Source of the DNA: Gemmatimonadaceae bacterium
GTDB taxonomy: Bacteria > Gemmatimonadota > Gemmatimonadetes > Gemmatimonadales > Gemmatimonadaceae
Reading direction: 5' to 3'
NCBI GenBank assembly: GCA_019637445.1
Contig: JAHBVS010000001.1
Coordinates: 1,895,586 to 1,959,585, forward strand
Length of the DNA: 64,000 nucleotides
Under the pieces are notes generated by a model. It ran no database searches and had not been told where the DNA came from. It saw only the letters and a program-made list of their open reading frames with translations. Shown here piece by piece: positions 1 through 64,000 of this stretch; within the stretch, counting starts at the first letter, position 1, and each line of letters begins with the position of its first letter. Both the position numbers and the translations under genes were made by a program.

Positions 1-1
1 C

Positions 2-370
2 GCGCGGAACGGACTCGTGAAGGTTGCCGGTCACGGAAGCCCGGATCGTGTCGCGCGTCCCGAGGACGTGGACCGCGAGATCCACGCGGCCGACATCGCT
101 GCGGTGCAGGAGACACTCGACCGATGGCTCCCGGGGCGCCACGGCGCGCATCGCGAAGCCAAGACCTGTCTCTACACACGCACGCCGAGTGGCCACTTCA
201 TCGTGGATCGGCATCCTGAGCACGCGCAGGTGGTGCTGGCCAGTCCCTGCAACGGTTTCGGATTCAAGTTCGCACCCGCGCTTGGGGAGCTCGTCGCCGC
301 GATGGTCGACGGCGACGAGTCCCCGCTGCACTGGCCGGGTTGGCGGCTCGCTAGCGCTGCTTCGAGCTGA
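2..370 (+). CDS. FAD-dependent sarcosine/N-methyltryptophan oxidase-like protein, C-terminal part
   Basis: The reading frame is open from the first bases, so the gene begins upstream of the window and only about 122 C-terminal residues are seen. The segment KTCLYTRTPSGHFIVDRHPE followed shortly by NGFGFKFAP matches the conserved C-terminal part of the monomeric sarcosine oxidase/N-methyl-tryptophan oxidase family. These enzymes oxidise N-methyl amino acids using covalently bound FAD and release hydrogen peroxide. The FAD-binding N-terminus is not visible, so the substrate cannot be assigned. The stop lies 20 bp inside the 3' end of the convergent M61 peptidase gene. The family call is fairly firm; the precise function is open. 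Confidence 0.75.
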   Translation, partial: ARNGLVKVAGHGSPDRVARPEDVDREIHAADIAAVQETLDRWLPGRHGAHREAKTCLYTRTPSGHFIVDRHPEHAQVVLASPCNGFGFKFAPALGELVAAMVDGDESPLHWPGWRLASAASS

Positions 371-2219
371 GCCAGGCTTCGCGGAAGGCGCGCTGCGCCG
401 CGGATGGCGCGGTGCCCGTCTCCTCGATCGGCAAGACCTCGAGTCGCGGGTTGGACTGCAGCGTGAGCTGGCCGCTGCGATCCCCGCCCCGCGACCGCCA
501 GCTCACCACGATGACATCGCCGGGACGATGTGACGCAAGCACGGCGTTCACGTCGGCCGTGGACCCGATCCCTCGGCCGTCCATCGACAGCAGCCGGTCA
601 CCCGCGTCCAGTCCGAGTGCGTACATCGGCGTCCCAAAGGTGGTAGGGCCAGCCACGACGACCTCACCCTCGAATCCCGAGAGCCGGGTGTCGCCCATCC
701 ACGCCTGCTGCGCTTGTGCCGGTCGCAGCACGAAGCCTGCTGCTGCGAGCAGGCGCGGGTAGTCGGGCAGTTCACTGCCGCGCACATACCGGTCGAAGAA
801 GTCCTTTGCGAACGCCGCGTCGCCGCTGACCTCGGCGAGCGCGGCCTCGACGTCCGCCACGGTGTAGCCGCGGACGGGCGCCAGCGACGACGTCTGCGGC
901 CCGAAGCGCCGCCACATCGTGCGCATCACGTCATCCAGCGTGCGCGCCGGCGTGCGCGCGCGCAGGGTCAGGTCCAGCGCCAGCCCGATCGCCTCGCCGT
1001 ACGTGTAGTACGAGATGAACATGTTGGCGCGGTTGTTCGGGTCGATGCTCGTCGCCGCATCCACGAACGGCGCCTGCTGGCTCATGCCCACGGGGCCGAA
1101 GAAGCGCCGCCCTGGGTGCTGCGAGACGGTGTTGATGGCGCCGGAGATGCGCTGCGCGTACTGCGGCGTGTCCATGATGCCCGCCCGGCGGATCACCAGC
1201 GGCCCGTAGTAGTTCGTGAAACCCTCGGCGAACCACAGCTCGCCGCTCATGTTGGCATCGCTGAAGTCGAAGGGCTCCAGCGCCGCGGGCCGGATGCGCT
1301 CGACATTCCACGCGTGGAAGAACTCGTGGCTCACGGTGCCGAGCAATCCTGCCGCCGAGCGTGCGAGCGAATTGCCCGAGGTCAGCGACGTCGAGTTGCG
1401 ATGCTCCATCCCGTCGCCGGAGCAGTTGGGACGGTAGCAGGCGATGAACGTGTACGTGCCGTAGTCGAAGCGCGGCAACTCACCGAACACGGCGGTCATC
1501 TCGTCCACCACGCGCTTGGTCAGGTCGGCAAAGTTCGCGGCCTCGTCAGCGGTGCCCAGGTGGTTCAGTGCCAGTCGGATCGTCTGCTGGCGTTGACCGC
1601 TGCCCACCTGCCACTCCCGGATGTCGAGTCGGCCGAGGTGCGTCGGCGAGTCCATCAGGTACTGCAGGTGCGGGGCGCGGAACGTGTAGCGATCCGTCGT
1701 TGGGGCCAGCTGTGTCGCGACGCGCCACGAGCTGTCGGGCGGCACGAAGGTGACGATGATGCCGCGGTTGGCCAACGCCGGCGCGTAGGCCAGCGTGGCC
1801 GGGATGTTGAGGTGCGCGCGTGACTCATCCACCCCCGCGTAGGTGCCGTCCGCGCGGTCGGCAAAGAGCGTGTAGGCCACATCCACGCGGCCGCGATGCC
1901 CCCGCACCTCCCAGACGTTTGGCCGGACGCGCTGCACCTCGAGCGCACGTCCCGCGCCGTCTGTGGCACGGAACGCGTAGACGTTCTTGGAAAAGTCGTG
2001 CGCCGCGTAGCGGCCCGGTGAACTGCGGGCCATCCGCAGCTCCAGCGGCCCCGAGGGCACATCGCGATAGCTGATCGAGACCTCGGCCTCGTGATGCACG
2101 GCATTCGGGAAGCGCACTTCGATGCGCGTGTCGTTCGCGGATGCGGCGGGGGTCGCCTGTGCGGCCAGCGAGCCGGAGGCGAGACAGAGCGCGGCGAGCA
2201 GGGCAGTGGTCTTGGGCAT
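351..2219 (-). CDS. Secreted M61-family (glycyl aminopeptidase-like) peptidase with PDZ domain
   Basis: The protein has 622 residues from the chosen ATG. A Sec signal peptide begins MPKTTALLAALCLASGSLAA, which supports this start over an upstream one 22 codons earlier that would bury the signal. The N-terminal third is the beta-rich M61 domain. The zinc motif HEFFHAWNVERIRP lies near residues 298-311, followed by an ELWFAEGFTNYY segment carrying the downstream Glu ligand region. A C-terminal PDZ-like domain (around MYALGLDAGDRLLSMDG) completes the usual M61 architecture. It probably acts in the periplasm or outside the cell on peptides. No clear Shine-Dalgarno precedes the start. A second M61 gene lies at 3806-5662; the two share architecture but are divergent in sequence. 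Confidence 0.9.
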   Translation of the reverse strand: MPKTTALLAALCLASGSLAAQATPAASANDTRIEVRFPNAVHHEAEVSISYRDVPSGPLELRMARSSPGRYAAHDFSKNVYAFRATDGAGRALEVQRVRPNVWEVRGHRGRVDVAYTLFADRADGTYAGVDESRAHLNIPATLAYAPALANRGIIVTFVPPDSSWRVATQLAPTTDRYTFRAPHLQYLMDSPTHLGRLDIREWQVGSGQRQQTIRLALNHLGTADEAANFADLTKRVVDEMTAVFGELPRFDYGTYTFIACYRPNCSGDGMEHRNSTSLTSGNSLARSAAGLLGTVSHEFFHAWNVERIRPAALEPFDFSDANMSGELWFAEGFTNYYGPLVIRRAGIMDTPQYAQRISGAINTVSQHPGRRFFGPVGMSQQAPFVDAATSIDPNNRANMFISYYTYGEAIGLALDLTLRARTPARTLDDVMRTMWRRFGPQTSSLAPVRGYTVADVEAALAEVSGDAAFAKDFFDRYVRGSELPDYPRLLAAAGFVLRPAQAQQAWMGDTRLSGFEGEVVVAGPTTFGTPMYALGLDAGDRLLSMDGRGIGSTADVNAVLASHRPGDVIVVSWRSRGGDRSGQLTLQSNPRLEVLPIEETGTAPSAAQRAFREAWLSSKQR

Positions 2220-2353
2220 CGGTCGGATTGGCACGCGGAGGGTCGGGAAGATCGACCGGAGGACGCTCGCAGCGGCGAGCGCCACGTCGGCCGGGACGAG
2301 GCTGTGACGTAGGAAAGATTGCGCGACGAGGAGGCTCGGCGCGACACTCCGGC

Positions 2354-3199
2354 ATGCGATTGATCGCCCTCGCCCTGCTATTCGTTGGCGTCGTGGCCTG
2401 CGTTGACGATGACGACGTGCAGGTCATCGCGCACCGCGGGGCGTCCTGGGACGCACCGGAGCACACCTTCGCCAGTTGGGACCTGGCCCTGCGCCACGAC
2501 GCCGACTGGCTCGAGTTCGACCTGCAGCAGGCGGCCGACGGCCAGTTGGTCGTGCTGCACGACGAGACCTTGGACCGTACGGCGCGCGGGCCGGTCGACG
2601 ACTGCCGGGGCGACGTGCGCAGCAAGACGCTGCGGCAACTTGCCGGCTGCGACGTTGGCGTCTGGTTCAACGCGGACCACCCAGATCGCGCGTCGGATGC
2701 CTTCATCGGCGCGCGGATTCCCACGTTCGATGAAGCGCTCGCGCGCTTCGCGCCGAGGGCGCGGCTGTACATCGAAATCAAGAATCCTGACGAAGCGCCG
2801 GGGATGATCGACTCACTGCTTGCCGCACTCGGGCAGCACGGCCTGCTGATGCCAGAGGCAATCCGGCGGCGCCTGCTCGTGCAGTCCTTCAGCGCGGCGG
2901 CACTGCGTGAGCTGCACAGCAAGGCGCCACGGCTGCGCCTCGTGCAGCTGCTCGATGATCCGATCCCTGCGGATTCATTGGACGCCCGGTTCGCGGCTAT
3001 CGCCGGCTACGCGGTGGGCGTCGGTCCGTCGCGTCGTATCGTCTCGGCACGTTTCGTCGAGCGCGCGCACGTGGCCGGGCTCGTCGTGCACCCGTACACG
3101 GTGAACGACTCCACGGTGATGGTCTATATGCTGGGGCTCGGGGTCGACGGGATGTTCACCGATCGACCCGACTTGATCCGGCGGCTAGTCAGCCGCTAG
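2354..3199 (+). CDS. Glycerophosphodiester phosphodiesterase lipoprotein
   Basis: The protein has 281 residues. The chosen ATG gives a short hydrophobic leader with a lipobox ending VVAC at Cys16, so it is probably a lipoprotein of the cell envelope. The catalytic start motif HRGASWDAPEHT (His27-Arg28), the LEFDLQQAADGQLVVLHD segment with its metal-binding acidic residues, and the IEIKNPDEAP segment are classic for the GDPD family. These enzymes hydrolyse glycerophosphodiesters such as glycerophosphocholine to glycerol-3-phosphate and an alcohol. Upstream in-frame codons exist but would hide the leader. The 3' end overlaps the next convergent gene by 11 bp. Confidence 0.9.
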   Translation: MRLIALALLFVGVVACVDDDDVQVIAHRGASWDAPEHTFASWDLALRHDADWLEFDLQQAADGQLVVLHDETLDRTARGPVDDCRGDVRSKTLRQLAGCDVGVWFNADHPDRASDAFIGARIPTFDEALARFAPRARLYIEIKNPDEAPGMIDSLLAALGQHGLLMPEAIRRRLLVQSFSAAALRELHSKAPRLRLVQLLDDPIPADSLDARFAAIAGYAVGVGPSRRIVSARFVERAHVAGLVVHPYTVNDSTVMVYMLGLGVDGMFTDRPDLIRRLVSR

Positions 3200-3710
3200 C
3201 CGGCTCGGCCGCCGACTCGTCGCGCGCCTCGCGAATCATTGCGATGGCCGAGATGTTCACGGCCACGTCCCCGACGGGCTTGTTCTCCGCAACCAGCACC
3301 GCCTTGCTGATGCCCACGAACTGGCCGCAGTGGTGCAGGTAGTCGCTCATCCGCTGCATCGGGGCCAGCGACATCGTGCCGCGCAGCGACTTGCCGCCCA
3401 CCAGGTGCAGCTCCACCTCGCGCTCGCCCTGGCCGGAACCGGCCGGACCCACAACCGCCATGTTCGCGTCGGGCGCCGTCACCAGCACCGCCAACGCCGT
3501 CTGCACGATCAGGTGACCGCGCGCCTCCTGCAGCTTCGGTCGATGCGCGTCCACCATGTTCACGAAGCCGCCCTTGCGGCTGCCGAGGAACGCAACCAAC
3601 GACATATCCTCGGCGATGTGGATTGCGCCTTCGACGAGATTGCCGTCGCGAAGGATGATGTGGAGGCGCTTACTCTCTCTAGTGCGCTGGCGTCCGGTGG
3701 GAGCAGTCAT
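3189..3710 (-). CDS. Conserved hypothetical protein with an internally duplicated domain
   Basis: I do not recognise a named family. The 173-residue protein has no signal peptide and no membrane segment and should be cytoplasmic. It shows two similar halves. The first starts LHIILRDGNLVEGAIHIA and continues to GGFVNMVDA and LIVQTALAVLVTA. The second starts VELHLVGGKSLRGTMSLA and continues to QFVGISKAVLV and AVNISAIAMI. Each half is predicted beta-rich, resembling a small-barrel module. The chosen ATG at MTAPTGRQRTRE precedes the first conserved block; a start 20 codons upstream is possible. It is transcribed divergently from the M61 gene at 3806 and overlaps the GDPD gene by 11 bp at its 3' end. 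Confidence 0.7.
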   Translation of the reverse strand: MTAPTGRQRTRESKRLHIILRDGNLVEGAIHIAEDMSLVAFLGSRKGGFVNMVDAHRPKLQEARGHLIVQTALAVLVTAPDANMAVVGPAGSGQGEREVELHLVGGKSLRGTMSLAPMQRMSDYLHHCGQFVGISKAVLVAENKPVGDVAVNISAIAMIREARDESAAEPASG

Positions 3711-3805
3711 TGGGTCGGGCAGCTGAGGTCTGAGGTACTGACGAGCCACGCCTGTGAACGATACGCCCACTTGCGGGCGAGACCGGCCGTGTTCGAGGCT
3801 TCGGG

Positions 3806-5662
3806 ATGCAGAACATAGGTGTTTGGCGGCCAGTCTGCCTCATTGCGGCGCTTGCCCTCACGGCCGGGACGGCGGCGTCGCAGCGACGCGCCCCCGAGGC
3901 AGCCACCCTCGGGGCACGGGAGCGACCGCCAGTCTCGGCCGCGGTGACCGGGTTGCGATTCGTCGTGAGCGTCGGCCCGCAGCAGGTGTCCGACGGCCTG
4001 CTCGAGCTGCGCGCGGAGTTCGCAGTTCAGGGAACTGGGCCCGTGCTGCTCTCGATGCCGGCGTGGACACCGGGTGCGTACGAGATCGCAAACCACGCTC
4101 GCAGCGTGATGGGGTTCGCTGCCACGCAGGCCGGTCGACCGTTGCGTTGGGACAAGCTCGATCCTGACACCTGGCGCGTCTGGCCGCAGCGATCGGGTCG
4201 AGTGGAGCTGCGCTACCGAGTGCGCGCAGAGCGTCTCGATGTTGCCGGTAGTTGGCTGACTGAGGGCTTCGGCTTCTTCAACGGCACCAACCTGTTCCTC
4301 GAGGTCGAGGGGCGCCCTCACACTCCGGCGCTGGTCGCCATCGATGTCCCAAGCGACTGGCGTGTGACCACGGGCATGACGCCACACGACTCCACCAACG
4401 TCTTTCGCGCCGAGGATGTGCACGACCTGATGGACCATCCCGTGTTCGTCGGTCGCTTCGACCTCGACTCTGCGCTGGTGGGCGAGCGCTGGATGCGTCT
4501 GGCGACCTGGCCCGAGGGAAGTCTCGCTGGCGCTCGCCGCGCCGCACTCTGGGATGCCGCGATGCGCAGTGTCGAACCCATGGTCGCCGTCTTCGGCGAC
4601 CTGCCTTGGCGGAGCTACACGATCCTGCAGGTGGCGCATCCGGACGTGCCGGGAATGAGCGCACTCGAGCACAGCGAGAGCGAACTGGCGCTGGTGGGCA
4701 GTTCCTTCCTCGACGAACCCTTCGTGCTCAGCATCCACGCGCACGAGATTGTGCACGCGTGGAACGTGAAGCGCCTGCGGCCATCAGAACTCGTACCGTA
4801 CCGCTACGACCGCGCGCAGCCCACGCCGTGGCTCTGGGTGAGCGAAGGCATCACCGACTACTACGCCGACTTGGCGCTGCTGCGAGGTGGCATTCGCGAT
4901 GAGTCCGCCTTCCTCTCCGCTACACTCGACAAGATCGAGAGCGTGACCGCGCGCCCACCCACCGCGCTCGAAGACGCCTCGCTGCAGGCGTGGATCGGCA
5001 TCGAGGACGGCACCGGCGACCTCTACTACGACAAGGGATCGCTCGCAGGTCTGGCCCTGGACATCCTGATCCGCGACGCCAGCGCAAATGAGCGCTCGCT
5101 CGACCACGTGGTGCGTGAACTCTACGACGGCACGTATCGCGCGGGGCGCGGCTTTACGCACGATGATTTCTGGAACGCCGTCGCACGCGCGACGCGCGGG
5201 CGCGCCTGGGGCGACTTCGAGCGCCGCTATCTCGACGGCCGGGACACGTATCCCTGGGCTGACTGGCTGCAACGAGGAGGATGGCGGCTCGTCGAGGACT
5301 CGATCGCCGAACCGCGGCTCGGCGTCCTGTTGCGCGAGCATCCTGACGGTGTGCTGGTCTCCGCCGTCGACCCCGAGGGCGCTGGCGCCCGCGCGGGCCT
5401 GCAGATCGGTGACGTGATCACGGAACTGGGTGGGCGCTCGGTGCTCGACCCCGGGTTTGGGGACTACTGGCGAGGCGTGTGGGGCCGCCGGCCCGGCGCG
5501 ATGCTGCCGATCCGCGCCACGCGCGCGGGCCAGTCGCTGGTGTTGAGCGCGACCGTGGAACTGCAGCCGCGCGTCGAGCGACGCATCGAGCCCGATCCCA
5601 ACGCTGACGCGAAGGCGCGGCGCATCCGTGCCGGCATCCTCGCCGGCACGCCAAGGCCCTGA
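3806..5662 (+). CDS. Secreted M61-family peptidase with PDZ domain (second copy)
   Basis: The protein has 618 residues and an N-terminal hydrophobic signal of about 25 residues (VCLIAALALTAGTAASQ). An N-terminal beta domain precedes the zinc site HAHEIVHAWNVKRLRP (HEIVH near residues 313-317). The downstream LWVSEGITDYYADLAL carries the third ligand region. A PDZ domain follows near residues 505-590 (GVLVSAVDPEGAGARAGLQI). The order matches M61 aminopeptidases, acting on peptides outside the cytoplasm. The gene is separated from a divergent hypothetical gene by about 95 bp, which must contain both promoters. Its stop abuts the stop of the convergent M24 gene without a gap. Confidence 0.9.
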   Translation: MQNIGVWRPVCLIAALALTAGTAASQRRAPEAATLGARERPPVSAAVTGLRFVVSVGPQQVSDGLLELRAEFAVQGTGPVLLSMPAWTPGAYEIANHARSVMGFAATQAGRPLRWDKLDPDTWRVWPQRSGRVELRYRVRAERLDVAGSWLTEGFGFFNGTNLFLEVEGRPHTPALVAIDVPSDWRVTTGMTPHDSTNVFRAEDVHDLMDHPVFVGRFDLDSALVGERWMRLATWPEGSLAGARRAALWDAAMRSVEPMVAVFGDLPWRSYTILQVAHPDVPGMSALEHSESELALVGSSFLDEPFVLSIHAHEIVHAWNVKRLRPSELVPYRYDRAQPTPWLWVSEGITDYYADLALLRGGIRDESAFLSATLDKIESVTARPPTALEDASLQAWIGIEDGTGDLYYDKGSLAGLALDILIRDASANERSLDHVVRELYDGTYRAGRGFTHDDFWNAVARATRGRAWGDFERRYLDGRDTYPWADWLQRGGWRLVEDSIAEPRLGVLLREHPDGVLVSAVDPEGAGARAGLQIGDVITELGGRSVLDPGFGDYWRGVWGRRPGAMLPIRATRAGQSLVLSATVELQPRVERRIEPDPNADAKARRIRAGILAGTPRP

Positions 5663-7156
5663 CTAGCGGCCGCTGCGATATCGACGAAAGCGCTCAATCA
5701 CCGTCGGATCGCGCGGCGTCCGTGGCTCGGTCATCACCCGCTCCACGGCATCGATGTCGCGCGGCACGCCGCTGCTCGGCCGGAGCACGCCGTTCGCGGT
5801 GACGAGGTAGTCGTCCTCGATCCGCACGCCGATGCCCGCGTAGCGCGTGAACGCCGCGGCGATCTTGGCGAGGTACGCGCGGTTCCGCGGTGTGTCCGGC
5901 ATCGCCTCGGCGAGATTCTCGCGCACGTAGATGCCGGGCTCGAGTGTGAACGCGCTACCCACGCCGATCACGCCCGTGGCGTAGTACTGGTCGGGGTCGT
6001 GCACCTCGAGCCCGATGCCGTGCCCGAGCCCGTGCATATAGAAGAGTCCGATCTGCGGGCACTGGCGCGCGCGCGCGGCCGTACCGCAGTCGTAGGTGGC
6101 GCCGGGTGACTCGATCAGTCCCAGCCGCGCCAGCCCCTCGCGCAGCACCGCGGTCGAGGAGTCCGTCATCGCCCGCGCGGCATTGCCGACCCGCACCTGA
6201 CGTTCGGCCGCCAGCTGGGCGGCGAGCACCACCTGATAGATGTCGCGCTGCGCATCGGTGAACCGGCCGCTCACGGGAATCGTGCGCGTGATGTCCGCCG
6301 AGTAGCCATCGAAGGACGCCGCCATGTCCATCACGACGAGGTCGCCCGCCTTGGTGACGCGGCTGTTCTCGTTGTAGTGCAGCGTCGTGCTGTTGGGGCC
6401 CGACCCGAGAATGCTCAGGTAGCCCGGGCCGTCCGCGCCCTCGGCCCGCCACGCGTGCTCGGCTGCCGCCTGCAGCTCGAACTCGCCTACACCCGGTTGC
6501 GCGAGGCGAAACGCCGCGAGGTGCCCGCGTGCGGAAATCTCCGCGGCGATGCGCAGCCGATCGAACTCTGCCGCCGACTTCACGCCACGCAGCGCCTGCA
6601 CCGCCTCCGACGCATCGGTGACACTGCGAGGCGCATAACGCTCGCGTAGGGCGAGCAGGCGTTGCGTGTGCACCGTCAGCGAGTGCTCGGCGCCGCCGAA
6701 ATCACCGACTACGTGCAGCGATTGTTCGTCGCGGAGCAGGGAGTCGAGCACCTGGTCCAGCGCCCGTACGTCTCGGCCTTCGAGCCCGAAGGCCGCGCGC
6801 GTGCCGTCCACGCCGACGCGCTTGCCGTTCCAGACCTCCTGGGCCGGATTGCGCTGCCGCACGAACAGGAGTTCCTGCGCCTTGCCGCCCTTCACGACAA
6901 AGAGCAGCGCGGCGCCCGGCTCGCGCAGGCCAGTCAGATAGAAGAACGACGCCGACTGCACCCAGGGCAGGTAGTCCGGCGTCGGTTCCACGGCGCCGTA
7001 CACGAGCACAACGCCATCGCCGATGGAACGCGCCAAGGCGGCGCGTCGAGCGGCGAATTCCTGCTGCGAGATCGCGAGGTCGGACTGCGCGGCGACTGGG
7101 GACGCCGCGAGGCCGAGGCAAACGGCAAGTGCAACAAGGCGATGGTTGTTTCGCAT
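5663..7156 (-). CDS. Secreted Xaa-Pro aminopeptidase (M24B, aminopeptidase P-like)
   Basis: The 497-residue protein has a Sec signal ending SPVAAQS. An aminopeptidase P N-terminal domain precedes the pita-bread catalytic fold. The five dinuclear-metal ligands can be followed: two Asp in MDMAASFDGYSADITRT, His in MHGLGHGIGLEVHDP, Glu in FTLEPGIYV and Glu in RIEDDYLVT. It should remove N-terminal residues preceding proline, here in the periplasm or outside, possibly working with the neighbouring M61 and M14 peptidases on external peptides. A close paralog lies at 49062-50570. The start is ATG with no obvious Shine-Dalgarno. Confidence 0.92.
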   Translation of the reverse strand: MRNNHRLVALAVCLGLAASPVAAQSDLAISQQEFAARRAALARSIGDGVVLVYGAVEPTPDYLPWVQSASFFYLTGLREPGAALLFVVKGGKAQELLFVRQRNPAQEVWNGKRVGVDGTRAAFGLEGRDVRALDQVLDSLLRDEQSLHVVGDFGGAEHSLTVHTQRLLALRERYAPRSVTDASEAVQALRGVKSAAEFDRLRIAAEISARGHLAAFRLAQPGVGEFELQAAAEHAWRAEGADGPGYLSILGSGPNSTTLHYNENSRVTKAGDLVVMDMAASFDGYSADITRTIPVSGRFTDAQRDIYQVVLAAQLAAERQVRVGNAARAMTDSSTAVLREGLARLGLIESPGATYDCGTAARARQCPQIGLFYMHGLGHGIGLEVHDPDQYYATGVIGVGSAFTLEPGIYVRENLAEAMPDTPRNRAYLAKIAAAFTRYAGIGVRIEDDYLVTANGVLRPSSGVPRDIDAVERVMTEPRTPRDPTVIERFRRYRSGR

Positions 7157-7293
7157 GGCGAAGGCGTGGGAGAGAGGCCGACGATACCCCCGTAAGATGC
7201 TCCCGGCACGCCCACAGCGCCCGTCCCAGCACCAAGCGGACCACCTGCGTAGACTCCAAGCGGTACCTCACCAACACCCGGAGTCTTGTCACG

Positions 7294-10065
7294 ATGTCCT
7301 GGCGTTCCCTTCGCGCAGCGACCCTGCTCGCCGGCGCCTTCGCGCTGCCGCTCGCGGCACAGCAGCGGCTCACATCCCCGCAGCAGTTCTTCGGCCACGA
7401 GATCGGGGCCGACTACGTCCTCCCCAACTACTCGAAGTTCGCTGAGTACTGGACGAAGCTCGCCGGCGAGACGGACCGGATGGTGCTCGACACCATCGGC
7501 CTTACCGCCGAGGGCCGGCCCCAGCTCATGGCGATCGTCTCCTCGCCGGAGAACCTCCGGAACCGCGAGCGTTATCGGCAGATCGCCGAGCGCCTGGCGC
7601 GGGCCGAGGGCGTGACCGACGCGCAGGCGCGCCAGCTGGCCACCGAGGGCAAGGGCATCGTCTGGGTGGACGGCGGCCTGCACGCCACCGAGGTGCTGGG
7701 CGCGCAGCAGCTGATCGAGTCGAGCTGGCAGCTCATCTCCGGCAACGACGCGGAGACGACGCGTTTCCGCAACGACCTCATCGTGCTGTTCGTGCACGCC
7801 AATCCCGACGGGATGGAGCTCGTCAGCGACTGGTACATGCGGAACTCGAACCAGCGCCAGCGCTCCACCGGCGGCGTGCCGCGGCTCTACCAGAAGTACA
7901 TCGGGCACGACAACAACCGCGACTTCTACCTCGCGTCGCAGCCCGAGTCGGAGAACATGAACCGCGTGCTCTACACGGAGTGGTATCCGCAGGTGATGTA
8001 CAACCATCACCAGACGGGCCCGGCGGGCACCGTGATGTTCGCGCCGCCGTTCCGTGACCCGATGAACTTCAACATCCATCCGCTGATCCGCACAGGGCTC
8101 GACGTCGTCGGCGGCGCGATGCACAACCGCTTTGTGCAGGAAGACAAGGGCGGCGTGACCATGCGCCTCGGCGCCGGCTACTCCACCTGGTGGAATGGCG
8201 GCCTGCGCACGACGGTCTACTTCCACAACATGATCGGCCTGCTGACGGAGACCATCGGCAACCCGACGCCGATCTCGATTCCGTTCATCGCCTCGCGGCA
8301 GATTGGCAGCGCCGACCTCCCGCTGCCGGTGAAGCCGGGCGAGTGGAAGTTCCGCCAGTCGGTCGAGTATTCGGTGACGGCCAACAAGGCCGTGTGGGAC
8401 GTCGTCGCACGCAACCGCGAGACCTTCCTGTACAACATCTGGAAGATGGGCAACGACCGAATCGCCGAGGGCAATCGCGACAGCTGGACCGTGTGGCCCA
8501 AGCGCATCGCGGCGGCGGAGGCCAAGATCGACGCCGAGAACCGTGCGCGCCGCGCGCAGCAGCAGGGCGACAACCCGATGGCCTTCCTCGGCGGCTTCGG
8601 CAACGCGGCGCAGTCGCGCAGCGGGGCCGCCGCGCAGGAGATGATGGCTGTGCTCGCCGATCCGGCGAAGCGCGACCCGCGGTCCTACGTGATCCCGGCG
8701 GACCAGCGTGACTTCCCGACGGCGGTGCGCTTCATCGTCGCGCTGCAGAAGAACGGCATCGACGTGCATCGCGCCACGGCGGCGTTCTCGCACGGCGGCA
8801 AGCGCTATCCGGCGGGCTCGTACGTGGTGAAGGTCGGCCAGGCCTTCGGCGCGCACGTGCTCGACATGTTCGAGCCGCAGGATCATCCGAATGACTTCCG
8901 GATCCCCGGCGGCCCGCCGACGCCGCCCTATGACAACGCCGGCTGGACCTTGGCGATGCAGATGGGCGTGAAGTACGACCGCGTGATGGACGCGATTGAT
9001 GGGCCCTTTGAGAAGATCGCGCCGACCAACCGCGTGTCGCCGATGGCTGGCACCGTCGCGAGCGGCTCCACTTGGGCACTATCGGGCGCGACCAACGACG
9101 CGTTCATCGCCGTGAATCGCCTGCTGAAGGCCAACGTGGCGGTGTCGCGCAAGGCGGACGGCAGCTGGATCATCCCGGCGACGGGCGCGAGCCGCCCGAT
9201 TGTCGAGCGCGCCGCGCGTGAGCTCGGGCTCTCGTTCACGGCCGGCAACGCCAGCGGCGCCACGCCCGTGAAGGCGATGCGCATCGCGCTCTGGGACCGT
9301 TACGGCGGCTCCATGCCCAGCGGCTGGACGCGCTGGCTGCTCGAGCAGTACGAGTTCCCGCACACGGTGGTGTTCCCGCAGGAGCTCGACGCCGGCAACC
9401 TGAACGCCAAGTACGACGTCATCATCTTCCCCGACGGCGCCATTCCCGCCATGCGTTCCGGCGACGGCCCGGGCGGTGGCCGCGGATTCGGCGGTGGTGG
9501 CCCGAACCCCGAGTCCGTGCCCGAGGAGTGGCGCAAGGCGCTGGGCAACGTGACACAGGAAACCACGCTGCCGCAGCTCAAGCGCTTTGTGGAGGCCGGC
9601 GGTGCGGTCATCACGATCGGCAGCTCCACCAACATCGCCGGACACTTCGGCCTGCCGATGAGCGACCACCTGGTGCAGAAGATGCCGGACGGTGGCGAGC
9701 GTGGGCTGGGCAGCGAGCAGTTCTACGTGCCGGGTTCGTTGCTCGAGGTCGCGGTGAACAACCAGACCGCCGGGGCGATGGGGATGGAGGACCGCGCCAT
9801 CGTGATGTTCGACAACAGCCCCGTGTTCCGCCTGGCGCCCGATGCGGTGGCCAAGGGCGTGACGCCGATTGCCTGGTTCGACACGGCGACGCCGCTGCGT
9901 AGCGGCTGGGCCTGGGGCGAGAACTTCCTCGAGGGTGGCGTGGCGGCCGCCGATGCCAAGGTCGGACGCGGCATGGTCCGGCTGATCGGCCCCGAGGCGC
10001 TGTTCCGCGCGCAGCCGCACGGGACGTTCAAGTTGGTGTTCAACGGGTTGATCGGGACCCGCTAA
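7294..10065 (+). CDS. Secreted M14-family zinc carboxypeptidase, large form
   Basis: The protein has 923 residues from the ATG that gives a clean signal peptide (MSWRSLRAATLLAGAFALPL, then AAQQ). The frame is open further upstream, but that extension would mask the signal. The zinc site is visible as HATE (His130, Glu133) and a downstream NHHQTG segment (His238/239), with HANPDGMELV between them. Only about the first 420 residues form the peptidase domain. The rest is a long C-terminal region with a beta-rich and a flavodoxin- or GATase-like look (YDVIIFPDGAIP), as in large bacterial M14 proteins of unknown substrate. It lies divergent from the M24 gene and is followed by a secreted propeller gene 28 bp downstream. 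Confidence 0.88.
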   Translation: MSWRSLRAATLLAGAFALPLAAQQRLTSPQQFFGHEIGADYVLPNYSKFAEYWTKLAGETDRMVLDTIGLTAEGRPQLMAIVSSPENLRNRERYRQIAERLARAEGVTDAQARQLATEGKGIVWVDGGLHATEVLGAQQLIESSWQLISGNDAETTRFRNDLIVLFVHANPDGMELVSDWYMRNSNQRQRSTGGVPRLYQKYIGHDNNRDFYLASQPESENMNRVLYTEWYPQVMYNHHQTGPAGTVMFAPPFRDPMNFNIHPLIRTGLDVVGGAMHNRFVQEDKGGVTMRLGAGYSTWWNGGLRTTVYFHNMIGLLTETIGNPTPISIPFIASRQIGSADLPLPVKPGEWKFRQSVEYSVTANKAVWDVVARNRETFLYNIWKMGNDRIAEGNRDSWTVWPKRIAAAEAKIDAENRARRAQQQGDNPMAFLGGFGNAAQSRSGAAAQEMMAVLADPAKRDPRSYVIPADQRDFPTAVRFIVALQKNGIDVHRATAAFSHGGKRYPAGSYVVKVGQAFGAHVLDMFEPQDHPNDFRIPGGPPTPPYDNAGWTLAMQMGVKYDRVMDAIDGPFEKIAPTNRVSPMAGTVASGSTWALSGATNDAFIAVNRLLKANVAVSRKADGSWIIPATGASRPIVERAARELGLSFTAGNASGATPVKAMRIALWDRYGGSMPSGWTRWLLEQYEFPHTVVFPQELDAGNLNAKYDVIIFPDGAIPAMRSGDGPGGGRGFGGGGPNPESVPEEWRKALGNVTQETTLPQLKRFVEAGGAVITIGSSTNIAGHFGLPMSDHLVQKMPDGGERGLGSEQFYVPGSLLEVAVNNQTAGAMGMEDRAIVMFDNSPVFRLAPDAVAKGVTPIAWFDTATPLRSGWAWGENFLEGGVAAADAKVGRGMVRLIGPEALFRAQPHGTFKLVFNGLIGTR

Positions 10066-10093
10066 GCAACCCTGCGGCGGAGGGGGCGGTCCA

Positions 10094-11236
10094 ATGCTCG
10101 TGCTCCCTTCGCCGACTCGAATGCTTGTCTCCTGCGCCGTCGTGCTCTTGGTCCTCGGACCAGCGAGCGCGGCGGCGCAGGCCATTTCACTCACGCGCCC
10201 CGTGGCGCAGTTCGCGGAACCGTTCAGCTCCGTGCGCGGCGTGCGGGAACTCCCGGACGGCCGCGTCTTGGTGGCGGACTACATCGAGAATCGTGTGGCG
10301 CTCGTGGACCTCTCGCGCGGCACGAGCGTCGACGTGCTGACCGACGGCGGCGGTCCGCGCAACGTGCGGCTCCCGATGGGTCTGGTCGCACTCGGCGATT
10401 CCACGGCGGTGCTGGACGTGGGCAACTCACGCCTTGTCGTGGTTGCGCCAGATGCAGCGGTGGTGCGGGCGACCGTCGTGGAACGCCCTGGCCGGATGGG
10501 CGTGCGCGGCCTACTACGTGATGGGTCCTGGGCGTACGCCGTGCCGGCCTGGGCCGAGGGGCCAGCCGCGCTGCCGGATGACTCGGTACGCATCGTGGCG
10601 TGGCAGCCCGGCAGCGATCGCGAGACCACGCTGTTCACGGTGCAGGGCACGCGGTACCGCAAGGACCGAAGCCCGTCGCAGGAACCGCGTATCCCCACCG
10701 TCGGCTTCGCAGGTCAGGATGCGTGGCTCGTGACTGCGGACGGCGGCATCCGCGTGGTCCGGCACTCTCCCTACCGGGTGGAGCGGCGTGCGCCGGACGG
10801 CACGTGGAGTCGCGGCCCCGTGCAGGCGGCCGAGCCGCGGCCGGTCACGCCTGCGGACAAGCGTCGATTCGTCAGGGAGTTTGCTGCGACGAACCCCATT
10901 TCCGGGCGCGGCGAAAACGGTGGAATGGGTCGCGACGCGCTCCCGGACGACCGACAGGTCGCGCGGCAGGTGGAGATCACCGAATGGGCCGTGTCGCACG
11001 CGTCCTTCCAGGCGAACGGCGTGTTCGCCGCGCCAGGAAATCGCCTATGGGTTTCGCGCGACGGCGACCCGACGCGGCCTGCGCGATACGACGTATTCGA
11101 CGGCGAGGGTCGCCGTGTGCAGGAGGTGACGCTGCCGGCAGGACGTCGCGTGGTGCAGGTGACGTCGCGTGGGGTGTACGTGCTCCGTGAGAACGCGGAT
11201 GGCGAACAGTTTCTGGAGCGCTACGCGTTGCCCTGA
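10094..11236 (+). CDS. Secreted NHL/six-bladed beta-propeller protein
   Basis: The 380-residue protein has an N-terminal signal peptide (VLLVLGPASAAAQA). Propeller-like repeats follow, for example VRGVRELPDGRVLVADYIEN and LVALGDSTAVLDVGNSRLVV. These resemble NHL-type blades found in many secreted or periplasmic binding proteins. No catalytic motif is evident, so the ligand is unknown. A purine-rich GGAGGGGG at about 10079-10086 lies eight bases before the ATG, one of the better ribosome sites in the window, and fixes this start. An internal ATG nine codons on is the alternative. The gene directly follows the M14 peptidase and may be co-transcribed with it. Confidence 0.72.
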   Translation: MLVLPSPTRMLVSCAVVLLVLGPASAAAQAISLTRPVAQFAEPFSSVRGVRELPDGRVLVADYIENRVALVDLSRGTSVDVLTDGGGPRNVRLPMGLVALGDSTAVLDVGNSRLVVVAPDAAVVRATVVERPGRMGVRGLLRDGSWAYAVPAWAEGPAALPDDSVRIVAWQPGSDRETTLFTVQGTRYRKDRSPSQEPRIPTVGFAGQDAWLVTADGGIRVVRHSPYRVERRAPDGTWSRGPVQAAEPRPVTPADKRRFVREFAATNPISGRGENGGMGRDALPDDRQVARQVEITEWAVSHASFQANGVFAAPGNRLWVSRDGDPTRPARYDVFDGEGRRVQEVTLPAGRRVVQVTSRGVYVLRENADGEQFLERYALP

Positions 11237-11288
11237 GGGGAAGAGCTTCGCGCCGCGTGTCCGCGCTGCCGGCGCGTATCTTTGGCCG

Positions 11289-11693
11289 ATGCATCAGCGC
11301 CTGCCAATCGCCCTGCTGGGGCTCGGGGCCATCTCCGTGGCGACCGCATACGGATTGGCGTTCGGCGAGGTCACCGGCGCTCTGGGTCCCTGGTGCCTGG
11401 CCTTCGGTGCCATGCTCACGCTGGCAGGATTGGGATTGCTCGGCGCCGGACCGCGCGCGCCGCGCCTGCAGGCCGCCGTGCTGCTGGCCTGCTCCTTCAC
11501 CTTCGCGGGCTTCGCGCTCGCGCTTGCGGCGGCGGCCCCCGAGGCTGCCGGGCCGATGTTGCTCGGCCTTCCGCGATCCACTGCAGTGCTCCTGCTGCTT
11601 GCGGGCGCCGTGCCGTTGATCCTCCTGCCGCTGGCCTACGCCTGGGCCTTCCCGCGTGAGGTTGATCGCGCGGACACCGCGAGTCGGGACTGA
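11289..11693 (+). CDS. Small four-helix integral membrane protein
   Basis: I do not recognise the family. The 134-residue protein is almost entirely hydrophobic, with four likely transmembrane helices (beginning PIALLGLGAISVATAYG, CLAFGAMLTLAGLGLLG, AAVLLACSFTFAGFALAL and AVLLLLAGAVPLILLPLA) and a short charged tail. The ATG at MHQRLP was chosen because the sequence upstream in this frame is charged and overlaps the propeller gene. Its stop lies seven bases before the GTG start of the symporter gene, so the two are probably translated from one message. A role accessory to the symporter is possible but unproven. Confidence 0.6.
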   Translation: MHQRLPIALLGLGAISVATAYGLAFGEVTGALGPWCLAFGAMLTLAGLGLLGAGPRAPRLQAAVLLACSFTFAGFALALAAAAPEAAGPMLLGLPRSTAVLLLLAGAVPLILLPLAYAWAFPREVDRADTASRD

Positions 11694-11700
11694 CGTCATC

Positions 11701-13158
11701 GTGTCTCGCCAATCCGTCATCGTCGCCGTCGGCCTCGCGTACTTCCTTGCCTGCGCGGGCATCGGCTGGCTGGCCGCACGCCGCACGCGCACGGCCGAGG
11801 ACTTCTTCGTGGCCGGTCGGAGCATCGGCCTGCTGCCGTTCGCGCTCGCGGCGATGGCCTCCACGCTCTCGGGCTTCGCCTTCATCGGTGGGCCGGGACT
11901 CGTGTACGCCGTCGGCTTCACCGCCGTGTTCATCATCCTGCCGGCGGCGCTGACGAACACCTACGGCGCGCTGGTGCTCGGCAAACGAATGCGTGAGCTC
12001 GGGGCCGCGCAGGGCCTCGTCACCATCCCCGACGCGATCGGCCACCGGTACAAATCGCGCGCGGCGCAGGGCCTGAGCGCCATCGCGATCGTCGTCGGCA
12101 TCGTCGGCTACCTCGCGACGAATGTGCTCGCGCTTGGCCTGGTGGTGGACGTGCTGTTCGGTGTCGGTCTCACGACTGGAATCTGGATCGGGGCGCTGGT
12201 CACACTCGCGTACTCAGCCAGTGGTGGAATCCTCGCCGGCATCTGGGTCGATGTCTTCCAAGGCAGCCTGATGGCCGTGGCGAGCAGCACCGTATTCGTG
12301 TTTGCGCTGGACTCCGGCAACGGGCTCTCGGCGATGACGCGCGCGATTGCAGCCATCGACCCGCAGTTTCTTGGGCCCTGGGGCAGCCGGGGGGCGATGG
12401 TCGCGCTGAGCTTCTTCTTCGTATTCGCGGTGGGTTCACTCGGTCAGCCGCACATCGCGCACAAGTACTACATGCTGAAGGACCCACGTCGCCTGCGTTG
12501 GTATCCCGCACTGATGACCGTGGCGATGCTGCTCGCGCAGCTGCTCTTCGTCGGCGTGGGCGTGGCGATGAAGGCCCTGGTGGTCGGCGGGTCGATCGAG
12601 CCCTTGGCTCGCCCTGACGACGCCACGCCGAGCTTCCTCCTGCGCTACGTGCCGGCCGTGGTAGCCGCGCTGGTGTTCGCCGGCGTAGCCGCCGCCATCA
12701 TGAGCACCGTGAACTCGTTCCTGAGCATCGGCGCGGCCGCCATCACGCACGACCTGCCAAAGGCACTCGGGCGCCAGACTGACGCGGCAACGTTGCTACG
12801 CCGCGCACGCGCGTGGACGATTGTCCTGAGCGTGGCGGGTGCGCTCACGGCACAACTGAGTGGCACTCTCGTCGCCTTCCTGGGGATCTTCGGCTACGGC
12901 CTCTTCGCCTGCACGCTGGTGCCGGCTCTCGCGATTGGCCTCACGTGGGAAGGCGGCACACGCAACGCCGCGGTCGCCAGCATCGTCACGGGATTGCTGC
13001 TCACGCTTGGCTTGGAAACCGCGGCATTCATTCGTTGGCTCACGCTGCCTGCGGGCGTCACGGTCACCGGACTGACGCTGGTGACGACCATCCTGGTGTA
13101 CGTCGGGATCAGTACCCTGGACGGCGAGGGAGGAGAAAGGATGAAGGATGAAAGGTGA
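11701..13158 (+). CDS. Sodium:solute symporter (SSS family)
   Basis: The protein has 485 residues with about thirteen hydrophobic segments. It has SSS-family hallmarks: an early FLACAGIGWLAARRTRTAED segment with the following FFVAGRSIGLLPFALAAMAS, and a conserved AAAIMSTVNSFLSIGAAAITHD stretch. SSS carriers import a solute with sodium. The substrate is uncertain, although the N-terminal pattern resembles the PutP/acetate-type branch more than SGLT. The GTG at 11701 follows the preceding stop by seven bases; an ATG 15 codons upstream would overlap the previous gene. The last codons (RMKDER) and the stop are encoded by the first arm of the long hairpin at 13143-13207, so the C-terminus may have been altered by that element. 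Confidence 0.85.
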   Translation: MSRQSVIVAVGLAYFLACAGIGWLAARRTRTAEDFFVAGRSIGLLPFALAAMASTLSGFAFIGGPGLVYAVGFTAVFIILPAALTNTYGALVLGKRMRELGAAQGLVTIPDAIGHRYKSRAAQGLSAIAIVVGIVGYLATNVLALGLVVDVLFGVGLTTGIWIGALVTLAYSASGGILAGIWVDVFQGSLMAVASSTVFVFALDSGNGLSAMTRAIAAIDPQFLGPWGSRGAMVALSFFFVFAVGSLGQPHIAHKYYMLKDPRRLRWYPALMTVAMLLAQLLFVGVGVAMKALVVGGSIEPLARPDDATPSFLLRYVPAVVAALVFAGVAAAIMSTVNSFLSIGAAAITHDLPKALGRQTDAATLLRRARAWTIVLSVAGALTAQLSGTLVAFLGIFGYGLFACTLVPALAIGLTWEGGTRNAAVASIVTGLLLTLGLETAAFIRWLTLPAGVTVTGLTLVTTILVYVGISTLDGEGGERMKDER

Positions 13159-13207
13159 ACGGCGATGCGGACTCTGGCTCCGCATCGCCGTTCACCTTTC
13201 ATCCTTC
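13143..13207. terminator. 28-bp perfect inverted repeat between convergent genes; likely bidirectional terminator
   Basis: Bases 13143-13170 are a perfect reverse complement of 13180-13207, giving a 28-bp stem with a nine-base loop. The arm begins GAAGGATGAAAGGTGAAC. It contains the symporter stop codon and lies six bases before the stop of the convergent acyl-CoA dehydrogenase gene. Position and symmetry fit a terminator serving both strands. The stem is far longer than a usual intrinsic terminator and has no U tract. The G(A)AGGATGAA character is shared with the metF/metH hairpin, which suggests a repeat family. Confidence 0.75.
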
Positions 13208-13212
13208 CTCCT

Positions 13213-14379
13213 TCATCTCAACATCCCCTTCGCGATCGTCGAGAGCTGCATGTTCGACGTCCCCTCGTAGATCGTCCCGATCTTCGCATCGCGATAGAAC
13301 TTCTCGACGGGATAGTCCTTCGTATAGCCGTAGCCTCCGAACAGCTCCACGCAAAGCGAGGTCACGCGCTCGGCCACCTGCGAGCTCAACAGCTTGGCCA
13401 TCGCGCCAGCCTGGGCGATGTCTTGTCCCGAATCGCGCATGCGCGCCGCGTTGTAGACCATCAGCCGCGCGGCCTCCAGCTCCGTCGCCGCCTGCGCCAG
13501 CTGGAACTGGATGCCCTGGAACTCCACCAGCGGCTTGCCGAACTGCTGCCGCTCCTTGAGGTAGGCAATCGCCGCGTCCATCGCGCCCTGCGCCACGCCG
13601 ATCATCTGCGCGCCGATGCCGACACGCCCCTCGTTGAGCGACGAGATCGCCAGCTTGTACCCCTGGCCCACCGGGCCGAGCACGTTGAAGTCGGGCACGA
13701 AGACATCCTCGAGGATCAGCTCCGTCGTGCTCGACGCGCGGATGCCCAGCTTGTCCTCCTTCTTGCCTACGGAGAACCCGGCCATCTCGCGCTCCACCAC
13801 GAACGCCGTGATGCCCTTGTAGCCCTTGTCCGGATCCACCGTCGCGAAGACCACGAACAGTCCGGCCTCCGCGCCATTCGTGATCCACAGCTTGCGGCCG
13901 TTCAGCACCCAGCCATCGCCCTTGCGCACGGCACGCGTCTGCAAGGCGAAGGCGTCGGAGCCACTCGACGCCTCGGAGAGCGCGTAGGCCCCGATGGTCT
14001 CCGTCGCCAGGCGCGGCATCCACTTGCTGAGCTGCTCGGGCGTGCCGCCGGCGAGCAGCGGATGCGCGACCAGCGTGTTCTGCACGTCCACCATGATCGC
14101 CGACGCGCCGTCCGCCTTGGAGATCTCCTCAACAGCCAGCGTCACCATCATCACCGAGCCGCCGGCACCGCCGTAACGCTCGGGCGTCTGGATGGCCATC
14201 AGGCCCATCTCGAAATAGGCCTTGATGAGACCGGGGTCGAGCTTCGCTTCGCGCTCCATCGCCATCACGCGCGGGCGCACTTCGCCGTTCACGAACTCGG
14301 CGACGGCGTCCTTGAATGCTTGCTCGTCCTCCGACAACGAGGTCAGCGGGGGATGGCCGACGAGCGTGTCCTGGGTCAT
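13213..14379 (-). CDS. Acyl-CoA dehydrogenase (short-chain, butyryl-CoA type)
   Basis: The protein has 388 residues from ATG at MTQDTLVGHPP, the usual family length. The frame is open 82 codons further upstream, but that part is low-complexity and Arg-rich and was rejected. Family signatures are clear: an AYALSEASSGSDAFAL segment for FAD/substrate binding, a KLWITNG segment, ELFGGYGYTKDYPVEKFYRD, and IYEGTSNMQ near the C-terminus with the catalytic-base Glu at about residue 372. The enzyme oxidises acyl-CoA to trans-2-enoyl-CoA, passing electrons to electron transfer flavoprotein in the cytoplasm. Chain length is inferred from overall resemblance to butyryl/short-branched-chain enzymes. It is a single gene with no beta-oxidation partners nearby. 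Confidence 0.92.
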   Translation of the reverse strand: MTQDTLVGHPPLTSLSEDEQAFKDAVAEFVNGEVRPRVMAMEREAKLDPGLIKAYFEMGLMAIQTPERYGGAGGSVMMVTLAVEEISKADGASAIMVDVQNTLVAHPLLAGGTPEQLSKWMPRLATETIGAYALSEASSGSDAFALQTRAVRKGDGWVLNGRKLWITNGAEAGLFVVFATVDPDKGYKGITAFVVEREMAGFSVGKKEDKLGIRASSTTELILEDVFVPDFNVLGPVGQGYKLAISSLNEGRVGIGAQMIGVAQGAMDAAIAYLKERQQFGKPLVEFQGIQFQLAQAATELEAARLMVYNAARMRDSGQDIAQAGAMAKLLSSQVAERVTSLCVELFGGYGYTKDYPVEKFYRDAKIGTIYEGTSNMQLSTIAKGMLR

Positions 14380-14536
14380 GACGTTCGGTCTACGGGGAGA
14401 AGGGCGCGCGGACCGGGCCGCGCCGTCATCGAAAGATACCGCATCCCGGTGCCCGAATGGGTCTGCGTCGCTCTGCGACGACCGGCACGCGACGGTGGCG
14501 ACGCTGGCGACGCTGGCGCGACGCGCCGGCGCAAGG

Positions 14537-15694
14537 TCAGAACGTCGGGTCCCAGAATCCCGGCGATGGACGCCCGAACAGGTAGCCCTGCAGCAGGTCG
14601 GCGCCGAGCCCGGTGAGCGTCTCACACTCAGCCTTGGTCTCGATGCCCTCCGAGATCACGCGCATCCCAAGGTCCGCGCAAAGCGTGGTCATCGCCTTCA
14701 CCACGCGCTGTTTGGTCGGATTGCGGTCGATGCCGTCCACCAGCGAACGATCAAGCTTCACGAACTCCGGGCTCAGCTGCGTGAACGACGACAATCCGGC
14801 GTAGCCCGTGCCGAGATCGTCGACCGCCAGCCGGTACTTGAGTAGTCGCAAGTCACGGACGATGTCGGTGATGTCACCCATCTTCTCAATGCTTGCCCGC
14901 TCGGTGATCTCGAGGATCACGCGGTCGGCGTACGGCGCCAGTGGCGAACCGATGCCGTGCAGCGAGGGGTTGAGCAGGTCCGGCGGATGCACGTTCACGA
15001 AGAGCAGTGCCTCGTCCGGCAGGTCGGTGGCGCGTGCGGCGATGCGCTCGTAGATGCTGCGTGTGAGTTCCTCGTGCCGTCCGAGCAGGCTGGCGGTGCC
15101 GAGCAGCGCCTCGGGGTGCTCCAGCGTCGGCTCGGTCGAGCGCACCAAGGCCTCGAAGCCCACCGCCCGCTGTTCCTTCAGCGAGACGATGGGGTGAAAG
15201 ACCATGGTCAGTTTGGCGAGGGCTCGCGAGAACCCCTCGTGCAGCGCCTGCTCGTCGTCCACGGGCAGGGTGCGGCTTCCACGGAGCGCGAATGCCTCGC
15301 GCTTGAGCCGGGCGAGATCGGCCAGCAGCACGGCGCGGGTGATCGCTTCGATCAGCTCGCGCGGGCCCACGGGCTTCAGCAGGTAGCGGTGCGCGCCCCA
15401 CGCCATGGCATCAATGGCCGTCTGCAGCGACGGGCCGCCAGTGATCAGGATGACCGGCGTGTCCAGATCCCGCTCGCGAATGGCCTTCAGCAGGTCCAGC
15501 CCGCTCATCCCGTCCATGTTGATGTCGGACAGGATGGCGCTGTACGTGCGCGAGCCCAGTAGGGCGATCGCCTCCTCCGCCGAGGCCACGGAATCCACCG
15601 TGAAACCGGCACGGCTCAGCAACATGGACGACGACTGCAGCACGGCTGTGTCGTCGTCCACGAGCAGGACGCGGCGGTGACTTTCTGGGGTCAC
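14537..15694 (-). CDS. Response regulator with EAL domain, probable c-di-GMP phosphodiesterase
   Basis: The 385-residue protein has an N-terminal receiver domain with an acidic pocket DDD (13-15), phospho-acceptor Asp57 (SDINMDG) and conserved Lys107 (LLKP). A C-terminal EAL domain follows from about residue 150. Catalytic motifs are intact: FEALVR (EAL at 181-183), DDLGTGYAGLSSF, EGIET and LLQGYLFGRP. It should therefore hydrolyse c-di-GMP to pGpG under control of a sensor kinase. The start is GTG. No kinase adjoins; the PAS hybrid kinase at 22356 is a possible but unproven partner. The gap 14380-14536 upstream of the acyl-CoA dehydrogenase contains only a GC-rich run with nine-base repeats (GCGACGCTG). 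Confidence 0.92.
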   Translation of the reverse strand: MTPESHRRVLLVDDDTAVLQSSSMLLSRAGFTVDSVASAEEAIALLGSRTYSAILSDINMDGMSGLDLLKAIRERDLDTPVILITGGPSLQTAIDAMAWGAHRYLLKPVGPRELIEAITRAVLLADLARLKREAFALRGSRTLPVDDEQALHEGFSRALAKLTMVFHPIVSLKEQRAVGFEALVRSTEPTLEHPEALLGTASLLGRHEELTRSIYERIAARATDLPDEALLFVNVHPPDLLNPSLHGIGSPLAPYADRVILEITERASIEKMGDITDIVRDLRLLKYRLAVDDLGTGYAGLSSFTQLSPEFVKLDRSLVDGIDRNPTKQRVVKAMTTLCADLGMRVISEGIETKAECETLTGLGADLLQGYLFGRPSPGFWDPTF

Positions 15695-15744
15695 GGACAG
15701 GGGGCTTGGGGACAGGGAACTTACGCTCGTCGCGCGGCGAACGC

Positions 15745-19481
<3,737 letters not shown>

Positions 19482-19485
<4 letters not shown>

Positions 19486-20408
19486 GCGGCACCGCCCTTG
19501 CTTCCGTCCTCCGTCCTCCGTCCTTCGTTGGCCTGCGGGCCAGGCTGGGCCCGGAGCCCCAGCAGGTGGCAGATCGCGTACGCCAGATCCGCCCGGTTCA
19601 ACGTATAGAAGTGGAACTCCGTCACGCCCGCCTGAGAGAGCTGTGTCACCTGCTCGGCCACCAGCGAGGCGGCCACGAGCTTCCGTGTGTCGGGGTCATC
19701 CTCCAGTCCGTCGAAGTGCCGCGCAAACGATGGGGGAATGGCTGCGCCCGCCGTCTTCGCGAACTTCGCCGTCTGCACGAAGTTCGTCACCGGCATGATG
19801 CCGGGTACGATCGGCGCCGTGATGCCGGCCTTGCGCGCGCGATCGACGAATCGGAGGAAGCTCCAGTTGTCGAAGAAGAACTGCGTGATGGCGCGCGTGG
19901 CGCCGGCGTCCAGCTTGCGTTTGAGGTTGTCGAGGTCGTCCTGCGGCGACTTCGCCTCGGGGTGCACCTCGGGATACGCGGCCACCGAAAGCTCGAAGTC
20001 GTGTCGCTTGCGCAGACCTTCGACCAGCTCGGCCGCGTAGGCGTAGCCACCCGGGGTCGGGAAATACGGCGCCTCGCTGCCGGGCACGTCGCCGCGCAGG
20101 GCCACCACGTGCCGGACGCCGGCGTTCCAGTAGTCCTCGGCCACCGCGTCGATTTCCTCTCGTGTGGCCGACACGCAGGTGAGATGCGCCGCCGGCGTCA
20201 GTGACGTTTCCTCGAGGATCCGATGCACCGTCTGGTGCGTGCGCTCGCGGGTGGAGCCGCCGGCGCCGTAGGTCACCGACACGAAGCGCGGCGCCAGGGG
20301 CGCCAGCCGCGTGATCGAGCGCCACAGCGTGGCCTCCATCTCCGCGGTCTTGGGCGGGAAGAACTCGAACGAGACTTGGAACGGCGTCGCTGCAGCGGGA
20401 GCGTTCAC
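19482..20408 (-). CDS. metF: Methylenetetrahydrofolate reductase
   Basis: The 308-residue protein starts [18 protein letters not shown] soon after the N-terminus. It continues with [37 protein letters not shown] and TQFFFDNW, all MetF signatures of the FAD-dependent (beta/alpha)8 barrel. It reduces 5,10-methylene- to 5-methyl-tetrahydrofolate, the substrate of the MetH encoded immediately downstream. The GTG at 20408 leaves 11 residues before the first conserved block. A second GTG at 20450 is in frame but lies inside a terminator-like hairpin next to the riboswitch, so I prefer 20408, although no clear ribosome site marks either. Expression is probably repressed by S-adenosylmethionine through the SAM-II element. 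Confidence 0.95.
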
Positions 20409-20428
20409 GGGAGTACCCAAAGCACGAA

Positions 20429-20456
20429 GGCCCGGAGCGTCGAGGCGCACCGGGCC
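20429..20456 (-). terminator. GC-rich hairpin directly after the SAM-II aptamer (possible attenuator)
   Basis: In the minus-strand transcript GGCCCGG (20456-20450) pairs perfectly with CCGGGCC (20435-20429) across a 14-base loop. A moderately U-containing stretch (UUCGUGCUUU) follows. The stem begins at the base after the aptamer pseudoknot, so the two could communicate. The U tract is imperfect, and a purely translational mechanism, as known for SAM-II, is the alternative. Confidence 0.4.
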
Positions 20457-20510
20457 GGCGCTTTAGCTGAATGTTTTACGTGGCCGCAAGTTGCCTCGAA
20501 ATCGCCACGG
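20457..20510 (-). promoter_or_regulatory. SAM-II riboswitch upstream of metF-metH
   Basis: On the minus strand the order is P1 arm GUGGC, loop start GAUUU, then CUUGC, P1 arm GCCAC, an A-rich linker GUAAAACAUUC and AGCUAAAGCGCC. This matches the SAM-II aptamer element by element, including the GAUUU, UUGC and GCUAAA boxes. The H-type pseudoknot is supported by covariation. Where the env12 aptamer, as I recall it, uses CC and UU pairing with AA and GG, here GGC and CUU (20488-20495) can pair with AAG and GCC (20457-20463). Its position before methionine-cycle genes is the expected one. Binding of S-adenosylmethionine should repress the operon. Confidence 0.88.
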
Positions 20511-20524
20511 GGATCGGTTGTGTA

Positions 20525-20556
20525 TTCATCCTAATATCCGGATGAACGGATGGCAA
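20525..20556 (-). promoter_or_regulatory. metF promoter with overlapping inverted repeat
   Basis: On the minus strand TTGCCA (20556-20551) and TAGGAT (20533-20528) are separated by 17 bases, a good sigma70-type arrangement. It would start transcription roughly 15 bases ahead of the riboswitch. A perfect inverted repeat TTCATCC-N8-GGATGAA (20525-20546) covers the spacer and -10 box and could be an operator for a protein regulator. The region is shared with the divergent gene at 20640. Confidence 0.6.
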
Positions 20557-20639
20557 GGGCAGGGGTTCCGCAGGCCCGCGCCGGGGACCACATTGCGCCC
20601 TGTTCCCGTCCCACACCCGCCGCCCTTCACGGAGAGAGA

Positions 20640-21608
20640 GTGCGCGCACTCGTGCAGTCGGCGTTCGGACCAGCAGCGGATGTGCTGGCCGTGCGTACGG
20701 TCGACCGCCCCGCACTCAGCGAGGGTGAGGTTCTGGTGCGCGTGAAGGCTGCCGGTGTGGGCAAGGGAATCTGGCTGATCACGCACGGCTTGCCGTATAT
20801 CGCACGCCCGGCCTACGGCTTTCGCACGCCCAAGGAGCCGATTGCCGGGCTCGAGTTCTCCGGTGTGGTAGAGGCTGTGAGCGAGGGCGTAACCGACCTC
20901 AAGCGTGGCGACGCCGTGTTCGGGCAGGGCCCAGGGGCCTTCGCGGAGTTTGTCGCCGTGCCCGCGACCGAGTTGGCGCGCAAGCCCGAGACCGTGACGC
21001 ACGCGCAGGCGTCGATTGTGCCCGTGTCTGGTCTCACGGCCCTGCAGGCGGTCCGCGACGCCGCCGGTGTGACCACCGGTCAGCGCGTGCTCATTGTCGG
21101 GGCTTCGGGAGCGGTTGGCAGCTTTGCCGTGCAGGTGGCAAAGGCCCACGGTGCGCACGTGACCGGCGTCGCCAGCAGCAGGAACCTCGACCGCCTCCGT
21201 GCCCTCGGCGCGGACGAGGTCATCGACTACACGCGCGAGGACATCACCTCGCGTGGCACGCCATTCGACGTCGTCATCGACATCGCCGGCAATCGCAGCG
21301 TGTCCTCGCTGCGCAGTGTGCTCACGCCCACCGGAAGCCTCGTGATCGTGGGCGGCACCGGCGGACGCCTCACGATGGGATTCGGACGCACGGTTGGTGG
21401 AATGCTCACCAATCCCTTCGTAAAGCACCGGATCGTCGGGCTGCTTGCCAATCCGAACCAAAAGGACCTCGCCCTGCTCGCCGAGCATATGGCGGCCGGC
21501 AAGCTGCATCCTGCGGCGCAGGAGCCGGTGCCGCTGGATCGAGCTGCCGAGGCCATCGAGAGTGTCGGCCGCGGCAAAGGCTTTGGCGTCGTCGTGATTG
21601 CGCCCTGA
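20640..21608 (+). CDS. NADPH:quinone oxidoreductase-like zinc-independent MDR protein
   Basis: The 322-residue protein belongs to the medium-chain dehydrogenase/reductase superfamily, quinone-oxidoreductase branch. It has an N-terminal GroES-like domain (LVRVKAAGVGKGIW, GLEFSGVVEAV) and a Rossmann domain with LIVGASGAVGSFAVQVAKAHGA followed by LRALGADEVIDY. No structural or catalytic zinc cysteines are seen, which fits the QOR group. It probably reduces quinones or alpha,beta-unsaturated carbonyls with NADPH; the true substrate is unknown. The GTG at 20640 directly follows GGAGAGAGA, an evident ribosome site, and this excludes the longer upstream reading. It is divergent from metF and followed 13 bp later by a DUF4386 gene. 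Confidence 0.85.
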   Translation: MRALVQSAFGPAADVLAVRTVDRPALSEGEVLVRVKAAGVGKGIWLITHGLPYIARPAYGFRTPKEPIAGLEFSGVVEAVSEGVTDLKRGDAVFGQGPGAFAEFVAVPATELARKPETVTHAQASIVPVSGLTALQAVRDAAGVTTGQRVLIVGASGAVGSFAVQVAKAHGAHVTGVASSRNLDRLRALGADEVIDYTREDITSRGTPFDVVIDIAGNRSVSSLRSVLTPTGSLVIVGGTGGRLTMGFGRTVGGMLTNPFVKHRIVGLLANPNQKDLALLAEHMAAGKLHPAAQEPVPLDRAAEAIESVGRGKGFGVVVIAP

Positions 21609-21621
21609 CTCGGACTACACA

Positions 21622-22329
21622 GTGACCCAACCGAACATCCAGCGCTACGCGCGCAGCATCGGCGCGCTCTATGTCGTGCTCTTCGTGCTCGGCCCGATGG
21701 TCTTCCTCTTCGGCAAGGGCGCAGTGCTGGTTCCCGATGATCCGGCCGCCACTGCTGCGAACGTGCGCGCGATGGGCGAGGGCTATCGACGCGGCGTCGG
21801 GATCGAGGCGGCGATCTTCCTGATCGAGGTCCTGCTCTCGGGACTCCTCTATGTCGTCTTCCGGCCGGTGAACCGCGGCATCGCCCTCGCGGCGTCGCTC
21901 GCGCGATTCGGCGAGGCCGTGGTCCAAGGCGCAAACGTCCTGCCCGCCCTGCTCGTGATCACGCTCGCAGCCGGCGGCGCCGCGGTCGAGTCCTTCAGTC
22001 CGGCACAGCAGGATGCACTGATCCACCTCTTCCAGCAGGCCAACGCCGGCATCGTACTCGTCTGGGGGCTGTTCTTCGGACTGCACGTCGTGCTGCTCGG
22101 GTCGCTGGTCTACGGGTCGGGCTTTCTGCCGCGCTGGCTGGGTGTGCTCTTGCTGCTGGCCGGGATCGGCTATCTCGCCCAGAGCCTCGGCGTACTGCTC
22201 GTCCCGTCAAGCGCGGCGTTCCTCGACGGACTGGTGGTTGTGATGGCCGTGCCCGGTGAGCTCGCATTCACGCTCTGGCTGCTGGTGAAGGGCGTCAACG
22301 CAGAGGACTGGGTGGCACGGGCGGCATAG
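21622..22329 (+). CDS. DUF4386-type membrane protein
   Basis: The 235-residue protein has six predicted transmembrane helices. It resembles DUF4386 proteins: an N-terminal RYARSIGALYVVLFVLGPMV segment, a long extracytoplasmic loop (AATAANVRAMGEGYRRGV), then helices such as GLFFGLHVVLLGSLVYGSGF. No biochemical role is established for the family. The GTG start 13 bases after the preceding stop suggests co-transcription with the quinone-oxidoreductase-like gene. A slightly longer in-frame reading would overlap that gene's end. Confidence 0.75.
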   Translation: MTQPNIQRYARSIGALYVVLFVLGPMVFLFGKGAVLVPDDPAATAANVRAMGEGYRRGVGIEAAIFLIEVLLSGLLYVVFRPVNRGIALAASLARFGEAVVQGANVLPALLVITLAAGGAAVESFSPAQQDALIHLFQQANAGIVLVWGLFFGLHVVLLGSLVYGSGFLPRWLGVLLLLAGIGYLAQSLGVLLVPSSAAFLDGLVVVMAVPGELAFTLWLLVKGVNAEDWVARAA

Positions 22330-22355
22330 GGGCGCCGGCGCCGGTGCGGACCTGA

Positions 22356-24683
22356 GTGCATTCCGTGCAGCGTGTTTTCAGCGCAGATTCCCCGTCTGCC
22401 GCCGACCACTGGATGCTGCCCAACTCTACCCAACAGCTCGACGCGCTCGACGTAGGCGTCGTCATCCAGGCTGCCGACCGACGGATTCTCTACGTGAATC
22501 CCCGGGCGACGGTCCTGCTGGGTCTGTCCGTTGAGGAGATCCAGGCGCGCACGACGGACGATGCGCGTTGGGATATCGTGTTCTCCGACGGCACGCCAGT
22601 ACCTGACGATGCGCATCCAGGCCCGCGTGCCCTCGCGAGCGGCGAGGCAGTCCGCAACGTCCTGCTCGGCCTGAAGCGCCCGGACCCCGGAGAACGCGTC
22701 TGGTTGCTGGCCTCGGCGACTCCCCTGCGCGACGCGCGCGGAGAGGTGGTGCAGGTCGTGATCAGCTTCACCGACGTCTCGGACGTGTATCGCAGTTTCC
22801 GCGAACACGAGACCACGTACCAAGCCGTGTTCGGCGCGATGTCCGAGGGCGTGGTCGTGCACGCCGTCGACGGCGCCATTCAGTCGGCCAATGAGGCGGC
22901 ACAGCGCGCCCTGGGACTGACGCTCGACCAGATGACCGGTCGTGCCGCCACCGATCCGCGTTGGCGCCTGCTCAACCAAGATGGAACGCCGCTCGAGCCC
23001 GACGCGATTCCGTCCGAGATGGTGCTGCGCACTGGCCAGCCGGTGGGAGGGCGTCTCCTCGGCGTGCATCGGCCGAGTGGCGCGCTGGCCTGGCTGCTGG
23101 TTGGCGCGAATCCGCTGCGCGAACCCGGTGATGAACGGCTGCGCGGTGTGGTCGCCACCTTCGCCGACATCACCGAGCAGCGCTCCACCGCCGTGGCCCT
23201 GGAGTCCAGCCGCGCGCAGCTGCTGCAGGTCCTCGACGCCGTACCGGGTGTCGTCTATCAGTTCCTCCGGCATCCGGACGGCAGTGACAGCTATCCGTTC
23301 GTCGGCGGCCGCACACGGGAGCTGTTTGGGCTCTCGGCCGATGAGCTGCGTCGCGCACCGCAGCAGATGTTCGCGCAACTCGGGGCCGAAGTGCGCGCCG
23401 AACTCGATGCGCGGATCAATGCCGCGGTGGCGACGGGTACCGCCTTCGAACACGAGCTGCCGATCAGCCTGCCAGGACGCGGCCTGCGATGGCTCAAGGT
23501 GCAGGGCCAGCCGGCGATCTCCAGCGAAGGCCTGCTCTACACCGGCGTCATTCTGGACGTCACAGAGTCCCATCGCCTCGCCGACGCCCTGCGCCGCAGC
23601 CAGCGCCGCGACGCGATGGGCGAGATGGCGGCCGGCATCGCGCACAACTTCAACAACATGCTGGCGGTCATCATCCCAAACATCGAGATGGCGGCCGCCG
23701 ACGTCGGTGAGGAGACGGCGACATACCTGCGGGAAGCCGAGCGTGCCGCGGCCAACGCCGCCGACCTTGTGCGTCGGATGCTGAACATCGTGCGCGCCGA
23801 GCCCGGCGATGCGGATAGCGCCGCAGATCTCGTCGCCGCGGTGCGCGAAGCCCTGCACATCTGCCGGCAGACCTTCGATCGCTCGCTGCGCATCGAGCAG
23901 GTGATCGACGTCGACCGCGCGGTCGTGCGCTGCACGCCTGCGGAGCTGCAGCAGTTGGTGCTCAACCTTTGCCTCAACGCGCGCGACGCCATGCTGGACC
24001 GCCCCGACCCGACGCTCCGCGTTCGCATTGCGGATGCAGGCTCCAATCGCGTGCGGCTGGAGGTGCAGGACTGTGGTCGCGGGATGTCGCCTGACGTGCT
24101 GCGCCGGCTTGGCGAGCCGTTCTTTACGACGAAGGATCCCGGAAAGGGCACGGGACTGGGCGTGGCGACCGTCGTCGCGACGGTCGTCGAGTCGGGCGCG
24201 TCGTGGCAGGTGGAGTCCGAGGAGGACCGCGGCACCACGTTCCGCATCGACTGGCCGACGGTCGAAGCACCATCACGGGAGCGCCGCTCGCGCCCGTCGC
24301 CGGCGGCCACCACGCTGCAGGGCATCGCGCTCATTGTCGATGACGAGCCGATGGTTCGTGCTGCGCTCGCCCGGTTGGTCCAGCGAGCCGGCTATCACGT
24401 CGAGACCGCTGCCAGTGCCGAGGAAGGCCTCGCGCTGGCCGAACGCATCCGCGATGCCGGCCTCAAGGTCATCCTGCTGGATCTCTCGATGCCAGGGATC
24501 CCGGGTGCTCAGGCGTTGCCAATGTTCCGCGCGACGGCGCCGAGGGCGCCGGTGATTGTGCTCTCGGGCTACGTGCCGGATCCGGCGGTGCTATCCGGCG
24601 CGGCGATGGCGCTGCAAAAGCCCGTGGGATATCGCGCGCTGGTCGACGCCATTCGGCAGGCGACGGGGCAGCTGCAGGCCTGA
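22356..24683 (+). CDS. PAS-domain hybrid histidine kinase with C-terminal receiver
   Basis: The protein has 775 residues and no membrane segment, so it is a soluble sensor. Three PAS-like domains occupy about residues 25-400 (for example VGVVIQAADRRILYVNPRAT, and SEGVVVHAVDGAIQSANEAA). A kinase core follows with the phosphoryl-acceptor motif GEMAAGIAHNFNN (His430), N box LVLNLCLNARDAM, EPFFTTKDPGKGTGLG, and a receiver domain at about 655-775 with phospho-acceptor Asp709 (LLDLSMPG) and Lys in LQKPVG. The HNFNN motif is typical of hybrid kinases of the NtrB-like/PAS group. The start is GTG; an ATG 19 codons on (MLPNST) is possible. No cognate regulator adjoins, so the signal and output are unknown. 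Confidence 0.93.
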   Translation: MHSVQRVFSADSPSAADHWMLPNSTQQLDALDVGVVIQAADRRILYVNPRATVLLGLSVEEIQARTTDDARWDIVFSDGTPVPDDAHPGPRALASGEAVRNVLLGLKRPDPGERVWLLASATPLRDARGEVVQVVISFTDVSDVYRSFREHETTYQAVFGAMSEGVVVHAVDGAIQSANEAAQRALGLTLDQMTGRAATDPRWRLLNQDGTPLEPDAIPSEMVLRTGQPVGGRLLGVHRPSGALAWLLVGANPLREPGDERLRGVVATFADITEQRSTAVALESSRAQLLQVLDAVPGVVYQFLRHPDGSDSYPFVGGRTRELFGLSADELRRAPQQMFAQLGAEVRAELDARINAAVATGTAFEHELPISLPGRGLRWLKVQGQPAISSEGLLYTGVILDVTESHRLADALRRSQRRDAMGEMAAGIAHNFNNMLAVIIPNIEMAAADVGEETATYLREAERAAANAADLVRRMLNIVRAEPGDADSAADLVAAVREALHICRQTFDRSLRIEQVIDVDRAVVRCTPAELQQLVLNLCLNARDAMLDRPDPTLRVRIADAGSNRVRLEVQDCGRGMSPDVLRRLGEPFFTTKDPGKGTGLGVATVVATVVESGASWQVESEEDRGTTFRIDWPTVEAPSRERRSRPSPAATTLQGIALIVDDEPMVRAALARLVQRAGYHVETAASAEEGLALAERIRDAGLKVILLDLSMPGIPGAQALPMFRATAPRAPVIVLSGYVPDPAVLSGAAMALQKPVGYRALVDAIRQATGQLQA

Positions 24684-24725
24684 AGCTGCTGCGAGCGGCA
24701 TCGGCCGACGCAGTGCACGCCGCAC

Positions 24726-24754
24726 TTCAAAAACAGGCCGCAAGTCGTTATATT
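24726..24754 (+). promoter_or_regulatory. Sigma70-like promoter of the glucosylglycerol operon
   Basis: TTCAAA (24726-24731) and TATATT (24749-24754) are separated by 17 bases. The stretch is notably AT-rich for this sequence. Transcription from here would begin at about 24761 and give a leader of some 195 nt before the phosphorylase start. Confidence 0.55.
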
Positions 24755-24762
24755 GCAACGCT

Positions 24763-24956
24763 GTACCGAATTGAGGTACTGCGTTCGTCGGCGCGGTGAT
24801 GGCCCCCGTGTGAGGTCCCCTCGAGCCCGCGCCAAGCTCGTCCGCTGGTCGCCTTGCGACCCCAACTCGCGCCCGCTGCGGCGTGATGCACGATCGACCA
24901 CCTCCCTCACGTCCGTCGCCGTCGCGACGGCGGCCGCGGGTCGTCCCGGAGACTGA
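24763..24956 (+). other. Long structured 5' leader of the glucosylglycerol operon
   Basis: No protein coding is apparent in this stretch. It contains several small perfect hairpins: GTACC/GGTAC (24763-24767 with 24775-24779), GGTCGC-CTT-GCGACC (24847-24861) and the palindrome CCGTCGCGACGG (24919-24930). I do not recognise a known riboswitch. Regulation by osmolarity or by RNA structure is conceivable. Confidence 0.4.
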
Positions 24957-26399
24957 ATGCCGCTTCGCAACCAGGTGCAGTTGATCGCCTATCCCCACCG
25001 GATGGGCGGCAACCTTGCCGGACTCGCCGACATCCTCGAGACCCATCTCGCGAAGGCCGTCGGTGGCGTGCACATCCTGCCGTTCTATCCATCCAACGCG
25101 GACAGTGGCTTCTCGCCCCTCACGCACAAGGAAGTGGACCCCGCCTACGGCACCTGGGACGACATCGAACGCATCTCCCGGCGCATCGATCTCTGCGCCG
25201 ACCTCACGATCAACCACATCTCCGACGAGTCGGCCGAGTTCAAGGACTTCCTGGAGAAAGGGATGAAGTCAGAGCACGCCGATCTCTTCGTGCACGTGGA
25301 CCAGATGGGCGACATCACGCCCGACGACCTCGCCAAGATCCACATCCGCAAGGAGAAGGAGCCTTTCCGCGAGGTGAGGCTCGGCGACGGGACCACCGAC
25401 CGCGTGTGGACGACCTTCACCGAGAAGCAGATCGACCTGAACTACAACTCGCCGCGCACGTATGCGCTGATGGAGGACTATGTCACGTTCCTCCATTCGA
25501 AAGGCGTGAAGCTCTTCCGGCTCGATGCCTTCGGTTACACCACGAAACGACTCGGCACCAGCTGTTTCCTTGTGGAGCCCGAGGTCTACGAGATCCTGAA
25601 CTGGATCCATCGCGTCGCCGAGCGTCTTGGGGCGGACACCCTGCCCGAGGTGCACGACCATCCGAGCTATCAGTTCGCCATCTCGCTGCACGGGATGCGG
25701 CCGTATGGCTTCGCGCTGCCGCCGCTCATCCTGCACGCGCTGCTCGATGGCGACAGCCGCTACCTCAAGCAGTGGCTGCGGATGTGCCCGCGCAACCAGG
25801 TGTCCGTGCTCGACACGCACGACGGCATCTGCATTCCCGATGTCGAGGGCATCCTGCCGCAACAGAAGATCCAGGACCTCATCGACAACGTGTCGCAGCG
25901 CTCGGCTGATCCCATCCTCCGGCGTTCGGCGGCCAACGTGCACAGCGTGGGCGCCATCTATCAGCTCACTTGCACCTTCTTCGACGCCCTGAAGCAGAAC
26001 GACGATGCCTACGTGACGGCGCGTGCCCTGCAGCTCTTCGCGCCGGGCATCCCACAGGTCTACTACGCCGGCTGGCTGGCGCTGCAGAACGATGTGGAGC
26101 GCGCCGAGGAGACGGGCGACCCGCGGGAGATCAACCGGCACTATCTGACGAAGGACGAGGTGGACAAGGCGGCCGCGACGCCGCTCGTGAAGCGCCTCAC
26201 GCGACTCATGGAGTTTCGCTCCACGTATCCCGCGTTCCAGGGGACCTTCCACCTGCAGTACTCCAACGAGAAGAGCGTGTCGATCGCCTGGAAGAACGGC
26301 GACCACCGCTGCGAGCTCTTCGCCGACCTGTTGTTCAAGAAGTCCACCATCACCTATGTGGACCCGAACGCCGGTCGCAGCCTCACCATCAAGTGTTGA
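24957..26399 (+). CDS. GH13_18 phosphorylase, probably 2-O-alpha-glucosylglycerol phosphorylase
   Basis: The 480-residue protein aligns throughout with sucrose phosphorylases. The nucleophile Asp190 (FRLDAFGY), acid/base Glu231 (LPEVHDH) and transition-state Asp289 (DTHDGI) are intact, so it should cleave an alpha-glucoside with phosphate to give glucose-1-phosphate. The acceptor-site loop reads ANVHSVGAIYQ, where sucrose phosphorylases, from memory, have a SNLDLYQ-type loop. That argues for another acceptor. Its operon partners encode glucosylglycerol-phosphate synthase and a phosphatase, and related GH13_18 enzymes next to such genes (Marinobacter) are glucosylglycerol phosphorylases. I infer that role; sucrose or glucosylglycerate remain alternatives. 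The ATG follows a long untranslated leader. Confidence 0.85.
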   Translation: MPLRNQVQLIAYPHRMGGNLAGLADILETHLAKAVGGVHILPFYPSNADSGFSPLTHKEVDPAYGTWDDIERISRRIDLCADLTINHISDESAEFKDFLEKGMKSEHADLFVHVDQMGDITPDDLAKIHIRKEKEPFREVRLGDGTTDRVWTTFTEKQIDLNYNSPRTYALMEDYVTFLHSKGVKLFRLDAFGYTTKRLGTSCFLVEPEVYEILNWIHRVAERLGADTLPEVHDHPSYQFAISLHGMRPYGFALPPLILHALLDGDSRYLKQWLRMCPRNQVSVLDTHDGICIPDVEGILPQQKIQDLIDNVSQRSADPILRRSAANVHSVGAIYQLTCTFFDALKQNDDAYVTARALQLFAPGIPQVYYAGWLALQNDVERAEETGDPREINRHYLTKDEVDKAAATPLVKRLTRLMEFRSTYPAFQGTFHLQYSNEKSVSIAWKNGDHRCELFADLLFKKSTITYVDPNAGRSLTIKC

Positions 26400-26409
26400 T
26401 GCTTTTCTG

Positions 26410-27132
26410 ATGCGCATACTGGCCACTGACCTCGATGGCACCTTCCTCGGCGGATCCGACGCGGCCCGCGCGCGACTCATCGCGCACTTCCGCGACCACC
26501 CTGACCGGACGCTGCTCTATGTGACCGGGCGTTCCACCGACAGCGTGGCGCGCCTGGTCGAGGCCGGACGGCTGCCGCGGCCGGACGCGATGATCTGCGA
26601 TGTCGGCGCCTTTGTCGCCCACGGAGACGGCTTGCCGATGGAGGGTCCGTTGCTCCACGGCATCCGCGATGCCTGGGGCAACCGCAGCGATGTTGTGCGC
26701 GCGGCGTTTGAAGACACGGCCGGCCTGCGATTGCAGGAGCGCTTCGGGCCGTATCGGGTCTCGTACTACTTCGACGACCCGGCGGTGCTGCCGGCGGCGC
26801 AGGCGCGTGCCGCGCAGTTGGGTTGCGATGGCCTGGTCTCCGACAACCTGTACTTCGATGTGTTGCCCCAGGGCGTGAACAAGGGCAGCACGCTGCGGCG
26901 CCTGCTGCAGGAATGGAAGGTCGGCGAGGAGGAGGTCCTCGTCGCCGGCGATACGCTGAATGATCTCGCGATGCTTAGCACCGGCCTGCCGGCCGTGGCT
27001 GTCGGCAACAGCGAGCCGGGCCTGCTCGAGCGCTTGCCCGCCCATCCGCGACTGCTGCGCGCCACTGCGCACGGCAGCGATGGCATCCTCGAGGCGCTCG
27101 AACACTTCGGGACCGAGGTGGTCCATGTCTGA
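26410..27132 (+). CDS. HAD-family phosphatase, probable glucosylglycerol-3-phosphate phosphatase
   Basis: The 240-residue protein belongs to the Cof/sucrose-phosphate-phosphatase-like HAD subclass IIB. The nucleophile motif DLDGTFLG is at residues 7-14, the threonine motif is in YVTGRS, and the distal acidic motif is VLVAGDTLNDLAM, with the cap domain between. Lying between the phosphorylase and GgpS genes, it most likely dephosphorylates glucosylglycerol-phosphate to the compatible solute glucosylglycerol. It is not clearly orthologous to cyanobacterial GgpP, so the assignment rests on context. The ATG is 11 bases after the phosphorylase stop, and its last eight bases overlap the ggpS start, implying coupled translation. 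Confidence 0.82.
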   Translation: MRILATDLDGTFLGGSDAARARLIAHFRDHPDRTLLYVTGRSTDSVARLVEAGRLPRPDAMICDVGAFVAHGDGLPMEGPLLHGIRDAWGNRSDVVRAAFEDTAGLRLQERFGPYRVSYYFDDPAVLPAAQARAAQLGCDGLVSDNLYFDVLPQGVNKGSTLRRLLQEWKVGEEEVLVAGDTLNDLAMLSTGLPAVAVGNSEPGLLERLPAHPRLLRATAHGSDGILEALEHFGTEVVHV

Positions 27133-28618
27133 ACTCGTCGTCGTCTACCATCGCCAGCCCTTCGAACGCGCCATCGTGGATGGCAAGGAAGTGCTGCGCA
27201 GCCACCGCAGCCCCAACGGGATCGTGCCGACGCTGCGCGGGTTCTTCCAGTACTTCGACAGCGGCACCTGGGTGGCGTGGACGGAGGTACCCAAGGCGAA
27301 GGCCGGCAAGGTCATCGCCAACGAGGCCGTGGAGTTCGCCGGCGAGCGCTACAACGTGGCGCAGCTCGGGCTCACCAAGGAACAGGTCACCTCGTTCTAC
27401 AAAGTGACCTCCAAGGCGGCGCTCTGGCCGATCCTCCACTCCTTCGTGGACAAGTTCGACTACGACGCCGCTGACTGGACGACGTTCCGCGAGGTGAACC
27501 AGCTCTTCGCCAACGCCACCTGCGAGGTGGCCAGCGAAGGCGCCACGGTCTGGGTGCACGACTACAACCTCTGGCTGGTGCCCAAGCTCATCCGCGAGCA
27601 GCGGCCGGACCTGACCATCGCGTTCTTCCATCACACCCCGTTCCCGAGCTCCGACGTGTTTGGCGTGCTGCCCTGGCGCACGGAGATCACGGAGAGCCTG
27701 CTGGCCTGCGACCGTGTCGGTTTCCACATCCCGCGCTACGCCGAGAACTTCGCGTCGGTGGCGCGCGCGTTCGGCGGTGCCGTGACGGCGGGGCGCCAGC
27801 CGGTGCACGAGCGGCTGCGGCCCGAGGGTTGGGCGCTGCAGGAGAGCTCGGCGGTCGGCGAGCTGCAGTGGAACGGTCGCACGATCAAGGTCGACGTCGT
27901 GCCGTTGGGCGTGGACGTGCCGAAGATCGAGGAGACGGTCAACGGTCCGGTGGCGCAGGCACGCGCGGCGGAGATTCGCGCGCAGTCAGGCGTGGAGACC
28001 ATTCTCTTTGCCGTCAGTCGCGTGGACTACACCAAGGGCACGGTCGAGCTGCTGGATGCCTACGCGCGCTTGCTCCAGCGCCGACCGGAGCTCGTGGGCA
28101 AGGTGAAGCTTTTCGTGGTCTGCGTACCGCCGGCACCGGGCATGCGCATCTACGATGAGATCCAGGCGACGATCGAGCAGCGTGTCGGCGCCATCAACGG
28201 CAAGTACTCCACGTTGAACTGGATCCCGATCGTGCTCTTCGCGCAGCCGCTGGGCTTCGATGAGCTGATGGCCTGGTACCACGCGGCGGATATCTGCTGG
28301 GTCACGCCGCTGCGCGACGGGCTGAACCTCGTGGCCAAGGAGTTCATCGCGGCCAACAAGGGCGAGGACGCGCGCCTGGTGCTCTCGGAGTTCACGGGCG
28401 CGGCGGTCGAACTCGAGGCGGCCATCCTGATGCATCCGTACTCGGCGCGCTCGATGGACCGTGCCATCGACGAGGCGCTGGACATGCCGAGCGCGGAGGC
28501 GCGTGAGCGGATGAAGCGCCTGTGGAAGGCGACCGAGCACCACGACCTCTCCTGGTGGACCAACGAGATGCTCGAGCGCTTCGGCGTGGCGTTGGCGGCG
28601 GGGCAGGGGGCGGCGTAG
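27125..28618 (+). CDS. ggpS: Glucosylglycerol-phosphate synthase (GT20)
   Basis: The 497-residue protein is a GT20 glycosyltransferase related to trehalose-6-phosphate synthase. It has the N-terminus typical of GgpS (LVVVYHRQPFER, SPNGIVPTLRGFF) rather than the OtsA-type N-terminus. Further signatures are WVHDYNLWLVP, AFFHHTPFPSSDVF, VSRVDYTKGT and TPLRDGLNLVAKEF. It joins the glucosyl group of ADP-glucose (or a similar donor) to glycerol-3-phosphate, the first step in making glucosylglycerol, an osmoprotectant. The ATG lies within ATGTCTGA, overlapping the phosphatase stop. The frame is open upstream, but that part is a shadow of the phosphatase gene. The gene ends six bases before a convergent symporter gene. 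Confidence 0.92.
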   Translation: MSELVVVYHRQPFERAIVDGKEVLRSHRSPNGIVPTLRGFFQYFDSGTWVAWTEVPKAKAGKVIANEAVEFAGERYNVAQLGLTKEQVTSFYKVTSKAALWPILHSFVDKFDYDAADWTTFREVNQLFANATCEVASEGATVWVHDYNLWLVPKLIREQRPDLTIAFFHHTPFPSSDVFGVLPWRTEITESLLACDRVGFHIPRYAENFASVARAFGGAVTAGRQPVHERLRPEGWALQESSAVGELQWNGRTIKVDVVPLGVDVPKIEETVNGPVAQARAAEIRAQSGVETILFAVSRVDYTKGTVELLDAYARLLQRRPELVGKVKLFVVCVPPAPGMRIYDEIQATIEQRVGAINGKYSTLNWIPIVLFAQPLGFDELMAWYHAADICWVTPLRDGLNLVAKEFIAANKGEDARLVLSEFTGAAVELEAAILMHPYSARSMDRAIDEALDMPSAEARERMKRLWKATEHHDLSWWTNEMLERFGVALAAGQGAA

Positions 28619-28624
28619 CCGGGC

Positions 28625-30178
28625 CTACGCGAACACCCACACGCTCGCCGCCGTCGCCGCCACCACCAGCGCCGCCCACAGACGGTAGTCCGCATACCAC
28701 GCGGTTCCCGGTGTCACGGCCGACAGGCTCGCGCTCCAGCGTACGTCGGCCGGCGCTGGCTCATTCGTGCCTCGCGTCAGCGCGGACGCGCCGAACAACA
28801 CCGCGAGGCTGACCAGGAACAGGAGGAAGGCGTTGATCGTGAAGTGCAGCGGCCAGGTTCCTCCCTGCGACGCCACGAACAGCGCGAGCCCGGCGAGGTG
28901 CCCGAGGCCCAGCGCCCACACGGCACTGGCGCGCGTTAGCGACTTGGCGAACACGCCACCGAGGTAGACCGCCGCAATCGGCGGCACCACGTACGAGAAG
29001 ACTTCCTGCAGGTAGGCGAAGATGCCGGGGAATCGCTGGATCAAGGGCGCCCAGGCAATCGACAGCACCATGAAGCCCAGCGTCGTGCCCCGCGCGATAC
29101 GCAACAGCCGGCGTTCATCGACTTCCTTCTTGTCGAGTCCCGCCAGGTCGTAGACCGCAATCGCCGATGCCGCGTTCAGTGTGCTGTCGATGGTGGACAT
29201 GATGGCGGCCATCACGGCAGCGATGATCAGGCCCCGCACACCAACGGGGAGCAGATCGCGCACGAGCGTCGGGAAGACCTCGTCAGGGCGCGCGAGGTCG
29301 GGCATCAGGCCCAGCGCCATCGCGCCTGGGAGCACCATGATGAACAGCGGCAGCAGCTTGAGGCCGGCGGCGAACACGGCGCCCCAGCGCGCGTGGTCCA
29401 CGTTTTTCGCCGCGAGGAAGCGCTGCGAGATGTACTGGTTCGTGGTCCAGTAGTAGAGCCCGAGAATTGGCAAGCCGAGCACGAGGCCTGGCCAGGGCAG
29501 GTCGGGATCACCGGCGGGGCGGATCATGTGCAGGTGGTCGTCCGGCACGGCGGCCAACACGTTCGCCCAACTGTAGTCGAACTCCGCGAAGGTCAGCAGC
29601 GTGAGCACCACGGAGCCGATGATCAGGATGATCGCCTGCAAGGCATCGGTGAGCATCACGGCCTTGAGGCCGCCGGCCGCCGTGTAGAGCCCGGCGAACA
29701 ATCCAAGGCCGATGAGCGTGGGCCACAACGGCAGCTCGGGCACGAACACCGTGAGCACCAGCGCGCCGGCGTAGAGTGAGCCAGCGGTGTCCACGACCAG
29801 CGAGAGGAAGATCATCACGCCGGCGACGTAGATGCGCGCACGGCGGTCGAAGCGTCGCTCGATGTAGTCGGGGATCGTGAGGACCCGCGACTTGAGGTAG
29901 AGCGGCACGAGGAACACCGCGGCGAAGAGCAGCGCCAAGGCCGCCATCCACTCGTAGCTCGCCACGGCGATGCCAGACGCGTAGGCAGCGCCGGCGAGAC
30001 CGATCAGCGTGGTGCTGGAGACGTTCGACGCGAACAGCGAGGTGCCGACGACGCCGAAGCCCAACCCGCGTCCGGCAAGAAAGAGCGACTCCGCATCCTG
30101 CGTGCCGCGGCCGACCCGGAGGCCGATCCAAGCGACGCCCGCGAGATACAGGATCGGTACGAGCAGATCCCAGTTCAA
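28625..30178 (-). CDS. Sodium/sugar cotransporter of the SSS family (SGLT-like)
   Basis: The 517-residue protein has about fourteen transmembrane segments and the SGLT-like pattern: FLAGRGLGFGVVGTSLFASN near the start, TLIGLAGAAYASGIAVASYEW, a YYWTTNQYISQRFLAAKN segment, and AAIMSTIDSTLNAASAI, where sodium-site residues lie in this family. It should import a sugar or polyol with sodium. Its convergent position next to the glucosylglycerol genes makes a role in compatible-solute or sugar uptake attractive but unproven. The start is TTG, supported by AAAGGA about a dozen bases upstream. It is probably monocistronic. Confidence 0.88.
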   Translation of the reverse strand: MNWDLLVPILYLAGVAWIGLRVGRGTQDAESLFLAGRGLGFGVVGTSLFASNVSSTTLIGLAGAAYASGIAVASYEWMAALALLFAAVFLVPLYLKSRVLTIPDYIERRFDRRARIYVAGVMIFLSLVVDTAGSLYAGALVLTVFVPELPLWPTLIGLGLFAGLYTAAGGLKAVMLTDALQAIILIIGSVVLTLLTFAEFDYSWANVLAAVPDDHLHMIRPAGDPDLPWPGLVLGLPILGLYYWTTNQYISQRFLAAKNVDHARWGAVFAAGLKLLPLFIMVLPGAMALGLMPDLARPDEVFPTLVRDLLPVGVRGLIIAAVMAAIMSTIDSTLNAASAIAVYDLAGLDKKEVDERRLLRIARGTTLGFMVLSIAWAPLIQRFPGIFAYLQEVFSYVVPPIAAVYLGGVFAKSLTRASAVWALGLGHLAGLALFVASQGGTWPLHFTINAFLLFLVSLAVLFGASALTRGTNEPAPADVRWSASLSAVTPGTAWYADYRLWAALVVAATAASVWVFA

Positions 30179-30245
30179 ACGGTGGTCCTTTGGTTCGGTT
30201 GAACGGGCAACCTACCGCGCGCGGCCGCGCGCCGACACCCTCGCG

Positions 30246-31732
<1,487 letters not shown>

Positions 31733-31747
<15 letters not shown>

Positions 31748-32773
31748 CATATATCTATTCGGCCAGCGACGCTGTTCCGACTGTTGCTGCTGCTCGGCCC
31801 CCTCGCGGTGGCCGCGCAGGGGGCGCAGCCCACTCGGCAGGCGCCCGCCGATCGCAGCGCCGGATCAGCCGCAGCGTGGCAGGTCGCGGCGCCCGATGCC
31901 GCGAACGCGTGGTTCGACCTGCTCGCCACGCTCCGTGTGTCCGGTCCCGCTGCGTTCCCGTTGACAGCGTCCCCGCGGCCGGGCGTAGCGGCCGACCCCG
32001 GCCTCGCCCGCACACTCGCCGACACTCGGGAGAGCGAGGTTCTGCACTTCGTTCCGCTCTACCACCCGTCGGGGGATCGCGCCGCAATGGCCGCGGCGTT
32101 GCGCATCGCCGCCGCGGACGCCAGCGCGCCCGAGCCACGCGCGACGCTTGTGGTCGCTGCACTGCGACGCGCGATGTCCGCGCCGCTTCGACAGCGCGCG
32201 CTCCCGGCGCTCGCCAACGCGCTCGAGCGCGTCGCGTTGCCGGCCGCGGACCCACGTCTGCTCCCGACGTTGCAGCAGTCGCTGGACAACGAATTCCTCC
32301 CGGCGCTCGCAGCCTGGCTCTCGGCGGAGCGGCTCGATGCAGGCCAGCTCATCATCGCCGCAGGCATCGGTCCTGAGGGCCGTCTCTTCGCCGGAACCGC
32401 CGACCGTCGCGACAACATCGTGGCGGTCGGTCTCTTTGCCGATGATCCCGACGCCGAGGCGCCGCTGCTGGCCTTCGTCCGCGAGGTCTGCTATCCCGCC
32501 GTGACGCGCGCTGTCCAAGCGGAGCGCATCGATGGTCCTGCGGCTTCGGTAGCGCGCCGCAGCGGCGTCGCCGCCGTTCGATGCGGTGCATCGCTTCTCG
32601 ACGCGCGGCTGCCCGCCAGGGCGGAGCGCTACCGCGCCTTCTGGCTGCGCCAGGCCGGCGTACGCAGCGCCGGTGCCGACGTGGCCGGCGCCTTCCACCG
32701 TGCGTTTCCCGAGGACGCCGCACTGGCGCCCCATCTGGAACGCGCTCTCCGTCGCGTCCGGAACGCCCCGTGA
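31733..32773 (+). CDS. Secreted protein of unknown function
   Basis: I do not recognise a family. The 346-residue protein has an N-terminal signal (ATLFRLLLLLGPLAVAAQGA). A long Ala/Arg-rich, mostly helical body follows, and its composition suggests a helical-repeat scaffold (for example LRQRALPALANALERVALPA). One or two cysteines (EVCYPAVTR, AVRCGASLL) could form a disulfide. The ATG sits in the loop of the inverted repeat at 31722-31747. The next gene, an outer-membrane protein, begins 56 bp after its stop on the same strand, so a shared transcript is plausible. Confidence 0.6.
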
Positions 32774-32829
32774 CGCCGCACGCGACGTCCCACCCACACT
32801 CGGTGCGACGCGCACCGAAGGACGCACGA

Positions 32830-34149
32830 ATGCGATCGCTCCGCAGTCTGGCCCTTGCGGCCCTCACGCTTGCCGTCGTGCCGCAACTCGCACGCGCGAC
32901 GGACGGGCATCTGCTCCACGGCGTCGGTGCCGTGAATTCCGCGCTGGGCGGCGTTGGCATCGCCGCCAACAGCTCGATCCTCGGCGCCGCCTATGTGAAC
33001 CCCGCCGGTCTCGCCGCCTTCGACGGCACGAACATCGAACTCGGCTTCGAGCTGCTCAAGCCGGAGCGCACGGTTGCCTCGTCGTTCGGCGCAATGAGCG
33101 GCTCGACCACCAGCACCAGCGACTGGACGCCGATCCCGGCCTTCGGCTTCACCACCAAGCTCAATGATCGCGTGGTGATCGGACTCAGTGGACTCGGCAT
33201 CGGCGGCTTCGGCGTGAACTACGCCGCGGACCCGACCAATCCCATCCTGATGCCGGCCCCGAACGGCTTCGGTCAGGTCTATTCGAACTTCCAGCTGATG
33301 AAGATCGCACCGGCCGTGGCCTGGTCCGTCAATGATCGCCTGCGCCTCGGCGTCGCCGCGAACATCAACTGGTCGTCGCTGGCCGTGACGCCGATGCCGA
33401 TTGCCGCGCCCGACGTGGATCCGGGTCCGGACGCCACGCCCGGCACCGCCGATGACCGCGCCTACTATCCGTCGGCGGCCGCCTCGGACGCCGTGTTCGG
33501 CTTCGGCGTGCAAGTCGGCCTGCAGTACGACGTGACGCCCACGTTCAGCGTCGGTCTCGCCTACACCTCGCCGCAGACCTTCAGCGACTTCGAGTTCGAG
33601 TCGCAACGTGCGAATCCCAACCTGCCGAACTTCGGCGAGCCGCGCAGCTTCAGCTTCCGGATGGACGTGCCTGCCATCTACGGCGCCGGCATCGCCTGGA
33701 CGCCGAACGAGAAGCTGCAGCTTGGCCTCGACGCCAAGTACATCACGTACTCGAGCACCGAAGGCTTCAAGGACAAGGGCTACAACGCCGACTTCTCGGT
33801 GCAGGGCTTCGGCTGGGAGGACATCGCCGTCGTCGCGGCCGGTCTCGAGTACAAGCTGAGCGACCGCGTGACGCTGCGCGGCGGCTACCACTACACGGGC
33901 AACCCGATCCCGGACGAGCAGTCGATGTTCAACATCCCGGCGCCGGCCATCGTGCAGCAGCACGTGACGGGCGGCGTCGGCTTCGCGATTCGCCCGGGCG
34001 TCGAGCTGAACATCGGCGCCTACCAGGCCTTCGAGAACAACATCGAGGGCGCGATGTACCGCCCGATGGCGATCCCCGGCACGTCGGTGAAGAACACGAT
34101 GTCCGAGACCTCGCTGCTCTTCGGCTTCACGTTCCGGCCGCAGCGCTGA
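32830..34149 (+). CDS. FadL/OMPP1/TodX-family outer-membrane transport protein
   Basis: The protein has 439 residues from the ATG giving a signal peptide (SLALAALTLAVVPQLARA). The mature N-terminus reads TDGHLLHGVGAVNSALGGVG and continues to the AYVNPAGLAAF segment, the conserved FadL plug-region signature with its NPA motif. Alternating beta strands continue to a C-terminal FGFTFRPQR, as expected for a 14-stranded barrel. FadL-type channels admit hydrophobic compounds such as long-chain fatty acids. The acyl-CoA dehydrogenase at 13213 could use such substrates, but there is no direct link. The frame is open far upstream; that part was rejected. The 3' end overlaps the convergent DUF167 gene by 23 bp. 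Confidence 0.88.
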   Translation: MRSLRSLALAALTLAVVPQLARATDGHLLHGVGAVNSALGGVGIAANSSILGAAYVNPAGLAAFDGTNIELGFELLKPERTVASSFGAMSGSTTSTSDWTPIPAFGFTTKLNDRVVIGLSGLGIGGFGVNYAADPTNPILMPAPNGFGQVYSNFQLMKIAPAVAWSVNDRLRLGVAANINWSSLAVTPMPIAAPDVDPGPDATPGTADDRAYYPSAAASDAVFGFGVQVGLQYDVTPTFSVGLAYTSPQTFSDFEFESQRANPNLPNFGEPRSFSFRMDVPAIYGAGIAWTPNEKLQLGLDAKYITYSSTEGFKDKGYNADFSVQGFGWEDIAVVAAGLEYKLSDRVTLRGGYHYTGNPIPDEQSMFNIPAPAIVQQHVTGGVGFAIRPGVELNIGAYQAFENNIEGAMYRPMAIPGTSVKNTMSETSLLFGFTFRPQR

Positions 34150-34417
34150 CCGCTTCGGCGGTCACGCCGAGCAGTTCCACGAGCTTTCGACGCGCGCCGT
34201 GACCAGCAATGATGGTCACGGCGCGCGGCGCGATTCCGAAGTGTTCGGCGAGGGTCTCGATCACGGCGGCGTTCGCCGCGCCGTCCACGGGCGGCGCTGC
34301 GACGTGCACCTTGAGCGCGTCTCCGTGTAGGCCGCGAACGCCCGGCCGCCGGGCACGCGGCTGGACGTGGACGGTGACGCGGACGCCGTCGGCGATCGGG
34401 GAGATGGAGAGGGGCAC
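34127..34417 (-). CDS. DUF167 (YggU-like) protein
   Basis: The small protein of about 96 residues has the DUF167 pattern: VHVQPRARRPGVRGLHGD, then LKVHVAAPPVDGAANAAVIE and a HFGIAPRAVTIIAGHGARRK segment. The family has no firm biochemical role, though structures show a compact alpha/beta fold. The GTG at 34417 begins just before the conserved core; in-frame ATGs up to 26 codons upstream would also be possible. It overlaps the FadL gene at its 3' end and is divergent from the amidase gene. Confidence 0.8.
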   Translation of the reverse strand: MPLSISPIADGVRVTVHVQPRARRPGVRGLHGDALKVHVAAPPVDGAANAAVIETLAEHFGIAPRAVTIIAGHGARRKLVELLGVTAEAVSAAAGT

Positions 34418-34521
34418 GCTGGGCAGGGACGGGAAGGCTGAACGATAGCGCCGCTCGCGCATCGACGTCCGTGCGCGCATTTTGGCTCGGTTCACGACGC
34501 CCGCCCCCCGCTCCCGCGCCG

Positions 34522-36108
34522 ATGCCTCGCTCCCGACTAGTCACTGCCGCCACGCTCGCGCCGCTGCTTCTGGCGAGTTTCCTCGCGCTCCCACTCGAGG
34601 CGCAGCGATTCGACGTGATGGAAGCCACCATCCCCTCGCTTCACGCTGCGCTTCGTGCCAATCGCACGAGCTGCCGCGAGGTCGTGCAGGCGTATCTCGA
34701 TCGCATTGCGGCGTACGACAAGGAAGGCCCTGCGCTCAACGCCATCCAGAACGTGCATCCGCGGGCCCTGGCCATCGCCGACTCGCTCGACGCCTCACGC
34801 CGCGCCCGCGAGCCGATGGGGCCGCTGCACTGCGTGCCCGTCGTCGTGAAGGACCAAATCGAGACCTCCTCGATGCCGACGACCTACGGCTCGAAGCTCT
34901 TCGCCGACTTCACGCCCGAGCGTGATGCGACCACGGTGCTGCGACTGCAGGCCGCCGGCGCAATCGTGATCGCCAAGGCGACGATGGGCGAGTTTGCACA
35001 GCGTTACGTGAGCTCGTCGGCTGGCATCATCCGCAACGCCTACGACCGCACACGGAACCCCAGCGGCTCCTCGGGCGGCACGGCCAGCGCGGTCGCCGCC
35101 AACTTCGGCCTCGTCGGCATCGGCGAGGACACGGGCGGATCCATCCGCGGCCCCGCAGCGGTGAGCAACCTCGTGGGCCTGCGTCCCACGCTGCCCCTGA
35201 TCAGCCGCTTCGGGATGATGCCCGCGAGCCCCACGCAGGACACGATGGGCCCGATGACGCGCACGGTCGCCGATGCGGCACGCGTGCTTGAAGTCATTGC
35301 CGGCTACGACGCCAAGGATCCGGTCACCGCAGAGTCGTACGGACGGGTGCCAGCCAACTACTCCACCGCGCTCAAGGCCGATGCACTCCGCGGCGTGCGA
35401 CTGGGCATCCTCCGCACACCGCGCGATTCCGCGCAGCGTGCGCGGGACCCGGAGGGATTCGCGGCGTTCGACTCCCTCTTCACTGCAGCCGTCGCCGACC
35501 TCCGCGCCCTCGGCGCCGAGATCGTGGACTCGCTCGACATCCCCGTGCTGCGTCAACGCGGTGGTGGTGGCAACGACTACGAGACCGAGGCGGCCACGAA
35601 CGCGTATCTCGCCGAGCATCCGAACGCGCCGGTGAAGACGCTGGCGGACATCCTCACCAGCGGTGAGGTCGTGCCCTGGCGTGCCCGCAGCCTTTACGGT
35701 TCCGCTGGGCAGAGCACGAACGACATTGGCTATCTGGCGGTGATGAAGCGCCGCGAGGCCGTGCGCACCGGAGTGCTGCAGGCGATGGCCGACCAACGGC
35801 TCGACGCGATCATCTACCTGACCTTCGACGCGCCGGCCACGGTCATCGCCGAGGACGTGATGACGAATCCGCGGCCGACCGACGGCTACGGTCTTGGCGA
35901 CAATCGCGGGTTGAGCCCGACGCTTGCGTATCCGGCACTCACGGTGCCGGCTGGCTTCGCACCGAACGGCATGCCGGCAGGGCTCGAGTTCCTGGGTCGG
36001 CCGTACAGCGAACAGCAACTCCTCGCGTTCGGCTTCGCCTACGAGCAGCGGTCGAAGCATCGGCGTGCCGCGCCGACGGCGCCGGCACTCGCGCGCTCGG
36101 GTCGCTGA
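34522..36108 (+). CDS. Secreted amidase-signature family amidase
   Basis: The 528-residue protein has a signal peptide (LAPLLLASFLALPLEAQ). The amidase-signature domain carries the catalytic triad region: Lys in PVVVKDQIETSSMP, the Gly/Ser-rich NPSGSSGGTASAVAANFGLV, and IGEDTGGSIRGPAAVSNLVG with the cis-Ser and nucleophilic Ser. It should hydrolyse an amide bond in the periplasm or outside; the substrate (peptide amide, aryl or fatty amide) cannot be told. The ATG at MPRSRLV was chosen for the signal peptide. The stop overlaps the start of the kinase gene (TGATG), an arrangement that couples their translation. Confidence 0.9.
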   Translation: MPRSRLVTAATLAPLLLASFLALPLEAQRFDVMEATIPSLHAALRANRTSCREVVQAYLDRIAAYDKEGPALNAIQNVHPRALAIADSLDASRRAREPMGPLHCVPVVVKDQIETSSMPTTYGSKLFADFTPERDATTVLRLQAAGAIVIAKATMGEFAQRYVSSSAGIIRNAYDRTRNPSGSSGGTASAVAANFGLVGIGEDTGGSIRGPAAVSNLVGLRPTLPLISRFGMMPASPTQDTMGPMTRTVADAARVLEVIAGYDAKDPVTAESYGRVPANYSTALKADALRGVRLGILRTPRDSAQRARDPEGFAAFDSLFTAAVADLRALGAEIVDSLDIPVLRQRGGGGNDYETEAATNAYLAEHPNAPVKTLADILTSGEVVPWRARSLYGSAGQSTNDIGYLAVMKRREAVRTGVLQAMADQRLDAIIYLTFDAPATVIAEDVMTNPRPTDGYGLGDNRGLSPTLAYPALTVPAGFAPNGMPAGLEFLGRPYSEQQLLAFGFAYEQRSKHRRAAPTAPALARSGR

Positions 36109-38786
36109 TGGCCGAGTCCGCGATGGACCGTCTCGCTGCCGCCGTGGCGGACCGCTACCGCCTCGAGAAGCAGCTTGGGCAGGGCGGGATGGCCACCGTG
36201 TACCTCGCGCAGGACCTGAAGCACGAGCGCAAGGTCGCCATCAAGGTGCTCAAGCCGGAACTCGCCGCCGTGCTCGGCGCCGAGCGCTTCGTGACCGAGA
36301 TCAAGACAACGGCGGCGCTGCAGCATCCGCACATCCTGCCGCTCTTCGATTCAGGCGAGGCCGCGGGCTTTCTGTTCTACGTGATGCCCTTCATCCAGGG
36401 CGAAACGCTGCGCGACCGGCTGAATCGCGAGACGCAGCTGGATGTGGACGAGGCGCTGCGCATCACGCGCGACGTGGCCGACGCCCTCGACTACGCGCAT
36501 CGGCAAGGTGTGATCCATCGCGACATCAAGCCGGAGAACATCCTGCTGCACGACGGCCGCCCGATGGTGGCGGACTTCGGCATCGCACTCGCGGTGAGCG
36601 CCGCCGCCGGCGGCCGGATGACGGAGACGGGGCTATCGCTCGGCACGCCGCACTACATGAGCCCCGAGCAGGCCACGGCCGAGAAGGAGATCACCGGGCG
36701 CAGCGACATCTACTCGCTGGCCAGCGTCTGCTACGAGATGCTCGCTGGCCAGCCGCCGCACCTCGGCGGCTCGGCGCAGCAGATCGTGATGAAGATCATC
36801 GCCGAGACGGCGCAACCGGTGACGGCACTACGACGCACGGTGCCGGCCCACGTGTCCGCGGCACTCGCCAAGGCGTTGGAGAAGCTGCCGGCCGATCGCT
36901 TTGCGACGGCCAAGGCGTTCGCGGATGCGCTGGCCGATGAGCACTTCACGACGCGCACCACGGCCGGGACTGCCACGGCGTCCAGGAGTGCGGACAACCG
37001 TCTCGTGATGGTGCTTGGTGCGGCGCTGGTCTTGGCGGTGGCGTTCGGTATCTGGGGGGCGATGCGTCCGGGTGCGACGCCGCAGCCAAGTGCATACGCG
37101 GTGGCCCTGCCCAACAACGCTCAGCCGACGCCGAACGGGTTTGTCGTCCTGTCCCCAGACGCGTCGCGCATCATCTACCTCGGGCCGTCGGAGAACGGGC
37201 GCGCCGAGCGGAAGCTGTGGATGAAGCGGCGCGATGCCGTGGCGCCCGTCGCGATCACCGACACGGACGCCGCCAACGCAGCTGCGATCTCGCCGGACGG
37301 CAAGCAGCTCGCGTATGTGACCGGGGACTTTATTCGGCGAATGGCCGTCGATGGCCGCACGAGTTCGATCGTGGCCACTGGCGTAGCCAATGTGCCGTAC
37401 AGCGTCTCGTGGCAAGACGATACGACGCTCGTGTACATCGGCGGCAGCGGCCAGAGCCTGATGCGCGTTGGCCAGTCCGGCGGCACGCCCGCCACACTGA
37501 TGCGTTCGGACTCGCTGCAGTTCTGGGGCGTGTCGAGCCTTCCTGGGCGACGCGGCATCCTGATGATGGGCTGCCTGGCGCCCTGCGACCGCTCTGACGT
37601 TTGGATCCTCGATGCCGACGGCGAGAACCCGCAGGTGCTGGCCGAGGATCGGCGCATCGCCGTCTATCTGGAGGGGGGCGCGCTGCTGAGCGTCAATCGG
37701 AGCGCCGTCGCCACGGTGCAGCCGCTCGACCTGCGGTCACGCACAGTGAACGGGCCCGAGGTGGCGGTGATGGATAGCATCGCGATCGTCGGTTCCACGG
37801 TGTACCTCGCCGTGTCCAGGAACGGGACCCTCGTCACGCGCCGCGGGAGCAACTCCCAGATGAGTGAGTTGGAGCTTGCGTTCTTTGACCGCCGTGGCAG
37901 GGAGGAGCGGCCGGACACGAGCTTCACCTTCCGCGTGACGCAGTTCGCCGGCGATCACGGCTGGTCCCTCTCGCCGGACGGCCGCCGCTTGGCCATTGGC
38001 CTGAACACCGGCTCCGGCGACGATGTCTGGGTGAAGTCCCTGCCGCGCGGACCGGCGCAGCGGATCACGTTCAGCACGCAGGCGGAACGACGCCCGCGCT
38101 GGTCGCCCGACGGACGCTACGTGACCTATGTGATGGATGACGGCATTCATATGCGGCGCGCGGACGGAACCGGCGGCGACTCGCTCCTGATCGCGGAGCG
38201 ACTCAACGAAGGCGCCATCTCACCCGACGGCAAGTGGCTGGTGCTGCGACGCGGGGCGCTTGGCGCCGTCTCCGGCGGTCGCGACATCTACGGCGTACGG
38301 CTCGATGGGGATACCACGCGGGTGCCGCTTATCGTGACGCCGTATGACGAGAATGCCTTCATGATCTCGCCGGACGGCCGTTGGATTGCCTACGAGTCGG
38401 ACGAGACCGGGCGCCAGGAAATCTTCGTGCGGCCGTTCCCGGAGACGCGCGAGAACAAGGTGCAGGTCTCGGTGGACGGCGCGATCACGCCTGCGTGGTC
38501 CCGGGATGGACGCGAGCTCTACTTCGTCCGTGCGCGTGACAACGTAATGATGGCGGCGCGGGTCCAGCCCGGCCCCGAGTTCCGCACGGCTGCAGCGGAG
38601 TCCCTGTTCGTGCTCCCGCAGGCGACCAGCAATCTCTTGCGCAGCTGGTACACGCCGTACGACGTGATGGCGGACGGTCGCTTCATCCTGGTTCGTGCGG
38701 GGACGCAGGTCGAGTACCTGAGCAGCCGCCCCATCGAGGTCTTCGAGAACTGGTGGGATCCAAAGACGGCCGCGCTGCGGCGCTGA
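36108..38786 (+). CDS. Transmembrane Ser/Thr protein kinase with extracytoplasmic TolB/PD40 propeller
   Basis: The protein has 892 residues. The kinase domain at about 15-285 has a glycine-rich loop LGQGGMATVYLAQ, catalytic Lys in VAIKVLK, VIHRDIKPENIL, VADFGIALAV in the DFG position, and GTPHYMSPEQA. One membrane helix lies near 303-325 (LVMVLGAALVLAVAFGIWGA). The extracytoplasmic part holds repeated PD40 blades (SPDGKQLAYV, SPDGRRLAIGL, SPDGRYVTYV, SPDGRWIAYES). The family, common in Gemmatimonadota and Acidobacteriota, is thought to sense envelope ligands and phosphorylate cytoplasmic targets. The start overlaps the amidase stop by one base, so the two may be one functional unit. Confidence 0.92.
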   Translation: MAESAMDRLAAAVADRYRLEKQLGQGGMATVYLAQDLKHERKVAIKVLKPELAAVLGAERFVTEIKTTAALQHPHILPLFDSGEAAGFLFYVMPFIQGETLRDRLNRETQLDVDEALRITRDVADALDYAHRQGVIHRDIKPENILLHDGRPMVADFGIALAVSAAAGGRMTETGLSLGTPHYMSPEQATAEKEITGRSDIYSLASVCYEMLAGQPPHLGGSAQQIVMKIIAETAQPVTALRRTVPAHVSAALAKALEKLPADRFATAKAFADALADEHFTTRTTAGTATASRSADNRLVMVLGAALVLAVAFGIWGAMRPGATPQPSAYAVALPNNAQPTPNGFVVLSPDASRIIYLGPSENGRAERKLWMKRRDAVAPVAITDTDAANAAAISPDGKQLAYVTGDFIRRMAVDGRTSSIVATGVANVPYSVSWQDDTTLVYIGGSGQSLMRVGQSGGTPATLMRSDSLQFWGVSSLPGRRGILMMGCLAPCDRSDVWILDADGENPQVLAEDRRIAVYLEGGALLSVNRSAVATVQPLDLRSRTVNGPEVAVMDSIAIVGSTVYLAVSRNGTLVTRRGSNSQMSELELAFFDRRGREERPDTSFTFRVTQFAGDHGWSLSPDGRRLAIGLNTGSGDDVWVKSLPRGPAQRITFSTQAERRPRWSPDGRYVTYVMDDGIHMRRADGTGGDSLLIAERLNEGAISPDGKWLVLRRGALGAVSGGRDIYGVRLDGDTTRVPLIVTPYDENAFMISPDGRWIAYESDETGRQEIFVRPFPETRENKVQVSVDGAITPAWSRDGRELYFVRARDNVMMAARVQPGPEFRTAAAESLFVLPQATSNLLRSWYTPYDVMADGRFILVRAGTQVEYLSSRPIEVFENWWDPKTAALRR

Positions 38787-38806
38787 TCCCAGCGCTGCGC
38801 TCGCGC

Positions 38807-39394
38807 CTAGAGTGACCCGAGCACGACGCCGCGCAGCAACGACAACCCGAAGTACGCCACCAGTGGCGTGATGTCGATCATGCGGATCGGAGGGATCACC
38901 CGCCGCAGCGGCGCGAGGAGCCACTCGGAGAGCGTGAACGCGAGGCGTCCGAGCCGCGAGTACGTGCCGCCGAACCAACTCATCACCACGCGTGCGATGA
39001 CGGCGATCTGCACGATCGCAATGGCGGACGAAAGCGCGAGCCGCAGCAGGCCACCCGGCCCGCGGGAGCCCGCGTAGTAGGTGGTGACGAGCAGGTCGCG
39101 CACGAATCCGAGCACGCCGACGAAGAGCGCGCCAAAGAGCAGCAGCACGAGCAGCGCGATCCACGGCGCGTTCTCGTGCGTGCCGCCAAAGCGTGCCGTG
39201 CGCTTCTCGATGGGTGCGATCAGCGGATCGCAGACGCGACGCGCGAACTTCGCCAGCGCCGAGAATGCGTTGACGCGGCGCGAGCGCTCGAGCCAGGCCA
39301 CTGTCGCCAGCGCCACGCCGACAAGCAGCACGAGGGTGAAGCCGCCGCGCAGCGCTTCGATGAGACGATCGATCCCGCGAATCAGCTCGGCCAT
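38807..39394 (-). CDS. YggT-family membrane protein
   Basis: The 195-residue protein has two copies of the YggT-type unit, with four to five hydrophobic segments. The diagnostic C-terminal motif is LSEWLLAPLRRVIPPIRMID followed by ITPLVAYFGLSLLRG; a weaker version (FARRVCDPLIAPIEKR) occurs near residue 50. The family is linked to cell-envelope or division phenotypes in some bacteria, without a defined biochemistry. The ATG lies three bases after the aldehyde dehydrogenase stop, so the two form an operon read leftward. It converges with the kinase gene across 20 bp. Confidence 0.82.
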   Translation of the reverse strand: MAELIRGIDRLIEALRGGFTLVLLVGVALATVAWLERSRRVNAFSALAKFARRVCDPLIAPIEKRTARFGGTHENAPWIALLVLLLFGALFVGVLGFVRDLLVTTYYAGSRGPGGLLRLALSSAIAIVQIAVIARVVMSWFGGTYSRLGRLAFTLSEWLLAPLRRVIPPIRMIDITPLVAYFGLSLLRGVVLGSL

Positions 39395-39397
39395 GTC

Positions 39398-40939
39398 CTA
39401 CGCATCCTCCTTCGAGGAAAACACCATCCGCAGCACGCCCGGAATCGCGCGCAGGCGTCGCCACAAAGAGTTGCCGTGCGCGAACTCCACGTAGTCGTCG
39501 AGCTGGGCGAGCCGCTTGGCGCCGTAGTGGTACCACCAGGGCTGACGCCAGCCGGTGAACAGGTCGTCGGCCACGGCGGTGCTTCGCACGCAGGCCTCGA
39601 GGCCGGCCATCCCGTGTGCACGGCCGATACCGCTTTGTTTCACGCCGCCGTAGGCGACGTCCGGCGCGCCCACCACCGACGACGCGTCGTTGACCATCAC
39701 CGTGCCGCACTGAAGCCGGCGCGCCAGTGCCGCGGCGCGCGCGCGGTCGCGCGTCCACACGCTGGCCGACAATCCAAAGAGCGAATCGTTCGCGCGGGCG
39801 ATTGCCTCGTCGGCGTCGCGCACCTTGATCACGGGGAGCAGGGGCCCAAAGGTCTCCTCGCGCATCACGCGCATCGAGTCGTCCACTCCGGTGATCACGG
39901 TTGGCGGGAAGAAGGCGCCGTCCGCGCGCGGCGGTGCTGCCGCCTGCGCGTAGACCTGTGCGCCCTTCGCCAGCGCATCACCAAGCTGCCCGCCAATCTG
40001 GTCGGCCGCAGCGTCGTGGATCAGCGGTCCAATCTCGATGCCGACGTCACGCGTCGGAGCGCCCACACGCACGGACTCCACGGAGGTCTTGAGCCGCCGC
40101 AGGAACTCGTCGTACACGGACGCTTCCACGAACACGCGCTTGGCCGCCACGCAGGTCTGCCCCGCGTTTGCGAAGCGCGACCAGCAGATGCCATCCGCTG
40201 CGTGCTGCAGGTCGGCGTCCGCGAGCACGATCGCCGGGTCGCTGCCGCCAAGCTCCAGCGAGCAGGGCACCAGCCGCGCCGCGCAGGCCTCGGCGACCTT
40301 GCGACCCGAGGTCACGCTGCCGGTGAAGAACATCTTGTCGATGTCGGCGCGCGCCAGCGCTGCGCCCACTCGCCCATCGCCTTGTACGACCTGCAGCACG
40401 CCGTCGGGTAGGCCCGCCTCTCGAAACAGCTCGCCGAGGATTGCACCACCGCGCGGCGTCAGCTCGCTGGGCTTGAGCACCACCGCGTTGCCGGTGGCGA
40501 GGGCCGGCAGTGCGCAGGACGCCGGCATGAAGAACGGATAGTTCCACGGCGTGATGATGCCGACCACACCCAGTGGAAGCTTCTCCTCGCGCACGCGCTT
40601 GCGGGCGAACAACGCACCCGGAAGCCGACGCCAACGGGCACGCAGGAATCGCGGGGTCTTTGCCTGGGTCCAGGCCACGAACTCCAGCGTGACCAGCACA
40701 TCCATAATGAGCGCCCCGACCGCGGAGCGACCGATCTCGTCGCTGACGACCTGTGCGACCTCGTGCCGCCGTCGCACCAGCGCCTCGCGAAACCGGGCAA
40801 TGACCCGCATCCGCTCGGCGACGGGCGTGGCCGCCCACGAGGGCTGGGCAGCGCGCGCCCGCGCAACGGCTTGGCCGACAAGGGCTTCCGCGTCGAGGGC
40901 CGGTTGGCTGCCAACCTGCTGGTCCACGAGCTGGGACAT
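39398..40939 (-). CDS. NAD(P)-dependent aldehyde dehydrogenase
   Basis: The 513-residue protein has the full aldehyde-dehydrogenase fold: the cofactor site ITPWNYPFFMPASCALPALA, KPSELTP, FFTGSVTSGRKV, catalytic Glu229 (LELGGSDP) and Cys263 (FANAGQTCVAAKR), with EETFGPLLPVIK near the C-terminal third. It oxidises an aldehyde to a carboxylate. About forty extra C-terminal residues (WWYHYGAKRLAQL) extend past the core, as in succinate-semialdehyde/long-chain-type members often linked to membrane lipids. The substrate is not determined. The ATG is well placed; 135 bp upstream begins the divergent sigma-factor gene. Confidence 0.9.
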   Translation of the reverse strand: MSQLVDQQVGSQPALDAEALVGQAVARARAAQPSWAATPVAERMRVIARFREALVRRRHEVAQVVSDEIGRSAVGALIMDVLVTLEFVAWTQAKTPRFLRARWRRLPGALFARKRVREEKLPLGVVGIITPWNYPFFMPASCALPALATGNAVVLKPSELTPRGGAILGELFREAGLPDGVLQVVQGDGRVGAALARADIDKMFFTGSVTSGRKVAEACAARLVPCSLELGGSDPAIVLADADLQHAADGICWSRFANAGQTCVAAKRVFVEASVYDEFLRRLKTSVESVRVGAPTRDVGIEIGPLIHDAAADQIGGQLGDALAKGAQVYAQAAAPPRADGAFFPPTVITGVDDSMRVMREETFGPLLPVIKVRDADEAIARANDSLFGLSASVWTRDRARAAALARRLQCGTVMVNDASSVVGAPDVAYGGVKQSGIGRAHGMAGLEACVRSTAVADDLFTGWRQPWWYHYGAKRLAQLDDYVEFAHGNSLWRRLRAIPGVLRMVFSSKEDA

Positions 40940-41074
40940 GGCCTGAAATGTGACATCGCGGGGTCCCTACGGGTACTGCGCACTATGACGGACCACGCTA
41001 TAGACGATCTCCTTCGAGGTGGTGCGACGTGGCGGGCAGGTGAGCGAAAGGGATATCCTCCCAAGACCTCACTG

Positions 41075-41632
41075 ATGTCCGACACCCCGCCCAATTCATC
41101 GATCGATCCAACGCTCCCCCTCCGCGCCAAGGCGGGGGACCGGCAGGCATTCGCCCAGCTGGTGGACGTCACGTACCAACGCTCCTTGCGCTTCGCCCTG
41201 CACATGCTCGGCAATCGCGAGGATGCCGAGGAGGCGGTGCAGGACACGTTCGTGCGGGTCTACCAGAATCTGGATCGGTTCCGCGCCGATGCGCGCTTCG
41301 AGCCCTGGTTGTTCCGGATCCTGGCCAACCGCTGCCGCACGCTGCTGGAGAAGCGCAAGCGGCACTCGAGCGTGATCCAGTACGGCGATGTGCCGGAGCG
41401 CTTCGGCGCGACGGAGGATGAAAGCTCGGAGTGGGTCGAGGAGATCTATCGCGTCCTCGACGCCATGCCGGCCGAACAACGCGAAGCGTTCCTCCTGCGA
41501 CACGTGGAGGACATGCCATACGAGGATATCGCGGCCATCACAGGCGTCCGCCTGAGTGCGCTGCGTATGCGAGTGAAACGGGCCTGCGACGTACTGCGGG
41601 CACGCCTGACGGAGGTCATGAAGGATGGATGA
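41075..41632 (+). CDS. ECF-type RNA polymerase sigma factor
   Basis: The 185-residue protein has the two ECF domains. Region 2 is at about 25-95 (FALHMLGNREDAEEAVQDTF, VYQNLDRFR), with FEPWLFRILANRCR following it. Region 4 is at about 125-180 (LDAMPAEQREAFLLRHVEDM, YEDIAAITGVRLSALRMRVK). It should direct RNA polymerase to a small regulon, very likely including its own operon. The ATG at MSDTPPNS is taken; the upstream in-frame reading runs into the aldehyde dehydrogenase antisense and was rejected. The last eight bases overlap the next gene, whose product is a membrane protein in the place normally held by an anti-sigma factor. Confidence 0.92.
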   Translation: MSDTPPNSSIDPTLPLRAKAGDRQAFAQLVDVTYQRSLRFALHMLGNREDAEEAVQDTFVRVYQNLDRFRADARFEPWLFRILANRCRTLLEKRKRHSSVIQYGDVPERFGATEDESSEWVEEIYRVLDAMPAEQREAFLLRHVEDMPYEDIAAITGVRLSALRMRVKRACDVLRARLTEVMKDG

Positions 41633-42233
41633 AATGGAGCAGAAGGACCTGGTGATCGATCGAGTGCGCGCATCGTTGCAGAACGCCCCCGGCGCCGAGG
41701 CCGACCCGCGCGCCGTCGCGCGGTTGCTGTCGGCGGCCTGGGAAGCACCGCGCCCCTCAGCGTGGCGCCGGATGCTTGATGCCTGGCGCTTTCCCTCCTT
41801 CTCGGGCCTTGGGGCTGGCGCGCTGGCAACCGGCGCGCTGGTGGTCGGTTTCGTGACGCGCGGCGCGGTGACGCCGAACGCGCCCGCCGAGCCTGTGGCG
41901 GCCTCCGGCGCGCCGACGGGCGAGTTCCCAATTGTACAGAACGTGGCCTACGATGCCGCCGAGTTGCGCGTGCCCACGGAGTTCGTGTTCGAGCACGGCG
42001 AGGCGCGGTCCGTCTCGCTGGTGGGTGATTTCAATGGTTGGAAGGACGGGACGCACGAGCTCGTGCGGCTCCCGAACGGGATGTGGACCACCACGGTACC
42101 CCTGCCGCCAGGGCGGCACGTGTACTCCTTCATGGTTGACGGTACATTGCTCGTGGCCGATCCCCGCGCGCCCAAGGCGGGCGACGCGGACTACGGCCAC
42201 GAGGGGTCTGTCGTGATGGTCTTCGCCCGATGA
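41625..42233 (+). CDS. Single-pass membrane protein with extracytoplasmic AMPK/CBM48-type glycogen-binding domain; candidate anti-sigma factor
   Basis: The 202-residue protein has a cytoplasmic N-terminus of about 57 residues (helical, charged), a membrane helix at about 59-79 (GLGAGALATGALVVGFVTRG), a linker, and a C-terminal domain at about 115-200. That domain reads VSLVGDFNGWKDG, NGMWTTTVPLPPGRHVYSFM and VDGTLLVADPRAP, the AMPK-beta glycogen-binding pattern. Trp139 and Trp154 match the usual carbohydrate-stacking positions, while the later Lys and Asn of animal AMPK are not evident. Overlap of eight bases with the sigma gene and the topology suggest that the short cytoplasmic part restrains sigma and the outer domain senses a glucan. 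No zinc anti-sigma HxxxCxxC motif is present, so the anti-sigma role is an inference. Confidence 0.85.
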   Translation: MDEMEQKDLVIDRVRASLQNAPGAEADPRAVARLLSAAWEAPRPSAWRRMLDAWRFPSFSGLGAGALATGALVVGFVTRGAVTPNAPAEPVAASGAPTGEFPIVQNVAYDAAELRVPTEFVFEHGEARSVSLVGDFNGWKDGTHELVRLPNGMWTTTVPLPPGRHVYSFMVDGTLLVADPRAPKAGDADYGHEGSVVMVFAR

Positions 42234-42877
42234 TCCGGTATCGAGTCCTACTCGCCGCGCTGGTGCTCGCCAGCGCGTCCGCCGCTCCCGCGCTTGCGCA
42301 GGGGACGGTGGTGCCGGGCATCGCCGACGCGAGGGCACGCGCGGCCGTCGAACGCGAGATTGCGTCGGCGGCGGCGAAGGGGCTGCCGGTACGGCCCCTC
42401 ATCGCGAAGGCACAGGAAGGGGTCACGAAGCAGGCGGCCGGGGAGCTGATCCGGGTCGCGGTGGCTTCGCAGGCCAGGCGTCTCGAGCAGGCGCGGGACC
42501 TCCTTGCACCCTCGACATCGGAGGCGGAGCTCGTGTCCGGCGCGGATGCGCTGGCCGTGGGCGTGCCGGGACCGATGCTGAAGCAGATCCGCGCCGCGTA
42601 CCCGGTGGGGCAGTCGGTGGCGATGCCACTCGACGTGCTCACCGAGTTGGTCGCGCGCGGGGTCCCCGCGAAGCACGCGCTCGAGCAGATCACCCAACTG
42701 ATGCTGCGGGGCGCAACGCCCACGCAGATTGCCTCGCTGGGGGCGTCGGTGCAGACCGACGTCGCCGCAGGCCTGGCGCCCGATGCGGCGCTGGAGGTTC
42801 GGGCTCGGGGCGTGATGTCGCTGCTCCCGTCCCCTGCCGCCGCCGCCGCTCTCGCTCCCAGCGGCCGGAGGCCATAG
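42230..42877 (+). CDS. Secreted helical protein with short Gly-x-Pro repeats, unknown
   Basis: I recognise no family. The 215-residue protein has a clear Sec signal ending APALAQG. The mature part is mostly helical and contains irregular repeats of a turn Gly-x-x-Pro followed by a helix: KGLPVRPLIAKAQEG, VGVPGPMLKQIRAAYP, RGVPAKHALEQITQLM, RGATPTQIASLGASVQ, AGLAPDAALEVRARG. Such repeats may form a binding surface or scaffold. The ATG overlaps the previous stop as ATGA and the next gene begins seven bases after its stop, so it is an integral part of the sigma-factor operon. Confidence 0.75.
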   Translation: MIRYRVLLAALVLASASAAPALAQGTVVPGIADARARAAVEREIASAAAKGLPVRPLIAKAQEGVTKQAAGELIRVAVASQARRLEQARDLLAPSTSEAELVSGADALAVGVPGPMLKQIRAAYPVGQSVAMPLDVLTELVARGVPAKHALEQITQLMLRGATPTQIASLGASVQTDVAAGLAPDAALEVRARGVMSLLPSPAAAAALAPSGRRP

Positions 42878-42884
42878 TGCCGGC

Positions 42885-44033
42885 GTGATCCGAGCGCGCC
42901 GCGCGGCGCTCGGGTTGGTCCTTCTCGGCGCCCCCGTCACCGGGGGCGCCCAAGCCGTTTCCGACCTCCGCGTCGAAGCCGGCTTTGCCTCCGTCAAGCA
43001 GCGAGGATTCGACGCCGAGAACGCGGTGCTGCTCGCGGCCCTCTGGCGACGACCGAGCGAGGCATTCACCCTGCTGACCAGCGCCAATCTCACCTACGCG
43101 GCGGATTCCCTCGCCGCGGCCCAGGGAGTTGCCGCGTTGGACATTCCTTGGAACGTGAGCGAGCGCCTGCGCACCGAGGTCGGTGTCGCAGGCGCTTCGT
43201 TTTCGCTGCGCTCGGCCGGCCGCGGCGGCAACGTGAACGCCTTCGCTCGGCAGCACTTCGTCGGTCTCACCGGCGGGGCGTTCGGCGGCTTTGCGCTGGC
43301 CGGCACCAATCGCGACGATGTGAGTAGTCGCTCGTGGCTTGCCGACCTCGGCGCCTGGTATCGCTGGGAGCATCTCTATTTGAGCGGGACGGTCACGCGC
43401 AGGACGTCATCCGACTGGCCGCTGTTGTTGGCCTCGGGTGTGTTCCGGAATCCCGACGACGAGCGCTACGAGCTGCTCGATGCCCAGGTGCTCCTACAGG
43501 CCCGCAACGGCCCCCACGACTTCACGCTTTCCTTCACGCAGCGCGATGGCATCGGCGGGACCAATGCGCGCTTCCAGGCGCTGAGCGCGAGTGGAACGCT
43601 GCAGTTCACTGAACGCGTGGCCATCCTTGCCTCGGGCGGACGTCAGCTCGCGGATCCGCTGCGCGGACTGCCGCAGGCGGACCTGCTGACAGTCTCGATG
43701 CGTCTCTCGCTCGGCTCCAAGCCGCTGCCCGTGATGCAACGCTCGGCCATCGCAAGTGCAGAGGTGATCCGCCAAGTCGGCGGCGGCGGTGAGCTCGTGG
43801 TGCGCGTGTTCGCCAGCGACACGATGCTGGTGGACGTAGCCGGCGACTTCAGCGACTGGCGACCCGTGCAGATGCAGCGCGAGGGTAGCTTCTGGGTTGC
43901 GCGCGTCCCGCTGCGGCCCGGCAAGTACCGCGTGGCCGTGCGCGTGAACCTCGGTCCCTGGCGCGCGCCGCGAAACCTCGCGCGTGTGCGCGACGACTAC
44001 GGCGGCGAGTCCGGGCTGGTGGTGGTACCTTAG
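42885..44033 (+). CDS. Secreted beta-rich protein with C-terminal AMPK/CBM48-type glycogen-binding domain
   Basis: The 382-residue protein has a signal peptide (ALGLVLLGAPVTGGAQA). Residues 28-285 show alternating amphipathic strands with aromatic ends (for example WLADLGAWYRWEHLYLSGTV, LQARNGPHDFTLSFTQRD), resembling an outer-membrane barrel or a large beta sandwich. The last 80 residues form a second glycogen-binding module: MLVDVAGDFSDWRPVQM, GSFWVARVPLRPGKYRVAV, LGPWRAP. The Trp residues of the binding face are kept. Together with the membrane protein two genes upstream, it suggests a glucan-binding surface apparatus under the operon's own sigma factor. The start is GTG, seven bases after the preceding stop. 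Confidence 0.8.
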   Translation: MIRARRAALGLVLLGAPVTGGAQAVSDLRVEAGFASVKQRGFDAENAVLLAALWRRPSEAFTLLTSANLTYAADSLAAAQGVAALDIPWNVSERLRTEVGVAGASFSLRSAGRGGNVNAFARQHFVGLTGGAFGGFALAGTNRDDVSSRSWLADLGAWYRWEHLYLSGTVTRRTSSDWPLLLASGVFRNPDDERYELLDAQVLLQARNGPHDFTLSFTQRDGIGGTNARFQALSASGTLQFTERVAILASGGRQLADPLRGLPQADLLTVSMRLSLGSKPLPVMQRSAIASAEVIRQVGGGGELVVRVFASDTMLVDVAGDFSDWRPVQMQREGSFWVARVPLRPGKYRVAVRVNLGPWRAPRNLARVRDDYGGESGLVVVP

Positions 44034-44062
44034 GGCTTCTCCTCCTGGAACCGGAGCCCGCC

Positions 44063-45373
44063 GTGCCTGCCTCCAATCGTCGTCAGTTCCTGTCCGGTCT
44101 CGCGGCCGCCACCACCGGTGCCGGTCTCGCCCTGCCCGCCATCAGCGAGCGCGCCTTCGCGCAGATGTTCGCCGCCGAGGCCATTGCGGGCGACCGCAGC
44201 GCCGTCGAGATCGCCAACGACGAGACCTACTGGTCGCAGATCCAGCGTGCGTTCGACATCGACCGCACGATGATCAACCTGAACAACGGCGGCATCTCGC
44301 CCACGCCCTCGCACGTACTGGAACAGCTGTTCCGTGACCTGCGCTTCGTGAACGAGCTACCGGTCGAGCACAACTGGCGCATCCTCGAGCCGCGGATGGA
44401 GAGCACGCGCCGAGAACTGGCCAAGGAATACGGCTGCGACACCGAGGAGATGGCCGTGACGCGCAACGCGTCGGAGGCGCTGGAGATCTGCATCCTCGGG
44501 CTCGACCTGCGCCGTGGTGACGAGGTGATCGTCACCAACCAGAACTACGGGCGCATGCTCACCACCTGGGACCAGCGCGTGCGCCGCGATGGGATCGTGC
44601 TCAAGTCGGTGAGCTTCCCGGTGCCGCTGACGGATCCGCGTGTGCTGGTGCGCCGCATCGAGGAACAGATCACGCCGCGCACCAAGGCCATCGAGCTCCC
44701 GCACATAACCAACCTCACGGGCCAGGTGCTGCCGATCCGCGACATCGTGCGCATCGCCAAGCCCAAGGGCATCCAGGTCATCGTGGACGGCGCGCACGCC
44801 TTCGCGCACTTCCCGTTCACACGTGACGAGCTCGAGTGCGACTACTACGGCACCTCGCTGCACAAGTGGCTGCACGCGCCGATCGGCGTCGGCTTCCTCT
44901 CCGTGCGCAAGGACCGCATCAAGAGCCTCTGGCCGATGATGGCCGCCGATGCCAAGCAGGACGAGGACATCCGCAAGTACGAGCAGATCGGCACGCACCC
45001 GCAGGCCAACTTCAATGCCGTGTCCGTGGCGCTCACGTTCCATCGCGGCATTGGTGTGGAGCGCAAGGCGGCGCGCCTGCGCTACCTGCGCAATCACTGG
45101 GCCGAGGCGCTCAAGCAAACGAGCGACCGTGTGTCCGTGCCCACGGAGCTCGGCATGGACAAGGGCGGCGCGATTGCGCTGCTGCACATCGAGGGGCTAG
45201 AGACACCGAAGCTCGGCAGCTGGCTGATGAGCAAGTACCGCATCGTGAACACGCCCATCGTGCACGAGGAGTTCAACGGGCTGCGCATCACGCCCAACAT
45301 CTACACGTCGATGGACGAGCTCGGGACCTTCGTGGACGCCGTGAAGGTGGCGCTGCGCCGCGGGATTGCCTGA
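44063..45373 (+). CDS. Tat-exported class V aminotransferase (isopenicillin-N-epimerase-like)
   Basis: The 436-residue protein has a twin-arginine leader, SNRRQFLSGLAAATT, then a hydrophobic stretch and a likely cleavage after AFA. The body is a PLP-dependent fold-type I, class V protein: VTRNASEALEI, VIVDGAHAFAHFPF and SLHKWLHAPIGVGFL, with Lys268 as the PLP Schiff-base residue. Family members are desulfurases, epimerases and aminotransferases; the substrate is unknown. Export by Tat fits a cofactor loaded in the cytoplasm. The GTG start follows CCGGAG. The gene is 29 bp after the sigma-factor operon and may belong to it. Confidence 0.87.
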   Translation: MPASNRRQFLSGLAAATTGAGLALPAISERAFAQMFAAEAIAGDRSAVEIANDETYWSQIQRAFDIDRTMINLNNGGISPTPSHVLEQLFRDLRFVNELPVEHNWRILEPRMESTRRELAKEYGCDTEEMAVTRNASEALEICILGLDLRRGDEVIVTNQNYGRMLTTWDQRVRRDGIVLKSVSFPVPLTDPRVLVRRIEEQITPRTKAIELPHITNLTGQVLPIRDIVRIAKPKGIQVIVDGAHAFAHFPFTRDELECDYYGTSLHKWLHAPIGVGFLSVRKDRIKSLWPMMAADAKQDEDIRKYEQIGTHPQANFNAVSVALTFHRGIGVERKAARLRYLRNHWAEALKQTSDRVSVPTELGMDKGGAIALLHIEGLETPKLGSWLMSKYRIVNTPIVHEEFNGLRITPNIYTSMDELGTFVDAVKVALRRGIA

Positions 45374-45441
45374 GTCAGGGGCTCGCGCCTCAATCCCAGC
45401 CTCACCTTTCGGCGCGGCAAGAAACCTCAACTGAACAGACC

Positions 45442-45912
<471 letters not shown>

Positions 45913-45971
45913 CGGTCGAAACGGGTCGGCGCTTGTGACAGGTCTTTGGGCTGACGGGTACAGCTTGCAAG

Positions 45972-46487
45972 ATGCCTTCTTCGACCGTGCCTGAACGAGT
46001 GCGCAATGCCGGATTGCGGCGGCGCGTCCTGCGTGGCGTGGCCCTCGGGTTGGCCGTGCTGCTTGCCAGCGCCTGCGATGCACCGACCGAAACGGCGATA
46101 CTCATGCACTACGAGCTGCGCGCGATTGGCGATAGCGCCGTGCCCGCGACCTTTGCATTCGGACCTCCAGATGCCATCGCGCCGCTGCTGGTCCGCTACG
46201 GCGTCGATACGATTGCTGTCGCGGCGAATGGCTCCGGGTACTGGAGGCAGAAGGAGCTGCGATGGAGCGACACACCACTCTTCGGGCGCGATCTCAGCCA
46301 GGACGTGCAGATCACCGGAATCGGCGGGCTACGTCTCCTCGTGCACAGCGACTGCTGGGGCGACATCGCGCCTTGCAGCGAGCGGGCGAGCAAGCGGATC
46401 CTGGAGTTCGGTCCCGAGCGCATGGTACTCGAGTCCCCATTCGGTGAGTGGCTGTTCGTGCGAATTGTAGGTTTCGCAGCCCGCTAG
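45972..46487 (+). CDS. Small lipoprotein of unknown function
   Basis: The 171-residue protein has a charged N-terminus (RNAGLRRRVLRG), a hydrophobic segment and a lipobox LLASAC with Cys35, so it is probably lipid-anchored. The mature part is beta-rich (for example ILMHYELRAIGDSAVPATFA, MVLESPFGEWLFVRIVGFAA) and has two further cysteines (DCWGDIAPCSE) that could form a disulfide. I do not recognise the family. It is the last intact gene before the decayed insertion sequence, and shares no obvious operon with the EVE gene 59 bp upstream. Confidence 0.7.
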   Translation: MPSSTVPERVRNAGLRRRVLRGVALGLAVLLASACDAPTETAILMHYELRAIGDSAVPATFAFGPPDAIAPLLVRYGVDTIAVAANGSGYWRQKELRWSDTPLFGRDLSQDVQITGIGGLRLLVHSDCWGDIAPCSERASKRILEFGPERMVLESPFGEWLFVRIVGFAAR

Positions 46488-46516
46488 GGCACCCGAGGTG
46501 AAGTAGCTTCGGAGGA

Positions 46517-47172
46517 TGTTCACAGGGCCTAGCCTCGCCAAGCTGGGGTTATCGAGACTCTCAACCGGTAAGGCCAGAGGCCTTGGGAGCAGCCACAAGA
46601 CTGCACGACCCACCCCGTGTGCGGGACGGGAGGCGCGCCGCACACGGTGGGCTCGCACACTTGTCGCCAAGTCGCCCGCGCCTTCGGCGTGTCGCGGTAG
46701 ACCATCTGCAAGTGGCGGCGGCTGCGCGGGTCGGGCCGCCGCGACGGATCGTGCGCTCCGAGCGGGCGCGGCCTGGCGAGCTGGTGTACCTCGACGTGAA
46801 GTAGCGGCCGCATCGGCCGTGTGGGCCACTGCATCTGCGGTGACTTCACGCGCCGCGCGCGGCGGGTGGGGAAGCAAGTGCACCCCGGCATCGACGACCA
46901 GGCGCGGCTCGCGTACGCCGAGGTGCTCGAGGACGACACCGCGGCCACCGCGGCCGACTTCCTGGCGCGGGCGGTCGCCCGGTACGCGGCGCTCGACGGC
47001 GTCGTCGAGCGCATCCACACCGACAAGGGGAGCCGATTTCATGCCCTGCCCATCGCGGCGCACCCGCGCGCTCCCGCACGACCTCTCCCTCTACAACACC
47101 GAGTGCCGCCACGGCGCGCTCGGCGGTCGGATCCTAGCGCAGCGCCCCGCCTCGCCCGCTAGCTGTCAACAT
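46517..47172 (+). mobile_element. Decayed IS481-type insertion sequence with broken transposase
   Basis: Transposase fragments occur in shifting frames. There is an HTH-like piece QVARAFGVSR, then a stop, then TICKWRR near 46665-46725; RPGELVYLDVK ending in a stop near 46804; an integrase core VHPGIDDQARLAYAEVLEDD through ERIHTDKGSRFHA near 46870-47045; and a C-terminal LSLYNTECRHGALGGR in another frame near 47084-47130. Together they match the IS481 family, with internal stops, at least two frameshifts and a probable deletion of about 45 codons before the last piece. ATGTTCACAG (46517-46526) and CTGTCAACAT (47163-47172) are near-perfect inverted copies and may be the ends. It is not functional. 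Confidence 0.75.
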
Positions 47173-47344
47173 CGTGCTAGCTCATCACACCTAGGCAAAC
47201 GGCCTCAGCCTCAGCCGCCGCACGGACCCTGCTGCATCTCTCGTTGTGTCGCAGGCACTAGTTCAGTAAGTGCCGCAACCGCCCCCCGCGCGAGCTCAGC
47301 CGACACCGCAGCACCATTGCGCGTGAGAACGCGACTTGATCGTG
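47173..47344. other. Intergenic region beside the IS remnant
   Basis: No gene is seen. It contains the decamer CACACCTAGG (47186-47195), which recurs at 57198-57207, and a small GC-rich segment before the stop of the next leftward gene. Confidence 0.4.
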
Positions 47345-48436
47345 CTACGGTGAGACGTCGCGCGAGCTGAGCTCTTCAATCAACAGCCCGACCACCGGAC
47401 GCCGGAAGAACATCCCGAACATCGTTCTCATCCATTTGTCGTCACCGGCCACTTCATTGCGCAGGTCGGAGAGCTGCAGTTCGGCGGCGACTGAGTCTGG
47501 ACTCATCCCGGAACGCAGCGCGGAGCGCACCTCTTCCCGCGCAATGTGAAGCATGGACTGCACCATCCTCACATACTTTAGATCCGACATAAGGGGTCCA
47601 TGTCCAGGTACCACGATTGCTGGCTCGAGCGCGCCGATGGAATCCAGTACTGCGGTCCACTCGGTCGGATGCGAGTTGAAGGCGAACGGTACAGGCCAGA
47701 CGACGAGGTCGCCGGTCGCGAGGATCCGCTCGCGGGGAAGCCACACGACAAGGTCACCCGAGGTGTTCCCGCGGCCGAACCACCGCAGCTCGATCGATCG
47801 CCCTGCAAGTGGAAGCACCGTCCGACCAGAGTCGAGCGTCTCGGGAAGAATTTCCACGAAATCCGCGGTCTCGGCGACATATTCTCGGATGATCCGCACC
47901 GAGCTGCTCAGTGCCAACTCTTCCGCGCGAGTGACGGCAGTACTGTCACCGCCGAGTCCCATGGCCAATAGGCGCTCGAATCGATCCGCTGCTGCCGGGG
48001 CGTATCGCACCTGCTGCTCCCGATTCTCGCGTCCCAGTGCCACCATATCCCGTTTCGTGTTTGCGTGGGCAAGAAATCGCACCCCGGGAAAGCTGTCCCT
48101 GTACACCTGCGCGCCCGCCACATGATCGTCGTGCCAGTGCGTGTGAACCACGTACCGCACAGGCTTGCCGGTCACCTGGCGGAGAGCGGCGAGGTTCTCC
48201 AGCGTGGCACGACGCGTGAACTGCGCATCCACGACAACCACACCTTCATCTCCAACAATGAACAGGGAGTTGGCATTGACCGCCAGACCGAGCGGCTCTT
48301 GACGGATGGCGGCGTAGACGTCGGGTGCCACTTCGGTCACTACGACATCGCCGACGACAACGTGCAGAGTGGCCGGCGGCGGCTCCCCACAGGCACTCGC
48401 GAATAGGATGAGGACCAGCCGGGCAAGGATTCTCAT
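47345..48436 (-). CDS. Metallo-beta-lactamase-fold lipoprotein
   Basis: The 363-residue protein has a lipoprotein signal with lipobox LFASAC from the ATG at MRILARLV, chosen over an ATG eight codons upstream. The metallo-hydrolase fold shows the metal motif VVHTHWHDDHVAG, an Asp ligand region ERILATGDLVVWP and the late His in VVPGHGPLMSD. Such proteins range from beta-lactamases to lactonases and other hydrolases. The Ser/Asn residues of known beta-lactamases cannot be judged here, so a resistance role should not be assumed. A related protein is encoded at 58399. It is divergent from the M24 gene at 49062 across about 625 bp. Confidence 0.87.
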   Translation of the reverse strand: MRILARLVLILFASACGEPPPATLHVVVGDVVVTEVAPDVYAAIRQEPLGLAVNANSLFIVGDEGVVVVDAQFTRRATLENLAALRQVTGKPVRYVVHTHWHDDHVAGAQVYRDSFPGVRFLAHANTKRDMVALGRENREQQVRYAPAAADRFERLLAMGLGGDSTAVTRAEELALSSSVRIIREYVAETADFVEILPETLDSGRTVLPLAGRSIELRWFGRGNTSGDLVVWLPRERILATGDLVVWPVPFAFNSHPTEWTAVLDSIGALEPAIVVPGHGPLMSDLKYVRMVQSMLHIAREEVRSALRSGMSPDSVAAELQLSDLRNEVAGDDKWMRTMFGMFFRRPVVGLLIEELSSRDVSP

Positions 48437-48825
48437 GATCGTCAATACTGGGGTGCACACGTCCTAGTCGCTTGGAGGGAATTGCGCGCTTGTTCGCGGA
48501 GCCTGGGGAGCGGGCGACGGTGGTCAAATCCCGAAAGGGTGAGACAAGGGGTCGAACTGGTGGTGTTTGCGCCTCGACGTGGGTCTGGGGTACCGGCGCG
48601 CGCGACACCACCACCGGTCCAGAACGTCTCTCCGTCGCATAGCAGTATCCGCTGGATCCCTAGGTCGGTGTCAAGCGGACTCACGTGCCGCATCAGACCC
48701 AAGCGTGTCCCTGGAGCGCGGGCGTCTGTGGATCGGAACGAAGCTCCAACCCAGTAATGACGGGTGTAGGGTTTGTGCCGCAGCCGGGTTTCAGCCGAGG
48801 AGTCAGGGTCGATGTAGCATGAGGA

Positions 48826-49020
48826 GTGCATCGGCGACTGCCATTTAGACTGTCCTGTCTCGCATTACTGGCGACGCCCCTCGCTGCGCAGGCGCGTGCC
48901 ATCGCGCCATCGTCGCTGGACTTGTCGAGCGCGCGATGGCCCGGCCCAGGCAAGTACCGGATGGCTTCGCTTTGCGCACGCGGTATGGGCCGGCAAGATC
49001 ATGCAAGACATGCAGCGTAG
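48826..49020 (+). pseudogene. Possible remnant of a secreted-protein gene (signal peptide only)
   Basis: The gap 48437-49061 contains no intact gene. A GTG-started stretch encodes MHRRLPFRLSCLALLATPLA followed by AQARAIAPSS, a convincing Sec signal, then loses coherent sequence within about 30 codons. GAGGA stands just before the GTG. I read it as a truncated gene start. The stretch 48437-48825 shows nothing recognisable beyond the promoter area of the leftward hydrolase gene. Confidence 0.25.
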
Positions 49021-49061
49021 CATGCGAGACGCTCAGGACCTCGTCCAACTTCGAGGTGTGA

Positions 49062-50570
49062 ATGCAGGCCCGTGGATCCCTCCGTATCCTCTGCGCGCTT
49101 TGCTGCGCCCTTGTGGCAAGGTCAGCCCACGCCCAGATCGCGCAGTCCGATTACGCCGCGCGACGAACTGCCTTGGTGACCTCGCTCCCCACCGATGGCG
49201 TGTTGCTTGCCCTTGGCGCACGCGAGCCACGTGACAACCATCTCGCGTTCTGGCAGTCGCAGGACTTTCGCTACCTCACCGGATTCGATGAACCGGATGC
49301 GGCACTCGTGATGATACGGCGCGGAGGAGAGGTGCGCGGACTGCTGTTCGTACCACCACGGGATCCAGCCATGGAAGTGTGGACGGGCGCGCGCCTCGGG
49401 GTCGAGGGCGCCAGCGCTCGCACGGGACTCGAGGGGCGCGATGCGCGGACGCTGGACACCACGCTCGACTCGATTCTCTCGTCAATCGGTCGGGGGACGC
49501 TCTACGCGGTGGGCGACTTCGGCGACGCAACCGGTCCACAGACGCCTGACGATCAGCTTCTTGCGCAGCTTCGTGCGCGGCACCCCTCGCTCTCTGTCAG
49601 GGACGCGACCGCGAGCGTCCTCCGGCTGCGGTCGGTGAAGTCCGCGGCTGAGCAGGAGTTGCTGCGCACGGCGGCCGCTATTAGCGCTGCTGCGCACCGC
49701 GATGTTCTGGGGTCCATCGGACCGGGGCGCAACGAGTATGAGGTCGAGGCGCTGGCTGAATTCACATTCCGGCGCCAGGGCGCGGATGGGCCGGCCTACC
49801 CAAGCATCGTCGGGTCAGGGCCGAACTCCACGACGTTGCACTACAATCGCAACGACCGCTTCATGCAGGACGGCGAGCTCCTGCTGATGGACATGGCGGC
49901 ATCGTACGGCGCCTACACGGCGGACATCACGCGGACCGTTCCAGTGAACGGACGCTTCACGGAGGATCAGCGGGCGGTGTATGAGATCGTGCTTGAGGCC
50001 CTCGTGCACGCCGAAGGGCAGGTGCGGGCGGGTGCTCCCTGGAAGCAACCCTCCGACTCGGCCACTGCCGTGATCCAGCGTGGGCTCGCGCGTCTCGGAT
50101 TGATCGAGGCTCCGAATGCCACCTACGGGTGCGGCAGCGAGGAGCGACCACAGCGCTGTCCACAGGTCGCGCTCTACTACATGCACAGCTTGAGCCACGG
50201 GATCGGCCTCGATGTCCACGACCCGGACGTCTCCGCGCAGACGGGCATGATGACGCCCGGTAGCGCGTTCACTATCGAACCCGGCATCTACGTGCGCGCT
50301 GGCACCGTCGAGATCATCCCTGCGACTCGCGAGAATGCCGCGTTCCGGGCACGGATCGCGCCGGCGGTGCGCCGCTACGCGAATATCGGCGTGCGCATTG
50401 AGGATGACTATCTCATCACGGATGCGGGTGTGGAGCGCATCAGCGCAGGCGCGCCGCGCGAAGTCGAAGAGGTTGAGCGCGCTATGGCCACGCGGCGGCG
50501 GTCAGCTGTGCGGGATACGGCAATGGCGAGAGCGCGCGGATCGTTGCGCCCCGACGGCGCAACGAGATGA
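49062..50570 (+). CDS. Secreted Xaa-Pro aminopeptidase (M24B), second copy
   Basis: The 502-residue protein is a close paralog of the protein encoded at 5663-7156, with the same domain order and long identical stretches (for example GADGP, VGSGPNSTTLHYN). A Sec signal ends ARSAHAQ. Metal-ligand motifs are intact: MDMAASYGAYTADITRT, MHSLSHGIGLDVHDP, FTIEPGIYV and RIEDDYLIT. It should remove N-terminal residues before proline outside the cytoplasm. GAGG (49053-49056) lies six bases before the ATG. Unlike the first copy it sits in the gene-poor accessory part of the window and was probably acquired or duplicated separately. Confidence 0.92.
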   Translation: MQARGSLRILCALCCALVARSAHAQIAQSDYAARRTALVTSLPTDGVLLALGAREPRDNHLAFWQSQDFRYLTGFDEPDAALVMIRRGGEVRGLLFVPPRDPAMEVWTGARLGVEGASARTGLEGRDARTLDTTLDSILSSIGRGTLYAVGDFGDATGPQTPDDQLLAQLRARHPSLSVRDATASVLRLRSVKSAAEQELLRTAAAISAAAHRDVLGSIGPGRNEYEVEALAEFTFRRQGADGPAYPSIVGSGPNSTTLHYNRNDRFMQDGELLLMDMAASYGAYTADITRTVPVNGRFTEDQRAVYEIVLEALVHAEGQVRAGAPWKQPSDSATAVIQRGLARLGLIEAPNATYGCGSEERPQRCPQVALYYMHSLSHGIGLDVHDPDVSAQTGMMTPGSAFTIEPGIYVRAGTVEIIPATRENAAFRARIAPAVRRYANIGVRIEDDYLITDAGVERISAGAPREVEEVERAMATRRRSAVRDTAMARARGSLRPDGATR

Positions 50571-50922
50571 TGGACGACCGGTCCCGTCGTGCGACGCACT
50601 GCCTCAATACCACCACGGATTCTGGCGGCGCGACTTCTCCCGGTGCGCAGCGTCACGGTCCTCCCGCTGTCAGGACGATGCTGCACAGGCACGCATCACC
50701 GCCTGTGCGCTGGACACCGCGGCCGAACACCGCGCAGGAACCTTCGTCATCCGCGATGGTTGCATCGCTGCATGAGACACACCCGCGGGGACGCACGTAC
50801 CGGAGTCTCGACAGGGGAGCGGGCCGACGGAGAGAAGCGGGCTGCCAGTGCCGGCGCCGGAAGCCGGCGCGGCCCCGAGGTCTGTTCATCATCCCTGCTT
50901 CCCTCCGAGACACGGTGGCGCG
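50571..50922. terminator. Convergent intergenic region with GC hairpin
   Basis: No gene is seen between the two convergent stops. GCGCCGG-AAG-CCGGCGC (50854-50870) is a perfect seven-base-pair hairpin with a three-base loop and lies about 50 bp beyond the DUF885 stop. It may end transcription, but no U tract follows. Confidence 0.35.
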
Positions 50923-52641
50923 CTATGGTCGCGGCGCCGTCGACAGCTCCCTCTCAACCCAGCGGTCGAGCTTCTCTTGCAGGGACGCAAGCGTGATCGT
51001 TCCATCACGGATCACCTCGCGATTGAAGCGAGCCAGGTCGAAGCGTTTCCCGAGTCGTCGTGCGGCACCCGCGCGCGCGGCCAGGATCACGCGATATCCA
51101 ACAAAGTACGTCGCAAGCTGGCCCGGCAACGCCGCATGTCGATCGGCATAGTCGCCGGCTTGCACCCGCGTACGGCCACCGAGGACGAACATCGAGTCGA
51201 CGAGCTGCGTGCGCGTCCAACCACGCAGGTGCGCGCCCGCGTCGAGGTAGTAGGCCACGGCGACATCCAGCAGGTGTACGAGCTGTCCAATGCTGTCCAG
51301 CGGCGTGGCATAGAGCGCCATCTCGGCGCCAAGTCCCTCGGCGTAGATGCCCCATCCCTCGCTGAAGGCTGAGATGCCGATCGTGCGCATCACAGGGTGA
51401 ATCGACGTCGCCCGGGAAGCGGCGATTCGTTGCAGGTGGTGGCCCGGATAGGCCTCGTGTGCGACTGCGTTGCCGACGGCCATGCGCTCCGGACGTCCAA
51501 GATTCACGAGAAACCACGCGGGGCGGCTATGGTCGTCAGGAGCCCGCTGGTAGCTCGGCGGCACTCCTGCCCGCTCCTGGAACTCCGGGTAGGGAATCAC
51601 CGCGATCGACTCCGGCTCGAAACCCGCCACAACGCGAGGCGCCAGTCTTGCCGCCTGCGCGGTCATCGCTCGGTACGCCGCCAGCGTGGAGTCGCGCGAG
51701 GGAAAGACGAATCGCGGGTCGGACTTGAGCAGACGGATGCCGTCCGACACTGCGGCTCCGGTGAGTGCGCGCACGCTTGGCTCCAGCGCCCGGCGAACGC
51801 GGTCAATCTCCGTCCGCGCGTCGGCCATCAATGACTCAGGATCGCTGTCGACCGAGGTGCTCTGGCGGAGCAGGGCGCGATAGCACGCGATGCCTTCAGG
51901 CTGCTGCGAGAGCGAGCCGTCGCGGCGCGCCTGGGGCAAGTAGCTCGTCTCAAGCCAACGCGAGTAGTCGCGCGCTGCGGGAAAGATCTGCTCGCGAAGG
52001 ATGCGGAGGAACTCGTCGCGGAAGGCAGCGGACGTGTCGCGGGTGATCGGCGCGGCAAGCGGTGATGCCGCGACATCGTCGGTGGTCAGGTCTCGGAACT
52101 GGCGTATGGCCGTGGCAATCACCTGCTGGGACGAGACGTAACCTGAGTCAAGTCCGCGAGCAACAAGCGTGCGTTCGTCTGCGATGAAGGCCGGGAGCTC
52201 TCGTAGCGCGGCAAGTGCACGGTCTCGGCTGGCCGCGTCACCAACACGCACGTTGCGCGCCCAGTTCGAGGCACTGATGTGCCACCCGTTGAACTGACTC
52301 GGTGCATACCACAGATGCGTCCTGCAGACGTGGGTTCCCGCTCGGCCGGCGATGACCTCGGTTAGGTTGTCCAAGAGCAACCGCTCGTCGTCGTCGGCGA
52401 GTGCCGCGCGAGGAATGCTGGCGAGCATCGACCCCACACGGTTGGAGCGAAGACGGTTGGCGATGCGCGCGCTATCGCTTAGGTCAGGCCACGCCCGGGT
52501 GCGACCGTTCCCTTGCGTGAGGGCGACGAAACTGTCCGCAGCGACGCGTAGGTCGTCGCTGGGGCCGGTGGGGGCCATGGTGGCCGATGCGGTGAACGCG
52601 GGAGAGATTGCGACGGCGAGTGAGAGCAGGAGTGGGGTCAT
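50923..52641 (-). CDS. DUF885-family secreted metallopeptidase-like protein
   Basis: The 572-residue protein has a signal peptide (LLLSLAVAISPAFTASA) and the DUF885 fold. The diagnostic motif AHEAYPGHHLQ (HEAYPGH at 395-401), then FSEGWGIYAEGLGAEM about 25 residues later, supply a HExxxGH plus Glu metal site. The family is made of uncharacterised, probably zinc-dependent peptidases of about 550-600 residues. It is likely periplasmic or secreted. The ATG shown is the only one that retains the signal. A leftward alcohol dehydrogenase gene ends 71 bp upstream, so the two may be co-transcribed. Confidence 0.88.
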   Translation of the reverse strand: MTPLLLSLAVAISPAFTASATMAPTGPSDDLRVAADSFVALTQGNGRTRAWPDLSDSARIANRLRSNRVGSMLASIPRAALADDDERLLLDNLTEVIAGRAGTHVCRTHLWYAPSQFNGWHISASNWARNVRVGDAASRDRALAALRELPAFIADERTLVARGLDSGYVSSQQVIATAIRQFRDLTTDDVAASPLAAPITRDTSAAFRDEFLRILREQIFPAARDYSRWLETSYLPQARRDGSLSQQPEGIACYRALLRQSTSVDSDPESLMADARTEIDRVRRALEPSVRALTGAAVSDGIRLLKSDPRFVFPSRDSTLAAYRAMTAQAARLAPRVVAGFEPESIAVIPYPEFQERAGVPPSYQRAPDDHSRPAWFLVNLGRPERMAVGNAVAHEAYPGHHLQRIAASRATSIHPVMRTIGISAFSEGWGIYAEGLGAEMALYATPLDSIGQLVHLLDVAVAYYLDAGAHLRGWTRTQLVDSMFVLGGRTRVQAGDYADRHAALPGQLATYFVGYRVILAARAGAARRLGKRFDLARFNREVIRDGTITLASLQEKLDRWVERELSTAPRP

Positions 52642-52712
52642 GACGGCACGTGAAGCAAAACGTTGAGTGGAATGCGGAGCGTGGTCCGAACCCGGGAGGT
52701 GAAGCGTGCGAC

Positions 52713-53762
52713 CTACGGCGTGATTACGGTCCGCACCGGGGCGTGATAGGCGCGCAGCTCCGCTAGCACACTGTTGACGGCGCGAGCTTCCAGCGGAACC
52801 GTGCGCAGCGCGAGCACGTCAAGGGGAAGCAGCCCTCGAGCGGCCAAGTCCAGTAGCAGCGGGAGCTCGGCAACGAGATGATCATTGGACCCGAGCAACT
52901 CGGTCTCGCGCGCTAGGAAATCAGTGTAGGTATGCACCTGCACCGGCTCGCCAGCGAGCCCAATCGCCACGGCGCGCCCGTGAACGCCGAGAACGTCGAT
53001 GGCAAGCCGCGTGGTTGACGGCAACCCTGTGCAGTCGAGCGCAACATCCACGCCCTCGCCAGCTGTGGCGCTGCGGACCTCTGCCGCCGCATTTGCGTTG
53101 CGCGCATCTACCGGCCACGCGCCGAGCTGCGCCGCGAGGTGCAACTTGGTCTCGTCGGTGTCGAGTGCAATTACGGAGCGTGCCCCGAGCGCGAATGCGA
53201 TCTGGAGGGCGAGCATCCCGACGCCACCGACTCCGACGACTGCGACCGTCTCTCCGGAGCTGAAGCGCGAGCGGCTGATGGCATGGAATGCCGTGGCTCC
53301 GGCGCACATTAGGATTGCCCCCTGCGCAAAGCTCACCGCCTCAGGGAGCCGAATCGCATTCACCGCCGGTACCACGATATGCTCCGCGAAGCCGCCGTCG
53401 TGCGTGAGCCCGATCATCCCGTATGCATCGCAGAACTGTTCGCGTCCGCGCCGGCAGGAGGCGCAATCGCCGCAGCTCAGCACATAGTGCACACAGACGC
53501 GTTGCCCAAGGCGCTCTTCGGGAACACCGTTGCCCACGGCGACGATGACACCGGCGATCTCATGACCGAGAATGAGCGGCCAATGAGCGACCGGGGAGTG
53601 GCCGGTGCGATAGTGCTCGTCGGAGTGGCAGATGCCAGCAGCACGGACGGCAATGAGCACCTCGTCTCTGCCAGGTGCCCGTAGCGGCATGTCGACGAGC
53701 GACAGTTCCTGGCCGATGGCAGGAAGTACGAGTGCGCACGAAGAGGTGGGCGGGGGTGGCAT
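52713..53762 (-). CDS. Zinc-dependent alcohol dehydrogenase
   Basis: The 349-residue protein is a classical zinc medium-chain dehydrogenase. The catalytic-zinc residues lie in AGICHSDEHYRTGH and ILGHEIAGVIVAVG, the structural-zinc cysteines in SCGDCASCRRGREQFC, and the cofactor loop in VAVVGVGGVGMLALQIA, with Asp after the second strand (ALDTDE) suggesting NAD. It interconverts an alcohol and an aldehyde or ketone; the substrate is not known. The ATG start is unambiguous. It precedes the DUF885 gene on the same strand. About 900 bp without recognisable genes separate it from the AraC-type regulator, which could nevertheless control it. Confidence 0.92.
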   Translation of the reverse strand: MPPPPTSSCALVLPAIGQELSLVDMPLRAPGRDEVLIAVRAAGICHSDEHYRTGHSPVAHWPLILGHEIAGVIVAVGNGVPEERLGQRVCVHYVLSCGDCASCRRGREQFCDAYGMIGLTHDGGFAEHIVVPAVNAIRLPEAVSFAQGAILMCAGATAFHAISRSRFSSGETVAVVGVGGVGMLALQIAFALGARSVIALDTDETKLHLAAQLGAWPVDARNANAAAEVRSATAGEGVDVALDCTGLPSTTRLAIDVLGVHGRAVAIGLAGEPVQVHTYTDFLARETELLGSNDHLVAELPLLLDLAARGLLPLDVLALRTVPLEARAVNSVLAELRAYHAPVRTVITP

Positions 53763-54664
53763 GGCCTGATAGTGAGTCGGGCGGTCGGCTCCCGCTAGGA
53801 GAGTGTTGCGCTAGACCCGCCGGGTCATGGAGCGCAAGACTCTTCAAGCGTGCGATCGCCGAGTGCGGTACATCGACTCATTCTTCGACTCCGGCGGCGA
53901 GTGCCGTCAAATCGACGCGTCCTCCTGGCACGTGGTGCATTCGCGCTCACTACGACTGGACGTGGGATGCGTCGCTCGGACCGATCGTCGATGGCGGCGG
54001 AGCATAGACTCGGCGACTGTATCGTCGACGATGGAGACGCAGCGGCTCCCCAGGCTTCCGTCGATGACTCGTGGCTCAATCGCATCAGCGGCAATCGCGC
54101 GCAGGTCGTCGACGCACCGCGTCACCTGAACGGCGGCATCCTGGCCGCGGTCTAGAACTTTCTGAAGGCCATGACGCGTCCGCATGACGCGTCGGCGTCC
54201 GACGTGGTCCGTGGTCCCGATTCTTGTGCTCCTTGGTACGGCAATCGCTCCTGCAATGTCGGATCAGCTGCGGACCGGATTCAGGTTTGGCGAGAGGCTC
54301 GACGTCGCCGATCCGTTGGTGAACGAGAAGTCGCGTTGGAATCCGTGGCTACATGAGCGCGACCCGGCGAGCACGATGGCGAGGATGCGCCTCGACACGC
54401 TGCCGAGCGCGGGCTGATACATCTGGTCTGCAACAACACGTCCGGGGTTGGAGCAACAGGCTCGCGCGTGACGTGAGTCCCACGCGGATGCCGCATACGA
54501 TGCGCTCGTCGCGAGGCTGATTTCCGGTTCGATCGTTGTTCCCGAAGCAGTGGCGGCGATTCATCTCGCAGAGGCTTCCGGCGCGGGGGCTACGGCGACG
54601 TCGGCGGATAGGCATGGGCCGGCGCGCGGCGCTTCGCCCCGCGCCTGGGTGGTGCCTGGCCGTC
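53763..54664. other. Gene-poor region with a possible small secreted ORF
   Basis: No recognised gene is present. The best candidate is a plus-strand ATG frame at 54184-54417 (77 residues) with a signal-like start MTRRRPTWSVVPILVLLGTA and a charged tail. It has no known relatives that I can name. A ten-base direct repeat ATGACGCGTC occurs at 54171-54180 and 54184-54193, spaced by three bases. The rest has short, mutually conflicting frames and looks like degenerate sequence. Confidence 0.3.
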
Positions 54665-55486
54665 CTAGCCGGCGTTCCGTCGAACGGCGGCGCGATACTC
54701 ATTTGGCGACATTCCGAACACCTGCACAAACGCCCGCGTGAAGTGGCTATGGTCGGCGAAGCAAAGGTCATGCGCCACTGAGCTGATCGTACGATTCGTC
54801 CTCAGCATCGCCCGCGCGCTGTCCACACGGCGCTGCAGCGCATAGGCATACGGCGACGCCCCGAGCTGTCCGGTGAAGGCACGGCAGAGATGGAATGGAC
54901 TCACCGCGCAGGCGGTGGCGAGCTCTGGCAACGACCAACGCCGTTCAGGCTCGGCGTCAATCATCGCCTTGGCGCGGGCGACGGCGTCGGTCGTGGCGTG
55001 CCGGGCAATCCGACGTGGTGCATGCGCGCGCTCGACCACTGGAGCAAGCTCGGTCATCAGGCCCGCAAGAGCCGACAGCGCGCCGTCGCAGTCGCCTGCG
55101 GCCTCGAGATCGTGGTGCATCTCGCGAACCCGCTTGGCGAGCAGCGGGTCGCGATGCACCACCGAGGTGGCCGCGACGCCTGGCCGCAGCGCTGGCGCGG
55201 CGATGGTCTCGTACTGCTGACGTGAAAGGTAGAGTGCGCGGTACTCCCAAGGGGAACTGCCAAGTACCTGCGCGGCGTGCACCACGTTGGGGGGAATCAG
55301 TAGCACACACCCAGCAAGAAAGTGATCAATGCCAGATGGACCACTGCCAATCGCCTCGCCTGACTCCGTCGTGGCGAGTACGGCGTAGTCATGCGTGTGC
55401 GGCACGAAGCGCTGCGCGCGGTAGGACGCGGTCAACAGCTCGACCCCGGCCTTCGGCAGAATTCGATACTGTCGCGGGTGTCTCAC
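54665..55486 (-). CDS. AraC-family transcriptional regulator
   Basis: The 273-residue protein has an N-terminal cupin-like arabinose-binding domain (RFVPHTHDYAVLATTESGEA, CVLLIPPNVVHAAQVL) and a C-terminal double helix-turn-helix (LPELATACAVSPFHLCRAFT, then ISSVAHDLCFADHSHFTRAF and FGMSPNEYR). It should activate or repress genes in response to a small ligand bound by the cupin. The GTG at 55486 follows GGAG by six bases on the message and is preferred to a TTG four codons earlier. Its target is unknown; the alcohol dehydrogenase gene downstream on the same strand is one candidate. Confidence 0.9.
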   Translation of the reverse strand: MRHPRQYRILPKAGVELLTASYRAQRFVPHTHDYAVLATTESGEAIGSGPSGIDHFLAGCVLLIPPNVVHAAQVLGSSPWEYRALYLSRQQYETIAAPALRPGVAATSVVHRDPLLAKRVREMHHDLEAAGDCDGALSALAGLMTELAPVVERAHAPRRIARHATTDAVARAKAMIDAEPERRWSLPELATACAVSPFHLCRAFTGQLGASPYAYALQRRVDSARAMLRTNRTISSVAHDLCFADHSHFTRAFVQVFGMSPNEYRAAVRRNAG

Positions 55487-55710
55487 GGACGGCTCCAAGC
55501 GTAGCGGTACGTTGTTCCGACACTAACTACGGGGGAACGCGTTGCTTTGTTGCGAGCCGCCTCACCCGTGCTGCCAAATTGCCATCCGGCCGCGCGCGCC
55601 ACAGTCCTCGCGTGGGCTCGATTCCGCAAGGCGATGCAAGGCAGCTTGCCGTCGGGCGGCATTCTTGCCCCGGATATTCCTGACCGCCGCCCATTCTTGA
55701 GCTGCAAGCC

Positions 55711-55755
55711 TAGCCAGTCTAGCCACCCTAGCCACCCTAGCCACCCTAGCCACCC
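55711..55755. repeat. Five tandem copies of a nine-base repeat
   Basis: TAGCCACCC occurs four times in exact tandem (55720-55755) after one variant copy TAGCCAGTC (55711-55719). The array is followed two bases later by the palindrome AGAGCGCTCT (55758-55767). CTAG is rare in most bacterial DNA, which makes the array conspicuous. It lies in non-coding DNA between the AraC gene and a pseudogene. Confidence 0.8.
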
Positions 55756-55849
55756 TCAGAGCGCTCTAAGAGCCGGACGGTCCACACTCCAGCGGTGCGT
55801 ACCTGGCGCGGCCACCGGCCCCTTCGGCGACTCGCGCCCGCGATGCGCT

Positions 55850-56790
55850 GGTCACAGAGTCCGCAACTCCTGTCGCGGCTGAGCTGCCGCACGATCTGAT
55901 CGTCGCACCCCATCGGTCTGTCGTCGTCACCGGGATGCCATCAGCGCGAGTCTACGTGCTCGACCCTGCCACGGGTGCCATCGACAGCGAGCCCATTCCA
56001 GTCCCGGCCGCGAACCGGCGCGCGCTCCACATGGATGCCGATGGCACCTGGTGGGTGGCGCTCGGAGGCCCGGGTCTGGTGGCCAGGCGCTCGCCTGCCG
56101 GCGACTGGGTCACGCACGACGAGGCACTGTATGCCCACTGCGTTGCCCGGGACGCCTCAGGCGTGTGGGACAACGGCCGCTTTACCGGACATCCCAGAGT
56201 CCTGATGCACGTGAACGCCACGCCGGGCGCGACAACACGCGCTGAGCTGCCCGCCGCGACGCCAGCGGGTGTCAGCCCCATACCGCACGAGGTCCGTACC
56301 GGTCCCGGTGGTCGATTTGGATGAGCGAGCTGCATGGCGGCCGCGTCGTGACGTAGGACCCGCGCGCTGGCCCGCGCAGTACCTTCGAGATGCCGATCTC
56401 ACATTGCGAGCGACGCCGCCTCGACGTAGCGGGCGACGGCGTCGTCCCGATTCCTCTCGACGCCGCCCGTGAGGTAGTCCCATTGGATCCAAGTACGGGG
56501 CGTCTCACGCGCCACCCGCTACCCGACCGCAATGCGCTGCCGTGCGTGGTGCGAGTGATGCGCGGAACGCGGTGTGGGCCGCTACCGGAACGAGCCACGC
56601 CGTGCGGCACGCGGCCCCCGCCGGGTCCACCTTCCGTTTCCGCTGGCGGAGCGGTGCGGTGACGTTCGTGCGAGCCTCCTGCGGCCTGACCGACACCCGT
56701 CACGCGCGCCAGCCGGCGATGCGACCGATGTGGTGCGACGGAGACTCCGGTCACGCGGAGCGACAGGAGGCCGGGGCAAAGGCCCGGAAT
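55850..56790 (+). pseudogene. Decayed Vgb/streptogramin-lyase-like beta-propeller gene
   Basis: Propeller blades appear in order but in changing frames. The first frame (about 55850-56324) reads VYVLDPATGAIDSEPIPVPA, DGTWWVALGGPGLV, HCVARDASGVWDNG and IPHEVRTGPGGRFG. A second piece (about 56325-56560) continues with SELHGGRVV, a stop, FEMPISHCERRRLDVAGDGV, LDPSTGRLTRHPLPD and ALPCVVRV. A third frame (about 56555-56650) gives AVWAATGTSHAVRH and STFRFR. This order of motifs matches virginiamycin-B-lyase-like (Vgb) NHL propellers of about 300 residues. Two or more frameshifts and stops make it non-functional. The limits are approximate. True streptogramin lyase activity of the ancestor should not be assumed, since most relatives are generic propellers. 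Confidence 0.65.
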
Positions 56791-57224
56791 CGTGCAGGAC
56801 AAACAAGGTTGGCGCAGTCGCTGCGCTGGCAACGCGCACTGTGTGCACGCAAGAATCTCCTAGAGAATCCCACCGTGAAGGTGCAGCGTGATTCCATGTC
56901 AACAGGGGGTAGTCGGGTGCGTCCTCACGATCCAATCCCGCATCAGACGGGCGTTGCGAGCGCTGCATCTGCCGCGTCCAGTGTCTCCAAACCCGAGCGT
57001 AACGCGGACGCGCTGGCGCTGGCCTTCGGTGCAGCGCGCGGTGGACTCGCGACGCGCGTCATGGCGCTCCGGGTGCAGGCGTCGCTGGGAAGCGCACTCG
57101 CGCCACGGGCACATCGCCGCGAAGCCAAGGCGCCCTGTGTGCCGTTCGCGAAGTCGATGCAAGCAGGGCGCGAATCCCAGGCCGATGCGCACAGAACCAC
57201 ACCTAGGACGCATAGAGTCGTCCA
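56791..57224. other. Intergenic region
   Basis: Nothing recognisable is encoded. It contains the second copy of the decamer CACACCTAGG (57198-57207), 18 bp before the next start codon, where it may be part of a promoter or operator. Confidence 0.4.
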
Positions 57225-57998
57225 ATGAAACTGCCCGCTCTCGCCGTCCTCATCGCGACCGCATTCACCGCCGAGGTTGCGGCTCAGTCGATTGACACGA
57301 TTTTCGCGGAGGTCGGCCATTCGGCCATCGACGGTCGCTTGATGAAGCCGCACGCCGCGCGCGTCCGTGTCTACCGCGGCGATACGCTTACCTCACAGTG
57401 GCTGAACGAACTCACGATCGGCGACAGCGCCGGACAGCCAATCATGCGGTGGGTGACAACCAGCGAACCCGTGCCGGGATTCCCCGGCCGAGTGCTGAGC
57501 GTGCTTCGGCAGACCTACAATGCACGCACTCTCGCGCCACTGGGCTACTCGACCACTGCAAGCAACGGTGCCTTCGTGCGCGTCGCGATCGATGGCCGAT
57601 TCGTCACCGGCACGCGGCGCACCGCAGTCGATACCACGACGATACGTGTCCGAGACCCGATCCCCCGCCTTGGATTCTTCGCTGGCGCCTCAGACCTCGT
57701 GCCGATTGCCGCAGGGCTGCGCCATGGCAGTGTGATGGTCGCGCCCGTCTGGAATCCACTGAACGCCGGAATGACGGAGGACCGGGTCTTCACGGTGCGT
57801 GGCGACACGGCAGTCATGGTGGAGGGTCGGTTGGTGCGGTCAACGCAGGTCGAGGAGTGGCGACGCACGAACGGAACGCTCTACGCGACCTGGTACTTAC
57901 TGTTGGAGTCGCCGTATATGGTCTACGGTGAGCTGCCGCTGCCAGACGGCCGCGTCCAGCGGATCACCGAGGTGGAGGTACCGCCGCGAAAGCCGTAG
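57225..57998 (+). CDS. Secreted protein of unknown function
   Basis: The 257-residue protein has a Sec signal (LPALAVLIATAFTAEVAAQS). The mature part is beta-rich, with repeated segments such as MRWVTTSEPVPGFPGRVLSV and YATWYLLLESPYMVYGELPL, and ends ITEVEVPPRKP. The pattern of consecutive strands with Thr/Arg-rich ends resembles lipocalin- or DUF3108-like extracytoplasmic proteins, but I cannot name a family. The ATG is the natural start of the signal. It stands alone, with 400 bp of apparently degenerate sequence behind it. Confidence 0.68.
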   Translation: MKLPALAVLIATAFTAEVAAQSIDTIFAEVGHSAIDGRLMKPHAARVRVYRGDTLTSQWLNELTIGDSAGQPIMRWVTTSEPVPGFPGRVLSVLRQTYNARTLAPLGYSTTASNGAFVRVAIDGRFVTGTRRTAVDTTTIRVRDPIPRLGFFAGASDLVPIAAGLRHGSVMVAPVWNPLNAGMTEDRVFTVRGDTAVMVEGRLVRSTQVEEWRRTNGTLYATWYLLLESPYMVYGELPLPDGRVQRITEVEVPPRKP

Positions 57999-57999
57999 C

Positions 58000-58398
58000 C
58001 GGCGTCGTGGCCAAATCGGCGACCCCCGTACCCGCCGAGCCTGGTCGCGACGCAAGGCCGGCGAGGAAGCAGCCGGCTGTCGCGGAAGAGGGCGCGGTGA
58101 GACAGGCTCTTCGGCCCCCGGCTCATAGGCGGGAAGTGAACGCCGCAACAGGGGATCGAGGGGAGTCCTGCACCTAGAGTGAACCTGGAGGCACGCCGGA
58201 CGCGCCGATGCGTACGCAATGGTCCCCGCGGGGCGCGCGGACCTCCATCGCCGTGTGGCCGGGACGCGACGTAGGTGCGCACTCTCCGAGGTCGTGCTCG
58301 AAGCGAGGCCCCGCAAGATGGTCCAAGCGCGCAGTCCGTGTTGCGACGAGAGTGAGGTGTTCGAATCGCCACTCTGGGCCGCTCCTTTCGCCAACCTC
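58000..58398. other. Intergenic region with an orphan MerR-like operator
   Basis: No intact gene is seen. ACCTAGAGTGAACCTGGAGG (58172-58191) resembles the dyads that MerR-family activators bind between -35 and -10 boxes, but no MerR-type gene flanks it. Just before the next start the sequence is the probable promoter and leader of the hydrolase gene. Confidence 0.3.
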
Positions 58399-59529
58399 AT
58401 GTCCATGCGCCTCGCCGTCATCGTCACAGCAGCCCTGCTCGTGCTCGCAGGCCGTGTCCGGACTGCGACCGGTCAAATGCTGCCGCCCTCCCCCGGGACG
58501 ATTGTCGCACGGGACATCGGGGCGACAATGGAGCGGCTCGCCGAAGGGGTCTATGCGATCATTCACGAACGGGCCACGCCGGACTGGCCGCACGGCAACA
58601 CAGGGGTCATCGTTGGCGAGGACGCAGTCCTCGTGGTCGACTCGGACTATTTCCCCTCGCGCGCTGCTGCGGACATCGCGCTCATCCGCCAGGTCACCGA
58701 TGTGCCCATCCGCTATCTCGTAAACACCCACTGGCACGGGGACCATACCCACGGCAACGGCGTCTATCGGGACTCCTTTCCTGGACTCGCAATCCTAGGC
58801 GCGGAGCGGACCGCCACATTCTTCGAGCTCAACCAGGCGCGACTGCCGCGGCGCATCCTGAAACCGGGCTCGCATGCGCGGCAGAGCATCGCGCGCGACG
58901 AGGGCCTGCTGAGCCGAGGCCGCGACAGCACCGGCCGCGTCCTCTCGTCCGAGGAGCGCGCCGACCTCATGCGGGCGGTCTCGGAGCGGCGGCAAGAACT
59001 GGCCGAGATGCAGGCGGTGCAGGTCGCACCTCCAACGCACCTTTTCGACGGCTCCCTCGTCGTAGACCTTGGGCGTCGACGAGTCGAGATTCGCGACATG
59101 GGTCCAGGCAATAGCCCAGCCGATCTCGTCATTTACGTTCCGAGCGCACGCGTCCTCTTCGCGGGGGATCTGCTCGTCTATCCCGTGCCCTATACCACAG
59201 AGGTATTTCCAGATTCGTGGCTTCGTATCCTGAAGGAACTCGAGACGTATCGGGTAGCGGCTCTCGTGCCTGGACACGGTCCCGTGATGTCGGATCACCG
59301 GTTCACGCGCAATGTGCGTGAGGCCTTTGAGATGACGCGCCATCAGCTGGACTCACTACTGCGACTCGGCTACACGATGGCGGAGGCAGCAGATTCAGTG
59401 AATCTGATGAGCCTGCGTCACAAGTTTTGGGTGCCGGCCGGCCGGCCGGTCCTCGAACCTTTCTGGAGGGATTGGGTGCGGAACCTTGCAAGCCAATTCG
59501 CCCCTTGCGTGATGGGGTATCACTGCTGA
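58399..59529 (+). CDS. Secreted metallo-beta-lactamase-fold hydrolase
   Basis: The 376-residue protein has a signal peptide (RLAVIVTAALLVLAGRVRTA). The metal-binding motif LVNTHWHGDHTHG, the Asp region RVLFAGDLLVYPVP and the late His LVPGHGPVMSD are intact, with LEETYRVAALVPGHG-like spacing typical of the fold. It parallels the lipoprotein at 47345-48436 in motif order and in the conserved Asp-Leu-Leu/Val-Val/Tyr-Pro and GHGPxMSD segments, so the two are probably paralogs with similar chemistry. A longer insertion (residues about 145-200, charged and helical) distinguishes this one. The substrate is unknown. The ATG at MSMRLAV was chosen for the signal peptide. Confidence 0.87.
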   Translation: MSMRLAVIVTAALLVLAGRVRTATGQMLPPSPGTIVARDIGATMERLAEGVYAIIHERATPDWPHGNTGVIVGEDAVLVVDSDYFPSRAAADIALIRQVTDVPIRYLVNTHWHGDHTHGNGVYRDSFPGLAILGAERTATFFELNQARLPRRILKPGSHARQSIARDEGLLSRGRDSTGRVLSSEERADLMRAVSERRQELAEMQAVQVAPPTHLFDGSLVVDLGRRRVEIRDMGPGNSPADLVIYVPSARVLFAGDLLVYPVPYTTEVFPDSWLRILKELETYRVAALVPGHGPVMSDHRFTRNVREAFEMTRHQLDSLLRLGYTMAEAADSVNLMSLRHKFWVPAGRPVLEPFWRDWVRNLASQFAPCVMGYHC

Positions 59530-59890
59530 AGTGGGGTCCTCCGGGGGTGAGCCAGGCGGACTGTCCGGTCACACGCTCACTCCTCTGACATTCTATCGCG
59601 CACGCGGTGCCAGCCCGTGTCGCTCCAGCGTAGCGTCCACGCCGCCAACATACACGGACCACTACGTCACGCACGTGACGTACGACATGCTGCCCCCAGA
59701 TGTGGCCATCGCGTCGGGAAACCTCAGGATGGTATTCTGAACAGTGAATCGGTGAGCGCCCATCGGCTCGAAACAGCCCGCGCGCGGTGCATGGCCTGTG
59801 CGCGTTGCGCGTCCTCCTGCATGCCCCGCCGATGGTCCCGCTCTACGCCGCCGAGCGACCGTCCGCGCTGATTTGTTCGAGGGAGGGGGG
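59530..59890. other. Convergent intergenic region
   Basis: No gene is recognised. Short conflicting frames only. One (59531-59740) ends with a conserved-looking DHYVTHVTYDML segment that may be the tail of a lost gene. Confidence 0.3.
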
Positions 59891-61189
59891 CTATCGCAGG
59901 GCGTACACGTTGCCGTCCGTGCTTCCGAAGAAGACTACGCCGCCGGCCACCACGGGCGAGGACAATACGGAGCCAAGTGTCATCATCGTCCGCATCCCGA
60001 CCATCATTCCGTCTAGCGTACGATCGGGATACATGCGCGCGGCCTGCATGCGACCGGTCGAATCCGTGTACTGAGCAGCATTTGCCCTCGAACCATCCGT
60101 CTGGAAGCGTCCTCGCAGCCGACCATCTGCGATCCCGACCGCGTTGAGCCATCCGTCCGATGAGCCGTAGTACGCCACACCACCAGCGATTGCGGGCGAA
60201 GAGAACGAGACGGCCAGACTCTGGACGTCGAAGCGGACCGCGCCGGTGGCGGCGTCGAGCGCCTTGAAACGCGTTCCGTCAGACGTCGGGAAGTAGACAA
60301 CACCCTGGTGCACGGCGGGTGATGCGATTGTCCAGCCTCCATGATTGTCATGCGTCCAGCGTGGAGCTCCGGTGCTGGCATCCACCGTGTGGAATCGCCC
60401 GTCGCGGCCACCGACGAATACCAGTCCGTTGGCCACCGCTGCCGAGCTGGCGATGCCGATCTGGTTGTAAATTGTCGTGTCGTTGCCAGTCGTGTAGCGC
60501 CATCGCTCGCGCCCCGTGGCAGCGTCAATGCCGTAGAGGTTTCTGTCCCAACTGCCAACGATGACCAGTCCCCCGGCGACGGCGGGAGAGGCGTGGACCA
60601 CATCTCCAGTAGAAAAGGTCCACTTGACCGCTCCAGTCGCGGCATCCAGCGCGTACACGTTTTGATCGCCGCTCCCGATGTACACAACTCCGCTCGCGAC
60701 TGCAGGGGAGGAGGTGAACACGTCAAACGGGTCTGGCATGCGTTCGGTGCGCGGAATCGCTCCGTGGATGCCAGGTGCTGTAAAGCGGCGCTCACCTCGC
60801 GTCGCGAACTTCCAGGCCTCCTTTCCCGTCCGAGCGTCCACGGCGTAGATGAATCCGTCGAGACTTCCGAAGAACACCAGCCCGCGGTGCACGGCAGGCG
60901 ACGAGTGGATCGGCCCGCCTGTGTCAAACTTCCACCGAAGGACGCCGTCCGCCTGGCCAAGGGCATACAGGCTGCCGTCAGTGCTTCCAACAAACACCAT
61001 ACTGCCGTCGACGGCCGGCGAGGAGATCACTCGTCCCCCCGTGCGATACTTCCATGCCACCGATGTGAGTGAGGGGGCGGGCGACTCGTAGACACCGAGA
61101 TGGCCCGGTCCACCGCGAAACATCTCGGTTTGCGACTGGGCTGATGCGGCGGATAGCAACAGGGCGGTTGAGAGCGAGGCGATGCGCAT
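59891..61189 (-). CDS. Secreted PQQ-like beta-propeller repeat protein
   Basis: The 432-residue protein starts with a signal peptide from MRIASLSTALLLSAASAQSQ; an extension of 28 codons upstream was rejected. At least seven blades carry the tryptophan-docking/PQQ-like pattern: VFVGSTDGSLYALG, VFFGSLDGFIYAVDARTGKE, VYIGSGDQNVYALDAATGAV, VIVGSWDRNLYGIDAATGRE, and the last one VFFGSTDGNVYAL. No PQQ-binding dehydrogenase disulfide or active-site Asp is obvious, so it may be a BamB-like scaffold or a binding protein rather than an enzyme. A secreted or periplasmic location is expected. It converges with the hydrolase gene at 59529. Confidence 0.88.
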   Translation of the reverse strand: MRIASLSTALLLSAASAQSQTEMFRGGPGHLGVYESPAPSLTSVAWKYRTGGRVISSPAVDGSMVFVGSTDGSLYALGQADGVLRWKFDTGGPIHSSPAVHRGLVFFGSLDGFIYAVDARTGKEAWKFATRGERRFTAPGIHGAIPRTERMPDPFDVFTSSPAVASGVVYIGSGDQNVYALDAATGAVKWTFSTGDVVHASPAVAGGLVIVGSWDRNLYGIDAATGRERWRYTTGNDTTIYNQIGIASSAAVANGLVFVGGRDGRFHTVDASTGAPRWTHDNHGGWTIASPAVHQGVVYFPTSDGTRFKALDAATGAVRFDVQSLAVSFSSPAIAGGVAYYGSSDGWLNAVGIADGRLRGRFQTDGSRANAAQYTDSTGRMQAARMYPDRTLDGMMVGMRTMMTLGSVLSSPVVAGGVVFFGSTDGNVYALR

Positions 61190-61706
61190 TCTGAAGGTTC
61201 GCTCCCAGCGGCGCCCAAATCTTGAACTAATCTGCGCTGTCAATTGTGGGCACACCGCTGCGCCCACCGCCACTCGTAAGAAGCGGGCACGAGGGATGAG
61301 CGGGCGTCACCGTAGCGAGGTGACGGCGATCAGGCTGCTGCGTCGCCTGAAGGTGTGGCTGTGCCGAGTCGCGAGAGGTTGACAGCCTATCGCGCTGTCG
61401 ACGCGGCGTCTGGAGCAGTGGCTGGATCTCGACACGCATGCCCGCCAAATAATGAGCGGGCGCCTCGCGTGGCCCTGCGCTGGCGTGAGGGTGTTCAGGC
61501 ATCATGAGAACGGTGTCGAATCCTGTGTTGACCGCGGCATCCTCGACTCGGTGCTGCCGACTCTCATCGGACATCAACGCATGCCGCGACGTCGCGGACC
61601 GGTGAGCCGTGCTGCGCGGCGCACATCAAACCGGAGCCTTAGGTGTTCGCGCAGACTCACGACGACGCGCTCAGGATTGGCTCGGGTCGAACGAAGCTGG
61701 GGCGCG
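61190..61706. other. Intergenic region
   Basis: No intact gene is recognised. A plus-strand frame around 61545 reads VLPTLIGHQRMPRR, faintly like a tyrosine-recombinase segment, but it is too short and too weak to call. Confidence 0.3.
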
Positions 61707-62138
61707 TCATGTTCCAGACGTCCGGTGGTCTCGAACGCTCTCGCGCTCTGGCCGCGGTACCTCTTCAGTTGAAAAGCCTGACAGTCGCAGGGCATCACGT
61801 GCCGAGGCCATGGCAGTACGCCGTATCAGCAAGTAATCCGTGTCGTAGGTCGCGATGGGGAAGAGAGGTATGCGCGCTCTGGCAAGCGGAACCGCAAGGG
61901 CGGCCATCATACCCACTTCGTCGAGAGGCAGGGTGCCGCGAACCCGGAGCGCAACCCAGCCCGCATCGCTTCTGACACCAACTGGCACTGACTCCGTCGA
62001 ACATACGACTGACAACTCATCCGGTGATCGCGTCACGCTGAAGAATGCGCCGCTCGCGGCCCATGGCGGAACGTCGTGATCCGGCGGTAGCCGGCAGATG
62101 GTGAGATCCGAGTCGTCAAACTGGACGCATACGCTCAT
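61707..62138 (-). CDS. ACT-domain protein (COG3603-like)
   Basis: The 143-residue protein reads FDDSDLTICRLPPDHDVPPW, then GAFFSVTRSPDELSVVC, ALRVRGTLPLDEVGMMAALA and PLFPIATYDTDYLLI, closely following the COG3603 group of tandem ACT-domain proteins, which bind small ligands such as amino acids. It has no enzyme domain and should be a regulator or sensor in the cytoplasm. The ATG at MSVCVQFDD was chosen because the upstream ten codons lie outside the conserved fold. It stands alone in the accessory region, divergent from the phosphatase-like gene. Confidence 0.85.
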   Translation of the reverse strand: MSVCVQFDDSDLTICRLPPDHDVPPWAASGAFFSVTRSPDELSVVCSTESVPVGVRSDAGWVALRVRGTLPLDEVGMMAALAVPLARARIPLFPIATYDTDYLLIRRTAMASARDALRLSGFSTEEVPRPERESVRDHRTSGT

Positions 62139-62672
62139 TGCTCTCTCGTGGAAAAACCAGGCACTCACGGTCGGCTAGCGCGCGCGGTGCGAGGTGAGTA
62201 TTCCGTTGGGCCACCGGCTTCCGGCGCAAACTCGCCCTAGGGCGAGACGGCAGCTAGGACCGCGTCCTCGACCCTGCAAGGATTGATGTCAGCCGCCGAG
62301 CTCCGGCAACGTACATCAACTACGCGAAGCTGCAAGTGTGATCGTCTCCGCTTGTACAAGCAGCGTTCCAGACCGTTCGCCGTTGCGGCTGCTCAGCGGC
62401 ACACGGGTCGCATGTACGCTCCGCGGGTGCCGAGAGTACATCGTTCAACTCGCACGACGGCACCGGCGAATCTCCGTGAAGCACGCTCCCCAGCGCACGC
62501 ACTGGAAGATGCCGGTGCTGGCTGTCGCCCAGCTGTCAGCGCAGTTGGGCTGTACATCGCGACCACGTGGAGCAGCAAGATTCTCATATCGACGAGGCAC
62601 TCTGACCGGCAAAGTGTTGTCGACCATCTTCGTCGATGCGAATTCATGGCCACTCTTGCTGAAGACCAACCA
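62139..62672. other. Divergent intergenic region
   Basis: Nothing definite is encoded. The frame of the next gene is open up to 62283, but the sequence there is basic and low in structure, without a signal peptide or ribosome site, and is read as non-coding. It should contain the promoters of both flanking genes; GCCCTAGGGC (62228-62237) is a ten-base palindrome. Confidence 0.35.
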
Positions 62673-63305
62673 ATGATACCGCGATTCCTCCGAGCAGCAG
62701 TGTTGCTCTGCACCTGCGTTGGCACCGCGGAGCCAGCGCTAGCACAGCAGTTCACAAGGCCTGGCCGGATTGACAGTCTGGAATCACCGGTCGCTCTACA
62801 AACCGTCGGCTTGTTTCTCGCTGCATTCTCTCGCGTCGGCGACGATGTCTTTATCGCGGGACAGCCCACGGAACGGGCGTTGAGGGAACTGCGCGATCAA
62901 GGCGTGATGACGGTGGTCAATCTGCGCATGCCTGACGAGATGCGGAATCAGGTGCCGTTCGATGAAGCGGCGCTCGTGGAGCAGTTGGGGATGAGGTACG
63001 TGCACATCCCGGTGCGTGCCGGGACGGAGAACCCGTACTCGCCGGCGACGCTGGCTCGGTTCACCGAAGCGCTGCACACATCGAACGGAAAGGTGCTCCT
63101 CCACTGCACCATCGCCTGGCGTGCCAGTCACTTGTGGGCCGCCTACCTCATCCGTGAGCGTGGCATTCCCGTCGAGGTCGCGCTCAAGCACGCGCGAGCA
63201 ATAAACCTTCTGGACACGACTCGTGTGGCGCCCGCCGGCGGACGCCAGCCGGTCGAGGAGTTTCTGGACCGTGCGCTCCCCACGCTCGGCCGCACGCCCC
63301 GCTGA
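62673..63305 (+). CDS. Secreted tyrosine-phosphatase-like protein (DUF442/Blh-like)
   Basis: The 210-residue protein has a signal (FLRAAVLLCTCVGTAEPALA, then QQ). The core reads VFIAGQPTERALRELRDQGV, TVVNLRMPDEM and LLHCTIAWRASHLWAAYLI, like the beta-lactamase-hydrolase-like phosphatase domain with its Cys-x4-Arg loop. The loop has Ile-Ala-Trp where relatives usually have a small Gly-containing turn (HCxSGxR), so activity is doubtful although Cys and Arg are kept. It may act on phosphorylated or sulfated compounds outside the cell, or only bind them. The ATG at MIPRFLR gives the signal peptide and is chosen over upstream codons. Confidence 0.82.
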   Translation: MIPRFLRAAVLLCTCVGTAEPALAQQFTRPGRIDSLESPVALQTVGLFLAAFSRVGDDVFIAGQPTERALRELRDQGVMTVVNLRMPDEMRNQVPFDEAALVEQLGMRYVHIPVRAGTENPYSPATLARFTEALHTSNGKVLLHCTIAWRASHLWAAYLIRERGIPVEVALKHARAINLLDTTRVAPAGGRQPVEEFLDRALPTLGRTPR

Positions 63306-63786
63306 CTCGAAGACACGCACCTAGGCCACGCGGACGTCGCCTCGCTGCGTTCCTGGCCCGCGGGGTTTCCCACGTGCCGGATGGCTGTGGTCGACCGCGA
63401 ACTAGTGCACCTGTATAGGAGTTGCGCCAAGAGAGTTGGCGTAGCAGCGCACAACGCGTTCGAGCGGCAACCTTGCACGCACCGCACCGTGGGCGGGCAG
63501 GTCGCCTTCCCCCGGCGTGCCCGAGTGAGACGCAGCGTGAGCTCTGCGGCGAGAGCGGTGGCGACTGCGCATGCAGTGGCCAGCTCGGAAGCGTGCCTTA
63601 GGGCCGGACGACATGCCAATGTATTCCCTCATCCGGGTCCTGTTCTCGCGGAAGCGCGCGCCGGGCGCCTGAGTGCGGGTGGGCTCAACAGGATCGTGGG
63701 TCGCGGGGAAGCACGGTGGCAAGATAGTTCTATAGTTGCAGACTCGCCTCACGCATTCTAGGGTGTGTCGTTCACTGGAGGGTGGG
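63306..63786 (+). other. Intergenic region with a possible recombinase scrap and a promoter
   Basis: The frame just after the preceding stop encodes THLGHADVASLRSW, resembling the LGHADxxxT motif of tyrosine recombinases, but the flanking residues do not fit and it is too short to call a gene. The stretch before 63787 holds GGAGG (63777-63781), a strong ribosome site. Confidence 0.35.
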
Positions 63787-64000
63787 TTGAGCAGGACTTC
63801 AATTGCGCTGCTCGTGGCGATACTCGGCCGTTTGCCAGTAGCCCTCGCCGGTCAACAGGCGGGCACCGAGCCTCCCGCCGCGCTCAGCAATGGGGCGTAT
63901 CCCATCGTGTCGCCGAGTGGCCGTTGGATTCTCTTCACGTCGGAACGCGACGGGACACCCGATGTGTACGTAATGCGTACCTCTGGGCGCGACGTGCGGC
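63787..64000 (+). CDS. PD40/TolB-like secreted protein, N-terminal part
   Basis: The gene runs off the window; 71 codons are seen. The TTG start is preceded by GGAGG five bases upstream. A signal peptide (SIALLVAILGRLPVALAGQQ) leads into a PD40 blade, YPIVSPSGRWILFTSERDG, then TPDVYVMRTSGRDVR. This is the beginning of a TolB-like propeller similar to the extracytoplasmic part of the kinase at 36108. Whether other domains follow cannot be known here. Confidence 0.75.
   Translation, partial: MSRTSIALLVAILGRLPVALAGQQAGTEPPAALSNGAYPIVSPSGRWILFTSERDGTPDVYVMRTSGRDVR

Follow-up and report, generated by a model that had tools for sequence, protein, structure and literature searches.

In cell-surface signalling, the outer-membrane protein and the anti-sigma factor are reported to touch each other directly through their periplasmic ends, both of which have the STN fold (PMC11637429). 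A different arrangement is found in Dma, in which an ECF anti-sigma is linked to an outer-membrane β-barrel (PMC13088901), while the RsgI anti-sigma-I factors of Clostridium thermocellum are membrane anti-sigma factors that carry extracellular carbohydrate-binding modules (CBMs) (PMC4711584). The Gemmatimonadota, bacteria of soil and water, are widespread and little studied; their ECF envelope signalling is treated in none of the open-access papers searched, and looking in the literature for anti-sigma factors in connection with Gemmatimonas, CBM48 or AMPK1_CBM returned nothing relevant. The locus presented here lies in a window of 64,000 nucleotides (the whole stretch of DNA analysed) from a Gemmatimonadaceae bacterium, and consists of four genes on the + strand. 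The initial annotation had described them as tightly packed, and their boundaries (41075-41632, 41625-42233, 42230-42877 and 42885-44033) were confirmed, the start of the first having since been moved to 40985. The start of gene 2 overlaps the end of the sigma gene by 8 bases, genes 2 and 3 overlap by 4 bases, and genes 3 and 4 are separated by a gap of 7 bases.

Gene 1 (40985..41632, 215 amino acids) matched Sigma70_r2 (2.8e-16) and Sigma70_r4_2 (8e-15) in Pfam. As it contains the σ2 and σ4 regions only, without regions 1 or 3, its assignment as an ECF sigma factor was upheld, and synteny over 61 loci placed it beside a membrane anti-sigma, another mark of this group. Within the genus, the sigma reading frame runs upstream to the ATG at 40985, 41075 being an internal ATG. 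The operon promoter (40949..40977, + strand) comprises a −35 element TGTGAC (40949-40954), a 16-nucleotide spacer and a −10-like GGGTACT (40971-40977). It is kept by the genus orthologues (AAATGTGACA...GGGTAC), and its consensus, TGTGAC-N16/17-GGGTA, was also found upstream of paralogous copies of the operon. Since the ATG sits seven bases past the −10 box, a spacing common to most genus orthologues, the sigma mRNA is probably leaderless. In the 260 nucleotides upstream of the σ2 domain, the pattern GTGAC-N15/18-G[GA]GT[ACT] was present at 34 of the 60 loci whose sigma domain is on the + strand; among 47 other genes none had it, and in random segments its frequency was 0.95%. Autoregulation of the sigma operon through this conserved upstream promoter, also characteristic of ECF factors, is therefore suggested at the level of sequence. 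We also considered the GTGAC...GGGTA stretch as coding sequence with a GTG start, but rejected this, since the downstream frames hold stops in several loci.

Gene 2 (41625..42233, + strand, 202 amino acids) has one hydrophobic helix at residues of about 59-80, which would place residues 1-57 in the cytoplasm and the C-terminal part in the periplasm. Residues 116-187 of the latter (41970..42185, + strand) matched AMPK1_CBM (PF16561, 3.6e-10) and CBM_48 (PF02922, 1.3e-7) in Pfam, both above the curated cut-offs (40.3 bits against a cut-off of 26.8), and the family profile matched AMPK-β/SIP2 structures, including the AMPK-β1 CBM 1z0n at 3e-12. Thus, the description of gene 2 as a one-helix membrane protein with a glycogen-binding-type module outside was borne out. 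Its position beside the ECF sigma factor, as an anti-sigma-like protein, was likewise supported. With regard to the N-terminal three-helix domain of class I anti-sigmas (ASDI), Pfam matched no anti-sigma domain in it, and NCBIfam anti-sigma models gave weak, below-cut-off matches in 4 of 44 relatives (residues 11-99 in one of them). Residues 1-57 contain no cysteine and hence no Hx3Cx2C motif. In mirror-tree analysis, the N-terminus co-varied with sigma (r 0.64), whereas covariation of sigma with the CBM of the same protein was weaker (r 0.30).

Gene 3 (42230..42877, + strand, 215 amino acids) was modelled by AlphaFold with helices only (mean pLDDT 89), in agreement with its earlier description as a secreted helical protein, and resembles no known family in Pfam or NCBIfam and no PDB structure at E <= 0.001. 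Its identity within the genus is 77-84%, as against 53-61% for the anti-sigma, and it co-varies with sigma (r 0.43). For gene 4 (42885..44033, + strand, 382 amino acids), previously described as a secreted β-rich protein with a second CBM48 module, the module was recovered; the remainder, however, is predicted to be an outer-membrane barrel. It has a signal peptide, after which AlphaFold (mean pLDDT 90) placed 14 strands (residues 27-275, 42963-43709; pLDDT mostly above 90 in this block), a short linker and then the module (43749-44030), and Foldseek matched the fold to the porins OmpC, OmpF and OmpG, so that the even-stranded model points to a porin-like barrel. No TonB-dependent receptor, STN domain or plug was detected by Pfam or in the model. 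Residues 300-378 matched AMPK1_CBM and CBM_48 at about 2e-4, just below the cut-off, in the single-protein Pfam search, and CBM_48 (PF02922) above it in the genome scan (6.7e-5, 25 bits against 22.4); the family profile matched AMPK-β/SIP2 structures at 9e-5, and AMPK1_CBM was found in 38 of 47 barrel family members. The modules of genes 2 and 4 are homologous to each other (hhalign 9e-16), and a CBM48-like fold in both extracytoplasmic domains is supported. The barrel co-varies with sigma (r 0.54); the gene 4 module does not (r 0.00), and its covariation with the gene 2 module is marginal (r 0.27, p 0.05).

The four-gene set is conserved far beyond the source genome. Nearly all of the 60 relatives fetched carry it in full; over 61 loci it was complete except at three contig ends and at locus L062, in which the helical gene received no separate call, and gene order varies in some. 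A six-frame pass over the loci mislabelled four anti-sigmas as barrels, owing to long read-through frames. The anti-sigma occurs in 200 of 297 sampled Gemmatimonadota genomes (about two thirds), in up to nine copies per genome. The searches found no copy of the set in plasmids, and a GTDB contig search with the anti-sigma returned only CBM48-bearing loci such as a secreted amylase, and not the set; since seeding was limited to short peptides, absence beyond the phylum is not proven.

The promoter motif also led to a predicted regulon. The genome contains 19 motif sites, compared with 5 for the reversed pattern, 4 with wrong spacing and 3 with a shuffled −35, and a lipoprotein starts just downstream of 12 of the 19, against baselines of roughly 4% of genes in general (14/335) and none of 7 control sites. 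One such copy lies in the window itself (GTGACAGGTCTTTGGGCTGACGGGTA, 45935..45960, + strand), 11 nucleotides before the start codon of a small predicted lipoprotein (45972..46487, + strand; 171 amino acids, lipobox LASAC), which partially matches a motif-bearing lipoprotein of another species. In five carrier species of the genus, 32 of 75 sites precede lipoproteins (26 assigned automatically and 6 by eye). The motif is retained between species at homologous lipoproteins, and in other genera homologues of several motif-bearing lipoproteins adjoin the four-gene set. Exceptions exist: among carriers, G011 has two sites only, one being its own operon, and G012 has lipoproteins at only 2 of 13 sites; in G002 (71% complete), no orthologue was seen and there are still two lipoprotein sites. 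GTGAC and TAG/TAC boxes at N16/17-type spacing resemble high-GC housekeeping promoters, and the base following GGGTA differs between the lipoprotein sites (mostly GGGTAG) and the operon (GGGTAC/T). Both points favor another sigma factor, housekeeping or ECF, as the reader of the lipoprotein promoters, leaving the present sigma with its own operon only. We nonetheless hold this to be fairly unlikely, because the five genomes without an orthologue (G001, G009, G020, G033 and G047) show no clear motif excess and no lipoprotein at any of 25 sites, the lipoprotein promoters mostly share with the operon the spacing that gives very short leaders, and the targets are strongly of one class, unlike housekeeping genes.

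The initial annotation had inferred glucan sensing and surface binding, and had regarded the location of the modules outside the membrane as an oddity. The last point does not hold in itself, since secreted amylases and pullulanases carry CBM48 too; what is unusual is that an anti-sigma factor and an outer-membrane barrel bear it. Surface binding is not supported, as the predicted barrel topology should make the gene 4 module face the periplasm. A periplasmic version, in which both modules bind α-glucan or another polysaccharide in the manner of RsgI with its cellulose-binding CBMs, can draw on that precedent (PMC4711584), on the carbohydrate-binding fold, and on the glycan-contact residues in part: the equivalent of AMPK-β1 W100 is invariant (44/44 anti-sigmas, 50/50 barrels), and that of W133 is found in 46/50 barrels and 23/44 anti-sigmas. 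Of the four contacts (W100, K126, W133 and N150), however, gene 4 has W100 and W133, and gene 2 in the genus keeps W100 only: in every intact anti-sigma of the genus, W133 is replaced by Leu or Val, N150 by Gly or Ser, and K126 is Ala or Ser. In addition, the genome scan found no other CBM48 domain in the complete genome, hence no CBM48-bearing branching or debranching enzyme; the flanking genes include no glucan enzymes, and the predicted targets are lipoproteins. With the canonical contacts lost from the anti-sigma of the genus, glucan sensing is unsupported, and we consider a glycan sensor of any such kind improbable.

The reading that we favor, at about even confidence, is a trans-envelope ECF sigma/anti-sigma switch of the FecA/FecR kind, with CBM48-fold domains in place of STN and a lipoprotein regulon. 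The N-terminus of gene 2 would hold the sigma factor at the inner membrane, while its periplasmic CBM48-fold domain would meet the homologous domain of the gene 4 barrel, either directly or through the helical protein of gene 3, much as the STN-like domain of FecR or FoxR meets the STN of TonB-dependent transducers. An event at the outer membrane, such as a ligand in the porin-like barrel or damage to the barrel or envelope, would alter this contact; inactivation of the anti-sigma would follow, with regulated proteolysis as its likeliest means, and the freed sigma would transcribe its own operon and the small lipoprotein genes from TGTGAC/GTGAC-N16/17-GGGTA promoters. A ligand-free monitor of envelope stress, built on σE/RseA-RseB logic, would have the anti-sigma respond to misassembly of barrels or lipoproteins, with gene 3 or the barrel as the client under guard. 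It would suit a predicted regulon of envelope lipoproteins plus its own barrel, as well as up to nine paralogues acting as client-specific guards, but is hardly probable: the set lacks genes for a PDZ protease and for RseB-like or LolB-like proteins, and the occurrence of matched modules on the two membrane proteins points to pairing more than to a general stress sensor.

If the paired-domain switch is correct, the AMPK/CBM48 fold is used for signalling, and a third route, beside STN pairing and the Dma fusion, couples an ECF sigma factor with a barrel in the outer membrane. More tentatively, it may represent a phylum-wide, undescribed signalling class, in which paired CBM48-fold domains on barrel and anti-sigma act as protein-contact domains and, aided by a new helical protein of the periplasm, relay outer-membrane status to RNA polymerase and so control a lipoprotein regulon. 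Its presence in most genomes sampled from the phylum (about two thirds), often in multiple copies, together with a readable promoter and a predicted regulon, makes it directly testable.

In comparison with known systems, the modules share with AMPK-β/CBM48 glycogen-binding modules the sequence family, the predicted fold and the invariant first stacking Trp, but are placed in the periplasm by prediction, and the second Trp and the Asn contact are lost in the anti-sigma of the genus. Like gene 2, RsgI bears an extracytoplasmic carbohydrate-module fold on a membrane anti-sigma; that system, however, is Gram-positive, with a σI that is not ECF (it lacks σ4), an RsgI_N domain, CBM3, PA14 and GH10 modules with demonstrated binding, and a cellulosome regulon. 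The present locus falls outside the RsgI/SigI family, as gene 1 has σ4 and Pfam found no RsgI_N match. Dma, from a different phylum, is a single polypeptide comprising an anti-sigma domain, a helix, a disordered tether and a barrel, whereas here, in the window and the loci examined, anti-sigma and barrel are encoded by separate genes, with a CBM48-fold domain on each protein. FecA/FecR/FecI and FoxA/FoxR too combine an ECF sigma, a one-helix anti-sigma and an outer-membrane barrel in one locus, and end both membrane proteins in the periplasm with the same kind of fold, STN there and CBM48 here. They differ in that the present set has no TonB-dependent receptor, plug, STN or FecR domain, and has instead a porin-like 14-strand barrel with a C-terminal module, an extra secreted helical protein and a predicted lipoprotein regulon. 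We regard the set as a known kind of cell-envelope signalling in a version not described before; it is not clearly a sensor of glycogen, and it probably switches on lipid-anchored envelope proteins.

The four packed genes, with the overlaps given in the initial annotation, are present in the window (40985-44033, forward strand), and the first was borne out as an ECF sigma factor. Its start, however, had been placed at 41075, whereas the frame is open upstream to an ATG at 40985. The frame is likewise open upstream in the genus, where most orthologues start at an ATG or GTG nine bases after a GGGTA element. The promoter to which this element belongs is conserved, with the form TGTGAC-N16/17-GGGTA(C/T), and occupies 40949-40977 in the window; judging from the spacing, the sigma mRNA is probably leaderless. 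Paralogous sets in other genera have the motif upstream as well. In all it precedes 34 of 60 sigma loci but none of 47 other genes, and it turns up in 0.95% of random segments; such a motif ahead of sigma loci is, at the sequence level, the usual sign of autoregulation.

In the product of the second gene, a brief N-terminal stretch is followed by a single hydrophobic helix (approximately residues 59-80) and a C-terminal module that exceeds the curated cut-offs of both AMPK1_CBM and CBM_48. For the third, no relatives were found in known families; its AlphaFold model is all-helical and confident (mean pLDDT 89), with no match in the PDB at E <= 0.001. Two neighbors were also observed: the gene for a secreted class V aminotransferase, a PLP enzyme with a twin-arginine-like signal (44063-45373), begins 29 bases after gene 4, and a fusion of a serine/threonine kinase with PD40 (WD40-like) repeats is encoded nearby (36108-38786). 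The aminotransferase gene, which may be co-transcribed with the operon, trails it in most loci of the genus and some of the family, and is missing beside most other four-gene sets.

Conservation of the gene order beyond this genome was upheld. Relatives of the anti-sigma-like protein occur in 83 of 99 near genomes, and of 297 genomes drawn from the whole phylum, 200 match its profile, with up to nine matches per genome. Sixty neighborhoods were fetched and searched in six frames; with the window, all of these 61 loci contain the sigma, anti-sigma, helical and barrel genes; the exceptions are three loci at contig ends and L062, where no separate call was made for the helical gene. The exact order was labelled in 45 of the 61, window included, and several others are rearranged; this count mislabels the anti-sigma of four loci as a barrel, owing to a long reading frame there. 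The strongest distance correlation between loci was that of sigma with the anti-sigma N-terminus (r 0.64, versus 0.30 for the anti-sigma module), a pattern that a sigma-holding N-terminus would predict, shared descent adding to all such correlations.

The proposed CBM48/AMPK-type modules of genes 2 and 4 were confirmed, as profiles of both families matched solved structures that include AMPK-beta, SIP2 and glucan enzymes, and hhalign aligned one module to the other at E 9e-16; that at the gene 4 C-terminus is the more divergent. Glucan sensing, in contrast, fared poorly. In AMPK-beta1, glucose is stacked on W100 and W133, aided by K126 and N150. The W100 equivalent is conserved without exception, in 44 anti-sigmas and 50 barrel proteins alike. 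That of W133 is found in most barrel modules (46 of 50) but in only about half of those on anti-sigmas (23 of 44), and no anti-sigma module of the genus has it, the intact ones carrying Val or Leu; the N150 equivalent is likewise missing from the anti-sigmas of the genus. Moreover, a genome scan, positive in 10 of 14 control genomes, detected no CBM48 domain outside the operon in the window's genome, which is complete by quality figures, and no glucan enzymes are among the commonest families flanking the modules of other loci. It is thus unlikely that this anti-sigma is a glycogen sensor, although a conserved ligand pocket is possible in the barrel module and some paralogues. About 15 kb from the operon, a sucrose-phosphorylase-type GH13 look-alike was recognized by eye (24957-26399), with no CBM48 match in the scan.

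Gene 4, initially described as secreted, beta-rich and carrying a second module, retains its signal peptide and module, but the protein is a predicted outer-membrane barrel. The AlphaFold model, built from a 47-sequence alignment (mean pLDDT 90), places 14 beta strands (27-275) after the signal peptide, followed by a low-confidence linker (283-288) and the module, and its Foldseek matches were the porins OmpC, OmpF and OmpG. An even strand number puts both ends of a barrel on one side, which for outer-membrane barrels is the periplasm. Since the predicted strand number is even and the longest loop (176-194) lies on the outer side, the module is most likely periplasmic, opposite that of the anti-sigma, rather than a surface-binding domain.

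The layout, with a cytoplasmic sigma, a one-helix anti-sigma, a secreted helical protein and an outer-membrane barrel, the same domain being at both periplasmic ends, is by analogy of the trans-envelope signalling type. The CBM48-fold domains on barrel and anti-sigma would take the part that STN domains play in FecA/FecR signalling, the helical protein could be a bridge or co-sensor, and sigma would switch on its own operon together with lipoproteins; the contacts, the signal and the proteolysis are inferences.

A lipoprotein regulon is suggested by the distribution of GTGAC-N16/17-GGGTA, which has 19 sites in the window's genome, compared with 5 for the reversed pattern, 4 for spacing 20/21 and 3 for a shuffled -35. 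At 12 of these 19 sites, a gene with a lipoprotein signal follows no more than about 65 nt downstream; of called genes in general, about 4% are lipoprotein-like. In five carrier species of the genus whose motif sites were all counted, each of which also yields its own operon, lipoprotein genes follow 32 of 75 sites (26 scored automatically, 6 by eye), versus 0 of 25 examined sites in five genomes without an orthologue (Fisher p 1e-5); among non-carriers, G001 and G009 are imperfect controls, since a distant paralogue is present. There are exceptions: one carrier (G011) has almost no motif sites, another (G012) few lipoproteins among them, and G002, a genome 71% complete with no visible orthologue, has two lipoprotein sites. 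Homologous lipoproteins of different species retain the motif, and four of the targets, one of them a serpin lipoprotein, have homologues that adjoin the four-gene set in other genera; target domains include Ig-like, carboxypeptidase-regulatory-like, cupredoxin and serpin. The operon sigma would be the reader of these promoters. The serpin lipoprotein is a predicted target in genome G010 (site L179), with homologues directly beside paralogous sigma sets at three loci (L058, L060, L061).

Other sites in the window's genome lie ahead of etfB and of a conserved protein of 174-177 amino acids. After the operon promoter itself, the site that matches it best (TGTGAC...GGGTACT; G000:C1:780263-780292, site L096) is just upstream of etfB-etfA look-alikes (electron-transfer flavoprotein). 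The 174-177-residue non-lipoprotein, with MDVMVQ and then VVTLYGxPTPESLALALAA, has the motif upstream in four species (sites L108, L129, L174, L185); in five species it stands 15-46 nt before the start codon of another small conserved protein, which mostly begins with MYLTAKGG (L161, L177, L186, L202, L223).

No description of the four-gene set was found in the open-access literature searched; it is phylum-wide, with a testable regulon. It differs from TonB-dependent cell-surface signalling in having no STN, plug or FecR domain, from RsgI (PMC4711584) in having an ECF sigma and no RsgI_N, and from Dma (PMC13088901) in that its barrel and anti-sigma are separate proteins.
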